From positions 30,404 through 94,403 of the forward strand of contig CAIOLO010000010.1 of the NCBI GenBank assembly GCA_903859155.1: a stretch of DNA of 64,000 bases, given 5' to 3'. The stretch comes from an uncultured beta proteobacterium. GTDB lineage: Bacteria; Pseudomonadota; Gammaproteobacteria; Burkholderiales; SG8-39. Every line of letters starts with the position of its first letter. Positions within the stretch are counted from its first letter, which is position 1. The position numbers were made by a program, and so were the translations under genes. The notes under the pieces were generated by a model. It did not search any database. It had not been told where the DNA came from and saw only the letters and a list, made by a program, of their open reading frames with translations. Shown here in pieces: positions 1-64,000 of the stretch.

Positions 1-228
1 TTCGGCCTGGACCGGATTGACCTGGACGTGCACCGCCTTTGTTTCAGCATCATCGGCATGGCGATACATTTCTTTGTCGGCCAGCACATCGTCTCCAAGA
101 TTGCCCCCGGCGTGCTCGCCAATCCGGGAGCGATCGACACGCTCACCGAGCGTCTGGCGGTTTATGCAACTGGCATGATCGACGCCGAGCGCGAACGCCG
201 CCGCATCGCGGTAAAGGCGGCACGGTGA
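1..228 (+). CDS. TetR-family regulator, C-terminal part (CecR/YbiH-like), truncated by window start
   Basis: Frame 1 is open from base 1 (FGLDRIDLDVHRLCFSIIGMAIHFFVGQHIVSKIAPG...); resembles the C-terminal domain of CecR-type TetR regulators and precedes an RND operon. Confidence 0.6.
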   Translation, partial: FGLDRIDLDVHRLCFSIIGMAIHFFVGQHIVSKIAPGVLANPGAIDTLTERLAVYATGMIDAERERRRIAVKAAR

Positions 229-1715
229 AACGCGCGCCCATTCGATCTGGGTGCATGGCTGTTGTGGCGTTGTGGCTTGCCATACTCACCGGTTGCGCCG
301 GCGGCGTGTTCGGCACCGCCGGCCCAGACTACTCGGCCCCGGCCTCGACTACGGCGGAGCGCTGGCAGGCGCCGCTGTTCAACAGTTCGGTCGCCCACGA
401 GGGCAGCGCGCAGCGGCTCTCCGCCTGGTGGGCACAGTTCAATGACGCTGCGCTGGATGCATTGATTGCGGCGGCACAGGCGCAAAGCAGCACACTGGCG
501 CAGGCAGCGGCCACCATAGAGCGGGCGCGTGCGGACGCGATCGCCGCGGGCGTGGCGGCTTCCCCCAGCGTGGATGGCATCGCATCTTCCAACCGCTCCG
601 CGTTTACTCTCGGCGGCCCGGCGACTCTGCGGACGCAATCCCTGTTGGGAGTGCAGTCCCGCTGGGAGATCGACCTGTTCGGCGGACTCGCGCGCGAGCG
701 CGAATCCCGGCAGGCAACGCTCGCCTCCAAGCTGGCGCTCTGGCACGACGCGCGGGTGTCGCTTGCCGCGGAAGTTGCCGGCGCCTACTTCAATCTGCGT
801 TACTGCGAAATTCAGGTAACCCGGGCAGAAGCCGAGACGCGCTCACGGGGCGAGACCGCCCGCATCACCGCCGCCGCGGAACGGGCGGGAATGCAGGCGG
901 CTTCCACCGTCGCGCTGGTGCAGTCGGCCGCCGCCGATGCCGCAGGAGCACTGGCGCAACGCCGTGCGCAATGCGACATCTCCATCAAGGGACTGGTCGC
1001 TCTCACCGCCATGGATGAGCCGGTGCTGCGCACGCTTCTGGGTGGATCCGCGCGAACCGGGGTGACAGCGTCCGCCCCAGCCACAGGATTGCCCGAACCG
1101 TCGATGTTCCGCATCGACGCGCTGCCGGTGCGCGTGCTGGCGCAACGCCCGGACATTGCCGCTGCCGAACGACAGCTGGCTGCAGCCAGCGCCGATATCG
1201 GCAGTGCCGAAGCAGCGCGCTTTCCGCGACTGACGCTGAGCGGCAACATTACACCGACGCGCATCGCCATCGGCAATGCACCGGCACTGTCGCTTACCAC
1301 CTGGTCGATCGGCCCGTCGCTGGAGGTGCCCCTGCTAGACGGCGGACGGCGCAGCGCAAACGTCGAGGCGGTGCGCGCGCAGTACGCGGCGGCCGAGTCC
1401 GCCTATCGCGCCCGCGTGCGTAATGCGGTACGCGAAGTCGAAGAAGCGCTGGTGCGCCTGGCCAGCGCCGCCACGCAGCTTGCAGAGTCCGAGTCGGCGG
1501 CTCGCGGCTATCGGGCCAACCTCGCGGCCGCGCAGTCGATGCTGCGAACGGGGCTGGGAAGTGCGCTCCAGGTGGAGGAGGCTCGCCGCCCTTCTCTAGC
1601 CGCCGATGCCGCCGTTGCGGCACTGACCCATGAGCGTCTGGCCGCCTGGATCACCCTCTATCGTGCCGCAGGCGGGGGCTGGGAACCCGACGCGCCCGCC
1701 GCCAGCCGCAACTAG
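225..1715 (+). CDS. RND efflux outer-membrane lipoprotein (OprM/NodT family)
   Basis: GTG start at 225 overlapping the TetR stop; signal peptide with lipobox LTGC; duplicated TolC-like coiled-coil repeats (ARFPRLTLSGN, VEEARR). Confidence 0.9.
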   Translation: MKRAPIRSGCMAVVALWLAILTGCAGGVFGTAGPDYSAPASTTAERWQAPLFNSSVAHEGSAQRLSAWWAQFNDAALDALIAAAQAQSSTLAQAAATIERARADAIAAGVAASPSVDGIASSNRSAFTLGGPATLRTQSLLGVQSRWEIDLFGGLARERESRQATLASKLALWHDARVSLAAEVAGAYFNLRYCEIQVTRAEAETRSRGETARITAAAERAGMQAASTVALVQSAAADAAGALAQRRAQCDISIKGLVALTAMDEPVLRTLLGGSARTGVTASAPATGLPEPSMFRIDALPVRVLAQRPDIAAAERQLAAASADIGSAEAARFPRLTLSGNITPTRIAIGNAPALSLTTWSIGPSLEVPLLDGGRRSANVEAVRAQYAAAESAYRARVRNAVREVEEALVRLASAATQLAESESAARGYRANLAAAQSMLRTGLGSALQVEEARRPSLAADAAVAALTHERLAAWITLYRAAGGGWEPDAPAASRN

Positions 1716-1782
1716 CCGGCAGATTTTGCCGACCTGCCGACATCAACGAAAAATCACCTACTCAATCGAAATCGGGCTCCGC

Positions 1783-2898
1783 ATGAAAACGTTTTCCGTC
1801 ACCCCATTTGCCGTGGCAGGCCTGCTGATCGCGCTGGCAGCATCGGGCCTGGCACTCGCCCCCGTTGGCAATGCCCAGGAAAAGGCCGCTGAAAAGCCGG
1901 CCGGCAAACCCTCGCTGACGGTCAGTTTGATCAATCCGCAGCGCATCGAAATGCCGTTCGTGGTGCAGGCCACCGGCAGCATCGCCGCATGGCAGGAGGC
2001 AAGCATCGGCACCGAGTCCGGCGGACTGCGGGTGGCCGAGGTTCGCGTCAATGTCGGCGACGTGGTGCGCAAAGGCCAGGTCCTCGCGATGCTCGCTGCC
2101 GAAACCATCGAAGCCGACCTCGCGCTGGCGCGCGCCAACCTCGCCGAGGCCGAGGCGGTGCTTGCCGACGCCCGTGCCAACGCGGCGCGCGCCCGCGATG
2201 TGGCAGGCAGTGGTTCGCTCAGCCAGCAACAGCTGGCACAACTGCTGACCGCCGAGAAAACCAGCGACGCCCGCGTGCTTGCCGTGCGCGCGCAGGTCGC
2301 CGCCCAGGAAATCCGGCTCGCGCACACCGCGGTTGCCGCGCCCGATGAGGGCAGCATTTCCGTGCGCAATGCCACCGTGGGTGCAGTGGTGCCGCAGGGA
2401 CAGGAGCTATTCCGTCTGATCCGCGGCGACCGGCTGGAGTGGCGGGCCGAGGTGACTTCGGCAGAAATCGCGCGCATACGTCCTGGCCAGTCGGTCGCGG
2501 TCTCCTCGGCCACCGGGGCAAGCATGGCAGGGCGCGTACGCATGGTCGCCCCCACCGTCGATCTGCAGACGCGTAACGCACTGGTCTATGTGGACCTTCC
2601 CGCCGGCGCCATGCGCGACGGCAAATTCAAGGCGGGCATGTTCGCGCGCGGCGAATTTGCCACCGGCGGCGCGAACGTTTTGACCTTACCGCTGGAAGCC
2701 ATCTCGCTGCGCGACGGCTTTTCCTATGTATTTATCCTCGGTGCCGACAACCGTGTAAAACAGTTGAAAGTCCAGTTGGGGCGTCGCGCGGGCGAACGCG
2801 TGGAGGTGCAGGGCGCACTCAAAGGCGACGAGCGCGTGGTGGCCTCGGGCGCCGCTTTTCTCGCAGACGGCGATCTGGTAAGGGTGGTTGCAAAATGA
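1783..2898 (+). CDS. RND efflux periplasmic adaptor (membrane fusion protein)
   Basis: Signal peptide, biotinyl-lipoyl-like GGLRVAEVRVNVGDVVRKGQVLA, helical hairpin; overlaps the RND pump start. Confidence 0.9.
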   Translation: MKTFSVTPFAVAGLLIALAASGLALAPVGNAQEKAAEKPAGKPSLTVSLINPQRIEMPFVVQATGSIAAWQEASIGTESGGLRVAEVRVNVGDVVRKGQVLAMLAAETIEADLALARANLAEAEAVLADARANAARARDVAGSGSLSQQQLAQLLTAEKTSDARVLAVRAQVAAQEIRLAHTAVAAPDEGSISVRNATVGAVVPQGQELFRLIRGDRLEWRAEVTSAEIARIRPGQSVAVSSATGASMAGRVRMVAPTVDLQTRNALVYVDLPAGAMRDGKFKAGMFARGEFATGGANVLTLPLEAISLRDGFSYVFILGADNRVKQLKVQLGRRAGERVEVQGALKGDERVVASGAAFLADGDLVRVVAK

Positions 2899-5800
2899 AC
2901 GTCTCATCGTGGTCGATCCGCAATCCGGTGCCGGCGCTGATGGTGTTCGTGCTGCTCAGCTTCGGCGGACTGCTGTCGTTCAACGCGATGAAGGTCCAGC
3001 ACTTTCCCGACCTTGACCTGCCCACCATCACGGTGAGCGCCTCGTTACCCGGAGCGTCCCCGTCGCAACTGGAAAATGATGTCGCGCGCAAGATCGAAAA
3101 CTCGATCGCCACACTGCAGGGCGTCAAGCACATCTACACCAAGGTGCAGGATGGCGGGGTCACCATCACCACCGAGTTCCGCCTGGAAAAGCCGGTGCAG
3201 GAGGCGCTCGATGAAGTGCGCTCCGCGATATCGCGCGTGCGCGCCGACCTGCCCGCGGACATGCGCGATCCGATCGCCGCCAAACTGGACCTGGCCGGGC
3301 AGCCGGTGCTCGCCTACACCATTTCCTCCACGGACATGGATGACGAGGCGCTGTCCTGGTTTGTAGACAACACGGTGACGCGCACGCTGCTCTCGGTGCG
3401 CGGGGTGGGTGCGGTCAGCCGAGTCGGCGGGGTGACCCGCGAGATGAGCATCGTTCTCGACCCGGCGAAGCTGCAGGCGCTTGGATCGACCGCCGCAGAC
3501 GTATCGCGGCGACTGCGCCTCATACAACAGGAAAGTTCCGGCGGCCGCACCGACCTGGCCGGTGGCGAGCAGCCAGTGCGCACCCTGGGGACGGTGCACA
3601 CCGCCGCCGAACTCGGAGCAATCGAACTCTCGCTCTCCGACGGCCGGCGCATCCGCCTTGACCAGATCGCAACCGTCAGCGACACGGTGGCTGAGCGCCG
3701 CTCGGCGGCTCTCCTCGATGGCAAGCCGGTGGTGGGCTTCGAAGTGTCGCGCAGCCGCGGCGCGAGCGAGGTCGAAGTCGGCAAAGGCGTGCGCGAGACA
3801 CTCGGACGCCTGAAGCAGAATCATCACGACATAGCCCTGACGGAAGCGTTCGACTTTGCCACGCCGATAGATGTGGAATACCACGGCTCCCTGTCGCTGC
3901 TGTATGAGGGCGCTATTCTGGCGGTGATGGTGGTCTGGCTGTTTCTGCGCGACTGGCGCGCGACGTTTGTTTCAGCGGTGGCATTGCCGCTGTCGGTGAT
4001 CCCTGCCTTCATCGGCATGTACCTGCTGGGCTTCTCGGTGAATGTGGTGACGCTGCTGGCCTTGTCGCTGGTGGTGGGCATACTGGTGGACGACGCGATT
4101 GTCGAGGTGGAGAACATCGTGCGCCACCTGCGCATGGGAAAAACACCCTATCAGGCGGCCATGGAAGCGGCCGACGAGATCGGCCTGGCGGTGATCGCCA
4201 CCACCTTCACGCTGATCGCCGTGTTTCTGCCCACCGCTTTCATGAGCGGCATAGCCGGCAAGTTCTTCAATCAATTTGGCTGGACCGCGTCGCTCGCGGT
4301 ATTTGCTTCGCTACTGGTGGCGCGCATGCTCACGCCGATGATGGCCGCCTACATGCTCAAAGCCATCGGCGCCGCAGGCGAAGAAGGCAGGGTGATGAAG
4401 GCTTATATGCGCCTTGCGGCATGGTGCCTGAACCATCGCTTTGCGACCGTGCTTGCAGCGGCGGCATTTTTTGTCGGATCGGTCATGCTCATACCCCTGT
4501 TGCCCACCGGGTTCATGCCACCTGACGATATGTCCCAGACCCAGGTGCATGTGGAGCTTGCGCCGGGTGCGACATTGGCGCAGACAGAGGCGGCGGCCGA
4601 GCATGCCCGGGTACTGGTATCCAAGGTCGAGTATGTGAGAAACATCTACACCACCATCGGCGGCGGCGCGGCCGGTGCCGACCCGTTCGCGCCCAAAGGC
4701 CTTGCCGAAGTTCGCAAGGCGACGCTCACCATCCAATTGGACAATCGCGGCGAGCGCAAGGTCCGCAAACAGGTGATCGAACAGCATTTGCGAGAGGTGC
4801 TTACGGCATTGCCGGGTGTTCGCATCAAGGTGGGTCTGGGTGCCTCGGGCGAGAAATACGTAATGGTGCTCAGCGGTGATGAACCGGCGGCGCTGGCCGA
4901 AGCGGCGCTGGCCGTGGAAAAAGATCTGCGCACCATCCCGGGCCTGGGCAGCATCGCCTCCAGTGCGGCGCTGGTGCGGCCGGAACTTGCGGTGCGACCC
5001 GATTTCGCCCGTGCCGCTGATCTGGGCGTGACCACCGCCGCCATCGGCGAGACGCTGCGCATTGCCACCATCGGCGACTACGATGTGTCCCTGCCAAAAA
5101 TCAATCTGGCCGAACGCCAGGTACCGGTGGTGGTGCGCCTGCCTGCCAGTGCGCGCCGCGATCTGGCAGTGCTGGAGCGCCTGGCGGTACCCGGGTCACG
5201 CCCGGGCGCGCCGCCGGTGATGCTCGGCCAGGTTGCCACTCTGGAACTCTCCAGCGGCCCGGCGGTGATCGACCGCTACGACCGCTCCCGCAACGTGAAC
5301 TTCGAGATCGAACTATCGGGGCAACAGCTTGGCGAGGTGAGCGCGGCAGCCGAGAAACTGCCCAGCCTGCAAAACCTGCCGCACGGCGTGCGCCAGACCA
5401 ATCTCGGCGACGCGGAGGTGATGGGCGAACTGTTCGCCAGTTTCGGTCTCGCGATGCTAACCGGCGTGCTGTGCATTTTCATCGTGCTGGTGCTGTTGTT
5501 CAAAGACGTGCTGCAACCGGTGACCATTCTTGCGGCGCTGCCGCTGTCGCTCGGCGGCGCATTCATCGCCCTCTTGGCCGCGGGCAAGAGTTTTTCCATG
5601 CCGTCGCTGATCGGCCTGATCATGCTGATGGGGATCGCCACCAAAAATTCGATTCTGCTGGTGGAGTACGCGGTGATGGCAAGGCGTGAACATGGCATGT
5701 CGCGCCTCGAAGCGCTGCTGGACGCCTGTAACAAACGTGCCCGGCCGATAGTGATGACCACCATAGCCATGGGCGCGGGCATGCTGCCGATTGCACTGGG

Positions 5801-5999
5801 CCGGGGCATTGCCGACCCCTCTTTCCGCAGTCCCATGGCAACCGCGGTAATAGGCGGACTAATCACCTCGACCTTCCTCAGCCTGCTGGTGATACCGGTG
5901 GTCTACACCTACATGGATGATTTTGAACACCTGATCGGGCGCACCTGGAAGTGGCTGCGCGGCATCGGGGCGCGGCGGATTGACCATCCCCCGGCGTGA
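2895..5999 (+). CDS. RND efflux inner-membrane transporter (AcrB/HAE1-like)
   Basis: 1034 aa; N-terminal SIRNPVPALMVFVLLSFGG, LVVGILVDDAIVEVENI and GIATKNSILLVEYA RND motifs. Confidence 0.95.
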   Translation: MNVSSWSIRNPVPALMVFVLLSFGGLLSFNAMKVQHFPDLDLPTITVSASLPGASPSQLENDVARKIENSIATLQGVKHIYTKVQDGGVTITTEFRLEKPVQEALDEVRSAISRVRADLPADMRDPIAAKLDLAGQPVLAYTISSTDMDDEALSWFVDNTVTRTLLSVRGVGAVSRVGGVTREMSIVLDPAKLQALGSTAADVSRRLRLIQQESSGGRTDLAGGEQPVRTLGTVHTAAELGAIELSLSDGRRIRLDQIATVSDTVAERRSAALLDGKPVVGFEVSRSRGASEVEVGKGVRETLGRLKQNHHDIALTEAFDFATPIDVEYHGSLSLLYEGAILAVMVVWLFLRDWRATFVSAVALPLSVIPAFIGMYLLGFSVNVVTLLALSLVVGILVDDAIVEVENIVRHLRMGKTPYQAAMEAADEIGLAVIATTFTLIAVFLPTAFMSGIAGKFFNQFGWTASLAVFASLLVARMLTPMMAAYMLKAIGAAGEEGRVMKAYMRLAAWCLNHRFATVLAAAAFFVGSVMLIPLLPTGFMPPDDMSQTQVHVELAPGATLAQTEAAAEHARVLVSKVEYVRNIYTTIGGGAAGADPFAPKGLAEVRKATLTIQLDNRGERKVRKQVIEQHLREVLTALPGVRIKVGLGASGEKYVMVLSGDEPAALAEAALAVEKDLRTIPGLGSIASSAALVRPELAVRPDFARAADLGVTTAAIGETLRIATIGDYDVSLPKINLAERQVPVVVRLPASARRDLAVLERLAVPGSRPGAPPVMLGQVATLELSSGPAVIDRYDRSRNVNFEIELSGQQLGEVSAAAEKLPSLQNLPHGVRQTNLGDAEVMGELFASFGLAMLTGVLCIFIVLVLLFKDVLQPVTILAALPLSLGGAFIALLAAGKSFSMPSLIGLIMLMGIATKNSILLVEYAVMARREHGMSRLEALLDACNKRARPIVMTTIAMGAGMLPIALGRGIADPSFRSPMATAVIGGLITSTFLSLLVIPVVYTYMDDFEHLIGRTWKWLRGIGARRIDHPPA

Positions 6000-6026
6000 T
6001 CATCACGCCGCGGAGTTGGTAAATTT

Positions 6027-6956
6027 TCAGGTCACCTCCCGGACGGCCCGTTGCAGTGCTTCGATGTCGGCACGCGCCTTGACGATCTCATCGGCGCTGG
6101 CCGCTTCGTGCGGCGGCATCGGCGAACCAAGGTCAATACCGCTGATCTGGCGGAATTTTTCTTTCATGTAACCGATGCCCGAATGCGCCGCATGCCCGCC
6201 CATCGCCTGGGAAGCGGCACGCGGGAGGATCAGAGGACACTGCGCAAGGATGGTTTTCTGCAGCGACCAGGCACGGCGCATGTCGCCTGCGCTGAAGGCG
6301 CGATGCAGTGCGCAAAGGATGGGAATCCACTCCGAACCGCCCATGCCGCCCGGAGACCCAAGCATCAGGTGCTCGAGCATGTTCGATTCTATGCCGAAGA
6401 TGCTTACCTGCCGGTCGATGCTGCCGTTGTGCAGTCCGGCGATATGCCCGATGTCGCCGATGATCGCCTTCATGGCGACGATTCGCTCGCTCAGCGCGAC
6501 GATCTCGCCGATCAGACGCGGGCTGAGATAGTTGGTAATAGGACTGGAATCATAGATGGCGACCGGCATGCTGGTGTTCTCCATCACCATTCGGTGATGG
6601 CGGATGATTTCAGCATCGGTCGATTTGCGCGGCAGTGTCGGTGAAATCCAGGCGCAGTCATAGCCCAGCGTCTCGGCGTAGTTCACCAGGCGTATGGTCT
6701 CAAGCGTGTTGGTGGCGTGGCACCCAGCGGCAAAATAGGTCTGGCCTCTGGCATGTTCTATGGATATCCGCAGCAACTGCTTTTTCTGCTCCTCGGTCAA
6801 CTCCGGCCAGTTGGCCGCGTAACCACCGGGCCAGATGCCGGCTGCACCCTGTGCAAGAACCCAATCGATTTCCTGGCAAATGCCGTTTTCATTCAATGAA
6901 TAGTCGGGATTCAGCGCCGAGTAGGTCAATGCCATGACGCCTTTGAGTTCTGTCAC
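6027..6956 (-). CDS. Dihydrodipicolinate synthase / N-acetylneuraminate lyase family protein
   Basis: DapA-like TIM barrel: GVMALTYSALNPDYSL, candidate Schiff-base lysine in IVAMKAIIGD. Confidence 0.75.
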   Translation of the reverse strand: MTELKGVMALTYSALNPDYSLNENGICQEIDWVLAQGAAGIWPGGYAANWPELTEEQKKQLLRISIEHARGQTYFAAGCHATNTLETIRLVNYAETLGYDCAWISPTLPRKSTDAEIIRHHRMVMENTSMPVAIYDSSPITNYLSPRLIGEIVALSERIVAMKAIIGDIGHIAGLHNGSIDRQVSIFGIESNMLEHLMLGSPGGMGGSEWIPILCALHRAFSAGDMRRAWSLQKTILAQCPLILPRAASQAMGGHAAHSGIGYMKEKFRQISGIDLGSPMPPHEAASADEIVKARADIEALQRAVREVT

Positions 6957-6986
6957 GGATCTATCTCCATCAATTGTGTTTAAGGT

Positions 6987-8078
6987 TCATTGGCGGTTAT
7001 TAAAGACCTGCAACTGTACGAACAGCTGGATCTTTTGGTTGGCCTCCGGAGGCATTGAGGTGAATTCGACCCCAAGAAGGAAGCGACTGTCGCGCCCATT
7101 GCAGGCCACCACCTTGGCGTAAACATCTCGTGCCTGGTATTCGACCAGGGGCAGATCGAAGCACAGCTTGATCTCGGCGTAGTTGGGCAGATCCTCGTCC
7201 AGTTCGATCAGCACGCCGTGATAGCCAAGGTCGCAGATGGTGCCATGGTGCTGCGCGGGGAGGACGATTCCGCCGAGGATGCGCTGGTAGCTCAAAGGTC
7301 GCGCCACTTTGACGCGATGGCTGCGGCGATTTTCCTGGCGGGGCACCTTGAGCCCGAGTGAGGGGATGGCAACGACTTCGCGCAGACTAAGGGGCTGGGG
7401 CTTGCCCTTGACGTGGATGTTCATGGCACTGCTGGTTTCGATGAAAGCCATGCATCGCCCGTAGGTGCTCTCGCTGATCAGTATCTGACCACGCAGACTG
7501 AAGGCCTCGATGCGCGCTGCCAGATTGACCTGGTCGCCGATGACCGTGTACTCGGAGTACCGGTCCGACCCCAGCAGGCCAGCGAGTACTTCTCCGGTGT
7601 TGATGCCTATACCCATGAACAATTCTGGCATGCCCCGGTTCATCTGCTCTGAATTGAGCGCACCCATGGCGATCTGCATTTCGACCGCGCAGGCCAACGC
7701 ACGCCGCACATCGTCTTCGCGGCCTACCGGCGCGCCAAACAAAACCATGATTGAATCACCCATGAACTTGTCTATGGTGCCCTGGTGGCGGGCGATAATT
7801 TCACTCATCTTGATCAACCAGGGATTGAGCAGGCCGATGACAACGCCAGGTGGATGGCCAGCGGTTATCGCAGTGAATCCGCGCAGGTCGGCGATCAGGA
7901 CAGTGACATCCCTGCTGAGAAAATCCTGCCCCAGCACGGATGGAAAAACCTCCGTGTCCAGTTGACGCAGCACCCTCTCCACTTCTGATCCGGCGGCCTC
8001 GCTGAGCGCTTGTCCGGTGTCGCGCGCGACGATCTCGCGAATGCGGCGCAGCATCTGCTGCCGCGAGGCGAGTTTCAT
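6987..8078 (-). CDS. Class III adenylate/guanylate cyclase with C-terminal PilZ-like domain
   Basis: VTVLIADLRGFT, DKFMGDSIMVLFG, YTVIGDQVNLAARIE cyclase motifs; C-terminal RRSHRVKV (RxxxR) followed by CDLGYHGVLIEL. Confidence 0.85.
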   Translation of the reverse strand: MKLASRQQMLRRIREIVARDTGQALSEAAGSEVERVLRQLDTEVFPSVLGQDFLSRDVTVLIADLRGFTAITAGHPPGVVIGLLNPWLIKMSEIIARHQGTIDKFMGDSIMVLFGAPVGREDDVRRALACAVEMQIAMGALNSEQMNRGMPELFMGIGINTGEVLAGLLGSDRYSEYTVIGDQVNLAARIEAFSLRGQILISESTYGRCMAFIETSSAMNIHVKGKPQPLSLREVVAIPSLGLKVPRQENRRSHRVKVARPLSYQRILGGIVLPAQHHGTICDLGYHGVLIELDEDLPNYAEIKLCFDLPLVEYQARDVYAKVVACNGRDSRFLLGVEFTSMPPEANQKIQLFVQLQVFNNRQ

Positions 8079-8290
8079 GCCGGCGGCCGTTTGACGGCTG
8101 ACACCGGAGCGGCGCCGGCATTTTCATGGCGCGCTGACGGCGGGGACATCATTTCACCGCCTGGCCCGTATCTAAGCATTGAGCTCCTCCAATGTGGATC
8201 GAGCGCCTTGCTGGCTGTCACCCTGCAGGAAATAGACCCTGGAACATTCTACCCAAGCTGAAGCGCGGGCGAATCCCCTGCCTGCGTCCG

Positions 8291-9304
8291 CTACGCGAGC
8301 TTGAAGATGCGCTGCGCCGTGGAGCAATAGATTTTCTCCCTTTCCTCTTCGGTGATCGCCACCTTGTCGAGAAATGTCACCCCTTCCTTGACGCTTTCGT
8401 AGGGGTAGTCCGCGGCAAACATGATGCGATCCGCCCCCAGCACTTCGAGGCTGAGCCGCAACGCCGGCGCGGACATGACACCACTGGTGGTGATGACAAA
8501 ATTTTCGAGGAAATATTCGCTGGGCAATCGAGGAAGTTTTTTGACGGCACCGATTTTTACCTGCAGCAGGTAGCGGTTGTCGATACGCTGCAGCCAGAAC
8601 GGCATGCCCTCTCCCATGTGACCTAGTACTATTTTCAGCTTGGGATAGCGGTCGAACACGCCGCACATGATCAGGCGCATGGCATGCAGTCCCGTTTCCA
8701 CCGCGAAGCCCCAGCCGGCGAAATACAGACCGTAGTCCAGAAACGGCGTAACCATGCTTGGGGCCGGCTCGCGCGGATGCAGATATAAGGGCATGTCCAG
8801 CGCCTGGGCCGCTTCGAAGATCGGCCAGTATTTAACATCGTCGAGGTACTCGCCCATGGTATGTGAATTGATCAAGAAGCCCTTCATGCCTAGTTTCCCG
8901 GCAGCGCGCTCGAGTTCCAGCGCGGCGCCGTCCGGGTAATGCGGCGCCACTGCGGCCAATCCGGCATAGCGCGAAGGGTGGGCCTTGACTGCTGCAGCCA
9001 GGACATCATTGGCATCCCCGGCCAGACGTGTCGCCGTAACGGCATCAAAGACCTGCACGCCTGGCGAGGTGATTGAAATCACGGCGACATCGATTCCATC
9101 GGCATCCATGGCCGCAATTCTTCCAGCGCCCAGATCAACGAGCCGGGAATGCACTGCGCGGGCCCCGGGGTCGTCCCCCAGAATGGTTTGGCCCATCATG
9201 CGAAAGCCCGGCTCGACAAATTTGCTGGCCAGGATTTTTTTCCATTCACTGGCGATCTCTTCGGTCACGAAAGCTTCTTCGACTGCGATTCGTTTGAATT
9301 TCAT
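8291..9304 (-). CDS. Amidohydrolase family protein (ACMSD / gamma-resorcylate decarboxylase-like)
   Basis: IAVEEAFVTEEI, LPLYLHPREP-type motif, LGHMGEGMPFWLQRID, IMFAADYPYES. Confidence 0.85.
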   Translation of the reverse strand: MKFKRIAVEEAFVTEEIASEWKKILASKFVEPGFRMMGQTILGDDPGARAVHSRLVDLGAGRIAAMDADGIDVAVISITSPGVQVFDAVTATRLAGDANDVLAAAVKAHPSRYAGLAAVAPHYPDGAALELERAAGKLGMKGFLINSHTMGEYLDDVKYWPIFEAAQALDMPLYLHPREPAPSMVTPFLDYGLYFAGWGFAVETGLHAMRLIMCGVFDRYPKLKIVLGHMGEGMPFWLQRIDNRYLLQVKIGAVKKLPRLPSEYFLENFVITTSGVMSAPALRLSLEVLGADRIMFAADYPYESVKEGVTFLDKVAITEEEREKIYCSTAQRIFKLA

Positions 9305-9486
9305 CGTTTATCCTCGGTGATTGCAGGAATTTGTAGCACACGCGGAGAGAGACTGCCAGCGTCCGCAATCATGCCCGTCGGCGCATGATTTGTTGCGGTA
9401 CTGCTGTAAGTTACCTGGTGTAATTGAGGCACCGGTTGGGCTGCTGCAGGCGACGCCTTGAGGCGGCGCCGCGGTGTCCGGGAGCG

Positions 9487-9909
9487 TCAGCGCTTTTGGC
9501 GAAGCCTGCGAATCGCCGCCAGTTGCGCCGCCATCATGGCGTACTCGGCCTGCATTTGGGCAATCTCGAGTTTGTCTTGCGATTTGGCGCGGGCTTCTTC
9601 GGCTCGTTGCAGCGCCTCGGTGGCCTTGGCTTCATCCAGGTCGTGGCCACGGATGGCGCTGTCGGCGAGCACGGTGACGATGCTGGGCTGCACTTCCAGG
9701 ATTCCACCAGCGACGAATATCAATTCCTCTTCGCCACCGTCGGCGGGCTTGATACGCACCGTACCCGGCTTGATGCGCGTGATCAGCGGGGTGTGCCTGG
9801 GATAGATGCCCAGTTCCCCGTCCTCACCCGGCAACACCACGAACTCGGCTTCGCCCGAGTAGACGCTGCCTTCGGCACTGACGACGTCGACGTGGATGGT
9901 ATTGGCCAT
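9487..9909 (-). CDS. atpC: ATP synthase F1 epsilon subunit
   Basis: [42 protein letters not shown]; last gene of the atp operon. Confidence 0.97.
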
Positions 9910-9912
9910 GAA

Positions 9913-11352
<1,440 letters not shown>

Positions 11353-11488
11353 CTAAGCGTTTATCAATCGTTTCAAAGCGTTGACCAGTTTCAAATCACT
11401 GGTCAAAAAATTTCTAAGCACTTACTTGTTCACTCATCCGCTGCACCGGGGCGGTGTGCTCGAACCGCTCCGAGAATCCGGGCGGAAC

Positions 11489-12352
11489 TCACACTGCCGC
11501 GGCGCCCCCTACAATCTCGGACAATTCCTTGGTAATCGCCGCCTGGCGGGCCTTGTTGTAGACCAGAGTCAGCTCGCCAATCACGTCCCCGGCGTTGTCA
11601 CTGGCTGCCTTCATCGCCACCATCCGCGCCGACTGTTCCGAGGCCATGTTTTCAGATAGCGCCTGCAAAATGATCGCCTCGATGTAGCGCGTCAAAGCCT
11701 GATCGAGAACCACCTTCGCCTCCGGCTCGTAGATGTAGTCCCAGGTGCCTTCGGGCGATCCGAGGCGCTCACCGGAGAGCGGCAGGAGCTGCTCCATCAC
11801 CGTTTCCTGCTTCATGGTGTTAATGAAGCGGGTGTAGAAGATTACCACCCGGTCGAAGCGGTTCTCGACATAGCCATCAAGCATTACCTTGATAACGCCG
11901 ATTAACTTCTCCAGGTGCGGTCGGTCCCCAAGCTGGGTAACCTGGGAAACCACCTTGGCGCCCAGTCGCTGCATGAACCCTAGGCCCTTGTTGCCGATGC
12001 AGCAGACTTCGAACTTTTCGCCCTGTGATTCCCACTCCTTCATCTGGTTGAGGGCCAGACGCTGCACGTTGGTGTTGAGCCCCCCGCACAGGCCCTTGTC
12101 GGTGGTGATGATGATGATGCCCACCCCTTTCGAGGTGTCGCGCTCGATCAGATAGGGATGGCGGTACTCGGGATTGGCATGCGAAATGTGCGCCGCCAGA
12201 TTGCGTATTTTTTCGCCATAGGGGCGCACCGCGCGCATGCGCTCCTGCGCCTTCCTCATTTTGGAGGCAGCGACCATCTCCATGGCCTTGGTGATCTTGC
12301 GCGTGTTCTGCACGCTCTTGATCTTGTTGCGTATCTCTTTAGAGCCTGGCAT
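11489..12352 (-). CDS. atpG: ATP synthase F1 gamma subunit
   Basis: [36 protein letters not shown]. Confidence 0.98.
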
Positions 12353-12456
12353 CTGCTAGTTCCAGTTGCTAATTCGTTCCCGATTCGAACAGCGCATCGG
12401 CGACCGTTCCAATTCTGGGAGCTGTTGCGGCGCCGACAGGCGTCCGCCAATAACAG

Positions 12457-14007
12457 TTAATAACTGCCGTTCTTCTTCCAATCGTCGATCGCCGCTTTCA
12501 GGGCAGCTTCGTCCTCCGCACTCATGTCCTTCTTTTCCTCAAGACGGTTCAGGATGTCGGCGTACTTGGCGCGCATATGGTCCCTGAGCGAGCGCTCGGC
12601 GGCGAGCGCCTTTTTCACTTCGACGTCGTCGAAATAGCCGTTGTTCACGGCAAACAGCGTAAGCACCATTTCAACGACCTGCATCGGCTGGTATTGTGGT
12701 TGCTTCATGAGTTCGGTCACCATGCGTCCGCGCTCGAGCTGTTTCCGGGTGGCTTCATCCAGATCCGACGCGAACTGCGCAAATGCCGCTAGTTCGCGGT
12801 ACTGGGCAAGCGCCAGGCGCACCCCGGCGCCCACATCGCGGCGCTTCATGATCTTGGTCTGTGCCGCACCGCCCACACGCGATACCGAAACACCGGCGTT
12901 GATGGCAGGACGGATGCCGGCATTGAACAGGTCGGTCTCTAGAAAGATCTGCCCGTCAGTGATTGAAATCACGTTGGTCGGCACGAACGCGGATACGTCA
13001 CCCGCCTGCGTCTCGATCACCGGCAGCGCGGTCAGCGAACCGGTCTTGCCCTTGACCGCGCCCTTGGTAAAGCGCTCCACCCAGGCTTCGGACACGCGCG
13101 CAGCGCGCTCGAGCAAACGCGAATGCAGGTAGAACACGTCACCAGGATAGGCTTCGCGTCCCGGCGGACGGCGCAGTAGCAGTGACACTTGCCGGTAGGC
13201 CCAGGCCTGCTTGGTCAGATCGTCATAAATGATGAGGGCATCCTGGCCGCGATCACGGAAATACTCGCCCATGGTGCAACCCGAATAAGGCGCGATGAAC
13301 TGCATCGCCGCGGATTCCGAGGCGGTGGCGGCCACCACAATGGTGTATTCCATGGCGCCGTGCTCTTCGAGCTTGCGCACCACGTTGGCGATGGTTGAGG
13401 CTTTCTGTCCGATGGCGACGTAGATGCAGAATAGGTCCTTGCCCTTCTGGTTGATGATGGCGTCAATCGCCACCGCGGTCTTGCCAGTCTGCCGGTCGCC
13501 GATGATCAACTCGCGCTGTCCGCGGCCCACCGGAACCATCGCGTCGATCGACTTCAATCCGGTCTGCACCGGCTGCGAAACCGACTTTCTCCAGATCACC
13601 CCGGGGGCGACCTTTTCGATCACGTCGGTTTCTTTGGCGTTAATCGGTCCCTTGCCGTCAATGGGTTGCCCCAGCGAATTGACCACGCGCCCTATCAATT
13701 CCGGGCCAATCGGCACCGACAGGATTTGGCCGGTGCATTTGACCGGATCCCCTTCGGATATATGCTCGTATTCGCCCAGAATCACCGCGCCGACCGAATC
13801 TCGCTCCAGGTTGAGTGCGAGGCCGAATGTGTTGCGAGGAAATTCCAGCATCTCTCCCTGCATCACATTGGACAGGCCGTGTACGCGGCAGATGCCGTCG
13901 GTCACCGTGACGACCGTGCCCTGGGTGCGAACGTCGGCCGAGAGCGCCAGATTGGCAATCTTCGAGCGCAGCAGTTCGCTGATTTCGGAGGGTTTCAGCT
14001 GTTGCAT
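12457..14007 (-). CDS. atpA: ATP synthase F1 alpha subunit
   Basis: [31 protein letters not shown]; operon context. Confidence 0.98.
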
Positions 14008-14091
14008 GACAGTTCCGATATGGTGAGAGTTTTGTAAGTTCTATTGGCAAATGGCAATAGCGCGGTGCCCGGAAATTGAGAATGCACCGCT

Positions 14092-14625
14092 CTAGCTGCC
14101 CATCAATCCGTTGCGCATGGCTTCGAGCTTGCCGCGCACCGAGCCATCAATGACCTGATCACCAACGCGCACTCGGGCACCGCCAATCAACGCCTGGTCA
14201 ACGGCAACCTTGGGACGTATCTTCCGCTTGAAGCGGCGCTCCAGATCCACGACCAGCGCCGCCAGTTCAGCACCTTCAAGTGCGTAGGCGCTGGTTATTT
14301 CCGCGTCGATGGCGCCCTCGCGTTGCGCCTTCAACAGCTCAAACTGCGAAGCGATCGTGGGCAAGGCTTCAAGGCGCTTGTTCTCAATGAGAATCTGGAC
14401 CAGGCCACTGACTTCGGCTGGCCGTTTTTCCACAACCGAAAACAGGTCCGCCATTTGCGCGTCGCTGACGTTGGGATTGCCCGCAAGCTGCATTATTTCC
14501 TGTGACTGCGCTACGAACGCCAGGCTGGAGAGGGCATCGGACCAGAGCGCGAGCGTTCCAGCCTTGTCGGCCACGGCGAACGCGGCCTCGGCGTAGGGTC
14601 GCGCGATTGTGGCGACTTCTGCCAT
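14092..14625 (-). CDS. atpH: ATP synthase F1 delta subunit
   Basis: MAEVATIARPYAEAAFAVADKAG; RVRVGDQVIDGSVRGKLEAM. Confidence 0.97.
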   Translation of the reverse strand: MAEVATIARPYAEAAFAVADKAGTLALWSDALSSLAFVAQSQEIMQLAGNPNVSDAQMADLFSVVEKRPAEVSGLVQILIENKRLEALPTIASQFELLKAQREGAIDAEITSAYALEGAELAALVVDLERRFKRKIRPKVAVDQALIGGARVRVGDQVIDGSVRGKLEAMRNGLMGS

Positions 14626-14629
14626 TTGC

Positions 14630-15100
14630 TCAGATTTCTTTCTTCAACTGGGCAAGCAGTTCTACATGCGCCTGGGCATTGATCTCGCGGCGCAGGATCT
14701 TTTCCGCACCCGCGACCGCCAGAGCGGCCACCTGTTCGCGCAACGCCTCGCGGGCCCGTGACACTTCCTGCTCGATTTCTGCCTTGGCCGCTGCCTTTTC
14801 ACGGCCGCCTTCGTCGCGCGCTGCCAGCTTCGCCTCTTCGATCATCTGCGAAGCACGCTTCTCAGCCTGGCCGATGATATCCCCGGCGCGGCTACGCGCC
14901 TTGCCGATTTCCTCGTCAGCCTGCTTCGAGGAAAACTCGAGGGCCTGCTTGCCTTTTTCGGCGGCAGCCAAGCCGTCGGCAATGGTTTTCTGGCGAGTCT
15001 CTATCGCGGTCAACAAGTGAGGCCAGATGAATTTGGCCGAAAACCAGATGAACGCAAGAAAGACAACTGCCTGTGCGAAAAGAGTCGCGTTAATGTTCAT
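14630..15100 (-). CDS. atpF: ATP synthase F0 b subunit
   Basis: [29 protein letters not shown], coiled coil. Confidence 0.97.
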
Positions 15101-15139
15101 ACGTATTCCCCGAACGGGAAGAGCGGCGCAAGGCCGCGA

Positions 15140-15415
<276 letters not shown>

Positions 15416-15456
15416 TTACGTTCCTTTCCTTAGCTGCAAGACGATTGAATCGAAAA

Positions 15457-16281
15457 TTAGTGGTGCTGGTGGGCCATCGAGATATAGACGATAGTGAGCA
15501 TCATGAACACATAAGCCTGCAAGGCGACAATCAGTATGTGAAATACCGCCCACGCCCAGGCCAGTCCCATGGAGACAAACAGGCCAATGTAATAGTCGTT
15601 GCTCCAGGCGCTGTTGGCCGCCCACATCCACAGCAGCAAAAATATCATCTCCCCTGCGTACATGTTGCCGAAAAGCCGCAGCGAATGCGAAAGGGGTTTG
15701 GAAATGTATTCGATAAGATTGAACAGCAGATTGAACGCCCATACCAGCGGATTGGAGCCGAACGGCGAACAAAACAGCTCGTGGATCCAGCCACCAAAGC
15801 CTTTGACTTTAATTGCGAAAAAAACCGTCAACGCTAGGACGGTGAGCGACAGGGCGAAGGTGGTATTGACATCCGAGGTGGGCACGATACGGAAGCCGTG
15901 TTCGCTGATCGAATGCGTACCCAGCGCTATCCAGTCCACTGGCAGGAAATCCATGGAATTCATCAGTAACACCCAGATGAACACGGTCAGGGCCGCCGGC
16001 GCGACAAAAGCGTGGCGCTCGTGCTTGAAAACTCCCTTGGTCTGGTTGTCGATGAAATCGAACACCAATTCAATGAAAGCCTGACGCTTGCCGGGTACAC
16101 CGGCGGTCGCTCCCCGGGCGATCCACCAGAACAGCCCGAAACCGACAACACCCAGCAATATGGACACAGATATAGAGTCCATATTCAGCGTCCAAAAGCT
16201 GCCATCGCCTACCTGCTTGCCAAAGAAGGACAGGTGGTGATTGATATACTCGTTTGGGGTGAGTTCTGTTCCGGAAGCCAT
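15457..16281 (-). CDS. atpB: ATP synthase F0 a subunit
   Basis: [35 protein letters not shown]. Confidence 0.97.
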
Positions 16282-16290
16282 GTCTAATAT

Positions 16291-16689
16291 TCAGCTGGTT
16301 TTTTGCGTTTTCTCGCGAACCAGAATTGCCATCGTAAAAATAAAAGCCGTCACAATAAAAGCGCCGATCAATCCGCCCGGCACCACCTGCTTGTACGCCG
16401 CGAACGCCAGCACCAGCAAAGCCAGCATCAACCCGATCCTAACCGCCTCAGCGACAATTGCCACAACCAGCATGTCCGCCGCAGTTCTTGCCTTGCCGCG
16501 CTGTATCAGCAATCCCGCTGCAATTCCTGCCACTATGGTGGTCGCCCCCCCCAAAACGGCGGAAATCGCTCCATGCATCCCGGCAACCAGTGCGGCAATC
16601 ACCGCGATTACCGCTGTTGCCAGCGCCTGCCACCACAATACGGTTTTGAGCGCCTTGCTCCGCAGGCCTAGCATTCCGGATCGCACCAC
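16291..16689 (-). CDS. atpI: ATP synthase subunit I
   Basis: Small TM protein at the head of the atp operon. Confidence 0.85.
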   Translation of the reverse strand: MVRSGMLGLRSKALKTVLWWQALATAVIAVIAALVAGMHGAISAVLGGATTIVAGIAAGLLIQRGKARTAADMLVVAIVAEAVRIGLMLALLVLAFAAYKQVVPGGLIGAFIVTAFIFTMAILVREKTQKTS

Positions 16690-16779
16690 ACATGCTGCGG
16701 TGCCGCAAAGGCTTGGATTCTAATCGTTTAGAGGGCCTGACGTCAATTTTGAGTGAACGCCCATCCAGCACATCCACTG

Positions 16780-18183
16780 TCAGCGGGGGTAGCAGCTTTC
16801 GATTTGTCGCAGCAGTTTGCCGGCATCCTCAGGCCGGCCAAGGACCCCGAGAGCGGCGTTACAGAGAGAATCCGCGCTTTCGGCCGAGAGTAAAGGGTAG
16901 AGCACGCGACGGTATTTTTCACGCACCTGGGATTCATCGAACGGCCTCCCGGGATCTCCCGGAATTTCGGTAACCAGCGATTGCCTATCGCCATCTCGAG
17001 TCCGTATTTCAATACGTGCGGGCCAAGTGCGCGGGAAATGTTCCATCAATTTCTCGTCGGCCTCCACACTGATTTTTGCAAGCATGTCCACAAATGCCTG
17101 CGGCGTCGACGCTGGCGCGTAATCAAGCCGGTACATTATTTCCGGCGCCAGCGCCGCCAGCACCAACTGGTAGGGAAGACTGGTCATGTGGGAGCCGCGA
17201 TCACCGGGAATAACGCCATGGTTGACCATTGCGAGGTACGCCGGGGGAACGGCCACCTTGATAGCTTCGATCAGCGAGGAATCCAGACCACCCTGCAGCA
17301 ACTCCTTTAAACCCTGCGCCGCAGCCATGGTCTGGCGGGCGGCACACCAGGGCTTGAAGCCCACATCGAGAACCGCCGCATGCTTGCCAAGGTTAGATAG
17401 CAGCCGCGCGCCATCTATTTTGAGCCCGTAGACTGCGTGAAACGGCTTGTCCAGCAAGGTCAGATCAGCGGTAAACCCCTCTTGCGCCGCAAAGGCAGCC
17501 ATGACGCCATTGCGTACCGCGCCACCCAGGAGCAGCCAGCGTGCCATCTTTCCGCTTTGTTGACCGACGTTGGGGGAAGCAACCACCAAGGCTAGACCCA
17601 GCGCGTGTGCGGTGAGCTTGTCGTCCAGACCCAACAGGCGTGAGGCCACAGCTGCGGCGCCGAATGGCGCATTGAAATAGGTGGGCCAAATACCGCGATA
17701 CAGTATCGAGGCTCCGCCCATTTCCTCGCCAAGTCGAACCATTGCGTCGTAGCCCGCGCTGATGGCCTCTTCGAGCGCCGACCGACTGCTATTGCCCAGT
17801 GCGCCTGCAATGCTCAAAGCTGCTGGAACCACCAAGGCGCCTGGCGTGGTACCCGCCGCCAGATGAATATCATCTATTTCGCTCAGTCGCGTTAAGGCGC
17901 AATGAAGTTGCACTCGCCCCATGAGCCCCGCCCCAACAGGACCCGCGTCACCCTTTGCGGCTGCCGCCAGCAGTTCTTTCCCCTCGTGCGTATGCGCGCC
18001 AGCGACCCAGGCTAAAACGGCGTCGGCCACGTGCAATCGCAGGATTTCGCGCACGGGATCGGTAAGTCCAGCGCCAGCGCCGCTCACAATGTGAGCACCA
18101 AGATGCCCAAGAGTACTCATATCACCCCCAAAGGATTGTCCGTATCCGGATATGTCATCAATTGAATCGGCGCTACGCATCAT
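16780..18183 (-). CDS. MmgE/PrpD family protein
   Basis: LHVADAVLAWVAGAHT, AGYDAMVRLGE, FKPWCAARQTMAAAQ. Confidence 0.85.
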   Translation of the reverse strand: MMRSADSIDDISGYGQSFGGDMSTLGHLGAHIVSGAGAGLTDPVREILRLHVADAVLAWVAGAHTHEGKELLAAAAKGDAGPVGAGLMGRVQLHCALTRLSEIDDIHLAAGTTPGALVVPAALSIAGALGNSSRSALEEAISAGYDAMVRLGEEMGGASILYRGIWPTYFNAPFGAAAVASRLLGLDDKLTAHALGLALVVASPNVGQQSGKMARWLLLGGAVRNGVMAAFAAQEGFTADLTLLDKPFHAVYGLKIDGARLLSNLGKHAAVLDVGFKPWCAARQTMAAAQGLKELLQGGLDSSLIEAIKVAVPPAYLAMVNHGVIPGDRGSHMTSLPYQLVLAALAPEIMYRLDYAPASTPQAFVDMLAKISVEADEKLMEHFPRTWPARIEIRTRDGDRQSLVTEIPGDPGRPFDESQVREKYRRVLYPLLSAESADSLCNAALGVLGRPEDAGKLLRQIESCYPR

Positions 18184-18204
18184 TTACGCGCCTCCGGTGT
18201 CCTG

Positions 18205-19662
18205 CTACTGCCTCCAGAAACCCGGCGTAAATACCACCAGCAACGTCATGAGCTCCAATCGCCCCAGCAACATTGCCATGGTGCACAACCAAGTCTGCAA
18301 ATCATTCAGGACCGCATAGGTAGTGGCCGGACCAACCTGCGCGAGGCCAGGCCCGGTGTTGTTGACGCATACGATAATTGCCGAGAAGGCGGTCAAGATA
18401 TCCAGCCCTGATGCGGCCAACAACATGGTGAGCGCAATGATCGTGCCGCCATAAACCAGCATGAACGCCAGCACCGCGAACACGATGTTGTTCTCAACCA
18501 CCTCCCCGGCCAGCTTCACCGGTATGTAGGCGCGCGGATGCACGATGCGCTTGAGTTCACGCAACGCCTGTTTAACCATGATCACCGCACGCACCATTTT
18601 TATGCCTCCGCCAGTGGATCCCGAGCACGTGGCAAAACAGCACAGGAACAGCATCCATACCGGCGCAAAAATGGGCCACTGATAGTAGTCGGTGTTTGCA
18701 AACCCGGTGGTTGTGGCAATTGACACCACATTGAAGCTGGCAAAACGCAGAGCTGTCCAGAAATCCGCATAAACCTGGTTTCCCAGCAAAAACCAGGCAA
18801 TCCCGAAGCAGGAAAAAATGACCACCGCTAAAAACCACCTGGCTTCAGGATCGGCGATATAGGGAACGAACCGGCGTCTGCGGAATGCGACGAAATGTGT
18901 GCCGAAATTGATGCCGGCGACCAGCATGAACAATATGGTCACTGCTTCGATGGCCGGGGAGTTCCAGAAACCGAAACTCTCATCATGCGTGGAAAATCCG
19001 CCCAAACCCATGGTCGAAAAGGCATGCACGACGGCATCAAACCAGGACATGCCGGCCACCTTCAATCCGACGATACATGCGAGCGTAATCAGGGCGTATA
19101 CCGCCCAAAGACCCTTCGCGGTTTCGGCAATTCGCGGGGTAAGCTTGGCATCTTTCATCGGTCCGGGCGTCTCCGCCCTGAATATCTGGCTGCCACCGAC
19201 ACCCAGCAGCGGCAATATCGCCACCGCGAGAACCACCACGCCCATGCCACCGAGCCAGACCAGAAACATGCGCCAGAAATTGATCGACGGAGGCAATGCG
19301 TCCAATCCGGAAAAAACGGTGGCCCCTGTCGTGGTCAACCCCGACACGGTTTCAAAATAGGCATCCGTGAATGACAACTGTGGAAGAAAAATCATCAGTG
19401 GCAGCGTGGCGAAGGCGGGCAGCACCGTCCAGACCAGCGCCACGAGAAGAAATCCGTCTCGCGATTGCAACTCACGACGGTCATGGCGCGTCGCCGCCCA
19501 TATCCCGAGGCCAGCGGCCAATGTCATCAGGACCGCTTCGTCGTAGGCGTGCTGGGCTGCGTCCTCCATGAAGAATGAAACCGCTGCGGGAACCGCCATG
19601 GCGATCGCAAAAATCATCAGGACGACGCCCAGGACATTGAGTACCGGAAGGACTCGAACCAT
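18205..19662 (-). CDS. trkH: Trk potassium uptake membrane protein
   Basis: Multi-TM; selectivity-filter-like segments VSGLTTTGATVF, FSTMGLGGFSTHD, STGGGIKMVRA. Confidence 0.93.
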   Translation of the reverse strand: MVRVLPVLNVLGVVLMIFAIAMAVPAAVSFFMEDAAQHAYDEAVLMTLAAGLGIWAATRHDRRELQSRDGFLLVALVWTVLPAFATLPLMIFLPQLSFTDAYFETVSGLTTTGATVFSGLDALPPSINFWRMFLVWLGGMGVVVLAVAILPLLGVGGSQIFRAETPGPMKDAKLTPRIAETAKGLWAVYALITLACIVGLKVAGMSWFDAVVHAFSTMGLGGFSTHDESFGFWNSPAIEAVTILFMLVAGINFGTHFVAFRRRRFVPYIADPEARWFLAVVIFSCFGIAWFLLGNQVYADFWTALRFASFNVVSIATTTGFANTDYYQWPIFAPVWMLFLCCFATCSGSTGGGIKMVRAVIMVKQALRELKRIVHPRAYIPVKLAGEVVENNIVFAVLAFMLVYGGTIIALTMLLAASGLDILTAFSAIIVCVNNTGPGLAQVGPATTYAVLNDLQTWLCTMAMLLGRLELMTLLVVFTPGFWRQ

Positions 19663-19685
19663 TTCCGCAGCTTACTTTTCGCGTG

Positions 19686-21059
19686 TCATAGGAAGCCGAT
19701 ACCAACCTGGAAAAGCTTCTCGACGCTGGGCAGAAGCTTCTTGTTGGTGACGAATATGATGACATGGTCATCAGCCTGCACCTCGGTATCGTGATGCGCC
19801 ATGATTACGCGCTCCCCCCGCACCAGGGCGCCGATGGTCGATCCTTTTGGTAGATCGATCTGCTCAATGCGTCGCCCGACCAGCTTGCATGAACTCGCAT
19901 CCCCGTGCACCACTGCTTCAAGCGCTTCGGCAGCACCGCGTCGCAGCGAGTGGACCTGTGTGACGTCACCGCGACGCACGTGCGCCAACAACGATCCGAT
20001 GGTGGTCTGCGCAGGCGAAATCGCAATGTCGATCTGGCCGGCCTGCAACAGATCGACATAAGAGCGCCGATTGATGAGCGAGATGACACGCCGGGCGCCG
20101 AAGCGCTTGGCCAGCAGACAGCTCATGATGTTGTTTTCATCATCGTTGGTGACCGCGACGAAAACATCCATCTCCTCGATATTCTCGCTCTCCAGCAGCG
20201 ACTCATCGGTTGCATCGCCCTGCAGGACCAGGGCCTTGTTGAGCGCGCCAGAAAGGATCTCGCAGCGACGCTTGTTGTGTTCCACGATTTTGACCAGGTA
20301 ATCGCGCTCCAGGGCGCGCGCCAGCCGCAAACCGATGTTGCCCCCGCCAGCGATCATGACGCGGCGCACCGGCTTGTCCATGCGGCGCAATTCGCGCATG
20401 ACCTGGCGGATTTCGTGCGTGGCGGACATGCAAAACACCTCATCCCCGGCTTCGATGACGGTATCACCCTCGGGCACGATGGGGCGGTCGCCTCGGAAAA
20501 TTGCCGCCACCCGAGCGTCAACCGATGGGATATGTTGTTTCAGGTCGCTCAACTGGTGACCGACCAGCGGCCCCCCCTGAAAAGCCTTGACTGCCACCAG
20601 ACTCACCTTCCCGTTGGCAAATTCCAGAACCTGCAGCGCCTCGGGAAACTGCACCAACTTGAAAATGTAGTCGGTAAGTATCTGCTCCGGACAGATCACC
20701 AGATCGACGGCAAAGGTCTCAGGACTGAAGATTCGCTCGTTTTCCAGAAAATCGGTGGCTCGGATTCGTGCAATCCGGGTGGGTACATTGAACAGTGCGT
20801 GCGCAAGCTTGCAGGCAACCAGATTGGTTTCGTCGCTCTGGGTTACTGCAATCAGCATGTCCGCGTCCTCGATTCCGGCTTGGGCCAAAACCGAAGGATG
20901 TGCGGCGTTGCCGGCGAAGGTGCGTAAGTCCAGGCGATCCTGCAACTCGTGCAGGCGCTGGTTGTCCGTGTCGACAACGGTTATGTCATTTTGCTCCGAC
21001 ACCAAGCCCTCGGCGACCGATGAGCCCACCTGTCCCGCCCCCAGGATGACAATCTTCAA
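19686..21059 (-). CDS. trkA: Trk system NAD-binding protein
   Basis: Duplicated RCK/Rossmann units MKIVILGAGQVGSSVAEGL and VMIAGGGNIGLRLA. Confidence 0.95.
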   Translation of the reverse strand: MKIVILGAGQVGSSVAEGLVSEQNDITVVDTDNQRLHELQDRLDLRTFAGNAAHPSVLAQAGIEDADMLIAVTQSDETNLVACKLAHALFNVPTRIARIRATDFLENERIFSPETFAVDLVICPEQILTDYIFKLVQFPEALQVLEFANGKVSLVAVKAFQGGPLVGHQLSDLKQHIPSVDARVAAIFRGDRPIVPEGDTVIEAGDEVFCMSATHEIRQVMRELRRMDKPVRRVMIAGGGNIGLRLARALERDYLVKIVEHNKRRCEILSGALNKALVLQGDATDESLLESENIEEMDVFVAVTNDDENNIMSCLLAKRFGARRVISLINRRSYVDLLQAGQIDIAISPAQTTIGSLLAHVRRGDVTQVHSLRRGAAEALEAVVHGDASSCKLVGRRIEQIDLPKGSTIGALVRGERVIMAHHDTEVQADDHVIIFVTNKKLLPSVEKLFQVGIGFL

Positions 21060-21196
21060 TTAAACATCCCCTTAATATCCTGCTCCGGCCGGACTTTCAA
21101 CAACATGGCTGTTTTGCCGAAATGCGGCCCGGTTGCAGCTGAACGGCAAGCATTCTAGGCGCATTGACAAGCAATACCATCACGGAGACTAGCCAG

Positions 21197-22450
21197 TCAA
21201 TCCTGCGGTCCTTCGTCGCGTCGGCCAGCCTGAATGCCGATTTGTTTCAGTTTGCGATAAAGATGGGTTCTTTCCAGGCCGCTTTTCTCCGCCACCCTGG
21301 CAATGTTGTTGTTCTCAAGCGCCAGATGGTGCTCGAAATAGATGCGCTCAAACGCCTCGCGTGCCTCGCGCAATGGTTGGTCCAGCGATACACCGGGGTT
21401 ACTTGCGTGCAATTGCAATTCGCGCAGAACCCGCTCCGCATCGGCGGCGCCGATCTCCTCATCCAGCGAGGTAAGGGCAAGATTGCGCGAAGCCGCCTGA
21501 AGGCTCTCGAGATTTCCCGGCCAGTGGTATTGGCGCAAAACGTTCAGCGCCGAGGTCGCAAATCGCCTCTGCGGGCAGTAACGGGCTTCGACGAGTTGGC
21601 GCAGCATCTGCACGGCGATCTCCGGAATATCTTCCACATATTCACGCAATGCAGGCAGACCAATGCTCAGTTCGGACAATCGGGAAAGCAAAACCGGATC
21701 GAATCCATGTTCCCGCTCCAATAGCCCGGGATCCAAGGCGGTAAACGAAATCGGCCGCACCTTGCCGCGATCCGGGCGAGCCAGCAGAAAAGCCAGATGC
21801 CGCTGCTGGTTCTGCGTCAAATTCGCCAATTCCTCGATGAACAGAATGGCGCCTGTGGCCTGCGCAAGAGTCTCCCGAGATGCATCGGACAACACCTCTT
21901 CACCCACCAGCCATTGCGTTCCCGCCTTTTGCATAAACCTTGCAAAAGGCTCGGGATGGGCTCCCCTTTCCCCGCGAAACAACAGCGGCGACGAGGAGGT
22001 GGCAAGCTGCGAAAGACGCTTTTTCAGATCGGCAAGCAGCACAGAACGCCCGAAATTCGCAAGTGACAAAGTTGCCGGACGGACATCGCGGGCGCGCAAA
22101 GACTTCTTTACCGTCGCCAGAAGCTTTTGCAGGGCAATGGGTTTTTCCAGAAAATCCTGCGCACCAATGCGCGTAGCCTCAACGGCGGTTTCAATGGTTC
22201 CATGGCCGGACATCATCACCACCGGCATTGTCAATTCGCCACCGGCCGCCCATTCCTTGATCAAGGTAATGCCGTCGGTATCCGGCATCCAAATATCCAG
22301 GAGCACAAGATCCGGCCGACCGCGCGCCCGAATTTCGCGCGCCTGCTTGGCATCTTCCGCGAGAAGGACATCATGCCCCTCATCGGAGAGAATTTCCGAT
22401 AACAGTTCGCGAATGCCGATTTCGTCGTCTACAACCAGAATTTGCGCCAT
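21197..22450 (-). CDS. NtrX-like response regulator with degenerate AAA+ domain
   Basis: Receiver domain MAQILVVDDEIGIRELL, VLLDIWMPDTDG; C-terminal Fis-type HTH NNIARVAEKSGLERTHLYRKLKQ; pairs with NtrY-like kinase. Confidence 0.85.
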   Translation of the reverse strand: MAQILVVDDEIGIRELLSEILSDEGHDVLLAEDAKQAREIRARGRPDLVLLDIWMPDTDGITLIKEWAAGGELTMPVVMMSGHGTIETAVEATRIGAQDFLEKPIALQKLLATVKKSLRARDVRPATLSLANFGRSVLLADLKKRLSQLATSSSPLLFRGERGAHPEPFARFMQKAGTQWLVGEEVLSDASRETLAQATGAILFIEELANLTQNQQRHLAFLLARPDRGKVRPISFTALDPGLLEREHGFDPVLLSRLSELSIGLPALREYVEDIPEIAVQMLRQLVEARYCPQRRFATSALNVLRQYHWPGNLESLQAASRNLALTSLDEEIGAADAERVLRELQLHASNPGVSLDQPLREAREAFERIYFEHHLALENNNIARVAEKSGLERTHLYRKLKQIGIQAGRRDEGPQD

Positions 22451-22461
22451 GACTTTCGCTT

Positions 22462-24567
22462 TTATGCAGGCTGCCCGATCGGCAGGTTGATACGAACCAC
22501 CGTACCGCGTGGTAAATGGCCCTCGATCGCGATACGTCCGCGGTGCTCGTCGATGATTTTTTTGACAATCGCCAGACCCAGCCCCGTGCCTTTTGCCTTA
22601 GTGGTGACATAGGGCTCGAAGGCGCGCTTCAATATGGTGTCTGGCATACCCGCGCCATTGTCCGAAATGCTGAGAATCACGTCCCCGGTGGCACGCCCGG
22701 TGGAGACCTCAATGGTCGGATCGACACTGCCGGCGAGGGCATCCTGAGCATTCTGCAGCAGATTGTGTATTACCTGACGCAGTTGATTGCGATCGCCCTG
22801 GATAGCGGCCAGGTCCGGTGCAAGTCGGATTTCCATTCGAGTGGAGGATTGCTCGTACAGGGCGAGAACATCGCTGACCAGCGCGTTGAGGTCCACGGCC
22901 TCGAGCTTGGGGTTGGGCAGGCGCGCATAATTCCTGAACTCATCCACCATGCTTTTCAACGCAGCAACCTGAGTAACGATAGTCTGCGTGGATTTCGCCA
23001 GGGTCTGCGCGTCCTCAGCCGAAAGCCGGGGCGAGAGTTTTGCCTCAAGCCGCTCGGCAGACAACTGTATGGGCGTCAGCGGGTTCTTGATTTCATGGGC
23101 TACGCGACGGGCCACCTCGGCCCACGCGGTGGCGCGCTGAGCCGCAATCAGTTGGGTAATTTCATCGAACACCACAATGTAGCCACCGCCTGGGAGTACC
23201 GACCCCCTTATCAGCAGTGTTGCCGAATGCCCGGCCAGTTCGAACTCGCGTTGCCAACCCGCATCGCCGTGGCTCGCGAACTCCTCACAAATCGCCGCAC
23301 CGAACTCGGCAAGCTGGGGCCAGGCAGTGACCGCGCGTCCGAACAGGTTTCCGGTGTCCGCTCGCAAGATTCCCCCCGCGCTCGGGTTGGCGATATGCAA
23401 TGCAAATGCGGCATCAAAAACCATGACGCCCGCGGATAGATTCGCCAGCACGCTGGAGAGGTGGGCGTTAGCCAGTTCCAATTCCGAGCGGTGTATTTCG
23501 GCGGCTTTGCGCGCGTCGCCCAGTTGCTCTGTCATGCTGTTAAATGAATGCGTGAGAAGGCCGAGTTCGTCCTGGCTGGTCACCGGGGCGCGCCGGGAAA
23601 AATCACCGCTAGCGACTGCCTGAGTACTTTCGGCGAGCACCTCCAACGGCTGCGCAAGCCTTCGCGACAGCAGAAAAGCCAGAGCGATTGCCGAGAGCAG
23701 TGCGAGCAACAACACCAGCGTCAATGTCAGCAGGTAAATGTCCTTCAGGCTTTCCCGCGACAGAGACAGCTCCCGGTACGCATTAAATGCAGTCCGAACG
23801 TTTTCCGTGGCATCGATCAGGTGCTGCGGAACCAAATGGGTAAGCTGCAGGAACCGCTGCGGCGCGGCGTCGATGGCGGTGGGGCCTGCACCATTCACCG
23901 GCACAATGACACGCATCAACAGTCCTTTTTCTCCGGCTTCGACTGCGGCGTATTGCTTGTTCTGGCGCACCTGCGACAGCAATATCGGCGCCGGAGGCAA
24001 GGGTTTCGTGGCTAAATTGCGATCGCTGGCGCTGGCAACGAATTTACCCTCGTCGGTGACCAGCACGACACCGTCGACGCCTACCTGTTCCCGCATGCGC
24101 ATGATCACCTGCGCTTGAAGCTGCTCCGGCATTTCCGCGAGATCCGCACTCATCAATCCTGCCTTGACCTTCAGATCCACCAGCATCAGATCCAGGACGG
24201 TGCTGCCGAGCTTTAGCCCACCCTCCAGCGCGCGATCCACGCGCACGTCAAACCAGGATTCGATGCTCTTGCCAAGAAATTGCACCGACACCGTGTAGAC
24301 CAGCGCCCCGGGAAGCACTGCTACCACCGAAAACATCACCAGCAGACGAAAAGTCAGCAACGAGCCGAACACCTTTCGTCGCCGCTGTCCGGCGAGAACA
24401 AACAACTGGTACACCAGCAAGACCGCGAGTCCGACGGCCAGACCGGAATTGAGCGCAATCAGCAGCGGGTAATACTCGCTGAACAGCGCGGTATTGGCGC
24501 TGGCTGCGGCCAACAAAAAGAGCAGAATTGCCCCTAATGTGATGCTTCCAATCAGAACATATTTCAT
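22462..24567 (-). CDS. NtrY-like sensor histidine kinase
   Basis: HAMP, PAS, ARRVAHEIKNPLTPIQLSAERL H-box, DNGAGMPD / KGTGLGLAIVKKI ATPase motifs. Confidence 0.93.
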   Translation of the reverse strand: MKYVLIGSITLGAILLFLLAAASANTALFSEYYPLLIALNSGLAVGLAVLLVYQLFVLAGQRRRKVFGSLLTFRLLVMFSVVAVLPGALVYTVSVQFLGKSIESWFDVRVDRALEGGLKLGSTVLDLMLVDLKVKAGLMSADLAEMPEQLQAQVIMRMREQVGVDGVVLVTDEGKFVASASDRNLATKPLPPAPILLSQVRQNKQYAAVEAGEKGLLMRVIVPVNGAGPTAIDAAPQRFLQLTHLVPQHLIDATENVRTAFNAYRELSLSRESLKDIYLLTLTLVLLLALLSAIALAFLLSRRLAQPLEVLAESTQAVASGDFSRRAPVTSQDELGLLTHSFNSMTEQLGDARKAAEIHRSELELANAHLSSVLANLSAGVMVFDAAFALHIANPSAGGILRADTGNLFGRAVTAWPQLAEFGAAICEEFASHGDAGWQREFELAGHSATLLIRGSVLPGGGYIVVFDEITQLIAAQRATAWAEVARRVAHEIKNPLTPIQLSAERLEAKLSPRLSAEDAQTLAKSTQTIVTQVAALKSMVDEFRNYARLPNPKLEAVDLNALVSDVLALYEQSSTRMEIRLAPDLAAIQGDRNQLRQVIHNLLQNAQDALAGSVDPTIEVSTGRATGDVILSISDNGAGMPDTILKRAFEPYVTTKAKGTGLGLAIVKKIIDEHRGRIAIEGHLPRGTVVRINLPIGQPA

Positions 24568-25139
24568 CGCGGCTGATGCTCCGCTGCATACGAAAACGGC
24601 ATCCGCTTCCAGGGTGAGGCAAGGCTCAAATCGCGATCCGTAATCGCCGAAAGCTGGAACGGCCTTGGAAGCTGAGTCGTATCCAGGCGCATGCGCACCG
24701 CGGCAACATACGAGGTATCCGGCTGAATCTTGTCCCGCTCAAGCACCAGCCAGGAGCGAATCCGCTTCATGGTATTGATCGCGTCCGCGAAGGAGGAAAA
24801 ATTCCGATGCAAGGACCCCGTGGACAACCGGTACTGGTGCAATAACTGGTTATAAGACAGGCGCATGTCGATGCGCGCGCTGGCGGTCTTCTCGTCAAGC
24901 CAGTACCAGCGCGGCCTGACAAGCTCAAACTCAACCGCAAAGAAAAGGGCCACGCCGCCGTTGAGAGCTTCCTGCAGCCGGGTGGTCAGGTCAAACTCGA
25001 AATCCGCGTTAAGGACATGCCCTTCTTCGATGGCTTCAAGACCGAATTGCCTGACCTCGATCACCTGAGCATAGACCTGCAGCGACATCACTGCGCTTAT
25101 CAGTATTGCTTGCAACAGGTGCAAGGGCCTCATTGGCAC
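24564..25139 (-). CDS. DUF4390-type conserved protein
   Basis: Signal peptide; position between rsmB and ntrY typical of betaproteobacteria. Confidence 0.7.
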   Translation of the reverse strand: MPMRPLHLLQAILISAVMSLQVYAQVIEVRQFGLEAIEEGHVLNADFEFDLTTRLQEALNGGVALFFAVEFELVRPRWYWLDEKTASARIDMRLSYNQLLHQYRLSTGSLHRNFSSFADAINTMKRIRSWLVLERDKIQPDTSYVAAVRMRLDTTQLPRPFQLSAITDRDLSLASPWKRMPFSYAAEHQPR

Positions 25140-26464
25140 TTATGCAATAGGGCGTAAAAAAAACCGTCGCTGATGGATCCGGGCAGAATTTGGCCTTCCT
25201 CGACCGCCGGCAAAGGCGACAACTCCGCATCGAGATGCCGGCCGAGAAATTCCTTTATCTGCATAGCATTTTCCACGGGGAATACCGAGCAGCTGGTGTA
25301 CAGCAATTTACCATCGCGCCGCACAAGAGGCCAAAGCGCTTCCAGCAGACGGGCCTGAGTTCGTGCAAAGGAGCTCAGGTCGGCTTCGCGCCGCAGCCAG
25401 CGGATATCTGGGTGGCGGCGCACCACACCCGAGGCGGTGCACGGCGCGTCGATCAGGATGCGGTCGAATTGCGTTCCGACGGGAATGAAACCGTCCGGAT
25501 GAAGGCTATCACCCACACACACGTTTGCGACCAGGCTTAACCGTGCGAGATTGTCCTTGATGCGCCGCACCCGTTCCTCCGAAATATCCACAGCGGTCAC
25601 TGCGCAATCTGCAATTTCGAGAATATGCCCGGTTTTTCCACCCGGCGCGGCACACGCATCGAGTACCGACATGCCCGCCTGCACGCCGAGCAGGATCGCA
25701 GCATGTTGCGCACCCGCGTCCTGCACCGATACATCTCCGTCCGCAAAACCAGGGATGGTTGCCACCGGCCTGGGCCGTTCCAACATCACAGCGCTCCCTC
25801 CAAGAGGCTGCGCTGTGATACCCGCTTCACCGAGCTTTTTCAGGTAATCTGAAACAGTGATGCGCCTGCAATTGACACGCAAGGTCATGGGTGGATGGAC
25901 ATTTGCCGCTGCCAGAATCTGGCTCCATTGCCCAGGGTATGCGGTCTTGAGTGCATCGATCCACCATTGAGGGTGCGCGTATCGGCCAATCTCACTGGCG
26001 TCGATCCGTGCATTCAACTCGACGGCCTTACGCTGGTAGCTGCGCAGCACCGCATTGACCAGACCGCGCGCACGCGGTTGTCCCAGCAAGGTGGCAGCTT
26101 CCACCGCCTGATGAACCACCGTATGGGCTGTTTCGGGTCGGGCAATCAGTTCGGCGACGGCCACCAGCAGAAGTCCCTTCAGCGCTGCATCCTGAACAGG
26201 TTTGTCGAGCAAAAGCGCCACAATCACATCGACCCGACCCCAGCCACGCAAAGTGTTGTAGCTAAGATCCTGGGCCGCCGCTCGCAAGGATGTGCTGCGC
26301 GCCTTGACGAAACGTAACGCCTTATTCAGGCTGGCGCCATCCAAGACCTGACAAACCACCTGCGCCGCGAGCACCATAGACTCGGCCAGTGCATGGGAAG
26401 TCTTGAGAGCCTCGGCAGGCGTTTCGCGCATTCTGACCTGATCACTCGCTAGTAAATCGCTCAT
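25130..26464 (-). CDS. rsmB: 16S rRNA m5C967 methyltransferase
   Basis: NusB-like N-terminus; VLDACAAPGGKTGHILE; DAPCTASGVVRRHPDI; LLYTSCSVFPVENA. Confidence 0.95.
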   Translation of the reverse strand: MSDLLASDQVRMRETPAEALKTSHALAESMVLAAQVVCQVLDGASLNKALRFVKARSTSLRAAAQDLSYNTLRGWGRVDVIVALLLDKPVQDAALKGLLLVAVAELIARPETAHTVVHQAVEAATLLGQPRARGLVNAVLRSYQRKAVELNARIDASEIGRYAHPQWWIDALKTAYPGQWSQILAAANVHPPMTLRVNCRRITVSDYLKKLGEAGITAQPLGGSAVMLERPRPVATIPGFADGDVSVQDAGAQHAAILLGVQAGMSVLDACAAPGGKTGHILEIADCAVTAVDISEERVRRIKDNLARLSLVANVCVGDSLHPDGFIPVGTQFDRILIDAPCTASGVVRRHPDIRWLRREADLSSFARTQARLLEALWPLVRRDGKLLYTSCSVFPVENAMQIKEFLGRHLDAELSPLPAVEEGQILPGSISDGFFYALLHKCQ

Positions 26465-27390
26465 GACACGAAGAATTCGCCGGGCACAACCGGGAAGCCG
26501 CGTAAGAATTCAACGGCCGGGAGCCGTTTCCCGCCGGGCTTCTGCAATTGTTCAAGCAAAAGCACGCCGCTGCCACAGGAAACCAACAAGCCATCGGCAT
26601 CGGCTTGAAGGATTTCGCCACCTTTGCCGGCTGAAGCGGGTGCCAATTTTGCCTGCCAAATTTTTATCTCGGTTTCGTGCAAATTGGTGGTCGCACCCGG
26701 GCTGGGATTGAATGCCCTGATCTGGCGCCAGATATGCGCGGCTCCGCGCGCCCAATCAATGCGCGCTTCGGATTTGGCGATTTTTGGGGCGTATTGAACG
26801 TTGTCGGCCGATTGCGGGGTCGATCTGATTGATCCCTGTTCAAAACGACCTAGAGCTTCAATAACCAGCCTCGCCCCCATTTCAGCCAGCCTGTCATGCA
26901 GCGTTTGCGCAGTATCGGTGTTATCAATGGGCGTCTCCTCTACCTGGATGAGAGGGCCTGTATCCAGACCTGCCTCCATGCGCATAATCGAAATTCCCGT
27001 TTTTGAATCGCCCGCGAGCAACGCCCGCTGGATAGGTGCGGCGCCACGCCATCTGGGCAAAATCGAGGCGTGGATATTGATTGCACCCAGCGGCGGGATA
27101 TTCAGCACCGCCTGAGGCAGGATAAGCCCATAGGCAGCCACGATCATGATATCCGCGCCAGATTCAGTCAAAGGGCGGTGTTCTGCGACATCTCGCAGAG
27201 ATCTGGGTTGGTGGAGAGCAAGGCCATGGTGCATTGCCAATTGCTTGACCGCAGAAGGGATCGTTCGCATTCCACGCCCGGACGGGCGGTCCGGCTGCGT
27301 CAGCACCAACACCACCTCATGCCGGCTTGCAAGCAAAGCCGCGAGCGCGAGGGCGGCAAATTCGGGTGTGCCGGCAAAGATAATTCTCAT
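26461..27390 (-). CDS. fmt: Methionyl-tRNA formyltransferase
   Basis: MRIIFAGTPEFAA; NIHASILPRWRGAAPIQRA. Confidence 0.97.
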   Translation of the reverse strand: MRIIFAGTPEFAALALAALLASRHEVVLVLTQPDRPSGRGMRTIPSAVKQLAMHHGLALHQPRSLRDVAEHRPLTESGADIMIVAAYGLILPQAVLNIPPLGAINIHASILPRWRGAAPIQRALLAGDSKTGISIMRMEAGLDTGPLIQVEETPIDNTDTAQTLHDRLAEMGARLVIEALGRFEQGSIRSTPQSADNVQYAPKIAKSEARIDWARGAAHIWRQIRAFNPSPGATTNLHETEIKIWQAKLAPASAGKGGEILQADADGLLVSCGSGVLLLEQLQKPGGKRLPAVEFLRGFPVVPGEFFVS

Positions 27391-27461
27391 ATAACATACC
27401 GATCACACGGATTAACAGTTAGCACCTACCAACTCGTGCTAAAAGGGTTATGGCGCCGCTA

Positions 27462-27965
27462 TTATGCGCGTTTCTTCTGTTGTTTCAGTAGCTTGGCAAT
27501 AATTCGCGTACGTTTCAAACGTGACAGATAATCAACAAACACTTTGCCTTCAAGGTGATCCATCTCATGCTGAACACAAACCGCAAGTAACCCCTCAGCA
27601 TCCAGGCTAAATGCCTTGCCCTGCCCATCAAGAGCGCGCACGGTGATTCGTTGCGCGCGCTCAATCGGTTCATAAATATCAGGAACAGAAAGGCATCCCT
27701 CGTCGATATTCTGGATACCCTCGCGTCCGCTGATCTCCGGGTTTATCAGAACGATGGGTTGGTCACGGGTCTCAGAGACGTCGATCACAATAATTTGCTT
27801 ATGAACATCGACCTGCGTGGCGGCTAATCCAATCCCAGGCGCCGCATACATAGTCTCGGTCATGTCGGCGACCAACGTGCGAATGGCAGCGTCTATGTTC
27901 CCGACCGGGGAGGCCTTCTTGTAAAGCCGGGTATCGGGATAAAGTAGAATAGGCAACCGAGCCAT
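27462..27965 (-). CDS. def: Peptide deformylase
   Basis: [24 protein letters not shown]. Confidence 0.97.
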
Positions 27966-28074
27966 AAAAACTTGCTAATTGAACTAATTAGATGCAGAAT
28001 TTAATGCGGACTATAAAAAGCGCGTTACGCTTTTGCCGCCGGGTCCGGAGCACTTAAATCTATTCGAGGTTGCT

Positions 28075-29118
28075 ATGGATAAGTCTATCACAGGGATGCT
28101 GCTTGCCCTTTGTTTAGCGGTGGGTCAGGCGGTCGCGCAGGGCAATATCAGCCTGAAGGAGGACGCGCCGGACCGGTATGTCGTCGAAAAAGGTGACACG
28201 CTCTGGAACATCGCCTCAAAGTTTCTAAAGGAGCCCTGGCGCTGGTCGGAAATTTGGAAGCTAAACCAGGAGCAGATTAAGAACCCCAACAGGATCTTTC
28301 CGGGCAACGTTCTTGTGCTTGACCGGAATCGCAGCAATCCTAGCCTGACGCTGGCAACTACGGTCAAGATTTCCCCACAGGTGCGCAGCGAACCGCTCGC
28401 CGAGGAAGCGATTCCGGCCATACGCCCGAGTTCTATTGAGCCGTTTCTTTCTCATCCCCTGGTTATCGAGCAGGATGGTCTCGATAAGGCGCCACGCATC
28501 GTCGCAACGGAAGAAAGCCGAGTACACATTGGACCGGGCGGGGTTGCCTACGTCGCCGGTGTGGACAACTCCAAGGAATTGAATTGGCAGATTTTCAGAC
28601 CAGGCAAGCCACTGGTTGACCCGGATACACAACGGACTCTCGGATACGAAGCCATTTTTCTAGGCACGGGAAGAATGACTCGCAGCGGAGATCCAGCGAC
28701 GATGCAAGTCGTTACCGCAGCTCAGGAAATTGGCAAAGGTGACCGGCTGATCGCGAGCGGCAAAGCCTCAGTGAACCAATACCTTCCTCACGCCCCGAAA
28801 GGTATGATGCAAGCGAAGGTCATCTCGCTATATGGTGCCCTGGCCACCAGCGAAGGCGGCCCCAATTCCATTGTGGCCCTCAACAAAGGGACCAAAGACG
28901 GGATTGAGAACGGTCATGTTCTGGCGCTCTACCGGGCCGGTGCGTCCGCAGTTGATCCAGCCTCCACCCTGTCCAGGGATACCGCCCCCACTATCAAACT
29001 TCCCGACGAGCGCTATGGCCTGGTGCTTATTTTTCGGACTTTTGACTCGGTTTCATACGCCCTTGTAATGGAAAGCTCCCGGCCGGTAGCGCCTGCGGAT
29101 CTATTGCGCACGCCCTAG
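28075..29118 (+). CDS. LysM peptidoglycan-binding protein
   Basis: Signal peptide; LysM YVVEKGDTLWNIASKFLKEPWRWSEIWKLNQEQIKNPNRIFPGNVLVL. Confidence 0.9.
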   Translation: MDKSITGMLLALCLAVGQAVAQGNISLKEDAPDRYVVEKGDTLWNIASKFLKEPWRWSEIWKLNQEQIKNPNRIFPGNVLVLDRNRSNPSLTLATTVKISPQVRSEPLAEEAIPAIRPSSIEPFLSHPLVIEQDGLDKAPRIVATEESRVHIGPGGVAYVAGVDNSKELNWQIFRPGKPLVDPDTQRTLGYEAIFLGTGRMTRSGDPATMQVVTAAQEIGKGDRLIASGKASVNQYLPHAPKGMMQAKVISLYGALATSEGGPNSIVALNKGTKDGIENGHVLALYRAGASAVDPASTLSRDTAPTIKLPDERYGLVLIFRTFDSVSYALVMESSRPVAPADLLRTP

Positions 29119-29150
29119 TCAGCAACCGCAGATTGCGTTCAACGCAATAA

Positions 29151-29207
29151 CGAGGCCCTGCCTTCAAAGCAGGGCTCTACAACGGGAACCTTCGTTGTAG
29201 AGCCTCG
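29151..29207. repeat. 57-nt palindromic element able to fold into a perfect three-way junction
   Basis: CGAGG(29151-29155)/CCTCG(29203-29207); CCCTGC(29156-29161)/GCAGGG(29169-29174); CTCTACAACG(29175-29184)/CGTTGTAGAG(29193-29202). Confidence 0.7.
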
Positions 29208-29411
29208 CCCGAGAACACGCGCGGAGTGCCTTTTCTGGCCGTTTTTTAAAAGTATTACGTTAGTCCCGACCCCGATCTTCGTCTATCCCGCCTGCATTCA
29301 ATCACTGCACCTCAAGGCCAGCGAATTGAGGAACGTTTCGCGATAAAACCTGTCGCTAGCTTTCCTCAGCGCGGCAGAAATTCTCTACGAACCAGAATTC
29401 ATGCCATCCGA

Positions 29412-30527
29412 ATGCAGCTATGGCGCGTTAAGCATTTCATGCAGATTGCTTCCGATACCGCTGACTGGATCAGCCTTGGGTTGGTCACAGAACTGAGACC
29501 TGCTGCATTGCGTGGCCTGCTCGTCGCCTTTGGTCTCCCTGCAAACATCCTGTCGGCCAACCGAGGTCAACTTGCGCGACATGTCGCCGACGAGGTGGCC
29601 GAAAAGATCCTCTCGCCCGGCCGCGAACGTCAGATTGAAAATGCGCTTGATTGGCTTTCGCAAGACGGTCATGCGCTTGCTACTCTCGCCGATGCACATT
29701 ACCCGCAGCTTCTACTCCAAATACCTGATCCCCCGCCCATGCTCTATGTCTTGGGCGATGCAAACCACCTGAACCGGCCTGCCCTCGCGATTGTGGGCAG
29801 CCGCAACGCAACGCCACAAGGCATAGCCAATGCCCGCAGTTTTGCCAGGGCTGCCTCCGATGCGGGCCTGATTGTCGTCAGCGGGCTCGCTTTGGGAATT
29901 GATACCGCAGCGCATGAAGGCGCGCTCGATGGCTCGGGCACCACGGTCGCGGTGCTTGGCTGTGGCGTGGACATAGTTTATCCGCGCTCAAACGCAGCGC
30001 TTGCCAGGAAAATCGAAACGCGGGGAACGATCATTTCCGAATTCGCGCTGGGCATGCCACCGCTTACCGCCAATTTCCCCCGCAGAAACCGCATCATCAG
30101 CGGACTATCCCAAGGTTGCCTTGTCGTCGAAGCAACACTGCCTTCGGGCTCGCTGATTACCGCAAGACTGGCCGCGGAACAGGGCAGGGAGGTTTTTGCG
30201 ATCCCGGGTTCAATACATTCTCCGTTCGCTCGAGGTTGCCACGCCCTTATCAGGCAAGGCGCCAAACTGGTGGAAACCGCAGAAGATGTCTTGCAGGAAC
30301 TACATTTGAGCGTAAGCAGGCCTGACCCCAAGATACTGCAGTCTGATAACGCTCTGCTACAATATATTGGGTATGATTCCTGCGGCCTTGATACGCTGAT
30401 CCAGCGCAGCGGCTTGACGACAGGGGAGGTATCGGAGATGCTATTGACACTGGAACTCGCGCAAAAGGTGGGCCGCCTGCCGGGCGGGTTGTACCAACGA
30501 ATAGATCAGAGAGCCAAATCTGATTGA
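29412..30527 (+). CDS. dprA: DNA processing protein DprA
   Basis: VSGLALGIDTAAHEGAL; FPRRNRIISGLSQG; FAIPGSIHSPFARGCHALIRQGA. Confidence 0.95.
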   Translation: MQLWRVKHFMQIASDTADWISLGLVTELRPAALRGLLVAFGLPANILSANRGQLARHVADEVAEKILSPGRERQIENALDWLSQDGHALATLADAHYPQLLLQIPDPPPMLYVLGDANHLNRPALAIVGSRNATPQGIANARSFARAASDAGLIVVSGLALGIDTAAHEGALDGSGTTVAVLGCGVDIVYPRSNAALARKIETRGTIISEFALGMPPLTANFPRRNRIISGLSQGCLVVEATLPSGSLITARLAAEQGREVFAIPGSIHSPFARGCHALIRQGAKLVETAEDVLQELHLSVSRPDPKILQSDNALLQYIGYDSCGLDTLIQRSGLTTGEVSEMLLTLELAQKVGRLPGGLYQRIDQRAKSD

Positions 30528-30617
30528 TAGAACCGGCTCGTCAACCAGTGGCGCAGTGAGTGCTGTACCTGAACCGGCCCGAAGCTTCCTAACCTGCGTC
30601 ACGTCAGGTGGTAATCC

Positions 30618-31076
30618 ATGATCGAAGTCCTTGTCTACCTGTTCGAAAACTACTACCCGTCCGATAGCTATCCGGACCACGACACGCTGACGCGCAAGCT
30701 GCATGCAGCAGGATTCGAAAACGACGACATCAGTGAGGCACTGGACTGGCTGAACGGACTTGCCCGGTGGAAGGCCAGTCGTCTACCTGAGGCGCTTGAA
30801 GATAGTTCTTCACACCGCGTCTATGCCACAAACGAATTGGAAAAGCTTTCCGCCGAAGCACGAGGATTCCTGGTGTTCCTGGAAAGTGCGCGGGTACTTT
30901 CTCCGCTTTTGCGTGAATTGATTATCGAGCGCGCCATGGCGATCGACGCAGAATTGGTTGGTCTGGACAAACTCAAGATCATCGTCCTCATCGTACTGTG
31001 GACTCACCGTGGCAATGTCGATGCACTCATCCTTGACGAACTACTGCCCGACGGCGAAAAGCGGCAAATGCATTAG
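30618..31076 (+). CDS. smg: Smg family protein
   Basis: MIEVLVYLFENYY; position between dprA and topB. Confidence 0.9.
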   Translation: MIEVLVYLFENYYPSDSYPDHDTLTRKLHAAGFENDDISEALDWLNGLARWKASRLPEALEDSSSHRVYATNELEKLSAEARGFLVFLESARVLSPLLRELIIERAMAIDAELVGLDKLKIIVLIVLWTHRGNVDALILDELLPDGEKRQMH

Positions 31077-31329
31077 CTGGCCGCTCATCCCAAGCGCAAA
31101 TCCACCATTGCGCGCCATCCCGTTAAATCGCCAGGAAATATGCACCGGCTAGCTGGTTCTATCTCGCTTCTTGCTTAGCATCGCGGGTTGCACGTATGAT
31201 TGCCCGCTTTCCGGCGCTGCCGTATCGCTACCATAGCCGGCATGTATTCAGTCGCCGGGCGGTCGCATCGACGCAATACCCGACCCTCGCGAAGCATGTA
31301 CCGGGCAAAGCAAATATAGGAATCAACTC

Positions 31330-34008
31330 TTGGGCAAGAAATTTATCATCGCCGAAAAACCCTCTGTCGCGAACGATATTGCGCGAGCACTGGGCGGCTT
31401 TACCCGTGTCGGTGACTATTACGAAAGCGACACCCATGTACTGTCATCCGCTATCGGACATCTGCTCGAGATAGCCGCGCCGGAGCAATACGAGGTCAAA
31501 CGCGGTAAGTGGTCTTTCGCTAATTTGCCGGTGGTTCCACCGACTTTCGATCTTCGCCCCATAGAGCGGACGGAAGATCGGTTAAAGCTGCTCACCAAAC
31601 TCATCAAACGCAAAGACATTACGACTCTTATCAACGCCTGCGATGCAGGGCGCGAAGGCGAACTGATTTTCCGTTATATCGTTCAACACACTGGCTCCAA
31701 AAAACCGGTGCAGCGCCTGTGGCTACAATCGATGACACAAGGGTCGATTCTCGCCGGCTTCGAAGCACTTCGGCGTGATGAAGAATTGCTTCCGCTCGCC
31801 GACGCTGCGAAGTGCCGCTCCGAGGCCGACTGGCTCATCGGAATCAACGGCACGCGGGCAATGACCGCCTTCAATTCAAAAGAAGGCGGTTTTTATCTGA
31901 CTACGGTCGGTCGCGTCCAGACACCGACGCTTGCGATCCTAGTCGAGCGAGAGCAGAAGATCAGGGCTTTCCGTTCTCGTGATTATTGGGAGGTCCACGC
32001 CAGATTCCTGGCCTCAGGCGGCGAGTACGCGGGCCGCTGGTTCGATGAGTCGTTTAAGAAGGACGACATCGATCCAGACCGTCGCGCCGAGCGCCTTTGG
32101 GAGCAAGCCAGAGCCGCAACCATAGTGCAGGACTGCGACGGACAAACAGGCGTTGTTTCCGAGGAGACAAAGCCGACTACGCAGCTTTCGCCGCTGCTGT
32201 TTGACCTGACCAGCCTGCAACGGGAAGCAAACAGCCGCTTCGGTTTCTCGGCACGAACCACGCTGTCACTCGCGCAAGCGCTCTACGAGAAGCACAAAGT
32301 ATTGACCTATCCGCGGACTGATGCGCGCGCACTGCCGGAAGACTACATGCCGACCGTCATCGCTACACTTACAACGCTCAAGGACAAGAACCTTTCCGCA
32401 GGTGCCTACACCCCATTTGCGAGCCATATTCTGAAGCAAGGATGGGTGCGGCCTAATAAGCGCATTTTCGATAACAAGAAGATATCCGACCATTTTGCGA
32501 TAATCCCCACGCAACAGGGTCCAAAGCAACTTAACGAGGCCGAAGCCAAGATCTACGATTTTGTTGTGCGCCGATTTCTTGCCGTGTTTTATCCTGCCGC
32601 GGAATACCTGCAAACTACGCGAATAACACGCGTTGCCGGACACCCCTTCAAAACCGAGGGTAAGGTGCTCGTCAATTCAGGCTGGCTTACAGTCTATGGC
32701 CGTTCCGTAGCGGAGGAATCCGAAAATCTCCCTGCAGTCAGTGCTGGTGAGACGGTAAAGACCTTGGCAGTTCAAGCTGAAGCAGAGCAAACCAAACCGC
32801 CTGCTCGCTTTTCTGAGGCGACGCTGCTCTCTGCAATGGAGGGTGCGGGAAAGCTGCTAGAAGACGAGGAATTGCGCGCTGCAATGGATCAAAAGGGTCT
32901 GGGAACCCCCGCTACACGAGCGGCCGTGATTGAAGGTCTTTTGCGTGAAGATTACCTCCATCGCAATGCCCGGGAACTTCAGCCCACGCCCAAGGCGTTC
33001 TCCCTCCTGTTCGCGCTAAAGCATTTCGGTATTGAGGAACTTACTTCCCCGGAGCTGACCGGGGACTGGGAATTCAAGCTCAAGCAAATGGAATTAGGCA
33101 AGCTCGCTCGCGGCGAGTTCATGGAGCATATATCGACGCTGACCAAGGAAATGGTGGCGCGGGTCAAGGAAGGGGAAATTCCTGATACTGCATTCGCCAC
33201 CGTAGATGCACCGTGTCCCCGATGCGGTGGAACCATCCAGGAGAATTACCGCAAGTTTCAATGTCTGAAATGCGACTTTTCGCTTTGGAAGGTGCTCTCC
33301 AGTCGAGAGTGGGCTCCCGAGGAGATTGCCGAATTGATCCAGAAGGGAAAGGTTGGTCCGTTGAGCGGGTTTCGCAGCCGCATTGGCAGGCCGTTTGTCG
33401 CTTCTATCAGACTGGGGACGGAGCAGCCGATTGAATTCGATTTTGGCCAGGACAGGCTCGATGCTTCCGGGGAAATTGAAATGCCCGACCTTGAAGGAAA
33501 AGAACCCCTGGGTACCTGTCCAAAGTGTGACGGCAGGGTATTTGAATTAGATATGACCTACTCCTGTGAACGATCGCTAGGTCCGGCAAAGACCTGCGAT
33601 TTTCGTTCCGGGCGGATCATTCTGCAGCGCCCGATGGAGCGCGAGCAGATGGTAAAACTTCTCGCCACTGGTAAGACCGATCTGCTGCACCGCTTTATTT
33701 CCAAGAAAGGACGTCCATTTTCGGCTTTTCTTGCCAAAGGGCCTGATGGAAAAATAGGTTTTGAGTTTGCTCCACGCAAGGGCAAAGCCTTGGAGACCAA
33801 TAAGGTAGCTGCCGCACCAGTTGACGCCAGCGCCGTGTCCACGGGGAAAAAATCGCCGACAGTAAAATCCAAGCGCGTGAATAAAAAATCGAAAGCGACG
33901 GCAAAGAAAAAAATAGTAAAGGTACAAGCTACGGCCAGTGAGAACGCCTCGCCGTTAAAGAAAAAGAAAAAAGCCTCGGCACGCAAAAAAATTACCGCAA
34001 AAAAATAA
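31330..34008 (+). CDS. topB: DNA topoisomerase III with C-terminal zinc ribbons and Lys-rich tail
   Basis: TTG start; KKFIIAEKPSVANDIARALGG; LTYPRTDARALPEDY; CPRCGGTIQENYRKFQCLKCDF. Confidence 0.93.
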   Translation: MGKKFIIAEKPSVANDIARALGGFTRVGDYYESDTHVLSSAIGHLLEIAAPEQYEVKRGKWSFANLPVVPPTFDLRPIERTEDRLKLLTKLIKRKDITTLINACDAGREGELIFRYIVQHTGSKKPVQRLWLQSMTQGSILAGFEALRRDEELLPLADAAKCRSEADWLIGINGTRAMTAFNSKEGGFYLTTVGRVQTPTLAILVEREQKIRAFRSRDYWEVHARFLASGGEYAGRWFDESFKKDDIDPDRRAERLWEQARAATIVQDCDGQTGVVSEETKPTTQLSPLLFDLTSLQREANSRFGFSARTTLSLAQALYEKHKVLTYPRTDARALPEDYMPTVIATLTTLKDKNLSAGAYTPFASHILKQGWVRPNKRIFDNKKISDHFAIIPTQQGPKQLNEAEAKIYDFVVRRFLAVFYPAAEYLQTTRITRVAGHPFKTEGKVLVNSGWLTVYGRSVAEESENLPAVSAGETVKTLAVQAEAEQTKPPARFSEATLLSAMEGAGKLLEDEELRAAMDQKGLGTPATRAAVIEGLLREDYLHRNARELQPTPKAFSLLFALKHFGIEELTSPELTGDWEFKLKQMELGKLARGEFMEHISTLTKEMVARVKEGEIPDTAFATVDAPCPRCGGTIQENYRKFQCLKCDFSLWKVLSSREWAPEEIAELIQKGKVGPLSGFRSRIGRPFVASIRLGTEQPIEFDFGQDRLDASGEIEMPDLEGKEPLGTCPKCDGRVFELDMTYSCERSLGPAKTCDFRSGRIILQRPMEREQMVKLLATGKTDLLHRFISKKGRPFSAFLAKGPDGKIGFEFAPRKGKALETNKVAAAPVDASAVSTGKKSPTVKSKRVNKKSKATAKKKIVKVQATASENASPLKKKKKASARKKITAKK

Positions 34009-34095
34009 GGCTCGCTCGGGTCAGTTACTTCAAAAACACTGTTTCATATCCATTCTGAGGCAGCAAGCCCATCGGGTGGTTTGACCGGCCAAGGA

Positions 34096-36546
<2,451 letters not shown>

Positions 36547-36614
36547 TTATTTCAAAATAGCCGGGTATTGGTGCTCTTGATTTTTAATTTTTAATCATTT
36601 GTGGAAACCGCTTT

Positions 36615-37724
36615 TCAAATGCGCATCGGCATTACTACGTATTTAAAATCGCTCTTTTCCGGCACAGTGATCAAAGCACTGGAATTTGCGTCCCCTAAAC
36701 CGCAATCAATTTCGTCTACCGTGAGATTATTTAGCACATCGAGGAGATACCCCACGTTAAAACCAACATCCAATGTATCGCCTTTATAATCAACATCAAG
36801 CTCCTCCTGAGCCTCCTCTTGCTCGGTATTGGTGCAGATTATTTTCAAACTTCCGTTGGACAAAACCCAACGTACGCCTCGGAATTTATCGCTAGTTAAG
36901 ATTGCGGCCCGCTGCAAACACGAGAGAATTTCCTGTCGTTTTAAACGAAGGTGCTTGGGTTGATCTTGTGGAATCACTCTGGTGTAGTCAGGAAACTTTC
37001 CATCCACAAGCTTTGAAATCAGGGATATCCCACCAAAGTTGAAGCGGGCCTGGTTGGCGGAGATGTCCACAAAAACTGGCTCGTCAGTGTCTGCCAGTAA
37101 TTTTGACAATTCAATTATGGTTTTGCGGGGAAGAATCACTTCCTTGCGCGGTGACGAATCGCCAGCCAATTCACGGCGTATGTATCCAAGTCTATGGCCG
37201 TCAGTTGCCACTAGTGTCAGGCTGGCACCATCGAGGACCATAAGCATGCCATTTAGGTAGTAACGAATATCCTGTTGTGCCATTGCATACTGGACTAGAT
37301 TAATCATCGTTTTAAGTAATTTTTGGGGTACGGAAAGCTTGCTTGATTCATCGTCCGGCACGGCAAGCCGCGGGAAATCCTCTGCAGGTAATGTTTGAAG
37401 ATTAAAGCGACTTTTTGCCGATTTAAGCTGCAACCGTTTCTCCTGTAGGGTAAGAGAGATTTCACTTCCTTCTGGCAAGGCCCTCAAAATATCCAGCAAT
37501 TTACGGGCACCGACTGTTATTGATTTTTCTTCCCCAGCCGCTTCTGTTTGGGCGGAAGCTGTTATTTCAATTTCTATGTCGGTTGCCACGAGAGAGATCT
37601 GTTTTGCTTGTCTGATAAGCAGCACATTCGAGAGTATCGGTAACGTGTGGCGCCTTTCAATGATTCCTGAAACTGCTTGAAGGGGTTTCAGCAATTCATC
37701 TCTACTTATCTTTATAAGAGTCAT
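36615..37724 (-). CDS. dnaN: DNA polymerase III beta sliding clamp
   Basis: LLKPLQAVSGIIERRHTLPILSNVLL; C-terminal YVVMPMRI. Confidence 0.98.
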   Translation of the reverse strand: MTLIKISRDELLKPLQAVSGIIERRHTLPILSNVLLIRQAKQISLVATDIEIEITASAQTEAAGEEKSITVGARKLLDILRALPEGSEISLTLQEKRLQLKSAKSRFNLQTLPAEDFPRLAVPDDESSKLSVPQKLLKTMINLVQYAMAQQDIRYYLNGMLMVLDGASLTLVATDGHRLGYIRRELAGDSSPRKEVILPRKTIIELSKLLADTDEPVFVDISANQARFNFGGISLISKLVDGKFPDYTRVIPQDQPKHLRLKRQEILSCLQRAAILTSDKFRGVRWVLSNGSLKIICTNTEQEEAQEELDVDYKGDTLDVGFNVGYLLDVLNNLTVDEIDCGLGDANSSALITVPEKSDFKYVVMPMRI

Positions 37725-37948
37725 TACTTTTCCTTGATGATAGTGATGATTTCCATCTACTTTTGTTGGTAAGTGGCTTTCATCAGGCTTGGCGCCGTAA
37801 TACCGGTATCTTTAACTGTGTATAAGTGGTGTATGAAATATGGACGGTTTGTGGATAAATTGTCAAAGTTCATTTGTTTTTCACTTAAACACAATTCATA
37901 CATGCTTAATAATTAGTTTTTTGTATGAAATTTTCATTTCTTGAACCG
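37725..37948. other. Candidate oriC (dnaA-dnaN intergenic region)
   Basis: DnaA boxes TGTGGATAA (37850-37858) and TGTGTATAA (37817-37825) beside an AT-rich stretch, between dnaA and dnaN. Confidence 0.65.
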
Positions 37949-39313
37949 CTAGCCTTTTAGAACCTGTTCCAATACGTGGTAGTCGCGATTGAGTTCATGG
38001 TTTTTTTCTCTAAGCTGCGCGATTGTGCGGCAGGCGTGGAGTACCGTAGTGTGGTCACGATTTCCAAAAGCATCACCAATATCCGGCAGACTTACCTGGG
38101 TAAGATCTCGAGCCAAGGCCATGGCCATTTGGCGGGGGCGAGCTATGTTACGGGTTCTTTTTTTCGAATGTAGATCTGCCAATTTGAGTTTGTAAAAGTC
38201 TGCTACAGTTTTTTGGATGTTTTCTATGGTGATTTGCCGATTTTGGGCGGAAACCAAATCCTTTAAAGCTTCCTTGGCTGAATCCAAAGTAATTTCCTTC
38301 GCACTGAAGCGCGCAAAGGCGACAACACTTTTCAACGCACCTTCAAGTTCGCGAACGTTTGAGCGAATGTGTTTTGCTACAAAAAACGCCACTTCTTCAC
38401 TAATTTTTATGGAAAGGCTCTCAGCTTTTTTCAAAATGATCGCTACGCGCATTTCCTGTTCAGGGGGTTCTACGGCGACAGTTAGTCCCCAGGAAAATCG
38501 AGATTTCAACCGTTCGTCTATACCAGCAAGATCTTTTGGATAGGTATCGCAGGTGATGATTACCTGCTTGTGCGATTCAATCAATGCATTGAATACATAA
38601 AAGAATTCTTCCTGAGTGCGATCTTTTCCCGTAAAAAACTGGATGTCGTCTATGAGAAGCAGGTCAAGGGAATGGTAGTAGTGTTTGAACTGATCAAATG
38701 ATTTTTGCTGATACGCATGAACCACATCAGAGATGTATTGCGCGGCGTGAAGATAGCGAATTTTGGTTTCCGGACGCTGTGCGAGCACGTTATTGCCCAC
38801 TGCGTGAATCAGGTGAGTCTTTCCTAGGCCGACGCCACCATAGATGAAAAGCGGGTTATAGGATGTCCCCGGATGTTCTGCTACCTGCATGGCGGCAGCG
38901 CGTGCCAGTTGATTGGCTTTTCCAGCGACAAAATTATCGAAACTGAAATCGCGGATCAAGCCGGAACGGTCTACAACCGTAGTTCGTTGGACCACCGGAG
39001 CAGGGCTAGGATGGCCGCGTGGAGTGATAACAGGGGGGGGCGGTACTTCTGGGTTGGCCGAGTTGTTGGTAGGTTCTAGTGTCAGAATTAGCGTGACCGG
39101 GGATGCGAAATATTCATTACCCATGGCTTCAATTCGAGGCGCGAATCGTTCTTTGACCCATTGCAAAACGAAGCGATTTGGCGCGCGCAGTCTGACCTCG
39201 CCCAACGGCGGTTCAGCAGGGTCCACCTTTAAGGGACGAATCCAGGTGTTAAATTGTTGAGCAGGAAGCTCTTTTTCGAAGCGGCTCAGGCACGAAAGCC
39301 AAAAACCTTCCAT
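37949..39313 (-). CDS. dnaA: Chromosomal replication initiator DnaA
   Basis: [48 protein letters not shown]. Confidence 0.98.
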
Positions 39314-39374
39314 GGAATTTCTTACTATTTTTAGGCGGTTGAAAGTTTGCGGATTTTAGCCTTATTCAGGTGAG

Positions 39375-39383
39375 TTATCCACA
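39375..39383 (+). promoter_or_regulatory. DnaA box (TTATCCACA) upstream of dnaA / rpmH
   Basis: Exact consensus TTATCCACA. Confidence 0.75.
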
Positions 39384-39414
39384 GGTAGCCTGCTACTTTT
39401 CGGATTAGTTTTCA

Positions 39415-39446
39415 TTGACAATATCACTCTCTTGGTCGTCTAATAG
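39415..39446 (+). promoter_or_regulatory. Putative sigma70 promoter of the rpmH operon
   Basis: TTGACA (39415-39420) and TCTAAT/TAATAG (about 39439-39446), spacing 18-20 nt, upstream of rpmH. Confidence 0.5.
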
Positions 39447-39481
39447 AGGGTTACTCGAAAAGAATTGTCAGGGGATTTCAA

Positions 39482-39616
39482 ATGAAGCGTACATTCCAAC
39501 CTTCTGTAGTAAAGCGTAAGCGTACGCACGGATTTCTTGTCCGCATGGCAACACGTGGTGGCAGGGCTGTTATCCGTGCGCGGCGTGCCAAAGGGCGGGC
39601 TCGACTGTCGGTGTAA
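39482..39616 (+). CDS. rpmH: 50S ribosomal protein L34 (below ORF-track size cutoff)
   Basis: [44 protein letters not shown], 44 aa. Confidence 0.98.
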
Positions 39617-39625
39617 TCCTGCGGT

Positions 39626-39967
39626 TTGGACGAACAGTTCGAGTATCGCGGGTACCGTCGTCAGCAACGACTTTGCGGGAAGGATATAGCAGCAGTACTT
39701 TCCTCTGGCCGCCGGTTCAAGGGGAAAATGTTGCTGGTTCAGGTCCGAGAAAATGAGCTTGGCCTTTCGCGGCTTGGGTTGATTGTTCCTAAGCGCTTTA
39801 TTCCCTTGTCGGTCGATAGAAATCTGATGAAGCGTCTGGTGCGCGAGTGGTTTCGACTCAGGCAGGTGGCGCTGAAAGGTCGCGATGTTCTGGTGCGCGT
39901 CAGCGGCCCACGGGAAGTGGGGAAGGGCCTGGGCGAGGAACTCGACCGACTGGGCTTGCCGAAATGA
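39626..39967 (+). CDS. rnpA: Ribonuclease P protein component
   Basis: [28 protein letters not shown]; position after rpmH. Confidence 0.95.
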
Positions 39968-40224
39968 GAAATCTCTCCATGCCAGGGTTCCTGCACAGTT
40001 CTGCGCACGGTCCTTTGCTGAAGGCATTGTTGGCGCCGATAGTGGCTTATCGTTATTTGATCAGTCCGATGATTGGACCTCGCTGCCGCTATCACCCTTC
40101 CTGTTCAGAGTATGCGCAGGAGGCCCTAATTAAACATGGTGCCTATCTTGGCGGCGGCCTGGCCCTGAAACGTTTGTGCCGGTGTCACCCGTGGCAACCA
40201 GGCGGATATGATCCTGTACCCTGA
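39964..40224 (+). CDS. yidD: Membrane protein insertion efficiency factor YidD
   Basis: [31 protein letters not shown]...[19 protein letters not shown] overlap with rnpA. Confidence 0.95.
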
Positions 40225-40239
40225 TTCTGGAAGAACCGT

Positions 40240-41904
40240 GTGGATACCCAACGTCTGATCTTGTTTTTCGTATTTTCCTTTTCCATTCTTCTTCTTTGGG
40301 AGGCTTGGCAAAAGGAAACCAGGGTACCGCCGCAGCTTGCTGTTTCCGCTGAAAAAGCGGGTACCGCGCCATCCCCGACGCCACAAGGCACTTCATCGCT
40401 TGCGGCCAAGGCAGGGGTTCCAGCGGCAAATATGGTTGCTGCGGAGGCCGATACCCGGGTTGTCCCGGCATCGGGGGATCTCATCCGGGTAGATACCGAT
40501 TTGCTGCGGGTCGATATCGACACCTTGGGAGGCAGTCTGGTATATGCCGAACTGCTTCAGCACAAAAATACCCATGACCGTGACAAGAACCTCGTTCTTC
40601 TAGGATCTGAGCACCACTATGGTCTGCAAAGCGGGTTGATTGGAGCAAATCTTCCCAATCAAACGACTAAGTATTCGTCGTCTGTTAAACAGGCCTCACT
40701 GGCGTCGGGTGCCGACAGCGTGGAAGTACGCCTTGAAGCCATCTCGCCAGAGGGGGTCAAGGTAGCAAAGATTATTGGCTTTCGCCGCAACAGCTACCTC
40801 GTCGATGTGCGCTATGAAATCGAGAACGGTTCTTCAGTGCCTGTAACAGCCCGCGCTTACTTTCAATTGGTACGTGACGGCAAGGCGCCGGCAGACGACA
40901 ACTCCATGGCCCCAACCTATACGGGTGCTGCAGTCTTCACCGAGCAGGAAAAATTCCAAAAGGTTCCTTTTTCCGATATTGAGAAAAACAAGATTTCCTA
41001 TACCAAAGAGCCGGAAACCGGCTGGGTTGCGATTATTCAACATCATTTTGTCGTCGCCCTGTTGCCGCCGGAAAAGGGTGTTCGGGAAATTCAAACGCGA
41101 AAATTAGCTGAGAACCTTTATGCGATCAGCATGATCTTTCCGCCCATTGCCATTGCGCCGGGTGCAACGGCGGCGGTTTCGGTCCCGGCCTACATTGGTC
41201 CACAGGAACAATCCCGGCTGAAGCAGGCGGCCTCAGGACTTGACCTTGTCGTCGATTATGGCTGGCTAACCGTCATCGCGGCACCCCTTTTCTGGGTGCT
41301 TGAATGGTTTTTCAACTGGACCGGTAACTGGGGTATTGCGATCATCCTGCTTACTGTTCTTATCAAGGCGATTTTCTATCCCCTGTCTGCGGCGAGCTAC
41401 AAGTCGATGGCAAAAATGAAACTGGTGGCGCCGCGCCTGGCCAAGTTTCGGGAAATGTACCCGAACGATCGGACGAAACAGAACCAGTCGATGATGGAGT
41501 TATACAAGACCGAAAAGATCAATCCTCTAGGGGGGTGCCTACCCATCCTGGTGCAGATTCCGGTATTCATCTCGCTGTACTGGGTGTTGCTTGCAGCAGT
41601 GGAATTGCGCCATGCCCCTTTTTACGGTTGGATTACGGATCTTGCCGCCATAGACCCGTGGTACGTCCTCCCGGCGCTGATGATGGGCTCGATGATCATT
41701 CAAACCCGATTGAACCCGACTCCGCCCGATCCGGTGCAGGCCAAGGTAATGCAGATCATGCCGTTCGCTTTTGGCATCATGTTTTTCTTTTTCCCGGCAG
41801 GGTTGGTTCTTTATTGGCTGGTCAATAACATCTTGTCAATTCTTCAGCAGTGGCAGATTAGCCGTATGATCGAAGGGACGAAACCCGCCGCGCCCAAGCG
41901 CTAA
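40240..41904 (+). CDS. yidC: Membrane protein insertase YidC
   Basis: MDTQRLILFFVFSFSILLLWEAWQ; NPLGGCLPILVQIPVFISLYWVL. Confidence 0.97.
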   Translation: MDTQRLILFFVFSFSILLLWEAWQKETRVPPQLAVSAEKAGTAPSPTPQGTSSLAAKAGVPAANMVAAEADTRVVPASGDLIRVDTDLLRVDIDTLGGSLVYAELLQHKNTHDRDKNLVLLGSEHHYGLQSGLIGANLPNQTTKYSSSVKQASLASGADSVEVRLEAISPEGVKVAKIIGFRRNSYLVDVRYEIENGSSVPVTARAYFQLVRDGKAPADDNSMAPTYTGAAVFTEQEKFQKVPFSDIEKNKISYTKEPETGWVAIIQHHFVVALLPPEKGVREIQTRKLAENLYAISMIFPPIAIAPGATAAVSVPAYIGPQEQSRLKQAASGLDLVVDYGWLTVIAAPLFWVLEWFFNWTGNWGIAIILLTVLIKAIFYPLSAASYKSMAKMKLVAPRLAKFREMYPNDRTKQNQSMMELYKTEKINPLGGCLPILVQIPVFISLYWVLLAAVELRHAPFYGWITDLAAIDPWYVLPALMMGSMIIQTRLNPTPPDPVQAKVMQIMPFAFGIMFFFFPAGLVLYWLVNNILSILQQWQISRMIEGTKPAAPKR

Positions 41905-41928
41905 GGGTCGTGTTGGGATAATCCGAGA

Positions 41929-43272
41929 GTGGCTCCAGGTCACGATACGATCGCGGCAATTGCAACCGCTTCTGGTAAAGGCGGTATTGGCATAGTCAGG
42001 GTTTCGGGTAACGATCTGCGCCCGCTGATTGCAGGCATTCTCGGAATATTTCCGGAACCGCGAAAAGCGATACGGACAAAGTTTCTGGACTCTCTTGGCG
42101 GATTTCTCGACGACGGTCTGGCAATCTGCTTTGTCGGACCTGCTTCCTACACCGGCGAGGACACTTTGGAGTTGCATGGCCACGGCGGCCCCGTGGTTCT
42201 GCAAATGCTCCTGGAGCGTTGCATTGAATTGGGCGCGCGCCTTGCACAGCCCGGGGAGTTTACGCAGCGCGCGTTCCTGAACGACAAACTGGATCTCGCG
42301 CAAGCCGAGGCAGTTGCGGATCTCATTGATGCCACCACGACGGTTTCTGCAAGATGCGCAATGCGTTCACTGAGTGGCGAATTCTCCGCGGTTATTGAGT
42401 CGCTGGTGGCACAGTTGATCGAACTGCGCATGCTGGTCGAGGCAAGCCTTGATTTTCCCGAGGAGGATATCGAGCAGGCGGACCGGCAGCAAACCATTGC
42501 GAGGCTGAAACGGTTAAACGCAGAGGTCGACAGGGCGCTGGAGCGGGGTCGTCGTGGCAGCATATTGCGTGGCGGTCTCAATGTCGTCATCGCCGGAAGA
42601 CCCAATATGGGCAAGAGTTCGTTGCTCAATGCGCTTGCCGGAGAGGATTTGGCGATAGTGAGCGCCATTCCCGGTACAACGCGGGATGCCATTCGCCAAA
42701 CCATACAGATTGAAGGCGTTCCACTGAACTTCATAGACACCGCGGGGCTTCGTGAGACCCCTGATGAGGTGGAGGTTTTGGGGATTAGCAGAACCTGGGA
42801 GATGATCGAACGCGCGGATGTGGCGTTGCTGATTGTTGAAGCGGGGACTGGCGTTGTACCCGAGGATGAAGGAATACTTTCCAGGTTACCGGACCGGGTT
42901 TCGCGTATTGTCGTTCACAATAAATTGGATCTTGCAAAGGGCACTCCTTCGCTAATAGTTGAAGGAAAGGATAGGGTTGTGTGGCTGTCCGCAAAGACTG
43001 GTGAGGGGCTGGATTTGCTTCGAGCAGCGATGCTGGAATTAGCGGGATGGCAGCCGGGTGGTGAAGATGTTTTCATGGCGCGTGCGCGACATCTGGATGC
43101 ACTTGTTCGATCGGCGCGCAATCTTGCCAGGGCAAGGGAGGTCATTTCCCGAAGTGAGTTATTTGCAGAGGAATTGCGACTGGCGCAAAAAGAATTAAGC
43201 TCAATCATAGGGGAATTCGTCGCAGACGATTTGCTTGGGGAAATCTTTTCGCGGTTTTGTATAGGCAAGTAG
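41929..43272 (+). CDS. mnmE: tRNA modification GTPase MnmE
   Basis: TIAAIATASGKGGIGIVRVSG; GRPNMGKSSLLNALAG; C-terminal CIGK. Confidence 0.97.
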   Translation: MAPGHDTIAAIATASGKGGIGIVRVSGNDLRPLIAGILGIFPEPRKAIRTKFLDSLGGFLDDGLAICFVGPASYTGEDTLELHGHGGPVVLQMLLERCIELGARLAQPGEFTQRAFLNDKLDLAQAEAVADLIDATTTVSARCAMRSLSGEFSAVIESLVAQLIELRMLVEASLDFPEEDIEQADRQQTIARLKRLNAEVDRALERGRRGSILRGGLNVVIAGRPNMGKSSLLNALAGEDLAIVSAIPGTTRDAIRQTIQIEGVPLNFIDTAGLRETPDEVEVLGISRTWEMIERADVALLIVEAGTGVVPEDEGILSRLPDRVSRIVVHNKLDLAKGTPSLIVEGKDRVVWLSAKTGEGLDLLRAAMLELAGWQPGGEDVFMARARHLDALVRSARNLARAREVISRSELFAEELRLAQKELSSIIGEFVADDLLGEIFSRFCIGK

Positions 43273-43592
43273 AGGCGGTGCCGTTGCAGGTTTTGCAAGT
43301 CTCAGGAGGGTGAATTAAGGGGGGCAACTATCAGCAGATGGTTGCGCGGCCCCAGAGCGTCCTGAGTATGGTCTTGAATGGAAGCTGGAACGGTTGTCGG
43401 CTAATTAGTTTGTTTCTGGATTTTAGGAAAAAAGTTTGCAAACCCTTTGTAATACCCTGGTCTTGCATTGACCGGCATTTCCACGTACCTCAGATCGTTG
43501 TAAAATCGCCCCTCCCTGCAGGGAGCACGTAGCACAGCAGCATACCGGCGAGACCGCCTGTTCCATATAAATTAGAAGCGAGGCTTGAAGCC

Positions 43593-45428
43593 ATGAACCA
43601 ACCTTTTGTACCGGCCATCGATGTCAAGGCACCAGGTTACGTAAAACACAAGCAAGCCATTGAATGGATTGAAAAAACGGTATCTTTGGTGAAGCCGAGT
43701 CGGGTTGTTTGGTGTGATGGCAGCCAGCTGGAGTATGACCGTCTGTGCGAGGAAATGGTGCAATCTGGAACCTTCAAGCGGCTTAATCCTAAACTGCGGC
43801 CCAACAGCTATCTTGCACTATCGGATCCTACCGACGTCGCACGAATGGAAGACCGCACATTTATTTGCTCTAAAGAAAAGATCGATGCGGGCTCAACTAA
43901 TAACTGGGTTGACCCCGGTGAAATGAGACAGACACTGGGAAAACTGTTTGATGGTTGCATGCAGGGCCGTACCTTGTACGTGGTGCCCTTTTCCATGGGC
44001 CCATTGGGTTCGCCCATCGCCCATATTGGTATCGAACTCACTGATTCACCCTATGTTGTCGTTTCGATGAAGGTGATGACGCGCATCGGGGAAAAGGTGT
44101 GGGACGTTCTGGGCGCGGACGGCCATTTCGTACCTTGTTTGCATTCGGCTGGCGCGCCGCTCCCCCCGGGAGAAAAGGACGTCGTCTGGCCCTGTAATAA
44201 GGATACGAAATACATTGTTCATTTTCCCGAAACCAAGGAAATCTGGTCTTACGGCTCCGGTTATGGGGGGAACGCGCTTTTAGGCAAGAAATGTCTATCC
44301 CTGCGGATTGCTTCCATGATGGGTCGTGAACAAGGCTGGCTGGCTGAGCACATGCTGATTCTAGGTGTGACCCCCCCGGGGGGGAAAAAGGTTTATGTCA
44401 GTGCGGCTTTCCCGTCCGCCTGCGGAAAGACCAACTTCGCAATGCTGGTTCCACCGCCCGGATTTGAAGGTTGGAAGGTTTCTACCATCGGGGAAGATAT
44501 CGCCTGGATTAAACCAGGGAAAGATGGGCAACTGTATGGCATCAACCCTGAAGCAGGATTTTTTGGTGTGGCCCCTGGCACTTCGGTGAAGACCAATCCG
44601 AATTGCATGGCAACCTTGAATGCGAATGTTATTTTTACGAACGTGGCATTAACGCCTGAGGGCGATGTCTGGTGGGAAGGCATGACCGATCAGCCTCCTA
44701 AAGAGTTGACGGATTGGCAGGGACAGGCTTGGACGCCTGATTGCGGGCGCAAGGCGGCGCATCCCAATTCCAGATTTACAGTCCCAGCATCGCAATGCCC
44801 TTCGATTGATCCGGAATGGGAAAATCCCAACGGGGTACCGATTTCGGCATTTATGTTTGGCGGACGACGCTCAAATACGGTTCCTTTGGTGGCCCAGGCT
44901 TTCGACTGGGATTCAGGGGTGTATGTCGCAGCGACCATGGGTTCCGAAACAACTGCTGCCGCAACCGGTGCGGTTGGCGTGGTGCGGCGAGACCCAATGG
45001 CCATGATCCCGTTTTGCGGCTACAACATGGGAGATTACTTCGGCCATTGGTTGAAGCTGGGTCGTGCCGCTGAAAAGCGGCCGGAGGTTTTCAGCGTTAA
45101 TTGGTTCCGTATGGATGCAGACGGTCGTTTTGTATGGCCAGGTTTTGGGCAAAACATGCGTGTTCTAAAATGGATTGTAGAACGTTGCAACGGGACTGCC
45201 AGCGCGAAGAAAACGCCGGTTGGCTGGGTGCCGGATTACGCCGATCTGGAGTGGAAAGGATTGAGCAATTTCACCGCCGAGAATTTTGAGTCCGTAATTT
45301 CCATGGAACGTGAGGATTGGGTGAAAGAGCTTGCCTCGCACGATGAATTGTTTGCCAGCTTGCGGCCGCGCGTTCCCAAGGAGCTGGAAGCGCGCCTCGA
45401 CATGCTTAAGCGGACCATGACGAGCTGA
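43593..45428 (+). CDS. pckG: Phosphoenolpyruvate carboxykinase (GTP)
   Basis: 611 aa; [29 protein letters not shown]. Confidence 0.96.
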
Positions 45429-45474
45429 GTTCCGGATTGTTTTTTGGCGCTTGAGGCCAAACTACTTTAATTTC

Positions 45475-45505
45475 GAAGACCGCTTACCGCGGTCTTTTTT
45501 TTATC
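45475..45505 (+). terminator. Intrinsic terminator downstream of pckG
   Basis: AAGACCGC-TTACC-GCGGTCTT followed by T-run. Confidence 0.85.
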
Positions 45506-45655
45506 CTCCGTGTATGTGTGGCGCTTTATGGGTTGGGGGTGTCGGTCGAGTGACGAAAATGCCATTTGTCTTTTTATCGCAGATGAGGCGTGCTTCGTTA
45601 GCGCGTTCTGGACCGGTGAAGGTACTGGCTAACCAGAACCCTCGGCTGGCGATGA

Positions 45656-45671
45656 CGTTTCACGTGAAACA
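45656..45671. promoter_or_regulatory. parS centromere-like site
   Basis: CGTTTCACGTGAAACA with perfect 14-bp palindrome GTTTCACGTGAAAC; 15/16 match to TGTTTCACGTGAAACA; parAB 2.6 kb downstream. Confidence 0.9.
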
Positions 45672-45747
45672 TCAGTATTGTTTGTTCTTAGGATATCGAT
45701 AAAGGGGGAAAATGGATAGAATTGCGCCTCCCATTTGAGTCCATACC

Positions 45748-47655
45748 ATGTTGTTTCCAACGACTTTCGATGTCATCGTAGTAGGCGGTGGCCATGCGGG
45801 TACCGAAGCCGCTCTAGCCTCAGCCCGTGCCGGTTGCAGGACGCTATTACTGACGCACAATATCGAAACGCTCGGGCAAATGTCTTGCAATCCTTCTATA
45901 GGCGGGATCGGGAAGGGACACCTGGTGCGGGAAATCGACGCTCTTGGCGGTGCGATGGCTTTGGCCGCGGACGAGGCCGGTATCCAATTTCGTACTCTGA
46001 ATGCCAGCAAAGGTCCTGCCGTTCGTGCCACGCGAGCCCAGGCTGACCGGATACTCTACAAAAAAGCGATTCGTTCACGCCTCGAAAATCAAATCAACCT
46101 GACCTTATTTCAGCAGGCGGCTGGAGATCTTATTTTAAATGGCGACCGAGTTGCCGGTGTCAAAACGGAGTTGGGAATTGAATTCTTCGGCCGGGCGGTG
46201 GTGTTGACGACAGGAACATTCCTGTCCGGTTTGATTCACGTAGGGCTGGATCGTTGTCAGGCGGGTCGTGCAGGAGATCCGCCGTCTTTGAGTCTTGCTG
46301 CCAGATTACGTGAACTCAAGCTCCCTGTTGGACGTTTAAAAACGGGTACTCCACCACGGATTGATGGTAGATCGATAGATTTCTCGGTCATGCAGATCCA
46401 GCCAGGGGACGATCCTTGCCCGGTATTTTCCTTTTTAGGCAAGACGTCCATGCATCCAGAGCAATTACCCTGCTGGATTACCCATACCAATGAGCAGACG
46501 CACCAAATTATTCGCGAGGGGTTGGATCGCTCGCCTATGTACACCGGGGTTATTTCAGGGATTGGGCCACGGTATTGCCCGTCTATAGAAGACAAGATTC
46601 ATCGATTTTCGGCAAAAAACTCACACCAGATATTTCTGGAACCGGAGGGGTTGACTACCAATGAGTACTATCCAAACGGTATATCTACCAGTTTGCCGTT
46701 TGATGTCCAAATAAATTTAGTTCGTTCTATCAAAGGGTTGGAGAAAGCCCATATTCTCCGACCGGGTTACGCCATCGAGTATGATTATTTTGATCCGCGT
46801 GCACTGAAATCATCTTTGGAAACCAAAGCGATTCCCGGGTTGTATTTTGCCGGGCAGATCAACGGCACCACCGGCTATGAAGAAGCGGCCGCGCAGGGGT
46901 TGTTGGCAGGTGCGAATGCGGCCTTGCAGGTTATGGGGCGTGAACCTTGGTGCCCGAAGCGGAGTGAAGCATATATTGGCGTACTGGTTGATGATTTGGT
47001 AACGCGCGGGGTATCAGAGCCCTATCGCATGTTTACCAGTCGTGCGGAATACCGCCTGATGCTGCGCGAAGATAATGCTGACCTTCGTCTTACCGAAATT
47101 GGACGAAGGCTGGGTATTGTCGATGATCCCCGCTGGGAAGCGTTTTCCCGCAAGCGTGAATTGCTGATTGCGGAACAGGAGCGACTTCGGAATACCTGGA
47201 TCTCGCCAAGACACATTTCCGAAAAAGACGCGGTTGAGGTATTTGGGCAACTGTTGGAGCGCGATCAGACGGCTGCCGAATTGCTCAAGCGACCAGAAGT
47301 CAGTTATGACTCACTAATGAAAATACCCAATGTAGGTCCGGGAATTTCTGATCCGGAAATCCGCATGCAGGTGGAAATTCAAGCCAAATACCAGGGGTAT
47401 ATTGTCCGTCAGCACGAAGAGGTTCAGCGCCAGGAAACGCATGAGGAAACCATGTTGCCAGCGGACCTTGATTACCGACTGGTTCGTGGCTTGTCCATAG
47501 AAGCTCAGCAGAAGCTCAATCAACATAAACCCGAAACCATTGGCAAGGCTTCGCGAATCTCCGGGATTACCCCCGCAACGATTTCTCTGCTACTGGTCCA
47601 TATTAAGCGGTTTCTGAACCCATCAGCCAAACGTCACGAGCGGACTGCGGCATGA
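45748..47655 (+). CDS. mnmG: tRNA uridine-5-carboxymethylaminomethyl synthesis protein MnmG
   Basis: [45 protein letters not shown]. Confidence 0.98.
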
Positions 47656-48305
47656 GCAATGTCCCTCTGCCAATTGAACGCGAACAACTCATACAACAAT
47701 TGGAGTATGGACTAACTTTCATGAAGATTATTATGAATAAAGGGATTCAGGATCTATTGCTGGATTATCTGTATCTCTTGCAGAAGTGGAATCGTGTCTA
47801 CAATCTTACAGCAATCAGGGATCTCGATAGAATGGTTAGTACTCACTTGCTGGATTCCCTGTCAGTGTTTCCCTATATTCCAGCTGGCCAAATTCTGGAT
47901 GTCGGCGCTGGCGCTGGCCTGCCTGGCATTCCGCTGGCAGCTGCAATCGGGTCGAGCCAGTTTTCACTGATCGATTCCAGTCAGAAGAAAACCACTTTCC
48001 TGCGCCAGGCAGTGTCTGAACTCCAACTCACCAACGTGCGGGTGTTTTGCCAGAAAATTGAGGAATGGTTGCCGCCGGTGAAATTCACCTGCATCGTTGC
48101 GCGCGCCTACGCCGAACTTTCCCAGTTCATCAATTCCACCAAGCACCTGCTTGCCCCTGACGGCATATTTGCGGCAATGAAAGGACGCTATCCCAGCACA
48201 GAAATCGAATCCATCCCCGAGGGATTTGTCGCAAAGCAGGTCATCAAACTGCAGGTGCCTGGACTCAATGCAGATCGTCACCTTGTTCTAGTAGGTCGCG
48301 CATGA
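47652..48305 (+). CDS. rsmG: 16S rRNA m7G527 methyltransferase
   Basis: [42 protein letters not shown]. Confidence 0.97.
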
Positions 48306-49078
48306 CACGAATCATCGCCGTGACCAATCAAAAAGGAGGCGTTGGCAAGACCACAACGAGCGTGAACCTTGCAGCAGGATTGGCTAAGTCTGACAAAAAA
48401 GTGTTGCTTGTAGATCTCGATCCCCAGGGAAATGCCACCATGGGCAGCGGTATCGACAAGCGGGAGCTGAAGCAAACGATTTATCAGGTTCTGCTTGGAC
48501 TAGCGACTGCGGAAGCAGTAAAAATACACTCGGAGACTGGAAATTATGATGTTCTTCCAGCTAACCGGGAACTTGCCGGCGCCGAAATAGAATTGGTTGA
48601 TCTCGATAATCGTGAACAAAGACTAAAGGCCGCACTGACGCCTGTCGCTGCAGGTTACGATTTCATTTTGCTGGATTGCCCGCCAGCACTAAACATGCTT
48701 ACTATCAACGGGTTAGTGGCTGCCGATGCCGTCATGATTCCAATGCAGTGCGAATATTACGCACTGGAGGGCTTGTCTGACCTAGTCAATACAATCAAGC
48801 GGGTCCGTCAACACCTGAATCCCGTACTTGAGATAGAAGGTCTGCTTCGAACCATGTTTGACCCGCGCAATACCCTTGCGTTGCAGGTTTCGTCGCAACT
48901 GCAAGATCACTTTGGCACCAAGGTCTACACCACAGTAATCCCGCGAAACGTGCGTCTTGCCGAGGCGCCCAGTTTTGGCGCACCGGCAGTCAATTTCGAC
49001 GCAACCTGCAAAGGGGCTGTTGCCTACCTCGCCCTGGCTGCCGAAATACTGCAGCGTCAACTAGGAGTGAACTCGTGA
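48302..49078 (+). CDS. parA: Chromosome partitioning ATPase ParA (Soj)
   Basis: [27 protein letters not shown]. Confidence 0.97.
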   Translation: MTRIIAVTNQKGGVGKTTTSVNLAAGLAKSDKKVLLVDLDPQGNATMGSGIDKRELKQTIYQVLLGLATAEAVKIHSETGNYDVLPANRELAGAEIELVDLDNREQRLKAALTPVAAGYDFILLDCPPALNMLTINGLVAADAVMIPMQCEYYALEGLSDLVNTIKRVRQHLNPVLEIEGLLRTMFDPRNTLALQVSSQLQDHFGTKVYTTVIPRNVRLAEAPSFGAPAVNFDATCKGAVAYLALAAEILQRQLGVNS

Positions 49079-49929
49079 AAGGCAAGGGACTGGGACGCGG
49101 GCTGGACGCACTATTCGACGCCGGGACACGGGAGCAAGCACGCGCGGAAGACGCACTGGCGCGGCTACCTATCGGTGATTTGCAGCGTGGCAAATACCAG
49201 CCTCGAACCAGGATGGATCAGGAATCTTTGGAAGAACTGGCTGCCTCGATACGCGCTCAGGGACTGATTCAGCCAATTCTGGTTCGTCCAGTTGGTGGAG
49301 GTCGGCACGAAATCATTGCCGGCGAACGTCGCTGGCGTGCCGCGGGCATGGCGGGTCTAAGCGAAGTCCCTGTCGTTATCCGCGATGTACCGGACCAGGC
49401 CGCGCTCGCCATGGCTTTGATTGAAAATATCCAGCGCGAAGACCTCAATCCCCTGGAAGAAGCCCAGGGGATGCAGCGGCTGATCGATGAGTTCCATCTT
49501 ACGCACCAGAATCTCGCCGAATCGGTAGGCCGCTCCCGCGCAGCGGTCAGCAATGCTTTGCGTTTGTTAAACCTGTCGGCCACCGTGCAACGACTCCTTA
49601 TGGATAACAAGCTCAACATGGGGCATGCACGAGCTTTGCTGGCGTTGGATTCCAAACGCCAACAGGAGGTTGCCATCGAAGTAGTCGGCCAAAATCTGTC
49701 AGTCAGGGAAACCGAAGACCTGGTAAACCGGATTCTGAACCCGGCGCCACCGCCGGCCAGAAAATCCGCCAAAACAGCGGACCGCGACGTACAAAGACTT
49801 GCCGAAGAGCTTTCCGAAAAACTGGGAACCACGGTACAGATTCGAGGCAGTCGCAAAGGATCTGGAAAGCTGATTGTCAGCTATAGCAGCAATGAGCATC
49901 TAGGAACCTTGATCGCAAGGCTGAAGTAG
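49075..49929 (+). CDS. parB: Chromosome partitioning protein ParB (Spo0J)
   Basis: KGLGRGLDALF; IIAGERRWRAAGMAGL; ENIQREDLNPLEEAQG. Confidence 0.97.
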   Translation: MKGKGLGRGLDALFDAGTREQARAEDALARLPIGDLQRGKYQPRTRMDQESLEELAASIRAQGLIQPILVRPVGGGRHEIIAGERRWRAAGMAGLSEVPVVIRDVPDQAALAMALIENIQREDLNPLEEAQGMQRLIDEFHLTHQNLAESVGRSRAAVSNALRLLNLSATVQRLLMDNKLNMGHARALLALDSKRQQEVAIEVVGQNLSVRETEDLVNRILNPAPPPARKSAKTADRDVQRLAEELSEKLGTTVQIRGSRKGSGKLIVSYSSNEHLGTLIARLK

Positions 49930-49970
49930 CCGCGTATCGAGGCGACATCTCAACCCCCACTTATATCAAA

Positions 49971-50318
49971 ATGGAAATGACAGAAAACTGGATAGAAGCG
50001 GCAATTGATGGTGACGTGCCGGACCAAGGTACTTTGCAGGTCCGGTGCGGCTCAGAGTTGATATGCCTGTACCGGATTGGCGCTACCCACTTTGCTACAC
50101 AGGATGAATGCAGTCACGGATCGGCCAGCCTGTCAGAAGGATTCATCGTCGAAGATGGCTTGATAGAGTGCCCCTTGCATCAGGGCAGTTTTGATATCAA
50201 GACGGGCAGGGCAGTAGGCGTTCCTTGCAAGGATGACATCCGGGTCTATCCGGTAAAGATAGAAAATGGCAAAATCTTTGTCCAGGTAAGCGCTCAGGAG
50301 GGCTATTCGTCGAAATAG
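49971..50318 (+). CDS. Rieske [2Fe-2S] ferredoxin
   Basis: Paired C-x-H and CPLHQGSFD Rieske motifs. Confidence 0.9.
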   Translation: MEMTENWIEAAIDGDVPDQGTLQVRCGSELICLYRIGATHFATQDECSHGSASLSEGFIVEDGLIECPLHQGSFDIKTGRAVGVPCKDDIRVYPVKIENGKIFVQVSAQEGYSSK

Positions 50319-50409
50319 CTTCGGATTCAGAGCGAATACAACCGAAGCTGCCGGCAGTGAATATCCAGGCTTGATCGGAATCATTGAATAATTTAAGAGG
50401 AGAGCCCTT

Positions 50410-51243
50410 GTGAAGACCGGTTTGTTCGCCGCCTGCGCTTTGATAGCCGCGTTTGTGACTATTCCTGTCGCGCTTTCCCAACCTGCCGCGAAAGGAGAGT
50501 TTCAACCTTACTCGGGCCAACCGGGCAAGGATGTCGTGTGGGTGCCGACGCCGGAGAGCGTGGTGAACAAGATGCTGGATTTGACCAAGGTCTCCGCTCA
50601 GGATTTTTTGGTCGACCTGGGTTCCGGCGACGGGCGCACCGTCATAGCCGCGGGCAAAAGGGGACTGCGTGCGATGGGGGTCGAGTTCAACCCGGACATG
50701 GTGACCATATCCAATCGCGAAGCGTCACGTGCCGGTGTCGCCGATAAGGTGAAATTCATCAACGGCGATATTTTCGCGACCGATTTCAGCCAGGCCACCG
50801 TGCTCACAATGTACCTTTTACCCAGCTTGAATCTGAGGCTCCGCCCGACGATTCTCAATATGAAACCAGGAACGCGGGTTGCATCGCACGCTTTCAATAT
50901 GGCCGAATGGGAACCCGATGAAACTGCCACCGTCGAGGGGCGGCAGGCATTTTTGTGGATTGTGCCGGCCAAACTAGGTGGCAACTGGACCGTGCAACTT
51001 GCCGGCCAGACACGTGAACTCACGCTGCAGCAGACTTTTCAATTAATCAGCGGAAGCCTCAAGGCAGGTTCTGAAAGCGCCGCACTGAGTGATGCGCGCA
51101 TACGTGGAGAGGAACTTCGCTTCGCAATCCTCGAGAAGGGCGTCAGACGTGAATTCACTGGCCGTGCTCAAGGAAATAACATGAGTGGAACAGCAACAAC
51201 GCCCGGCCAGCCAGATACCGGTTGGACGGCATCACGGCACTGA
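50410..51243 (+). CDS. Predicted exported class I SAM-dependent methyltransferase
   Basis: N-terminal signal sequence MKTGLFAACALIAAFVTIPVALSQPA; FLVDLGSGDGRTVIAAGKRG SAM motif. Confidence 0.8.
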   Translation: MKTGLFAACALIAAFVTIPVALSQPAAKGEFQPYSGQPGKDVVWVPTPESVVNKMLDLTKVSAQDFLVDLGSGDGRTVIAAGKRGLRAMGVEFNPDMVTISNREASRAGVADKVKFINGDIFATDFSQATVLTMYLLPSLNLRLRPTILNMKPGTRVASHAFNMAEWEPDETATVEGRQAFLWIVPAKLGGNWTVQLAGQTRELTLQQTFQLISGSLKAGSESAALSDARIRGEELRFAILEKGVRREFTGRAQGNNMSGTATTPGQPDTGWTASRH

Positions 51244-51514
51244 TACCTTGCTTGATCGAGGCAGCGACAAAGAATAAAAAAATCGACTTAACGTTTCATC
51301 CGACAAATATTGGTCGGCGGGTGCGCTATTGGTGCGAGCAAAAGCGCTTTATCGGTCTTGCATTGTCGGGATGTTGCGACAATGCAACAGACTGCATCCT
51401 TTAAGTGTCACTCAGGTCGTCCATCCTCAATAGCAACATACAATCGATCCGCTAACGGAACATGTGCCGATGCAGTATGCGAGGAGTCGACCTAGTTGTG
51501 TAGAGGCCGTATAG

Positions 51515-51529
51515 GCACCAGATAGGTGC
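51515..51529. promoter_or_regulatory. Putative NtrC-binding site 1 (TorF porin)
   Basis: GCAC-CAGATAG-GTGC (GCAC-N7-GTGC). Confidence 0.6.
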
Positions 51530-51544
51530 CTGAAAACCTGAGGC

Positions 51545-51559
51545 GCACAATAGATGTGC
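51545..51559. promoter_or_regulatory. Putative NtrC-binding site 2 (TorF porin)
   Basis: GCAC-AATAGAT-GTGC, centre 30 bp from site 1. Confidence 0.6.
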
Positions 51560-51622
51560 ATCCGTACCCTGTTCTTCCCGCCGTGATTGACAACTTCTCT
51601 AGCGAGGAGCGGATTTATTGGC

Positions 51623-51638
51623 AGGCACGGGACTTGCT
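51623..51638 (+). promoter_or_regulatory. Putative sigma-54 promoter of the TorF-family porin
   Basis: AGGCAC-GGGAC-TTGCT versus TGGCAC-N5-TTGCW; 50 bp upstream of the ATG. Confidence 0.7.
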
Positions 51639-51687
51639 CAAGCATCTAACTGTCGGATTTTCACAAATGATCAAAGAGAGGAATTCT

Positions 51688-52587
51688 ATGCGTAAGCTCA
51701 TTCTCGGTACTGCTGTTGCAGCAGCTTTTACCGCACCTGTGGCTGTTTCTACCGCCCACGCCCAAGCAGCGGCTGCATCTCCCATTACATATAACGTCGG
51801 AGTCGTTTCCGATTACCTGTTCCGCGGAATCAGCCAGACTCATGGTCGCGCGGCCCTTCAAGGGGGGATTGATTATGCTCACGAAAGCGGTTTTTATCTG
51901 GGAGCATGGGCGTCACAGATTACCTGGGTAAAGGACTTGTATAGCAGCGGTCGTACCGAGGTCGACCTCTACGGCGGTTACAAAAATGCATTTGGTGGTG
52001 GCGACTGGAACTACGACGTTGGTTACATAACCTATAACTATCCCGGTAGTGGTAACGCGATAACGACGAATCTTGTTACTGGTGTTGGCGGTGCCGCTAA
52101 GCCGAATACCCAGGAAGCCTATGGCGCAATCGGATACAAGTGGGTGACTGCAAAGTACTCATACGCGACATCATCTAACTTCATCGGCTGGCAAGGCGGA
52201 CCGAACCTTAATCAGAAAACGCGGGGCTCGGATTATCTGGAACTGAACGCCAACTACGATCTGGGTGATGGCTGGACCTTGATCGGTCACATGGGGCAGC
52301 AGAAAGTCAAGGGTTCGGTAACGACTGTCGCGGCGTTGGGCGGATTCCAATCGGCTTCTTACAAAGATTGGAAGATTGGGATCAGTAAGGATATAGGCTT
52401 CGGAGTTGTTACGTTAGCTTATTCCGATACCAATGCTGCCGGGCAATGTTCCTCAAACAGCGCAACCAACACAAACCCATATTGCTGGGGTAACAGCGGT
52501 AACGTGAATGGGGTTTCTGGTCCGACCAGTGGCTTTAAGGATGCGAGCAGGGGAACCGCTGTTCTTTCTTTTCTCAAAACCTTTTAA
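51688..52587 (+). CDS. TorF family putative porin (TIGR02001-like outer-membrane protein)
   Basis: Signal peptide ending AHAQA; YNVGVVSDYLFRGISQTHGRAALQGGIDYAHESGFYLGAWAS. Confidence 0.9.
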   Translation: MRKLILGTAVAAAFTAPVAVSTAHAQAAAASPITYNVGVVSDYLFRGISQTHGRAALQGGIDYAHESGFYLGAWASQITWVKDLYSSGRTEVDLYGGYKNAFGGGDWNYDVGYITYNYPGSGNAITTNLVTGVGGAAKPNTQEAYGAIGYKWVTAKYSYATSSNFIGWQGGPNLNQKTRGSDYLELNANYDLGDGWTLIGHMGQQKVKGSVTTVAALGGFQSASYKDWKIGISKDIGFGVVTLAYSDTNAAGQCSSNSATNTNPYCWGNSGNVNGVSGPTSGFKDASRGTAVLSFLKTF

Positions 52588-52602
52588 ACAGAACATTGCA
52601 AT

Positions 52603-52632
52603 AAAAAAAGCCGCCTGATAGGCGGCTTTTTT
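52603..52632. terminator. Bidirectional intrinsic terminator between porin and dienelactone hydrolase
   Basis: AAAAAAGCCGCC-TGATA-GGCGGCTTTTTT between convergent genes. Confidence 0.9.
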
Positions 52633-52672
52633 ATTGACGCGCCCAACCGGGCACGTCTGATTGCAGAACAAT

Positions 52673-53344
52673 TTATCCCAAATGCTTGCGCAGGAAGTCT
52701 ACGCTTCGGTCGCGCGCCAGTTTCGCGCTCTCCGCATGATAGGAACCACGCTGTTCGCAGTTGAACCCGTGTCCCGCTCCAGCATAAACAAAAGAGGACA
52801 CCGCCGGATAGGTGGATTCGACCTTGTTCACAACCTCCGTCGGAATGGCATGATCCTTTTCGCCCCAATGACACATCAGAGGCGCCTTCGGCGCTTCACC
52901 AATATTGTTGCCGATGCCGCCGCCATAGTAGGCAATCGCGCAGCCTAATCCGGCAATCTTGGATGAGGCAAGCCAGGCTACCGTGCCACCCCAGCAATAG
53001 CCGATGACGGCAACCTTGCCGGCATTCTTCACCATGTCGAATGCGGCCTGTGTGTCCTTCATGGTATTGCCCCAATCGAGCTTGGTGGAATGGCCCCGGC
53101 CAGCCTCGATATCCGCAGGTCCGTAGCCCAGATCAACACCCTTTTGCGAGCGATCAAAATAAGCCGGCGTGAGCACCAGATATCCATCGGCCGCGTACCC
53201 ATCGGCAACGCTGCGCATGTGGCTGTTGACGCCGAAAATTTCCTGCACCAGCACGATGGCACCGCGCGGCTTTCCTGCGGGGTCGGCGCGATAGGCCGAC
53301 AGCTTGAAGCCGTCGAATGAAGTAATTTCGGTAGTCGTTCCCAT
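52673..53344 (-). CDS. Dienelactone hydrolase family protein
   Basis: VLVQEIFGVNSHMRSVADGYAADGY; nucleophile motif GYCWGG; GAGHGF. Confidence 0.93.
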   Translation of the reverse strand: MGTTTEITSFDGFKLSAYRADPAGKPRGAIVLVQEIFGVNSHMRSVADGYAADGYLVLTPAYFDRSQKGVDLGYGPADIEAGRGHSTKLDWGNTMKDTQAAFDMVKNAGKVAVIGYCWGGTVAWLASSKIAGLGCAIAYYGGGIGNNIGEAPKAPLMCHWGEKDHAIPTEVVNKVESTYPAVSSFVYAGAGHGFNCEQRGSYHAESAKLARDRSVDFLRKHLG

Positions 53345-53552
53345 TGCTGTTCCTCCTTGTGATATTTGGTGTTAATGGAATTGGTGAACCGATATTCTAA
53401 CGGTATTGGCAGTGAGAAACCGAGGTCGAGGAACGCCGGTTCGGCCTTGCCTTTGCTCCCAAGGTTTTTCCATTTGAAACCCCATTCGCTTCAGCAATTG
53501 GTATGACCTGCCGCTTGGAGAAACGCGCTGATCCACACGATGGCCAAAACAT

Positions 53553-53681
53553 TTCACCGCGTTCGTCGCCCCCGTGTCGATGAACAACGTGCCCGCGGCA
53601 ATGGAGGAAATGGACCGGGCCATCGAAAAGCTCGGAACCGAGGCTCTTGACCAGCCTGACGCTGATTTCTTCGTCGAATAG
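53553..53681 (+). pseudogene. Remnant of an amidohydrolase (ACMSD-like) gene
   Basis: Frame reads FTAFVAPVSMNNVPAAMEEMDRAIEKLGTEALDQPDADFFVE-stop, like an internal ACMSD-family segment, with no complete ORF around it. Confidence 0.4.
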
Positions 53682-53702
53682 AGCTGGAACTTTCTTTCAC
53701 TG

Positions 53703-53730
53703 AAAAAAACGGGCACCCGAAGGTGCCCGT
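53703..53730 (-). terminator. Intrinsic terminator downstream of amt
   Basis: ACGGGCACC-CGAA-GGTGCCCGT followed on the minus strand by a T-run. Confidence 0.88.
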
Positions 53731-53757
53731 TGGAAGAACCACAGAGGAGATCGAAAA

Positions 53758-55254
53758 TTACATGTGGTACGCGGACTCGCCGTGGGAGTTGATGTCCAGG
53801 CCTTCGCGTTCTTCTTCTTCGGTTACGCGCAGTCCGACCAGCAGGTCAGCAATCTTGTAGCTGATGAACGCCACCACTGCCGACCAGACCACGGTTACGC
53901 CCACCGCCTTGGCCTGTATCCACACCTGGGAGCTGATCGAGTAGTCGGCGGGTTTGATGACTGAAGCCGTTACCCAATCCGAAACGAAGCCCGGTCCGCC
54001 CAGCGAAGGATCACAGAACACGCCGGTCAGCAACGCACCCAGAATCCCGCCCAAGGCGTGCACGCCGAACACGTCCAGACTGTCGTCGGCACCGAGCATG
54101 CGCTTCAGACCGTTGACGCCCCAAAGGCATACCAGGCCCGCGGCAAGTCCGATCACAAATGCGCCGGGGATACCGACGTTGCCCGCTGCGGGTGTTATCG
54201 CAACCAGACCGGCTACCGCGCCGGAGGCAGCACCGAGCATAGAGGGCTTGCCCTTGAATATCCACTCACCAAAAATCCAGGAGAGCACCGCGCAGGCGGT
54301 GGCAAGGAAGGTGTTCATGAAGGCAAGACCCGCCGTGTTGTTGGCTTCGAGCGCCGAACCGGCATTGAAACCAAACCAGCCGAACCACAGCAGTGAGGCG
54401 CCAATCATGGTCATCGTCAGGCTGTGCGGCGACATGGATTCCTTGCCGAAACCGAGCCGCTTGCCGAATACATAGGCACCCACGATACCGGCGATACCGG
54501 CGTTGATGTGAACCACCGTGCCGCCCGCGAAATCCAGGGCTCCCCACTGCCACAAGAGGCCGGCTTTGCCGTTGATTTCGTCAACCAGCTTCGGATCGGT
54601 ATAAGCATCAGGGCCGGCCCAGAACCAGACCATGTGAGCGATCGGCGCATAGGCAAACGTGAACCACAGCACCATGAAAATCAACACAGCGGAGAACTTG
54701 GCGCGCTCGGCGAAGGCGCCGAGAATCAGGCAGCAGGTAATGGCCGCAAACGTGGCCTGGAAGGCGACGAACACAATTTCCGGCAACGGCGTGGCCTTGC
54801 TGAAGGTCGCGGCCATGGCGAACTCGCCCTTCATGGAATCGAATATTCCACTCAGGAACAACCGGTCGAAGCTGCCTATGTACGCATTGCCCTCGGTAAA
54901 GGCGAGGCTGTACCCGTAGACGCACCACAGCACAGTGATCAGCGAGAACACCACCATGACCTGCATCAGCATGGACAGCATGTTCTTCGATCGAACCATG
55001 CCGCCATAGAACAGTGCGAGCCCTGGAAGGCTCATCAGCAGCACCAGCGCGGTCGAAGTCAGCATCCAGGATACGTCGCCCTTGTTGGGGGTCGGCGCGG
55101 GTTTTGCCTCGGCGGCTGGGGCGGCCTCAGGTGCGGCCGGGGCCGCGGCGGCTACCGGAGCTTCCGCCGCCTTCTCCGCCTTGTCTTGTGCGATGACCGG
55201 GGTATTCAGAAAAACCGCCCCGGCTAGGGCCAGCAGTGCCAATAATTTTTTCAT
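53758..55254 (-). CDS. amt: Ammonium transporter
   Basis: Signal peptide plus Ala/Pro-rich linker, then DVSWMLTSTALVLLMSLPGLALFYGGMVRSKN; FAGGTVVHINAGIAG. Confidence 0.96.
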   Translation of the reverse strand: MKKLLALLALAGAVFLNTPVIAQDKAEKAAEAPVAAAAPAAPEAAPAAEAKPAPTPNKGDVSWMLTSTALVLLMSLPGLALFYGGMVRSKNMLSMLMQVMVVFSLITVLWCVYGYSLAFTEGNAYIGSFDRLFLSGIFDSMKGEFAMAATFSKATPLPEIVFVAFQATFAAITCCLILGAFAERAKFSAVLIFMVLWFTFAYAPIAHMVWFWAGPDAYTDPKLVDEINGKAGLLWQWGALDFAGGTVVHINAGIAGIVGAYVFGKRLGFGKESMSPHSLTMTMIGASLLWFGWFGFNAGSALEANNTAGLAFMNTFLATACAVLSWIFGEWIFKGKPSMLGAASGAVAGLVAITPAAGNVGIPGAFVIGLAAGLVCLWGVNGLKRMLGADDSLDVFGVHALGGILGALLTGVFCDPSLGGPGFVSDWVTASVIKPADYSISSQVWIQAKAVGVTVVWSAVVAFISYKIADLLVGLRVTEEEEREGLDINSHGESAYHM

Positions 55255-55265
55255 GACGGTTATCC

Positions 55266-55634
<369 letters not shown>

Positions 55635-55764
55635 TTACAGGATTCTTGCTGGCTGAAAATATTGGTCAAACGGCGCGAGGTCTCTAGACTGCGGCGGCAA
55701 CGCGCTGGCAAAAGCAGCTTTCCAATGACTGACTCCTAAATTGGTGTAGATGCGAAGGGGAGAT

Positions 55765-55780
55765 CGCATAATATGTGCCA
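55765..55780 (-). promoter_or_regulatory. Putative sigma-54 promoter of glnK-amt
   Basis: Minus strand TGGCAC-ATATT-ATGCG; -24 GG and -12 GC in register. Confidence 0.6.
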
Positions 55781-55872
55781 GAACATAACTGCTGCATTTT
55801 CAATTAGTTACTATGTGAATACAGGGGGGAGGAGAATGTCGCGCACCGGGCTGTGGCACGCAATCCATGCTC

Positions 55873-55889
55873 TGCACCACAAACGTGCA
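55873..55889. promoter_or_regulatory. Putative NtrC-binding site upstream of glnK
   Basis: TGCAC-CACAAAC-GTGCA; a degenerate partner GCAC-N7-TGGC lies at 55843-55857. Confidence 0.55.
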
Positions 55890-55947
55890 TAACAAAATCG
55901 TATGGCGAAACGCACGAAAAAACCATCGTGCTAGACTCTGCAACGCA

Positions 55948-56187
55948 ATGGAAAACACTAATTTTTTCGACGAATTCAGCGCGCGAGTTTCGGCCGCTCT
56001 CGCCAACACGCCGGCCAAGGATCTGGAAAAGAACCTGCGCGCCAATCTGTCCACTTTTTTCTCCAAACTTGATTTGGTAACCCGTGAAGAGTTCGATATC
56101 CAGAGCAAAATTCTCGAGCGCACTCGCGAAAAGCTCACCCGAATCGAGGCGCAGCTCGCGGACCTGGAAAAGTCGCTCAAACCCTAG
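55948..56187 (+). CDS. ubiK: UbiK/BMFP family accessory protein
   Basis: 79 aa; C-terminal coiled coil LVTREEFDIQSKILERTREKLTRIEAQLADLEKSL; next to YifB. Confidence 0.85.
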   Translation: MENTNFFDEFSARVSAALANTPAKDLEKNLRANLSTFFSKLDLVTREEFDIQSKILERTREKLTRIEAQLADLEKSLKP

Positions 56188-56296
56188 TCCGCCGCGCTGA
56201 GCCGCACCGGGCGCGGGCCAATCCTCAGAGACCGGGTCAACGCTGTTACCGGCCGGGGCGTTTAGATAACTTCGCTTCGACAAACGGGCTGCTGCA

Positions 56297-57799
56297 ATGT
56301 CGCTGGCGGTGCTGCACAGCCGCGCACTGGTGGGGTCGGACGCGCCGCCGGTCACCGTGGAAGTTCATCTGGGTAATGGCTTGCCCTCCTTCACCATTGT
56401 CGGTTTGCCGGAAGCCGAGGTGAAGGAAAGCCGCGAGCGTGTGCGCGCGGCCTTGTCCAATTGCCGCTTCGACTTTCCCGCAAGGCGTATCACCGTCAAT
56501 CTCGCTCCTGCGGAATTGCCCAAGGAGAGCGGCCGCTTCGATCTGCCCATTGCGCTGGGTATTCTCGCCGCGTCGAATCAAATTCCTTCGGCGGCTCTGA
56601 AAGATTACGAATTTGCCGGTGAACTTTCGCTCACCGGGGACTTGCGTCCGGTACGCGGCGCGCTGGCAATGACATTCAGAGCCAAACACAGCGGCCGCGC
56701 CTTTGTATTGCCCTCGCTGAGCGCACCGGAGGCGGCGCTGGTGGCCGAGGCCCGCGTATTCAAAGCGGATTCACTGTTGGCGGTTTGTGCGCATCTGAGC
56801 GGCGAGTGTCTGCTCAAACGACACAACGAAATTCCCGTGCCGACGTCGGAGGCATTCGCCGATATCGCGGAGGTCAAAGGTCAGGCACAGGCCAAGCGCG
56901 CGCTCGAAATCGCAGCGGCCGGCGGGCATTCATTGTTGATGATCGGGCCCCCGGGCACCGGCAAATCGATGCTGGCCGCACGCCTGCCGGGCCTGCTGCC
57001 GCCGATGACCGAGCTCGAAGCGCTTGAATCCGCGGCGATGCAATCTCTGGGAACGAAGGGATTTGAGGCGGGCAACTGGATGCGCCGGAGTTTTCGCGCG
57101 CCGCACCACACCGCATCGGCCATTGCGCTGGTGGGTGGCGGCGGAAATCCGCGTCCCGGTGAAATCTCCCTCGCCCACCATGGTGTTCTGTTCCTGGACG
57201 AACTTCCCGAATTCGACCGCAGGGTGCTTGAAGTGCTGCGCGAGCCATTGGAGTCGGGGCGGGTGGCCATTTCGCGCGCGGCGCGCCAGGTCGAATTCCC
57301 CGCGCGGTTTCAGTTGATTGCCGCGATGAATCCCTGCCAATGCGGTTACCTAGGCCATTACTCGGGAAGGTGCCGCTGCACGCCCGATCAAATACGGCGT
57401 TACCGCGGCAAGATCTCCGGGCCACTGCAGGACAGAATCGACATCCAGCTGGAAGTCCCGGCGCTGCCGCCCGAGCACTATGAACAACCGGCCGGCGGCG
57501 AGGTCTCAGCGGCGGTGCGTGAAAGAACCGGTGCGGCGCGCTCGCGCATGCTGGAGCGCCAGGGCAAGGAGAATGCGCAGCTCTCGGTCCGGGAAACCGA
57601 CCAGCATTGCGCGCTGGAACCCGATGGCGTGGTACTGCTGCGCCGCGCGGTCAGCCAGTTGGGCCTGTCGGCGCGTGCGCATCACCGCATTCTGAAGCTT
57701 GCGAGAACCATTGCCGATCTGGCCGGTGCCGGGAGCATAGTCACGCAACACCTCGCCGAGGCGATTCAGTACCGGCGCATGCAGGGCGAAAAAAACTAA
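56297..57799 (+). CDS. comM: YifB/ComM family Mg-chelatase-like AAA ATPase
   Basis: MSLAVLHSRALVGSDAPPVTVEVHLGNGLPSFTIVGLPEAEVKESRERV; GPPGTGKSMLA. Confidence 0.95.
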   Translation: MSLAVLHSRALVGSDAPPVTVEVHLGNGLPSFTIVGLPEAEVKESRERVRAALSNCRFDFPARRITVNLAPAELPKESGRFDLPIALGILAASNQIPSAALKDYEFAGELSLTGDLRPVRGALAMTFRAKHSGRAFVLPSLSAPEAALVAEARVFKADSLLAVCAHLSGECLLKRHNEIPVPTSEAFADIAEVKGQAQAKRALEIAAAGGHSLLMIGPPGTGKSMLAARLPGLLPPMTELEALESAAMQSLGTKGFEAGNWMRRSFRAPHHTASAIALVGGGGNPRPGEISLAHHGVLFLDELPEFDRRVLEVLREPLESGRVAISRAARQVEFPARFQLIAAMNPCQCGYLGHYSGRCRCTPDQIRRYRGKISGPLQDRIDIQLEVPALPPEHYEQPAGGEVSAAVRERTGAARSRMLERQGKENAQLSVRETDQHCALEPDGVVLLRRAVSQLGLSARAHHRILKLARTIADLAGAGSIVTQHLAEAIQYRRMQGEKN

Positions 57800-57893
57800 C
57801 GACTCGCCGGCCATCAGGTCTCCGGCATTGACGCTGACTTTGAAGTTGAAGTTGAAGCGCTCCGGTGCCACCAGGTCGCATCGGTCCCCTGAG

Positions 57894-58436
57894 TTACCGC
57901 TTCAGTTCGCCGCGCATCTTTTCCTGCCACTGATCCACGGGCATGAAATGCTCATCCTTGCGGCACATTTCCTCGGTCAGCTTGAAGATGGCGTCGTTTG
58001 TCATGCCGAGATCCAGAAAATTACCATGGGGCTGGCTGATGTACCACGGCGTATCCAGATAGATCTCGATGGTGTTGTCCTCGGGGTCGTCGAAGTAGAC
58101 CGACCAGGCATTGCCGTGGTTGATGCCGCGCAGATGGTTGACGCCCTCGGCCTTGACCCGATGGAACATGGTGCGCAGTTCGTCGAGAGAACCCACCTTG
58201 AAGGAGGCCTGGTTGATGGAACTGGGCGCGTCCGCCGCGCGCCCCTGTGCAAGCACGAACTGATGGTGCTTGGTCGGATCGGAGGTGAGGAACACGAAAT
58301 CGACCGGCATGCTGAATCCGTGTCCCCGGTCGCTGATATGCAAATTCATGATTTCCGTGTAGAAACGCGTCATCCGTGCGAGATCCTTCACGTAAATGCC
58401 GACGTGGGTCAGCATGGGGCGCAGGGCGGCAGTCAT
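57894..58436 (-). CDS. VOC family (extradiol dioxygenase/glyoxalase-like) protein
   Basis: LTHVGIYVKDLARMTRFYTEIMNLHISDRG; VYFDDPEDNTIEIYLDTPW. Confidence 0.88.
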   Translation of the reverse strand: MTAALRPMLTHVGIYVKDLARMTRFYTEIMNLHISDRGHGFSMPVDFVFLTSDPTKHHQFVLAQGRAADAPSSINQASFKVGSLDELRTMFHRVKAEGVNHLRGINHGNAWSVYFDDPEDNTIEIYLDTPWYISQPHGNFLDLGMTNDAIFKLTEEMCRKDEHFMPVDQWQEKMRGELKR

Positions 58437-58465
58437 TTCGGCCTCCAACTCGAACAGGGAAAGAT

Positions 58466-58834
58466 ATGTACACAGACCATACGGCACTTCACATCATCGG
58501 GCAGCTTCTGATCGCTTTTCTTTTCGTCGCCACCGCGCTGATCAATGCAAGCACCAAGTTCAAGCAGCACCTGGACCGCATGGTGGCGGTCGGTGTGCCG
58601 TTTGCAAGGTTTGCGCTGATCACCGGATTTGCGATGCAGATCGTGGGTGGGCTGCTGCTCGCCTTCGATATCCAGCGCGCCCCGGCGGCCGGCATGCTGA
58701 TCGCCTTTACTGTCCTGGCCACTGGCATCTTCCACCAGTACTGGCGTGTCGAGGATCCGCTGCGCCGCCACCTGCATGTGTCCTGCATTTTTTCCAATTG
58801 CGCGATCATCGGCGGGCTGCTGCTGCTGATGTAA
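58466..58834 (+). CDS. DoxX family membrane protein
   Basis: Four-TM protein; LIAFLFVATALINASTKFKQHLDRM...GVPFARFALITGFAMQIVGGLLL. Confidence 0.7.
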   Translation: MYTDHTALHIIGQLLIAFLFVATALINASTKFKQHLDRMVAVGVPFARFALITGFAMQIVGGLLLAFDIQRAPAAGMLIAFTVLATGIFHQYWRVEDPLRRHLHVSCIFSNCAIIGGLLLLM

Positions 58835-59016
58835 AACAAATTTTTACAACAATATCATTTATTTCACCATATTTGGCGTGCATTTAAGGCTATTTTTAAT
58901 CCCGTATTTGATATGTGGGTATAGGCTGCGACGCGGACTCAGGCGTTGCCGCCCGCCCGGATTGCCCGCCAGACCCGCGCGGCCGTCAGGGGCGTCCGTT
59001 TCCGGCATTCAGGCGG

Positions 59017-59799
59017 TTAGACAAACTGTATCGCCAACCCGCCGAGGGACCCGAAATCGGCGTGCACGGTATCGCCCTTCTGCGCCCAGATAGGGCGGAT
59101 GAAAGATCCCGAGAGCATCACCTGGCCGGGTTCGAGGCGCGCGCCGAATTTGCCGATCTTGTTGGCAAGCCAGGCAATCCCCAGAGCCGGGTGCCCGAGC
59201 ACGCCGGCGGCGACCCCGGTCTCCTCGATATCCGAGTTGCGGTAGAGAATGCCGCTGACCCAACGCAGATCGATGTCCATCGGACCCACCGGCCGCCCGC
59301 CCATCACCAGGCCCGCGGCCGCGCCGTTGTCGGCTACGGTGTCGTAGATCTTGCGCGGGTTCTGCACGCGCGCGTCGACGATCTCCATCGCCGGACATAC
59401 GTATTCGGTGGCGCGCAGCACATCGAGCAGGCCCACGCCCGGTCCCTGCAGCACGCTCTTGAGCACAAACACCAGCTCGATTTCGACGCGCGGCACGCAG
59501 AACCGCTCGTGCGGCACCTTGGCGCCGTCTGCGATCATCATGTAATCGTGCAGCGTGCCGTAGTCCGGCTCGTCGATCTGCGAGGAGGCCTGCATCGCCT
59601 TTGAGGTCAGGCCGATCTTGTTGCCGATGATCTTCGCGCCTGCGGCCTCGCGCATCCGGGTGGCGAGCATCGAAATGGCGTAGGCGTCATCGATGGTGAT
59701 ATCGGGAAAGGTTTTGGACAACTGCACTATGGGCTTGCGATCGCGCTCGGCGGCGATCAGCCACCCCGCGGCGATTTTCCGGTCTGCTTCCGACATCAT
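59017..59799 (-). CDS. 2-keto-4-pentenoate hydratase / 2-oxohept-3-ene-1,7-dioate hydratase-like
   Basis: AKIIGNKIGLTSKAMQ; RVEIELVFVL; PGQVMLSGSFI. Confidence 0.9.
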   Translation of the reverse strand: MMSEADRKIAAGWLIAAERDRKPIVQLSKTFPDITIDDAYAISMLATRMREAAGAKIIGNKIGLTSKAMQASSQIDEPDYGTLHDYMMIADGAKVPHERFCVPRVEIELVFVLKSVLQGPGVGLLDVLRATEYVCPAMEIVDARVQNPRKIYDTVADNGAAAGLVMGGRPVGPMDIDLRWVSGILYRNSDIEETGVAAGVLGHPALGIAWLANKIGKFGARLEPGQVMLSGSFIRPIWAQKGDTVHADFGSLGGLAIQFV

Positions 59800-59925
59800 G
59801 ATGGCGTCTCCGCGAGGGTCGTTCGAGGGCGCAATTATGCACAGCAAACGCGGATCGCGAATCAAGTGAGTGTGGCGGGCGATCTGCTATATTCGCCGCC
59901 TACCCGCGCAAAGGAGTGCCCGCCC

Positions 59926-61569
59926 ATGTCAACGCCGATTGTGGTCCACAATCCTCTTGGCTATCCCCCGAAAGTGGCCGGCAAGGCCCTCGCGCCGCGC
60001 CTTGACACGCTCAATGGCCGCACGATTTACATCGTCGATTGCCGTTTCGACGATTCCGACATCCTGCTCAAATCGGTGCAGGCCTGGTTCACCGAGCATC
60101 TGCCCGAAGTCAAGACGGTCTACAAGCCGATCAGCAGCGTCTACACCAAGGACGATCCGGCCACCTGGCAGGAGATCAAGGAAAAGGGAGATGCCGCAGT
60201 CATCGGCGTCGGTCATTGAAGCACTTGCGCGCCGGCGGTCGCCGCGCACGGAATGTCGATAGATCTGAAATACGGGGTGCCCACCGTATGCCTGCATACG
60301 TCCATGTTCACCACGGTCACCAAGTCGGTGGTGCGCATGAACGGCGCACCGCACATGCGCCAGGTGTACCTGCCGCATCCGGTAATGGGCAAGACACCCG
60401 AAGAAATCCGCGCCTTTGTTTTTGGCATCAGTCCGGTCAGCGGCAAAGCGGTGATGCAGGAAGTGGTCGAAGGTCTGACCCGGGCGCTTGACGACGAGGA
60501 TCGCAAGGGCCTTACCTTCGCGCGCACCACGCCGCGCCTGTGCGAGTCGGCCACGGAAGAGCAGCTGCAACAGCAGTTTCACGACAACAACTGGACCGAC
60601 AAGCTGCCTGTTGTGCTGCCCACGCTCGAGCGTGTGGCCGCGATGCTCAAACACACCAGCCGCAAGGCCGATGAAGTGGTCGGCCATCACGCCGCCACGC
60701 ATTTCCGCGAGGTATGGCAATGCACCGTCGAGCAGGTGGCGGTCAACGCGGTGATGGCGGGCGCGCGGCCGGAATATTTTCCGGTGATCCTGGCGATCGC
60801 CTCCACCGGCGCGAGCGCGCGCGGCTCCTCCACCAGTTCCATGGCGGGCATGGTGGTGGTCAACGGACCGGTCCGCAAAGAGATCAATATGAATGCGGGC
60901 ATCGGCGCCATGGGCCCGTACAACCAGGCCAATGCCACCATCGGCCGCGCCTTCGGTTTGCTCTCGCAGAACCTGCAGGGCGGTTCCGTGCCCGGGGACA
61001 CTTTCATGGGATCGATGGGCAATGCCCTTGCCTACGCCAGTCCTACCTTCGCCGAGAATGAAGAGCGCAGTCCCTTCGAGCCTTTGCACGTGCAGCGCGG
61101 CTTCAAAGCCGAGCAGAGCGTGGTCAGCGTATTCATAGGCATGCGCCACATGGCATTTACGCTGGGCCTGCGCCACGCGCACTGGAAAGATCACGTGCGC
61201 AACCTGTTGCGCGGCATGGACCCGAACGAATCGCCGACCCTGCTGCTCGATCCGATAGCGGCGCGCCTTTTCATCGACGTGGGCGGATTGAAAACGAAAA
61301 AAGACCTCATCAACTGGGTGGCCGAGAACGGCCGCATGCCCGCCGGCGAGTATTGGGATTACCAGCTAATCCAGAACTATCAATATCCACGCGCGACCTT
61401 CGGCGAAGAGCCGCTCGCCAGCAAGCTGCGCGCCGCTCCTGACGAAATGATCCCGATGTGGACTCCGGAGCAGGTCAACGTGGTGGTGGTCGGCGGGGAA
61501 ACCAATGGCTACTGGCGCATCGCCGGAGCGCGCCTTGCAGCCACGGCCTGCGTGGATGATTGGCGGTAG
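59926..61569 (+). CDS. Putative UGSC-family selenoprotein: single frame with in-frame UGA (Sec98) at 60217-60219, motif U-S-T-C, large C-terminal domain
   Basis: ATG with AAGGAG upstream; both track ORFs are in the same frame (387 nt apart); conservation-like sequence continues through TGA (VIGVGH-U-STCAPAVAAHGMSIDLKYGVPTV); the internal ATG 60253 has no Shine-Dalgarno; SECIS-like hairpin follows the UGA. Confidence 0.82.
60227..60249 (+). promoter_or_regulatory. Putative bacterial SECIS hairpin
   Basis: Stem C14-C17/G22-G25 (numbered after UGA) with loop GGUC, extended by G10-G12/C26-C28 and G8-C30 (bulged C13, one C-A mismatch); loop G19-U20. Confidence 0.6.
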
Positions 61570-61605
61570 AAACACTGGCGGTAACAAATCAACGGATGAA
61601 CATGG

Positions 61606-62532
61606 GTGATTACCTTGCAGGAATTTGACATAGTGGTAGTGGGTGGTGGAGTGGCCGGACTAACCGCGGGTTTGTTCAGCGCGCGCCGCGGTCGTTCCAC
61701 GCTGTTATTGGAATCGGTAATGCCCGGAGGTCATGTGGGCAGTATCGTCAAGATCGAGGATTTCCCAGGCTTTCCCGAGGGTGTCGCGGGATACGACCTT
61801 GGCCCCATGATTCAGGAACAAGCCGCCAACGCCGGCGCCGAATTTCAGATGGCCGAGCTGCAATCGATCGCGGCAAAGGACGGTGGCTGGCGCATCAGCA
61901 CCAGCGACGGCGAGATCCAGGCCAAAGCCGTGATTGTCGCCACCGGCTCATCCAATCGCCTGCTGGGTGTTCCCGGCGAAGAGCGCCTCGTCGGCAAAGG
62001 CGTGAGCCATTGCGCCAGCTGTGATGGCCCGATGTTGAAAGGGAGGAAAGTCATCGTGATGGGCGCCGGTGATTCCGGATTGCAGGAAGCCTTGACGCTC
62101 GCCGAATACGCCGGCGAAGTACTGGTGATGGATCAATCGGCTGAACCCACGGCGCAGGAAACCTACCAGCAGCGCGTTCGCGAACACCCGAAGATCAAAA
62201 TTCAGGGCAACAGCGTCATCGAGGAAATTCTCGGCGAGAGCGTGGTTACCGGCGTGCGCGTGCGCGCAAACGGCAGCACGTTCGAGATCGCCGCAGACGC
62301 GGTATTTGTCTATATTGGTCTGCAACCGAACACCGCGTTTCTGCAGGGCATCGCCGATCTGGACGATGCGGGGAGAGTGCGTACCGATATCTGCATGCGC
62401 GCAAGCGCTGCCGGGCTTTTCGCTGCCGGCGACGCGCGCGCCGATTCGGCATCGCAGGCGGTGAGTGCGGCGGGCGACGGGGCCACCGCCGCAATCGCGG
62501 CGGACCGCTACCTCAAGGGGCTGAATAAATAA
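61606..62532 (+). CDS. Thioredoxin-reductase-like FAD/NAD(P)-dependent oxidoreductase
   Basis: GGGVAGLTAGLFSARRG FAD site; redox motif HCASCDGP; VMGAGDSGLQEAL; GLFAAGDARA. Confidence 0.92.
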   Translation: MITLQEFDIVVVGGGVAGLTAGLFSARRGRSTLLLESVMPGGHVGSIVKIEDFPGFPEGVAGYDLGPMIQEQAANAGAEFQMAELQSIAAKDGGWRISTSDGEIQAKAVIVATGSSNRLLGVPGEERLVGKGVSHCASCDGPMLKGRKVIVMGAGDSGLQEALTLAEYAGEVLVMDQSAEPTAQETYQQRVREHPKIKIQGNSVIEEILGESVVTGVRVRANGSTFEIAADAVFVYIGLQPNTAFLQGIADLDDAGRVRTDICMRASAAGLFAAGDARADSASQAVSAAGDGATAAIAADRYLKGLNK

Positions 62533-62617
62533 ACAGCGCGGCCAAAAGCTCGCCGCGCTGTTGCCGACGGCCGGCGCAAGATCTATGCGAGGGCGGTCTC
62601 ACCGAGTACCAGCGTGC

Positions 62618-63196
62618 TCAGGCTGTTTCCTTGACCGAGGGCAGCCCCGCCAGTGCCATCGCCAGTTCGGCCTCGTCGTAATTGAGGTCCTGCAGCTTGC
62701 CGCCGAAGTAGTCGATGTAGGCCTGCATGTCGAAATGCCCGTGGCCGCACAGGTTGAACAGAATAGTGCGCGACTTGCCTTCGGCTTTGCACTTGAGCGC
62801 TTCTTCGATCGCGCCTTTCACCGCGTGATTCGCCTCAGGCGCCGGCAGGATGCCCTCGGCGCGCGCGAACAGCACACCCGCTTCGAAACAGGTGGTCTGA
62901 TGGTAGGCGACCGCGTCGATCAGGCCGAGTTGCTTGATGTGGCTCACCAGCGGCGCCATGCCGTGGTAGCGCAGGCCGCCGGCATGGAATCCGGGGGGCG
63001 TGAAGGTCGAGCCCAGCGTGTGCATCTTGGTGAGCGGCGTCAGGTGCGCGGTATCGCCAAAATCGTAGGCGTACTGGCCGCGCGTCAGGCTGGGGCAGGC
63101 AGCCGGTTCGACTGCGACAATGCGGACCTTTTTGCCGCCGCGCAATTGCGCGCCGAGGAAGGGAAAGGCGATGCCCGCAAAGTTCGAACCGCCGCC
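62618..63196 (-). CDS. TrpB-like PLP-dependent enzyme (TrpB2 type), C-terminal half only, truncated at a junction
   Basis: GGGSNFAGIAFPFLGAQLRGGKKVRIVAVEPAACPSLTRGQYAYDFGDTAHLTPLTKMHTLGSTFTPPGFHAGGLRYHG; in-frame TAA immediately upstream of the GGGS loop. Confidence 0.85.
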   Translation of the reverse strand, partial: GGGSNFAGIAFPFLGAQLRGGKKVRIVAVEPAACPSLTRGQYAYDFGDTAHLTPLTKMHTLGSTFTPPGFHAGGLRYHGMAPLVSHIKQLGLIDAVAYHQTTCFEAGVLFARAEGILPAPEANHAVKGAIEEALKCKAEGKSRTILFNLCGHGHFDMQAYIDYFGGKLQDLNYDEAELAMALAGLPSVKETA

Positions 63197-63198
63197 AA

Positions 63199-64000
63199 AT
63201 TGACCTTAAGGCAATCTCTTTTTTTGCCATGCAGAAGTACGGTTTCAAACCAGAATTCCCAAAAGCCGTTATTCGTGAAGTGAATGCAATACACCCGGAT
63301 ACGTCGGAAACCATCACAAAGAACGGAAAGGATCTCCGAGCCCTGTTGTGGTCATCGATCGATAACCACGACTCCCAGGATCTCGACCAGATGGAGTATT
63401 GCGAACTGGGACCAGATGATGAAATCCGGGTCAGGATTGCGATTGCTGATGTGGATCATTATGTTCCCCGACACTCGCAGGCTGACCAGTACGCGGCATA
63501 CAACGGCACTTCAGTCTATACGGGAATTGTCACCTACCCCATGCTGCCGGACCGGCTCTCAAAAGGCATCTCCTCGCTCCTGCCGGGCCAGGATTGCAGA
63601 GCGGTGATCATTGAGTACACGGTGCTCCCGGATGGTAGCGTTCGGCACGGCAATCTCTACCGGGCGATCGTTTCCAACAAGGCCAAACTCATCTACGAAG
63701 AAGTCGGAGACTGGTTGGAAGGATCAGGGTATATTCCTCTAACCGTCCGGGATGTTGACGGGCTTGAAGGACAGGTGCGGTTGCAGCACGAGACTGCACT
63801 ACGGTTAAAAAAATTCCGTGCTGAAAAGGGTGCGCTAGAACTCGAGACGATAGAAGCCGAGCCGGTCGTTAAGGATGGTAAGGTAAAAGATCTTATTGTC
63901 CAGAAAAAGAATATGGCACGGAACTTAATCGAGGAGTTCATGGTGGCTGCCAATGGCACTACGGTATCATTTCTCGAAAACGCAGGGATACCGATGATCC
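63199..64000 (+). CDS. RNB-domain exoribonuclease (RNase II/R family), N-terminus missing at the junction and C-terminus beyond the window
   Basis: Open frame IDLKAISFFAMQKYGFKPEFPKAV...ELGPDDEIRVRIAIADVDHYVPRHS...TYPMLPDRLSKGISSLLPGQDC; absent from the ORF track because it is unterminated. Confidence 0.88.
   Translation, partial: MDLKAISFFAMQKYGFKPEFPKAVIREVNAIHPDTSETITKNGKDLRALLWSSIDNHDSQDLDQMEYCELGPDDEIRVRIAIADVDHYVPRHSQADQYAAYNGTSVYTGIVTYPMLPDRLSKGISSLLPGQDCRAVIIEYTVLPDGSVRHGNLYRAIVSNKAKLIYEEVGDWLEGSGYIPLTVRDVDGLEGQVRLQHETALRLKKFRAEKGALELETIEAEPVVKDGKVKDLIVQKKNMARNLIEEFMVAANGTTVSFLENAGIPMI

Follow-up and report, generated by a model that had tools for sequence, protein, structure and literature searches.

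Introduction

At glnAp2 of enteric bacteria, a sigma-54 promoter is preceded by tandem NtrC dyads. These are spaced by about three helical turns and are located roughly 100-140 bp ahead of the transcription start. In Herbaspirillum seropedicae, the nlmA(orf1)-glnK-amtB genes are NtrC-dependent and induced by nitrogen limitation, amtB::lacZ expression being 21-fold higher, and the authors placed NlmA probably in the periplasm and called its function unknown (PMC3023670). In Paraburkholderia phymatum, the P-II/amtB genes have a sigma-54 box upstream and amtB is RpoN-dependent (PMC5979394), and an ntrC mutant of Burkholderia cenocepacia has lower transcripts of one P-II gene and of several porins (PMC5491218). 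No functional paper linking the TorF family (Gcw_chp, TIGR02001) to nitrogen was found in the literature searched. Here we describe a TorF-family porin gene and its upstream region, located within a window of 64 kb (the whole stretch of DNA that was analysed).

Results

The porin gene and its predicted promoter

The porin scores above the curated cut-offs for TorF-family membership with both TIGR02001 and PF09694 (Table 1) and is the sole TIGR02001 protein of the genome. A GTG-start open reading frame from 51526 was rejected as an extension artefact, the porin starting at the ATG at 51688. The gene is found about 4 kb from glnK, between the dienelactone hydrolase (DLH) and methyltransferase genes; DLH, amt and glnK lie on the opposite strand and run towards it. 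With this convergent orientation and its own terminator the porin gene does not belong to one operon with glnK-amtB and is probably transcribed as a single-gene unit. The terminator is absent from the list given by a consensus scan, probably because the stem rule of that scan takes in the T run. A remnant of an amidohydrolase gene lies between amt and DLH (53560-53645); the gene is far longer in three congeners.

Table 1. Coordinates of the features at the porin and glnK-amt loci (positions in the window)
Feature	Position	Strand	Remarks
NtrC-type dyad 1 (GCACC-AGATA-GGTGC)	51515..51529		centre 51522, about -127 from the inferred start
NtrC-type dyad 2 (GCAC-AATAGAT-GTGC)	51545..51559		centre 51552, about -97 from the inferred start
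Predicted sigma-54 promoter -24/-12, AGGCACGGGACTTGCT (AGGCAC-GGGAC-TTGCT)	51623..51638	+	GG-N10-GC
TorF-family porin, 299 aa	51688..52587	+	TIGR02001 169.7 bits (cut-off 47.15); PF09694 177.1 bits (cut-off 24)
Predicted intrinsic terminator	52606..52637	+	fold -21.5 kcal/mol, z -5.6, T run
amt, ammonium transporter	53758..55254	-	TIGR00836 440.6 bits, above cut-off
glnK (P-II)	55266..55604	-	NF007946 189 bits, above cut-off
Putative scar of lost operon porin (ribosome-binding site and first codons)	55695..55738	-	between the glnK promoter and glnK
Predicted sigma-54 promoter before glnK, CTGGCACATATTATGCG	55765..55781	-	dyad-to-GG distance 94 bp, equal to that of dyad 1 at the porin
NtrC-type dyad before glnK (TGCAC-N7-GTGCA on the - strand)	55874..55888		matrix and pattern scans

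The initial annotation had proposed that this porin is driven by a complete NtrC/sigma-54 promoter and is therefore nitrogen-regulated, and had called for a matrix scan and for a comparison of the upstream region in homologues. Direct reading confirmed the letters, the positions, the 30-bp spacing of the dyads and the sigma-54 site. Both dyads (GCACCAGATAGGTGC, dyad 1; GCACAATAGATGTGC, dyad 2) are of the GCAC-N7-GTGC type, with centres 30 bp apart. The sigma-54 site (AGGCACGGGACTTGC) has TGGCAC/TTGC-like boxes with the GG-N10-GC arrangement, the GG being at 51624-51625 and the GC at 51636-51637, 49 bp ahead of the porin ATG; that it begins with AGGCAC and not TGGCAC counts against the promoter reading. 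The matrix scan gave dyad 1 a score of 9.0 of 10 and the sigma-54 site 16.5 bits, values that are approximate because the NtrC and sigma-54 matrices were written from general knowledge. From the -12 GC, transcription would start near 51648. Dyad 1 lies 94 bp and dyad 2 about 63 bp from the GG of the sigma-54 site, so that the tandem dyads stand at enhancer distance upstream of it. No sigma-70 promoter was found near the porin. We infer from this arrangement that the region upstream of the porin has promoter activity.

Chance occurrence and genome-wide distribution of the composite site

Three dyads are present in the window, two at the porin and one before glnK, where 1.9 would be expected anywhere, and the GGCAC-N5-TTGC site occurs twice for 1.2 expected. 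Because these counts sit near expectation, neither element is significant alone. The combination of dyads and sigma-54 site, unlike the single elements, is non-random: in 200 shuffles of the 260 bp upstream of the porin, the scores of dyad 1, of the best dyad, of the dyad pair and of the sigma-54 site were never reached.

A composite pattern (a dyad ahead of GGCA-N7-TGC) was then searched in the 5.26-Mb genome. It gave seven matches at spacings of 80-110 bp and three at 50-80 bp, and none with the reversed control pattern. These matches represent nine distinct places, three within coding sequence and six before genes, namely glnA (followed by ntrB and ntrC), glnK-amt, urtA-urtB (urea), the TorF-family porin, a CP_ATPgrasp_2/Alpha-E operon (circularly permuted ATP-grasp; G000:C29, L046) and an apparently exported YqgE/AlgH-like gene with a sigma-54-like site (G000:C156, L048). 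A class-wide search found the composite site to be widespread and added nothing specific.

The proposed control hinged on the presence of rpoN and ntrC. It holds on this point since the genome encodes NtrC (676 bits) and RpoN (460 bits), both above the cut-offs, as well as NtrB, with the gene order glnA-ntrB-ntrC. As at least eight further long NtrC-like proteins are encoded, the dyads and the sigma-54 site might instead be the target of a different sigma-54 activator, such as NifA or NtrX. We consider this very improbable: the dyad fits the consensus for NtrC and is found again ahead of glnA, glnK and urtA, and no NifA site (TGT-N10-ACA) was found near the porin promoter.

Conservation of the promoter in relatives

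The upstream region was compared in two sets of loci, which overlap in part. The first set comprised 29 loci from relatives (L007-L035). The upstream DNA was long enough for scoring in 28 of them, and a sigma-54 site was present upstream of the porin in all of these except L017. In these 27 loci, a dyad pair 30-32 bp apart nearly always accompanies the sigma-54 site, and the distance from the second dyad to the GG is 62-65 bp in 22 of them, the others having 56 bp (three loci), 78 bp and 141 bp.

The second set consisted of 80 named betaproteobacterial loci picked by similarity of the porin, not by promoter. The porin directly precedes glnK in 76 of them, with amt also present in 73, and ubiK is divergently upstream in 61. 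Sigma-54 scores of at least 11.5 were obtained for 73 of the 80 loci versus 7 of 357 control stretches, taken at random from the same loci, and dyad pairs 28-34 bp apart with a score of at least 14.5 for 72 loci versus two controls. Both elements were found together in 67 loci and in a single control. The same promoter would drive a torF-glnK-amt operon in most betaproteobacteria examined. Rhodocyclus gracilis and Parazoarcus communis are among the cultured relatives that retain it.

Some loci depart from this arrangement. In L040 (G088), L052 (G427) and L063, whose porins are related to that of the window, about 172 bp separate the dyad pair from the GG of the sigma-54 site, versus 63 bp in the window. 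In G427 and L063, porin and glnK are divergent and the dyads may serve both genes. One in-frame TGA interrupts the porin frame of L008/L040 (G088), which points to a pseudogene or a sequence error. L105 carries at 3854-4786 a TorF porin with the full promoter and no glnK-amt nearby, a Porin_4 gene being located about 1.5 kb upstream.

Taken together, the presence of ntrBC and rpoN, the sister composite sites, the conserved and nearly fixed geometry and the nlmA-glnK-amtB precedent support the predicted NtrC/sigma-54 promoter of the porin.

Loss and probable replacement of the operon porin

The congener comparison (REARRANGEMENT) covered three further genomes of this genus (G001-G003). There, yifB-ubiK is divergent from porin-glnK-amt, followed by the amidohydrolase, DLH and methyltransferase genes, so that the porin forms one unit with glnK-amt. 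In the window, no porin is found between ubiK and glnK, and the promoter of the operon porin now precedes glnK. Between this promoter and glnK, a short segment matches the porin start of the congener G002 (80% over 46 columns, E=4e-5, blastn), as a scar of the lost gene would.

The porin of the window would then be either a newcomer or the native operon gene shifted by a local inversion. Its distance of just about 4 kb from glnK and the inverted porins beside glnK in G427 and L063 speak for an inversion. We nevertheless regard an inversion as improbable, as the congener porins are only about 36% identical to that of the window whereas identities of 70-96% are found for GlnK, Amt, YifB, DLH and the methyltransferase, the scar resembles the porin of the congeners, and the tree strongly separates the window porin from theirs, placing it with the porins of G008, G088, L063 and G427 (99/94) in a clade that excludes the congeners. 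The simplest reading is that the operon porin was lost and a distant TorF porin gained, probably by horizontal transfer, the donor and the direction being suggested by the tree.

In its core sigma-54 region, the window promoter has 16 of 17 bases in common with that of G088, which suggests that promoter and porin gene moved together. Homology with the promoters of the relatives' detached copies is confined to the sigma-54 site and its immediate surroundings, about 17 bp, and the alignment of the dyads does not extend beyond the motifs, so that a joint move can be put forward only tentatively.

Structure and possible substrate of the porin

The AlphaFold model of the porin is a 12-stranded barrel (pLDDT 80, pTM 0.82). 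A signal peptide was recognised by inspection of the N-terminus only, and the protein ends with an aromatic residue, F299. No sequence similarity to PDB chains was found. The best target-normalised structural matches in the PDB include the 12-stranded NanC and KdgM (TM-scores 0.68-0.73), two channels that take acidic sugars.

Charged strand residues shared by at least 98% of 44 relatives were assigned to one or the other side of the barrel wall from hydrophobicity alternation and not from coordinates; those placed towards the lumen are D62, E91, D93, D110, E143, D227 and D235 versus K156 and H201. The seven acidic residues would suit a cation-friendly pore. Among the mature proteins, net charge varies around neutral, so bulk charge gives no evidence of selectivity.

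The initial annotation had further suggested that the porin serves as an outer-membrane route for ammonium. The evidence is consistent with this hypothesis, mainly through the linkage to glnK-amt and in addition through the barrel fold and the acidic residues, and we infer that the pore may admit ammonium or small amines. A nitrogen-regulated porin could instead pass nitrogen compounds different from ammonium (urea, amines, amino acids or oligopeptides) or act as a general permeability factor. This stands at slightly below an even chance: the sequence reveals no substrate, some detached copies lie far from amt (L105, G088) and several other porins are under NtrC in Burkholderia cenocepacia (PMC5491218), whereas the adjacency to glnK-amt in the second set of loci favours ammonium over association with urea or amino-acid transporters. 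The interpretation first advanced is therefore upheld in part, NtrC/sigma-54 control being supported and the ammonium route being consistent with the data.

Discussion

It is very likely that a working NtrC-activated, sigma-54-dependent promoter turns on a TorF-family barrel when nitrogen is scarce, in a genome where the operon porin was deleted and a distant TorF porin was gained. NtrC-phosphate would form oligomers on the tandem dyads and contact sigma-54 polymerase, about 64 bp downstream, by looping, and the porin would be switched on in step with glnK-amt and glnA. Deletion of the operon porin would have left its own promoter in front of glnK, while the acquired TorF porin, about 4 kb away, would carry an NtrC/sigma-54 promoter of its own.

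Nitrogen regulation of the porin is well supported and largely known in kind, given the conserved promoter and the NtrC-dependent Herbaspirillum operon. The porin promoter mostly extends a known regulon and is conserved across betaproteobacteria. Less expected is that the porin appears to have been replaced while the nitrogen promoter was retained.

A more specific proposal would be that in betaproteobacteria a dedicated, nitrogen-controlled and cation-preferring 12-stranded channel of the TorF/NlmA type feeds Amt at low ammonium and that the porin was swapped between lineages together with its NtrC/sigma-54 promoter. We offer it tentatively and think it rather unlikely in this full form. If the porin was swapped with its promoter, the regulatory link would outlive replacement of the protein, and the swap suggests selection for keeping this link. 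From its conserved position ahead of glnK-amt and behind an NtrC/sigma-54 promoter, a testable role can be proposed for TorF, that of an outer-membrane component of ammonium scavenging. If this is true, outer-membrane permeability would belong to the core response of betaproteobacteria to nitrogen starvation.

Comparison with known systems

The tandem dyads and sigma-54 site have the same layout as at glnAp2 of enteric bacteria, which drives glutamine synthetase, whereas here a porin lies downstream. NanC and KdgM have the same number of strands as the window porin, but they are acidic-sugar channels whereas the window porin has conserved acidic residues on its presumed lumen side. By its gene position, the sole link between the two, NlmA should be a TorF protein; a primer-derived pattern for the Herbaspirillum glnK locus gave no match. 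NlmA was considered probably periplasmic, whereas TorF is predicted here to be an outer-membrane barrel. As in H. seropedicae nlmA-glnK-amtB, where the genes are NtrC-dependent, a membrane protein gene directly precedes glnK-amtB in the operon form seen in the congeners; that single operon contrasts with the two separately promoted units predicted in the window.
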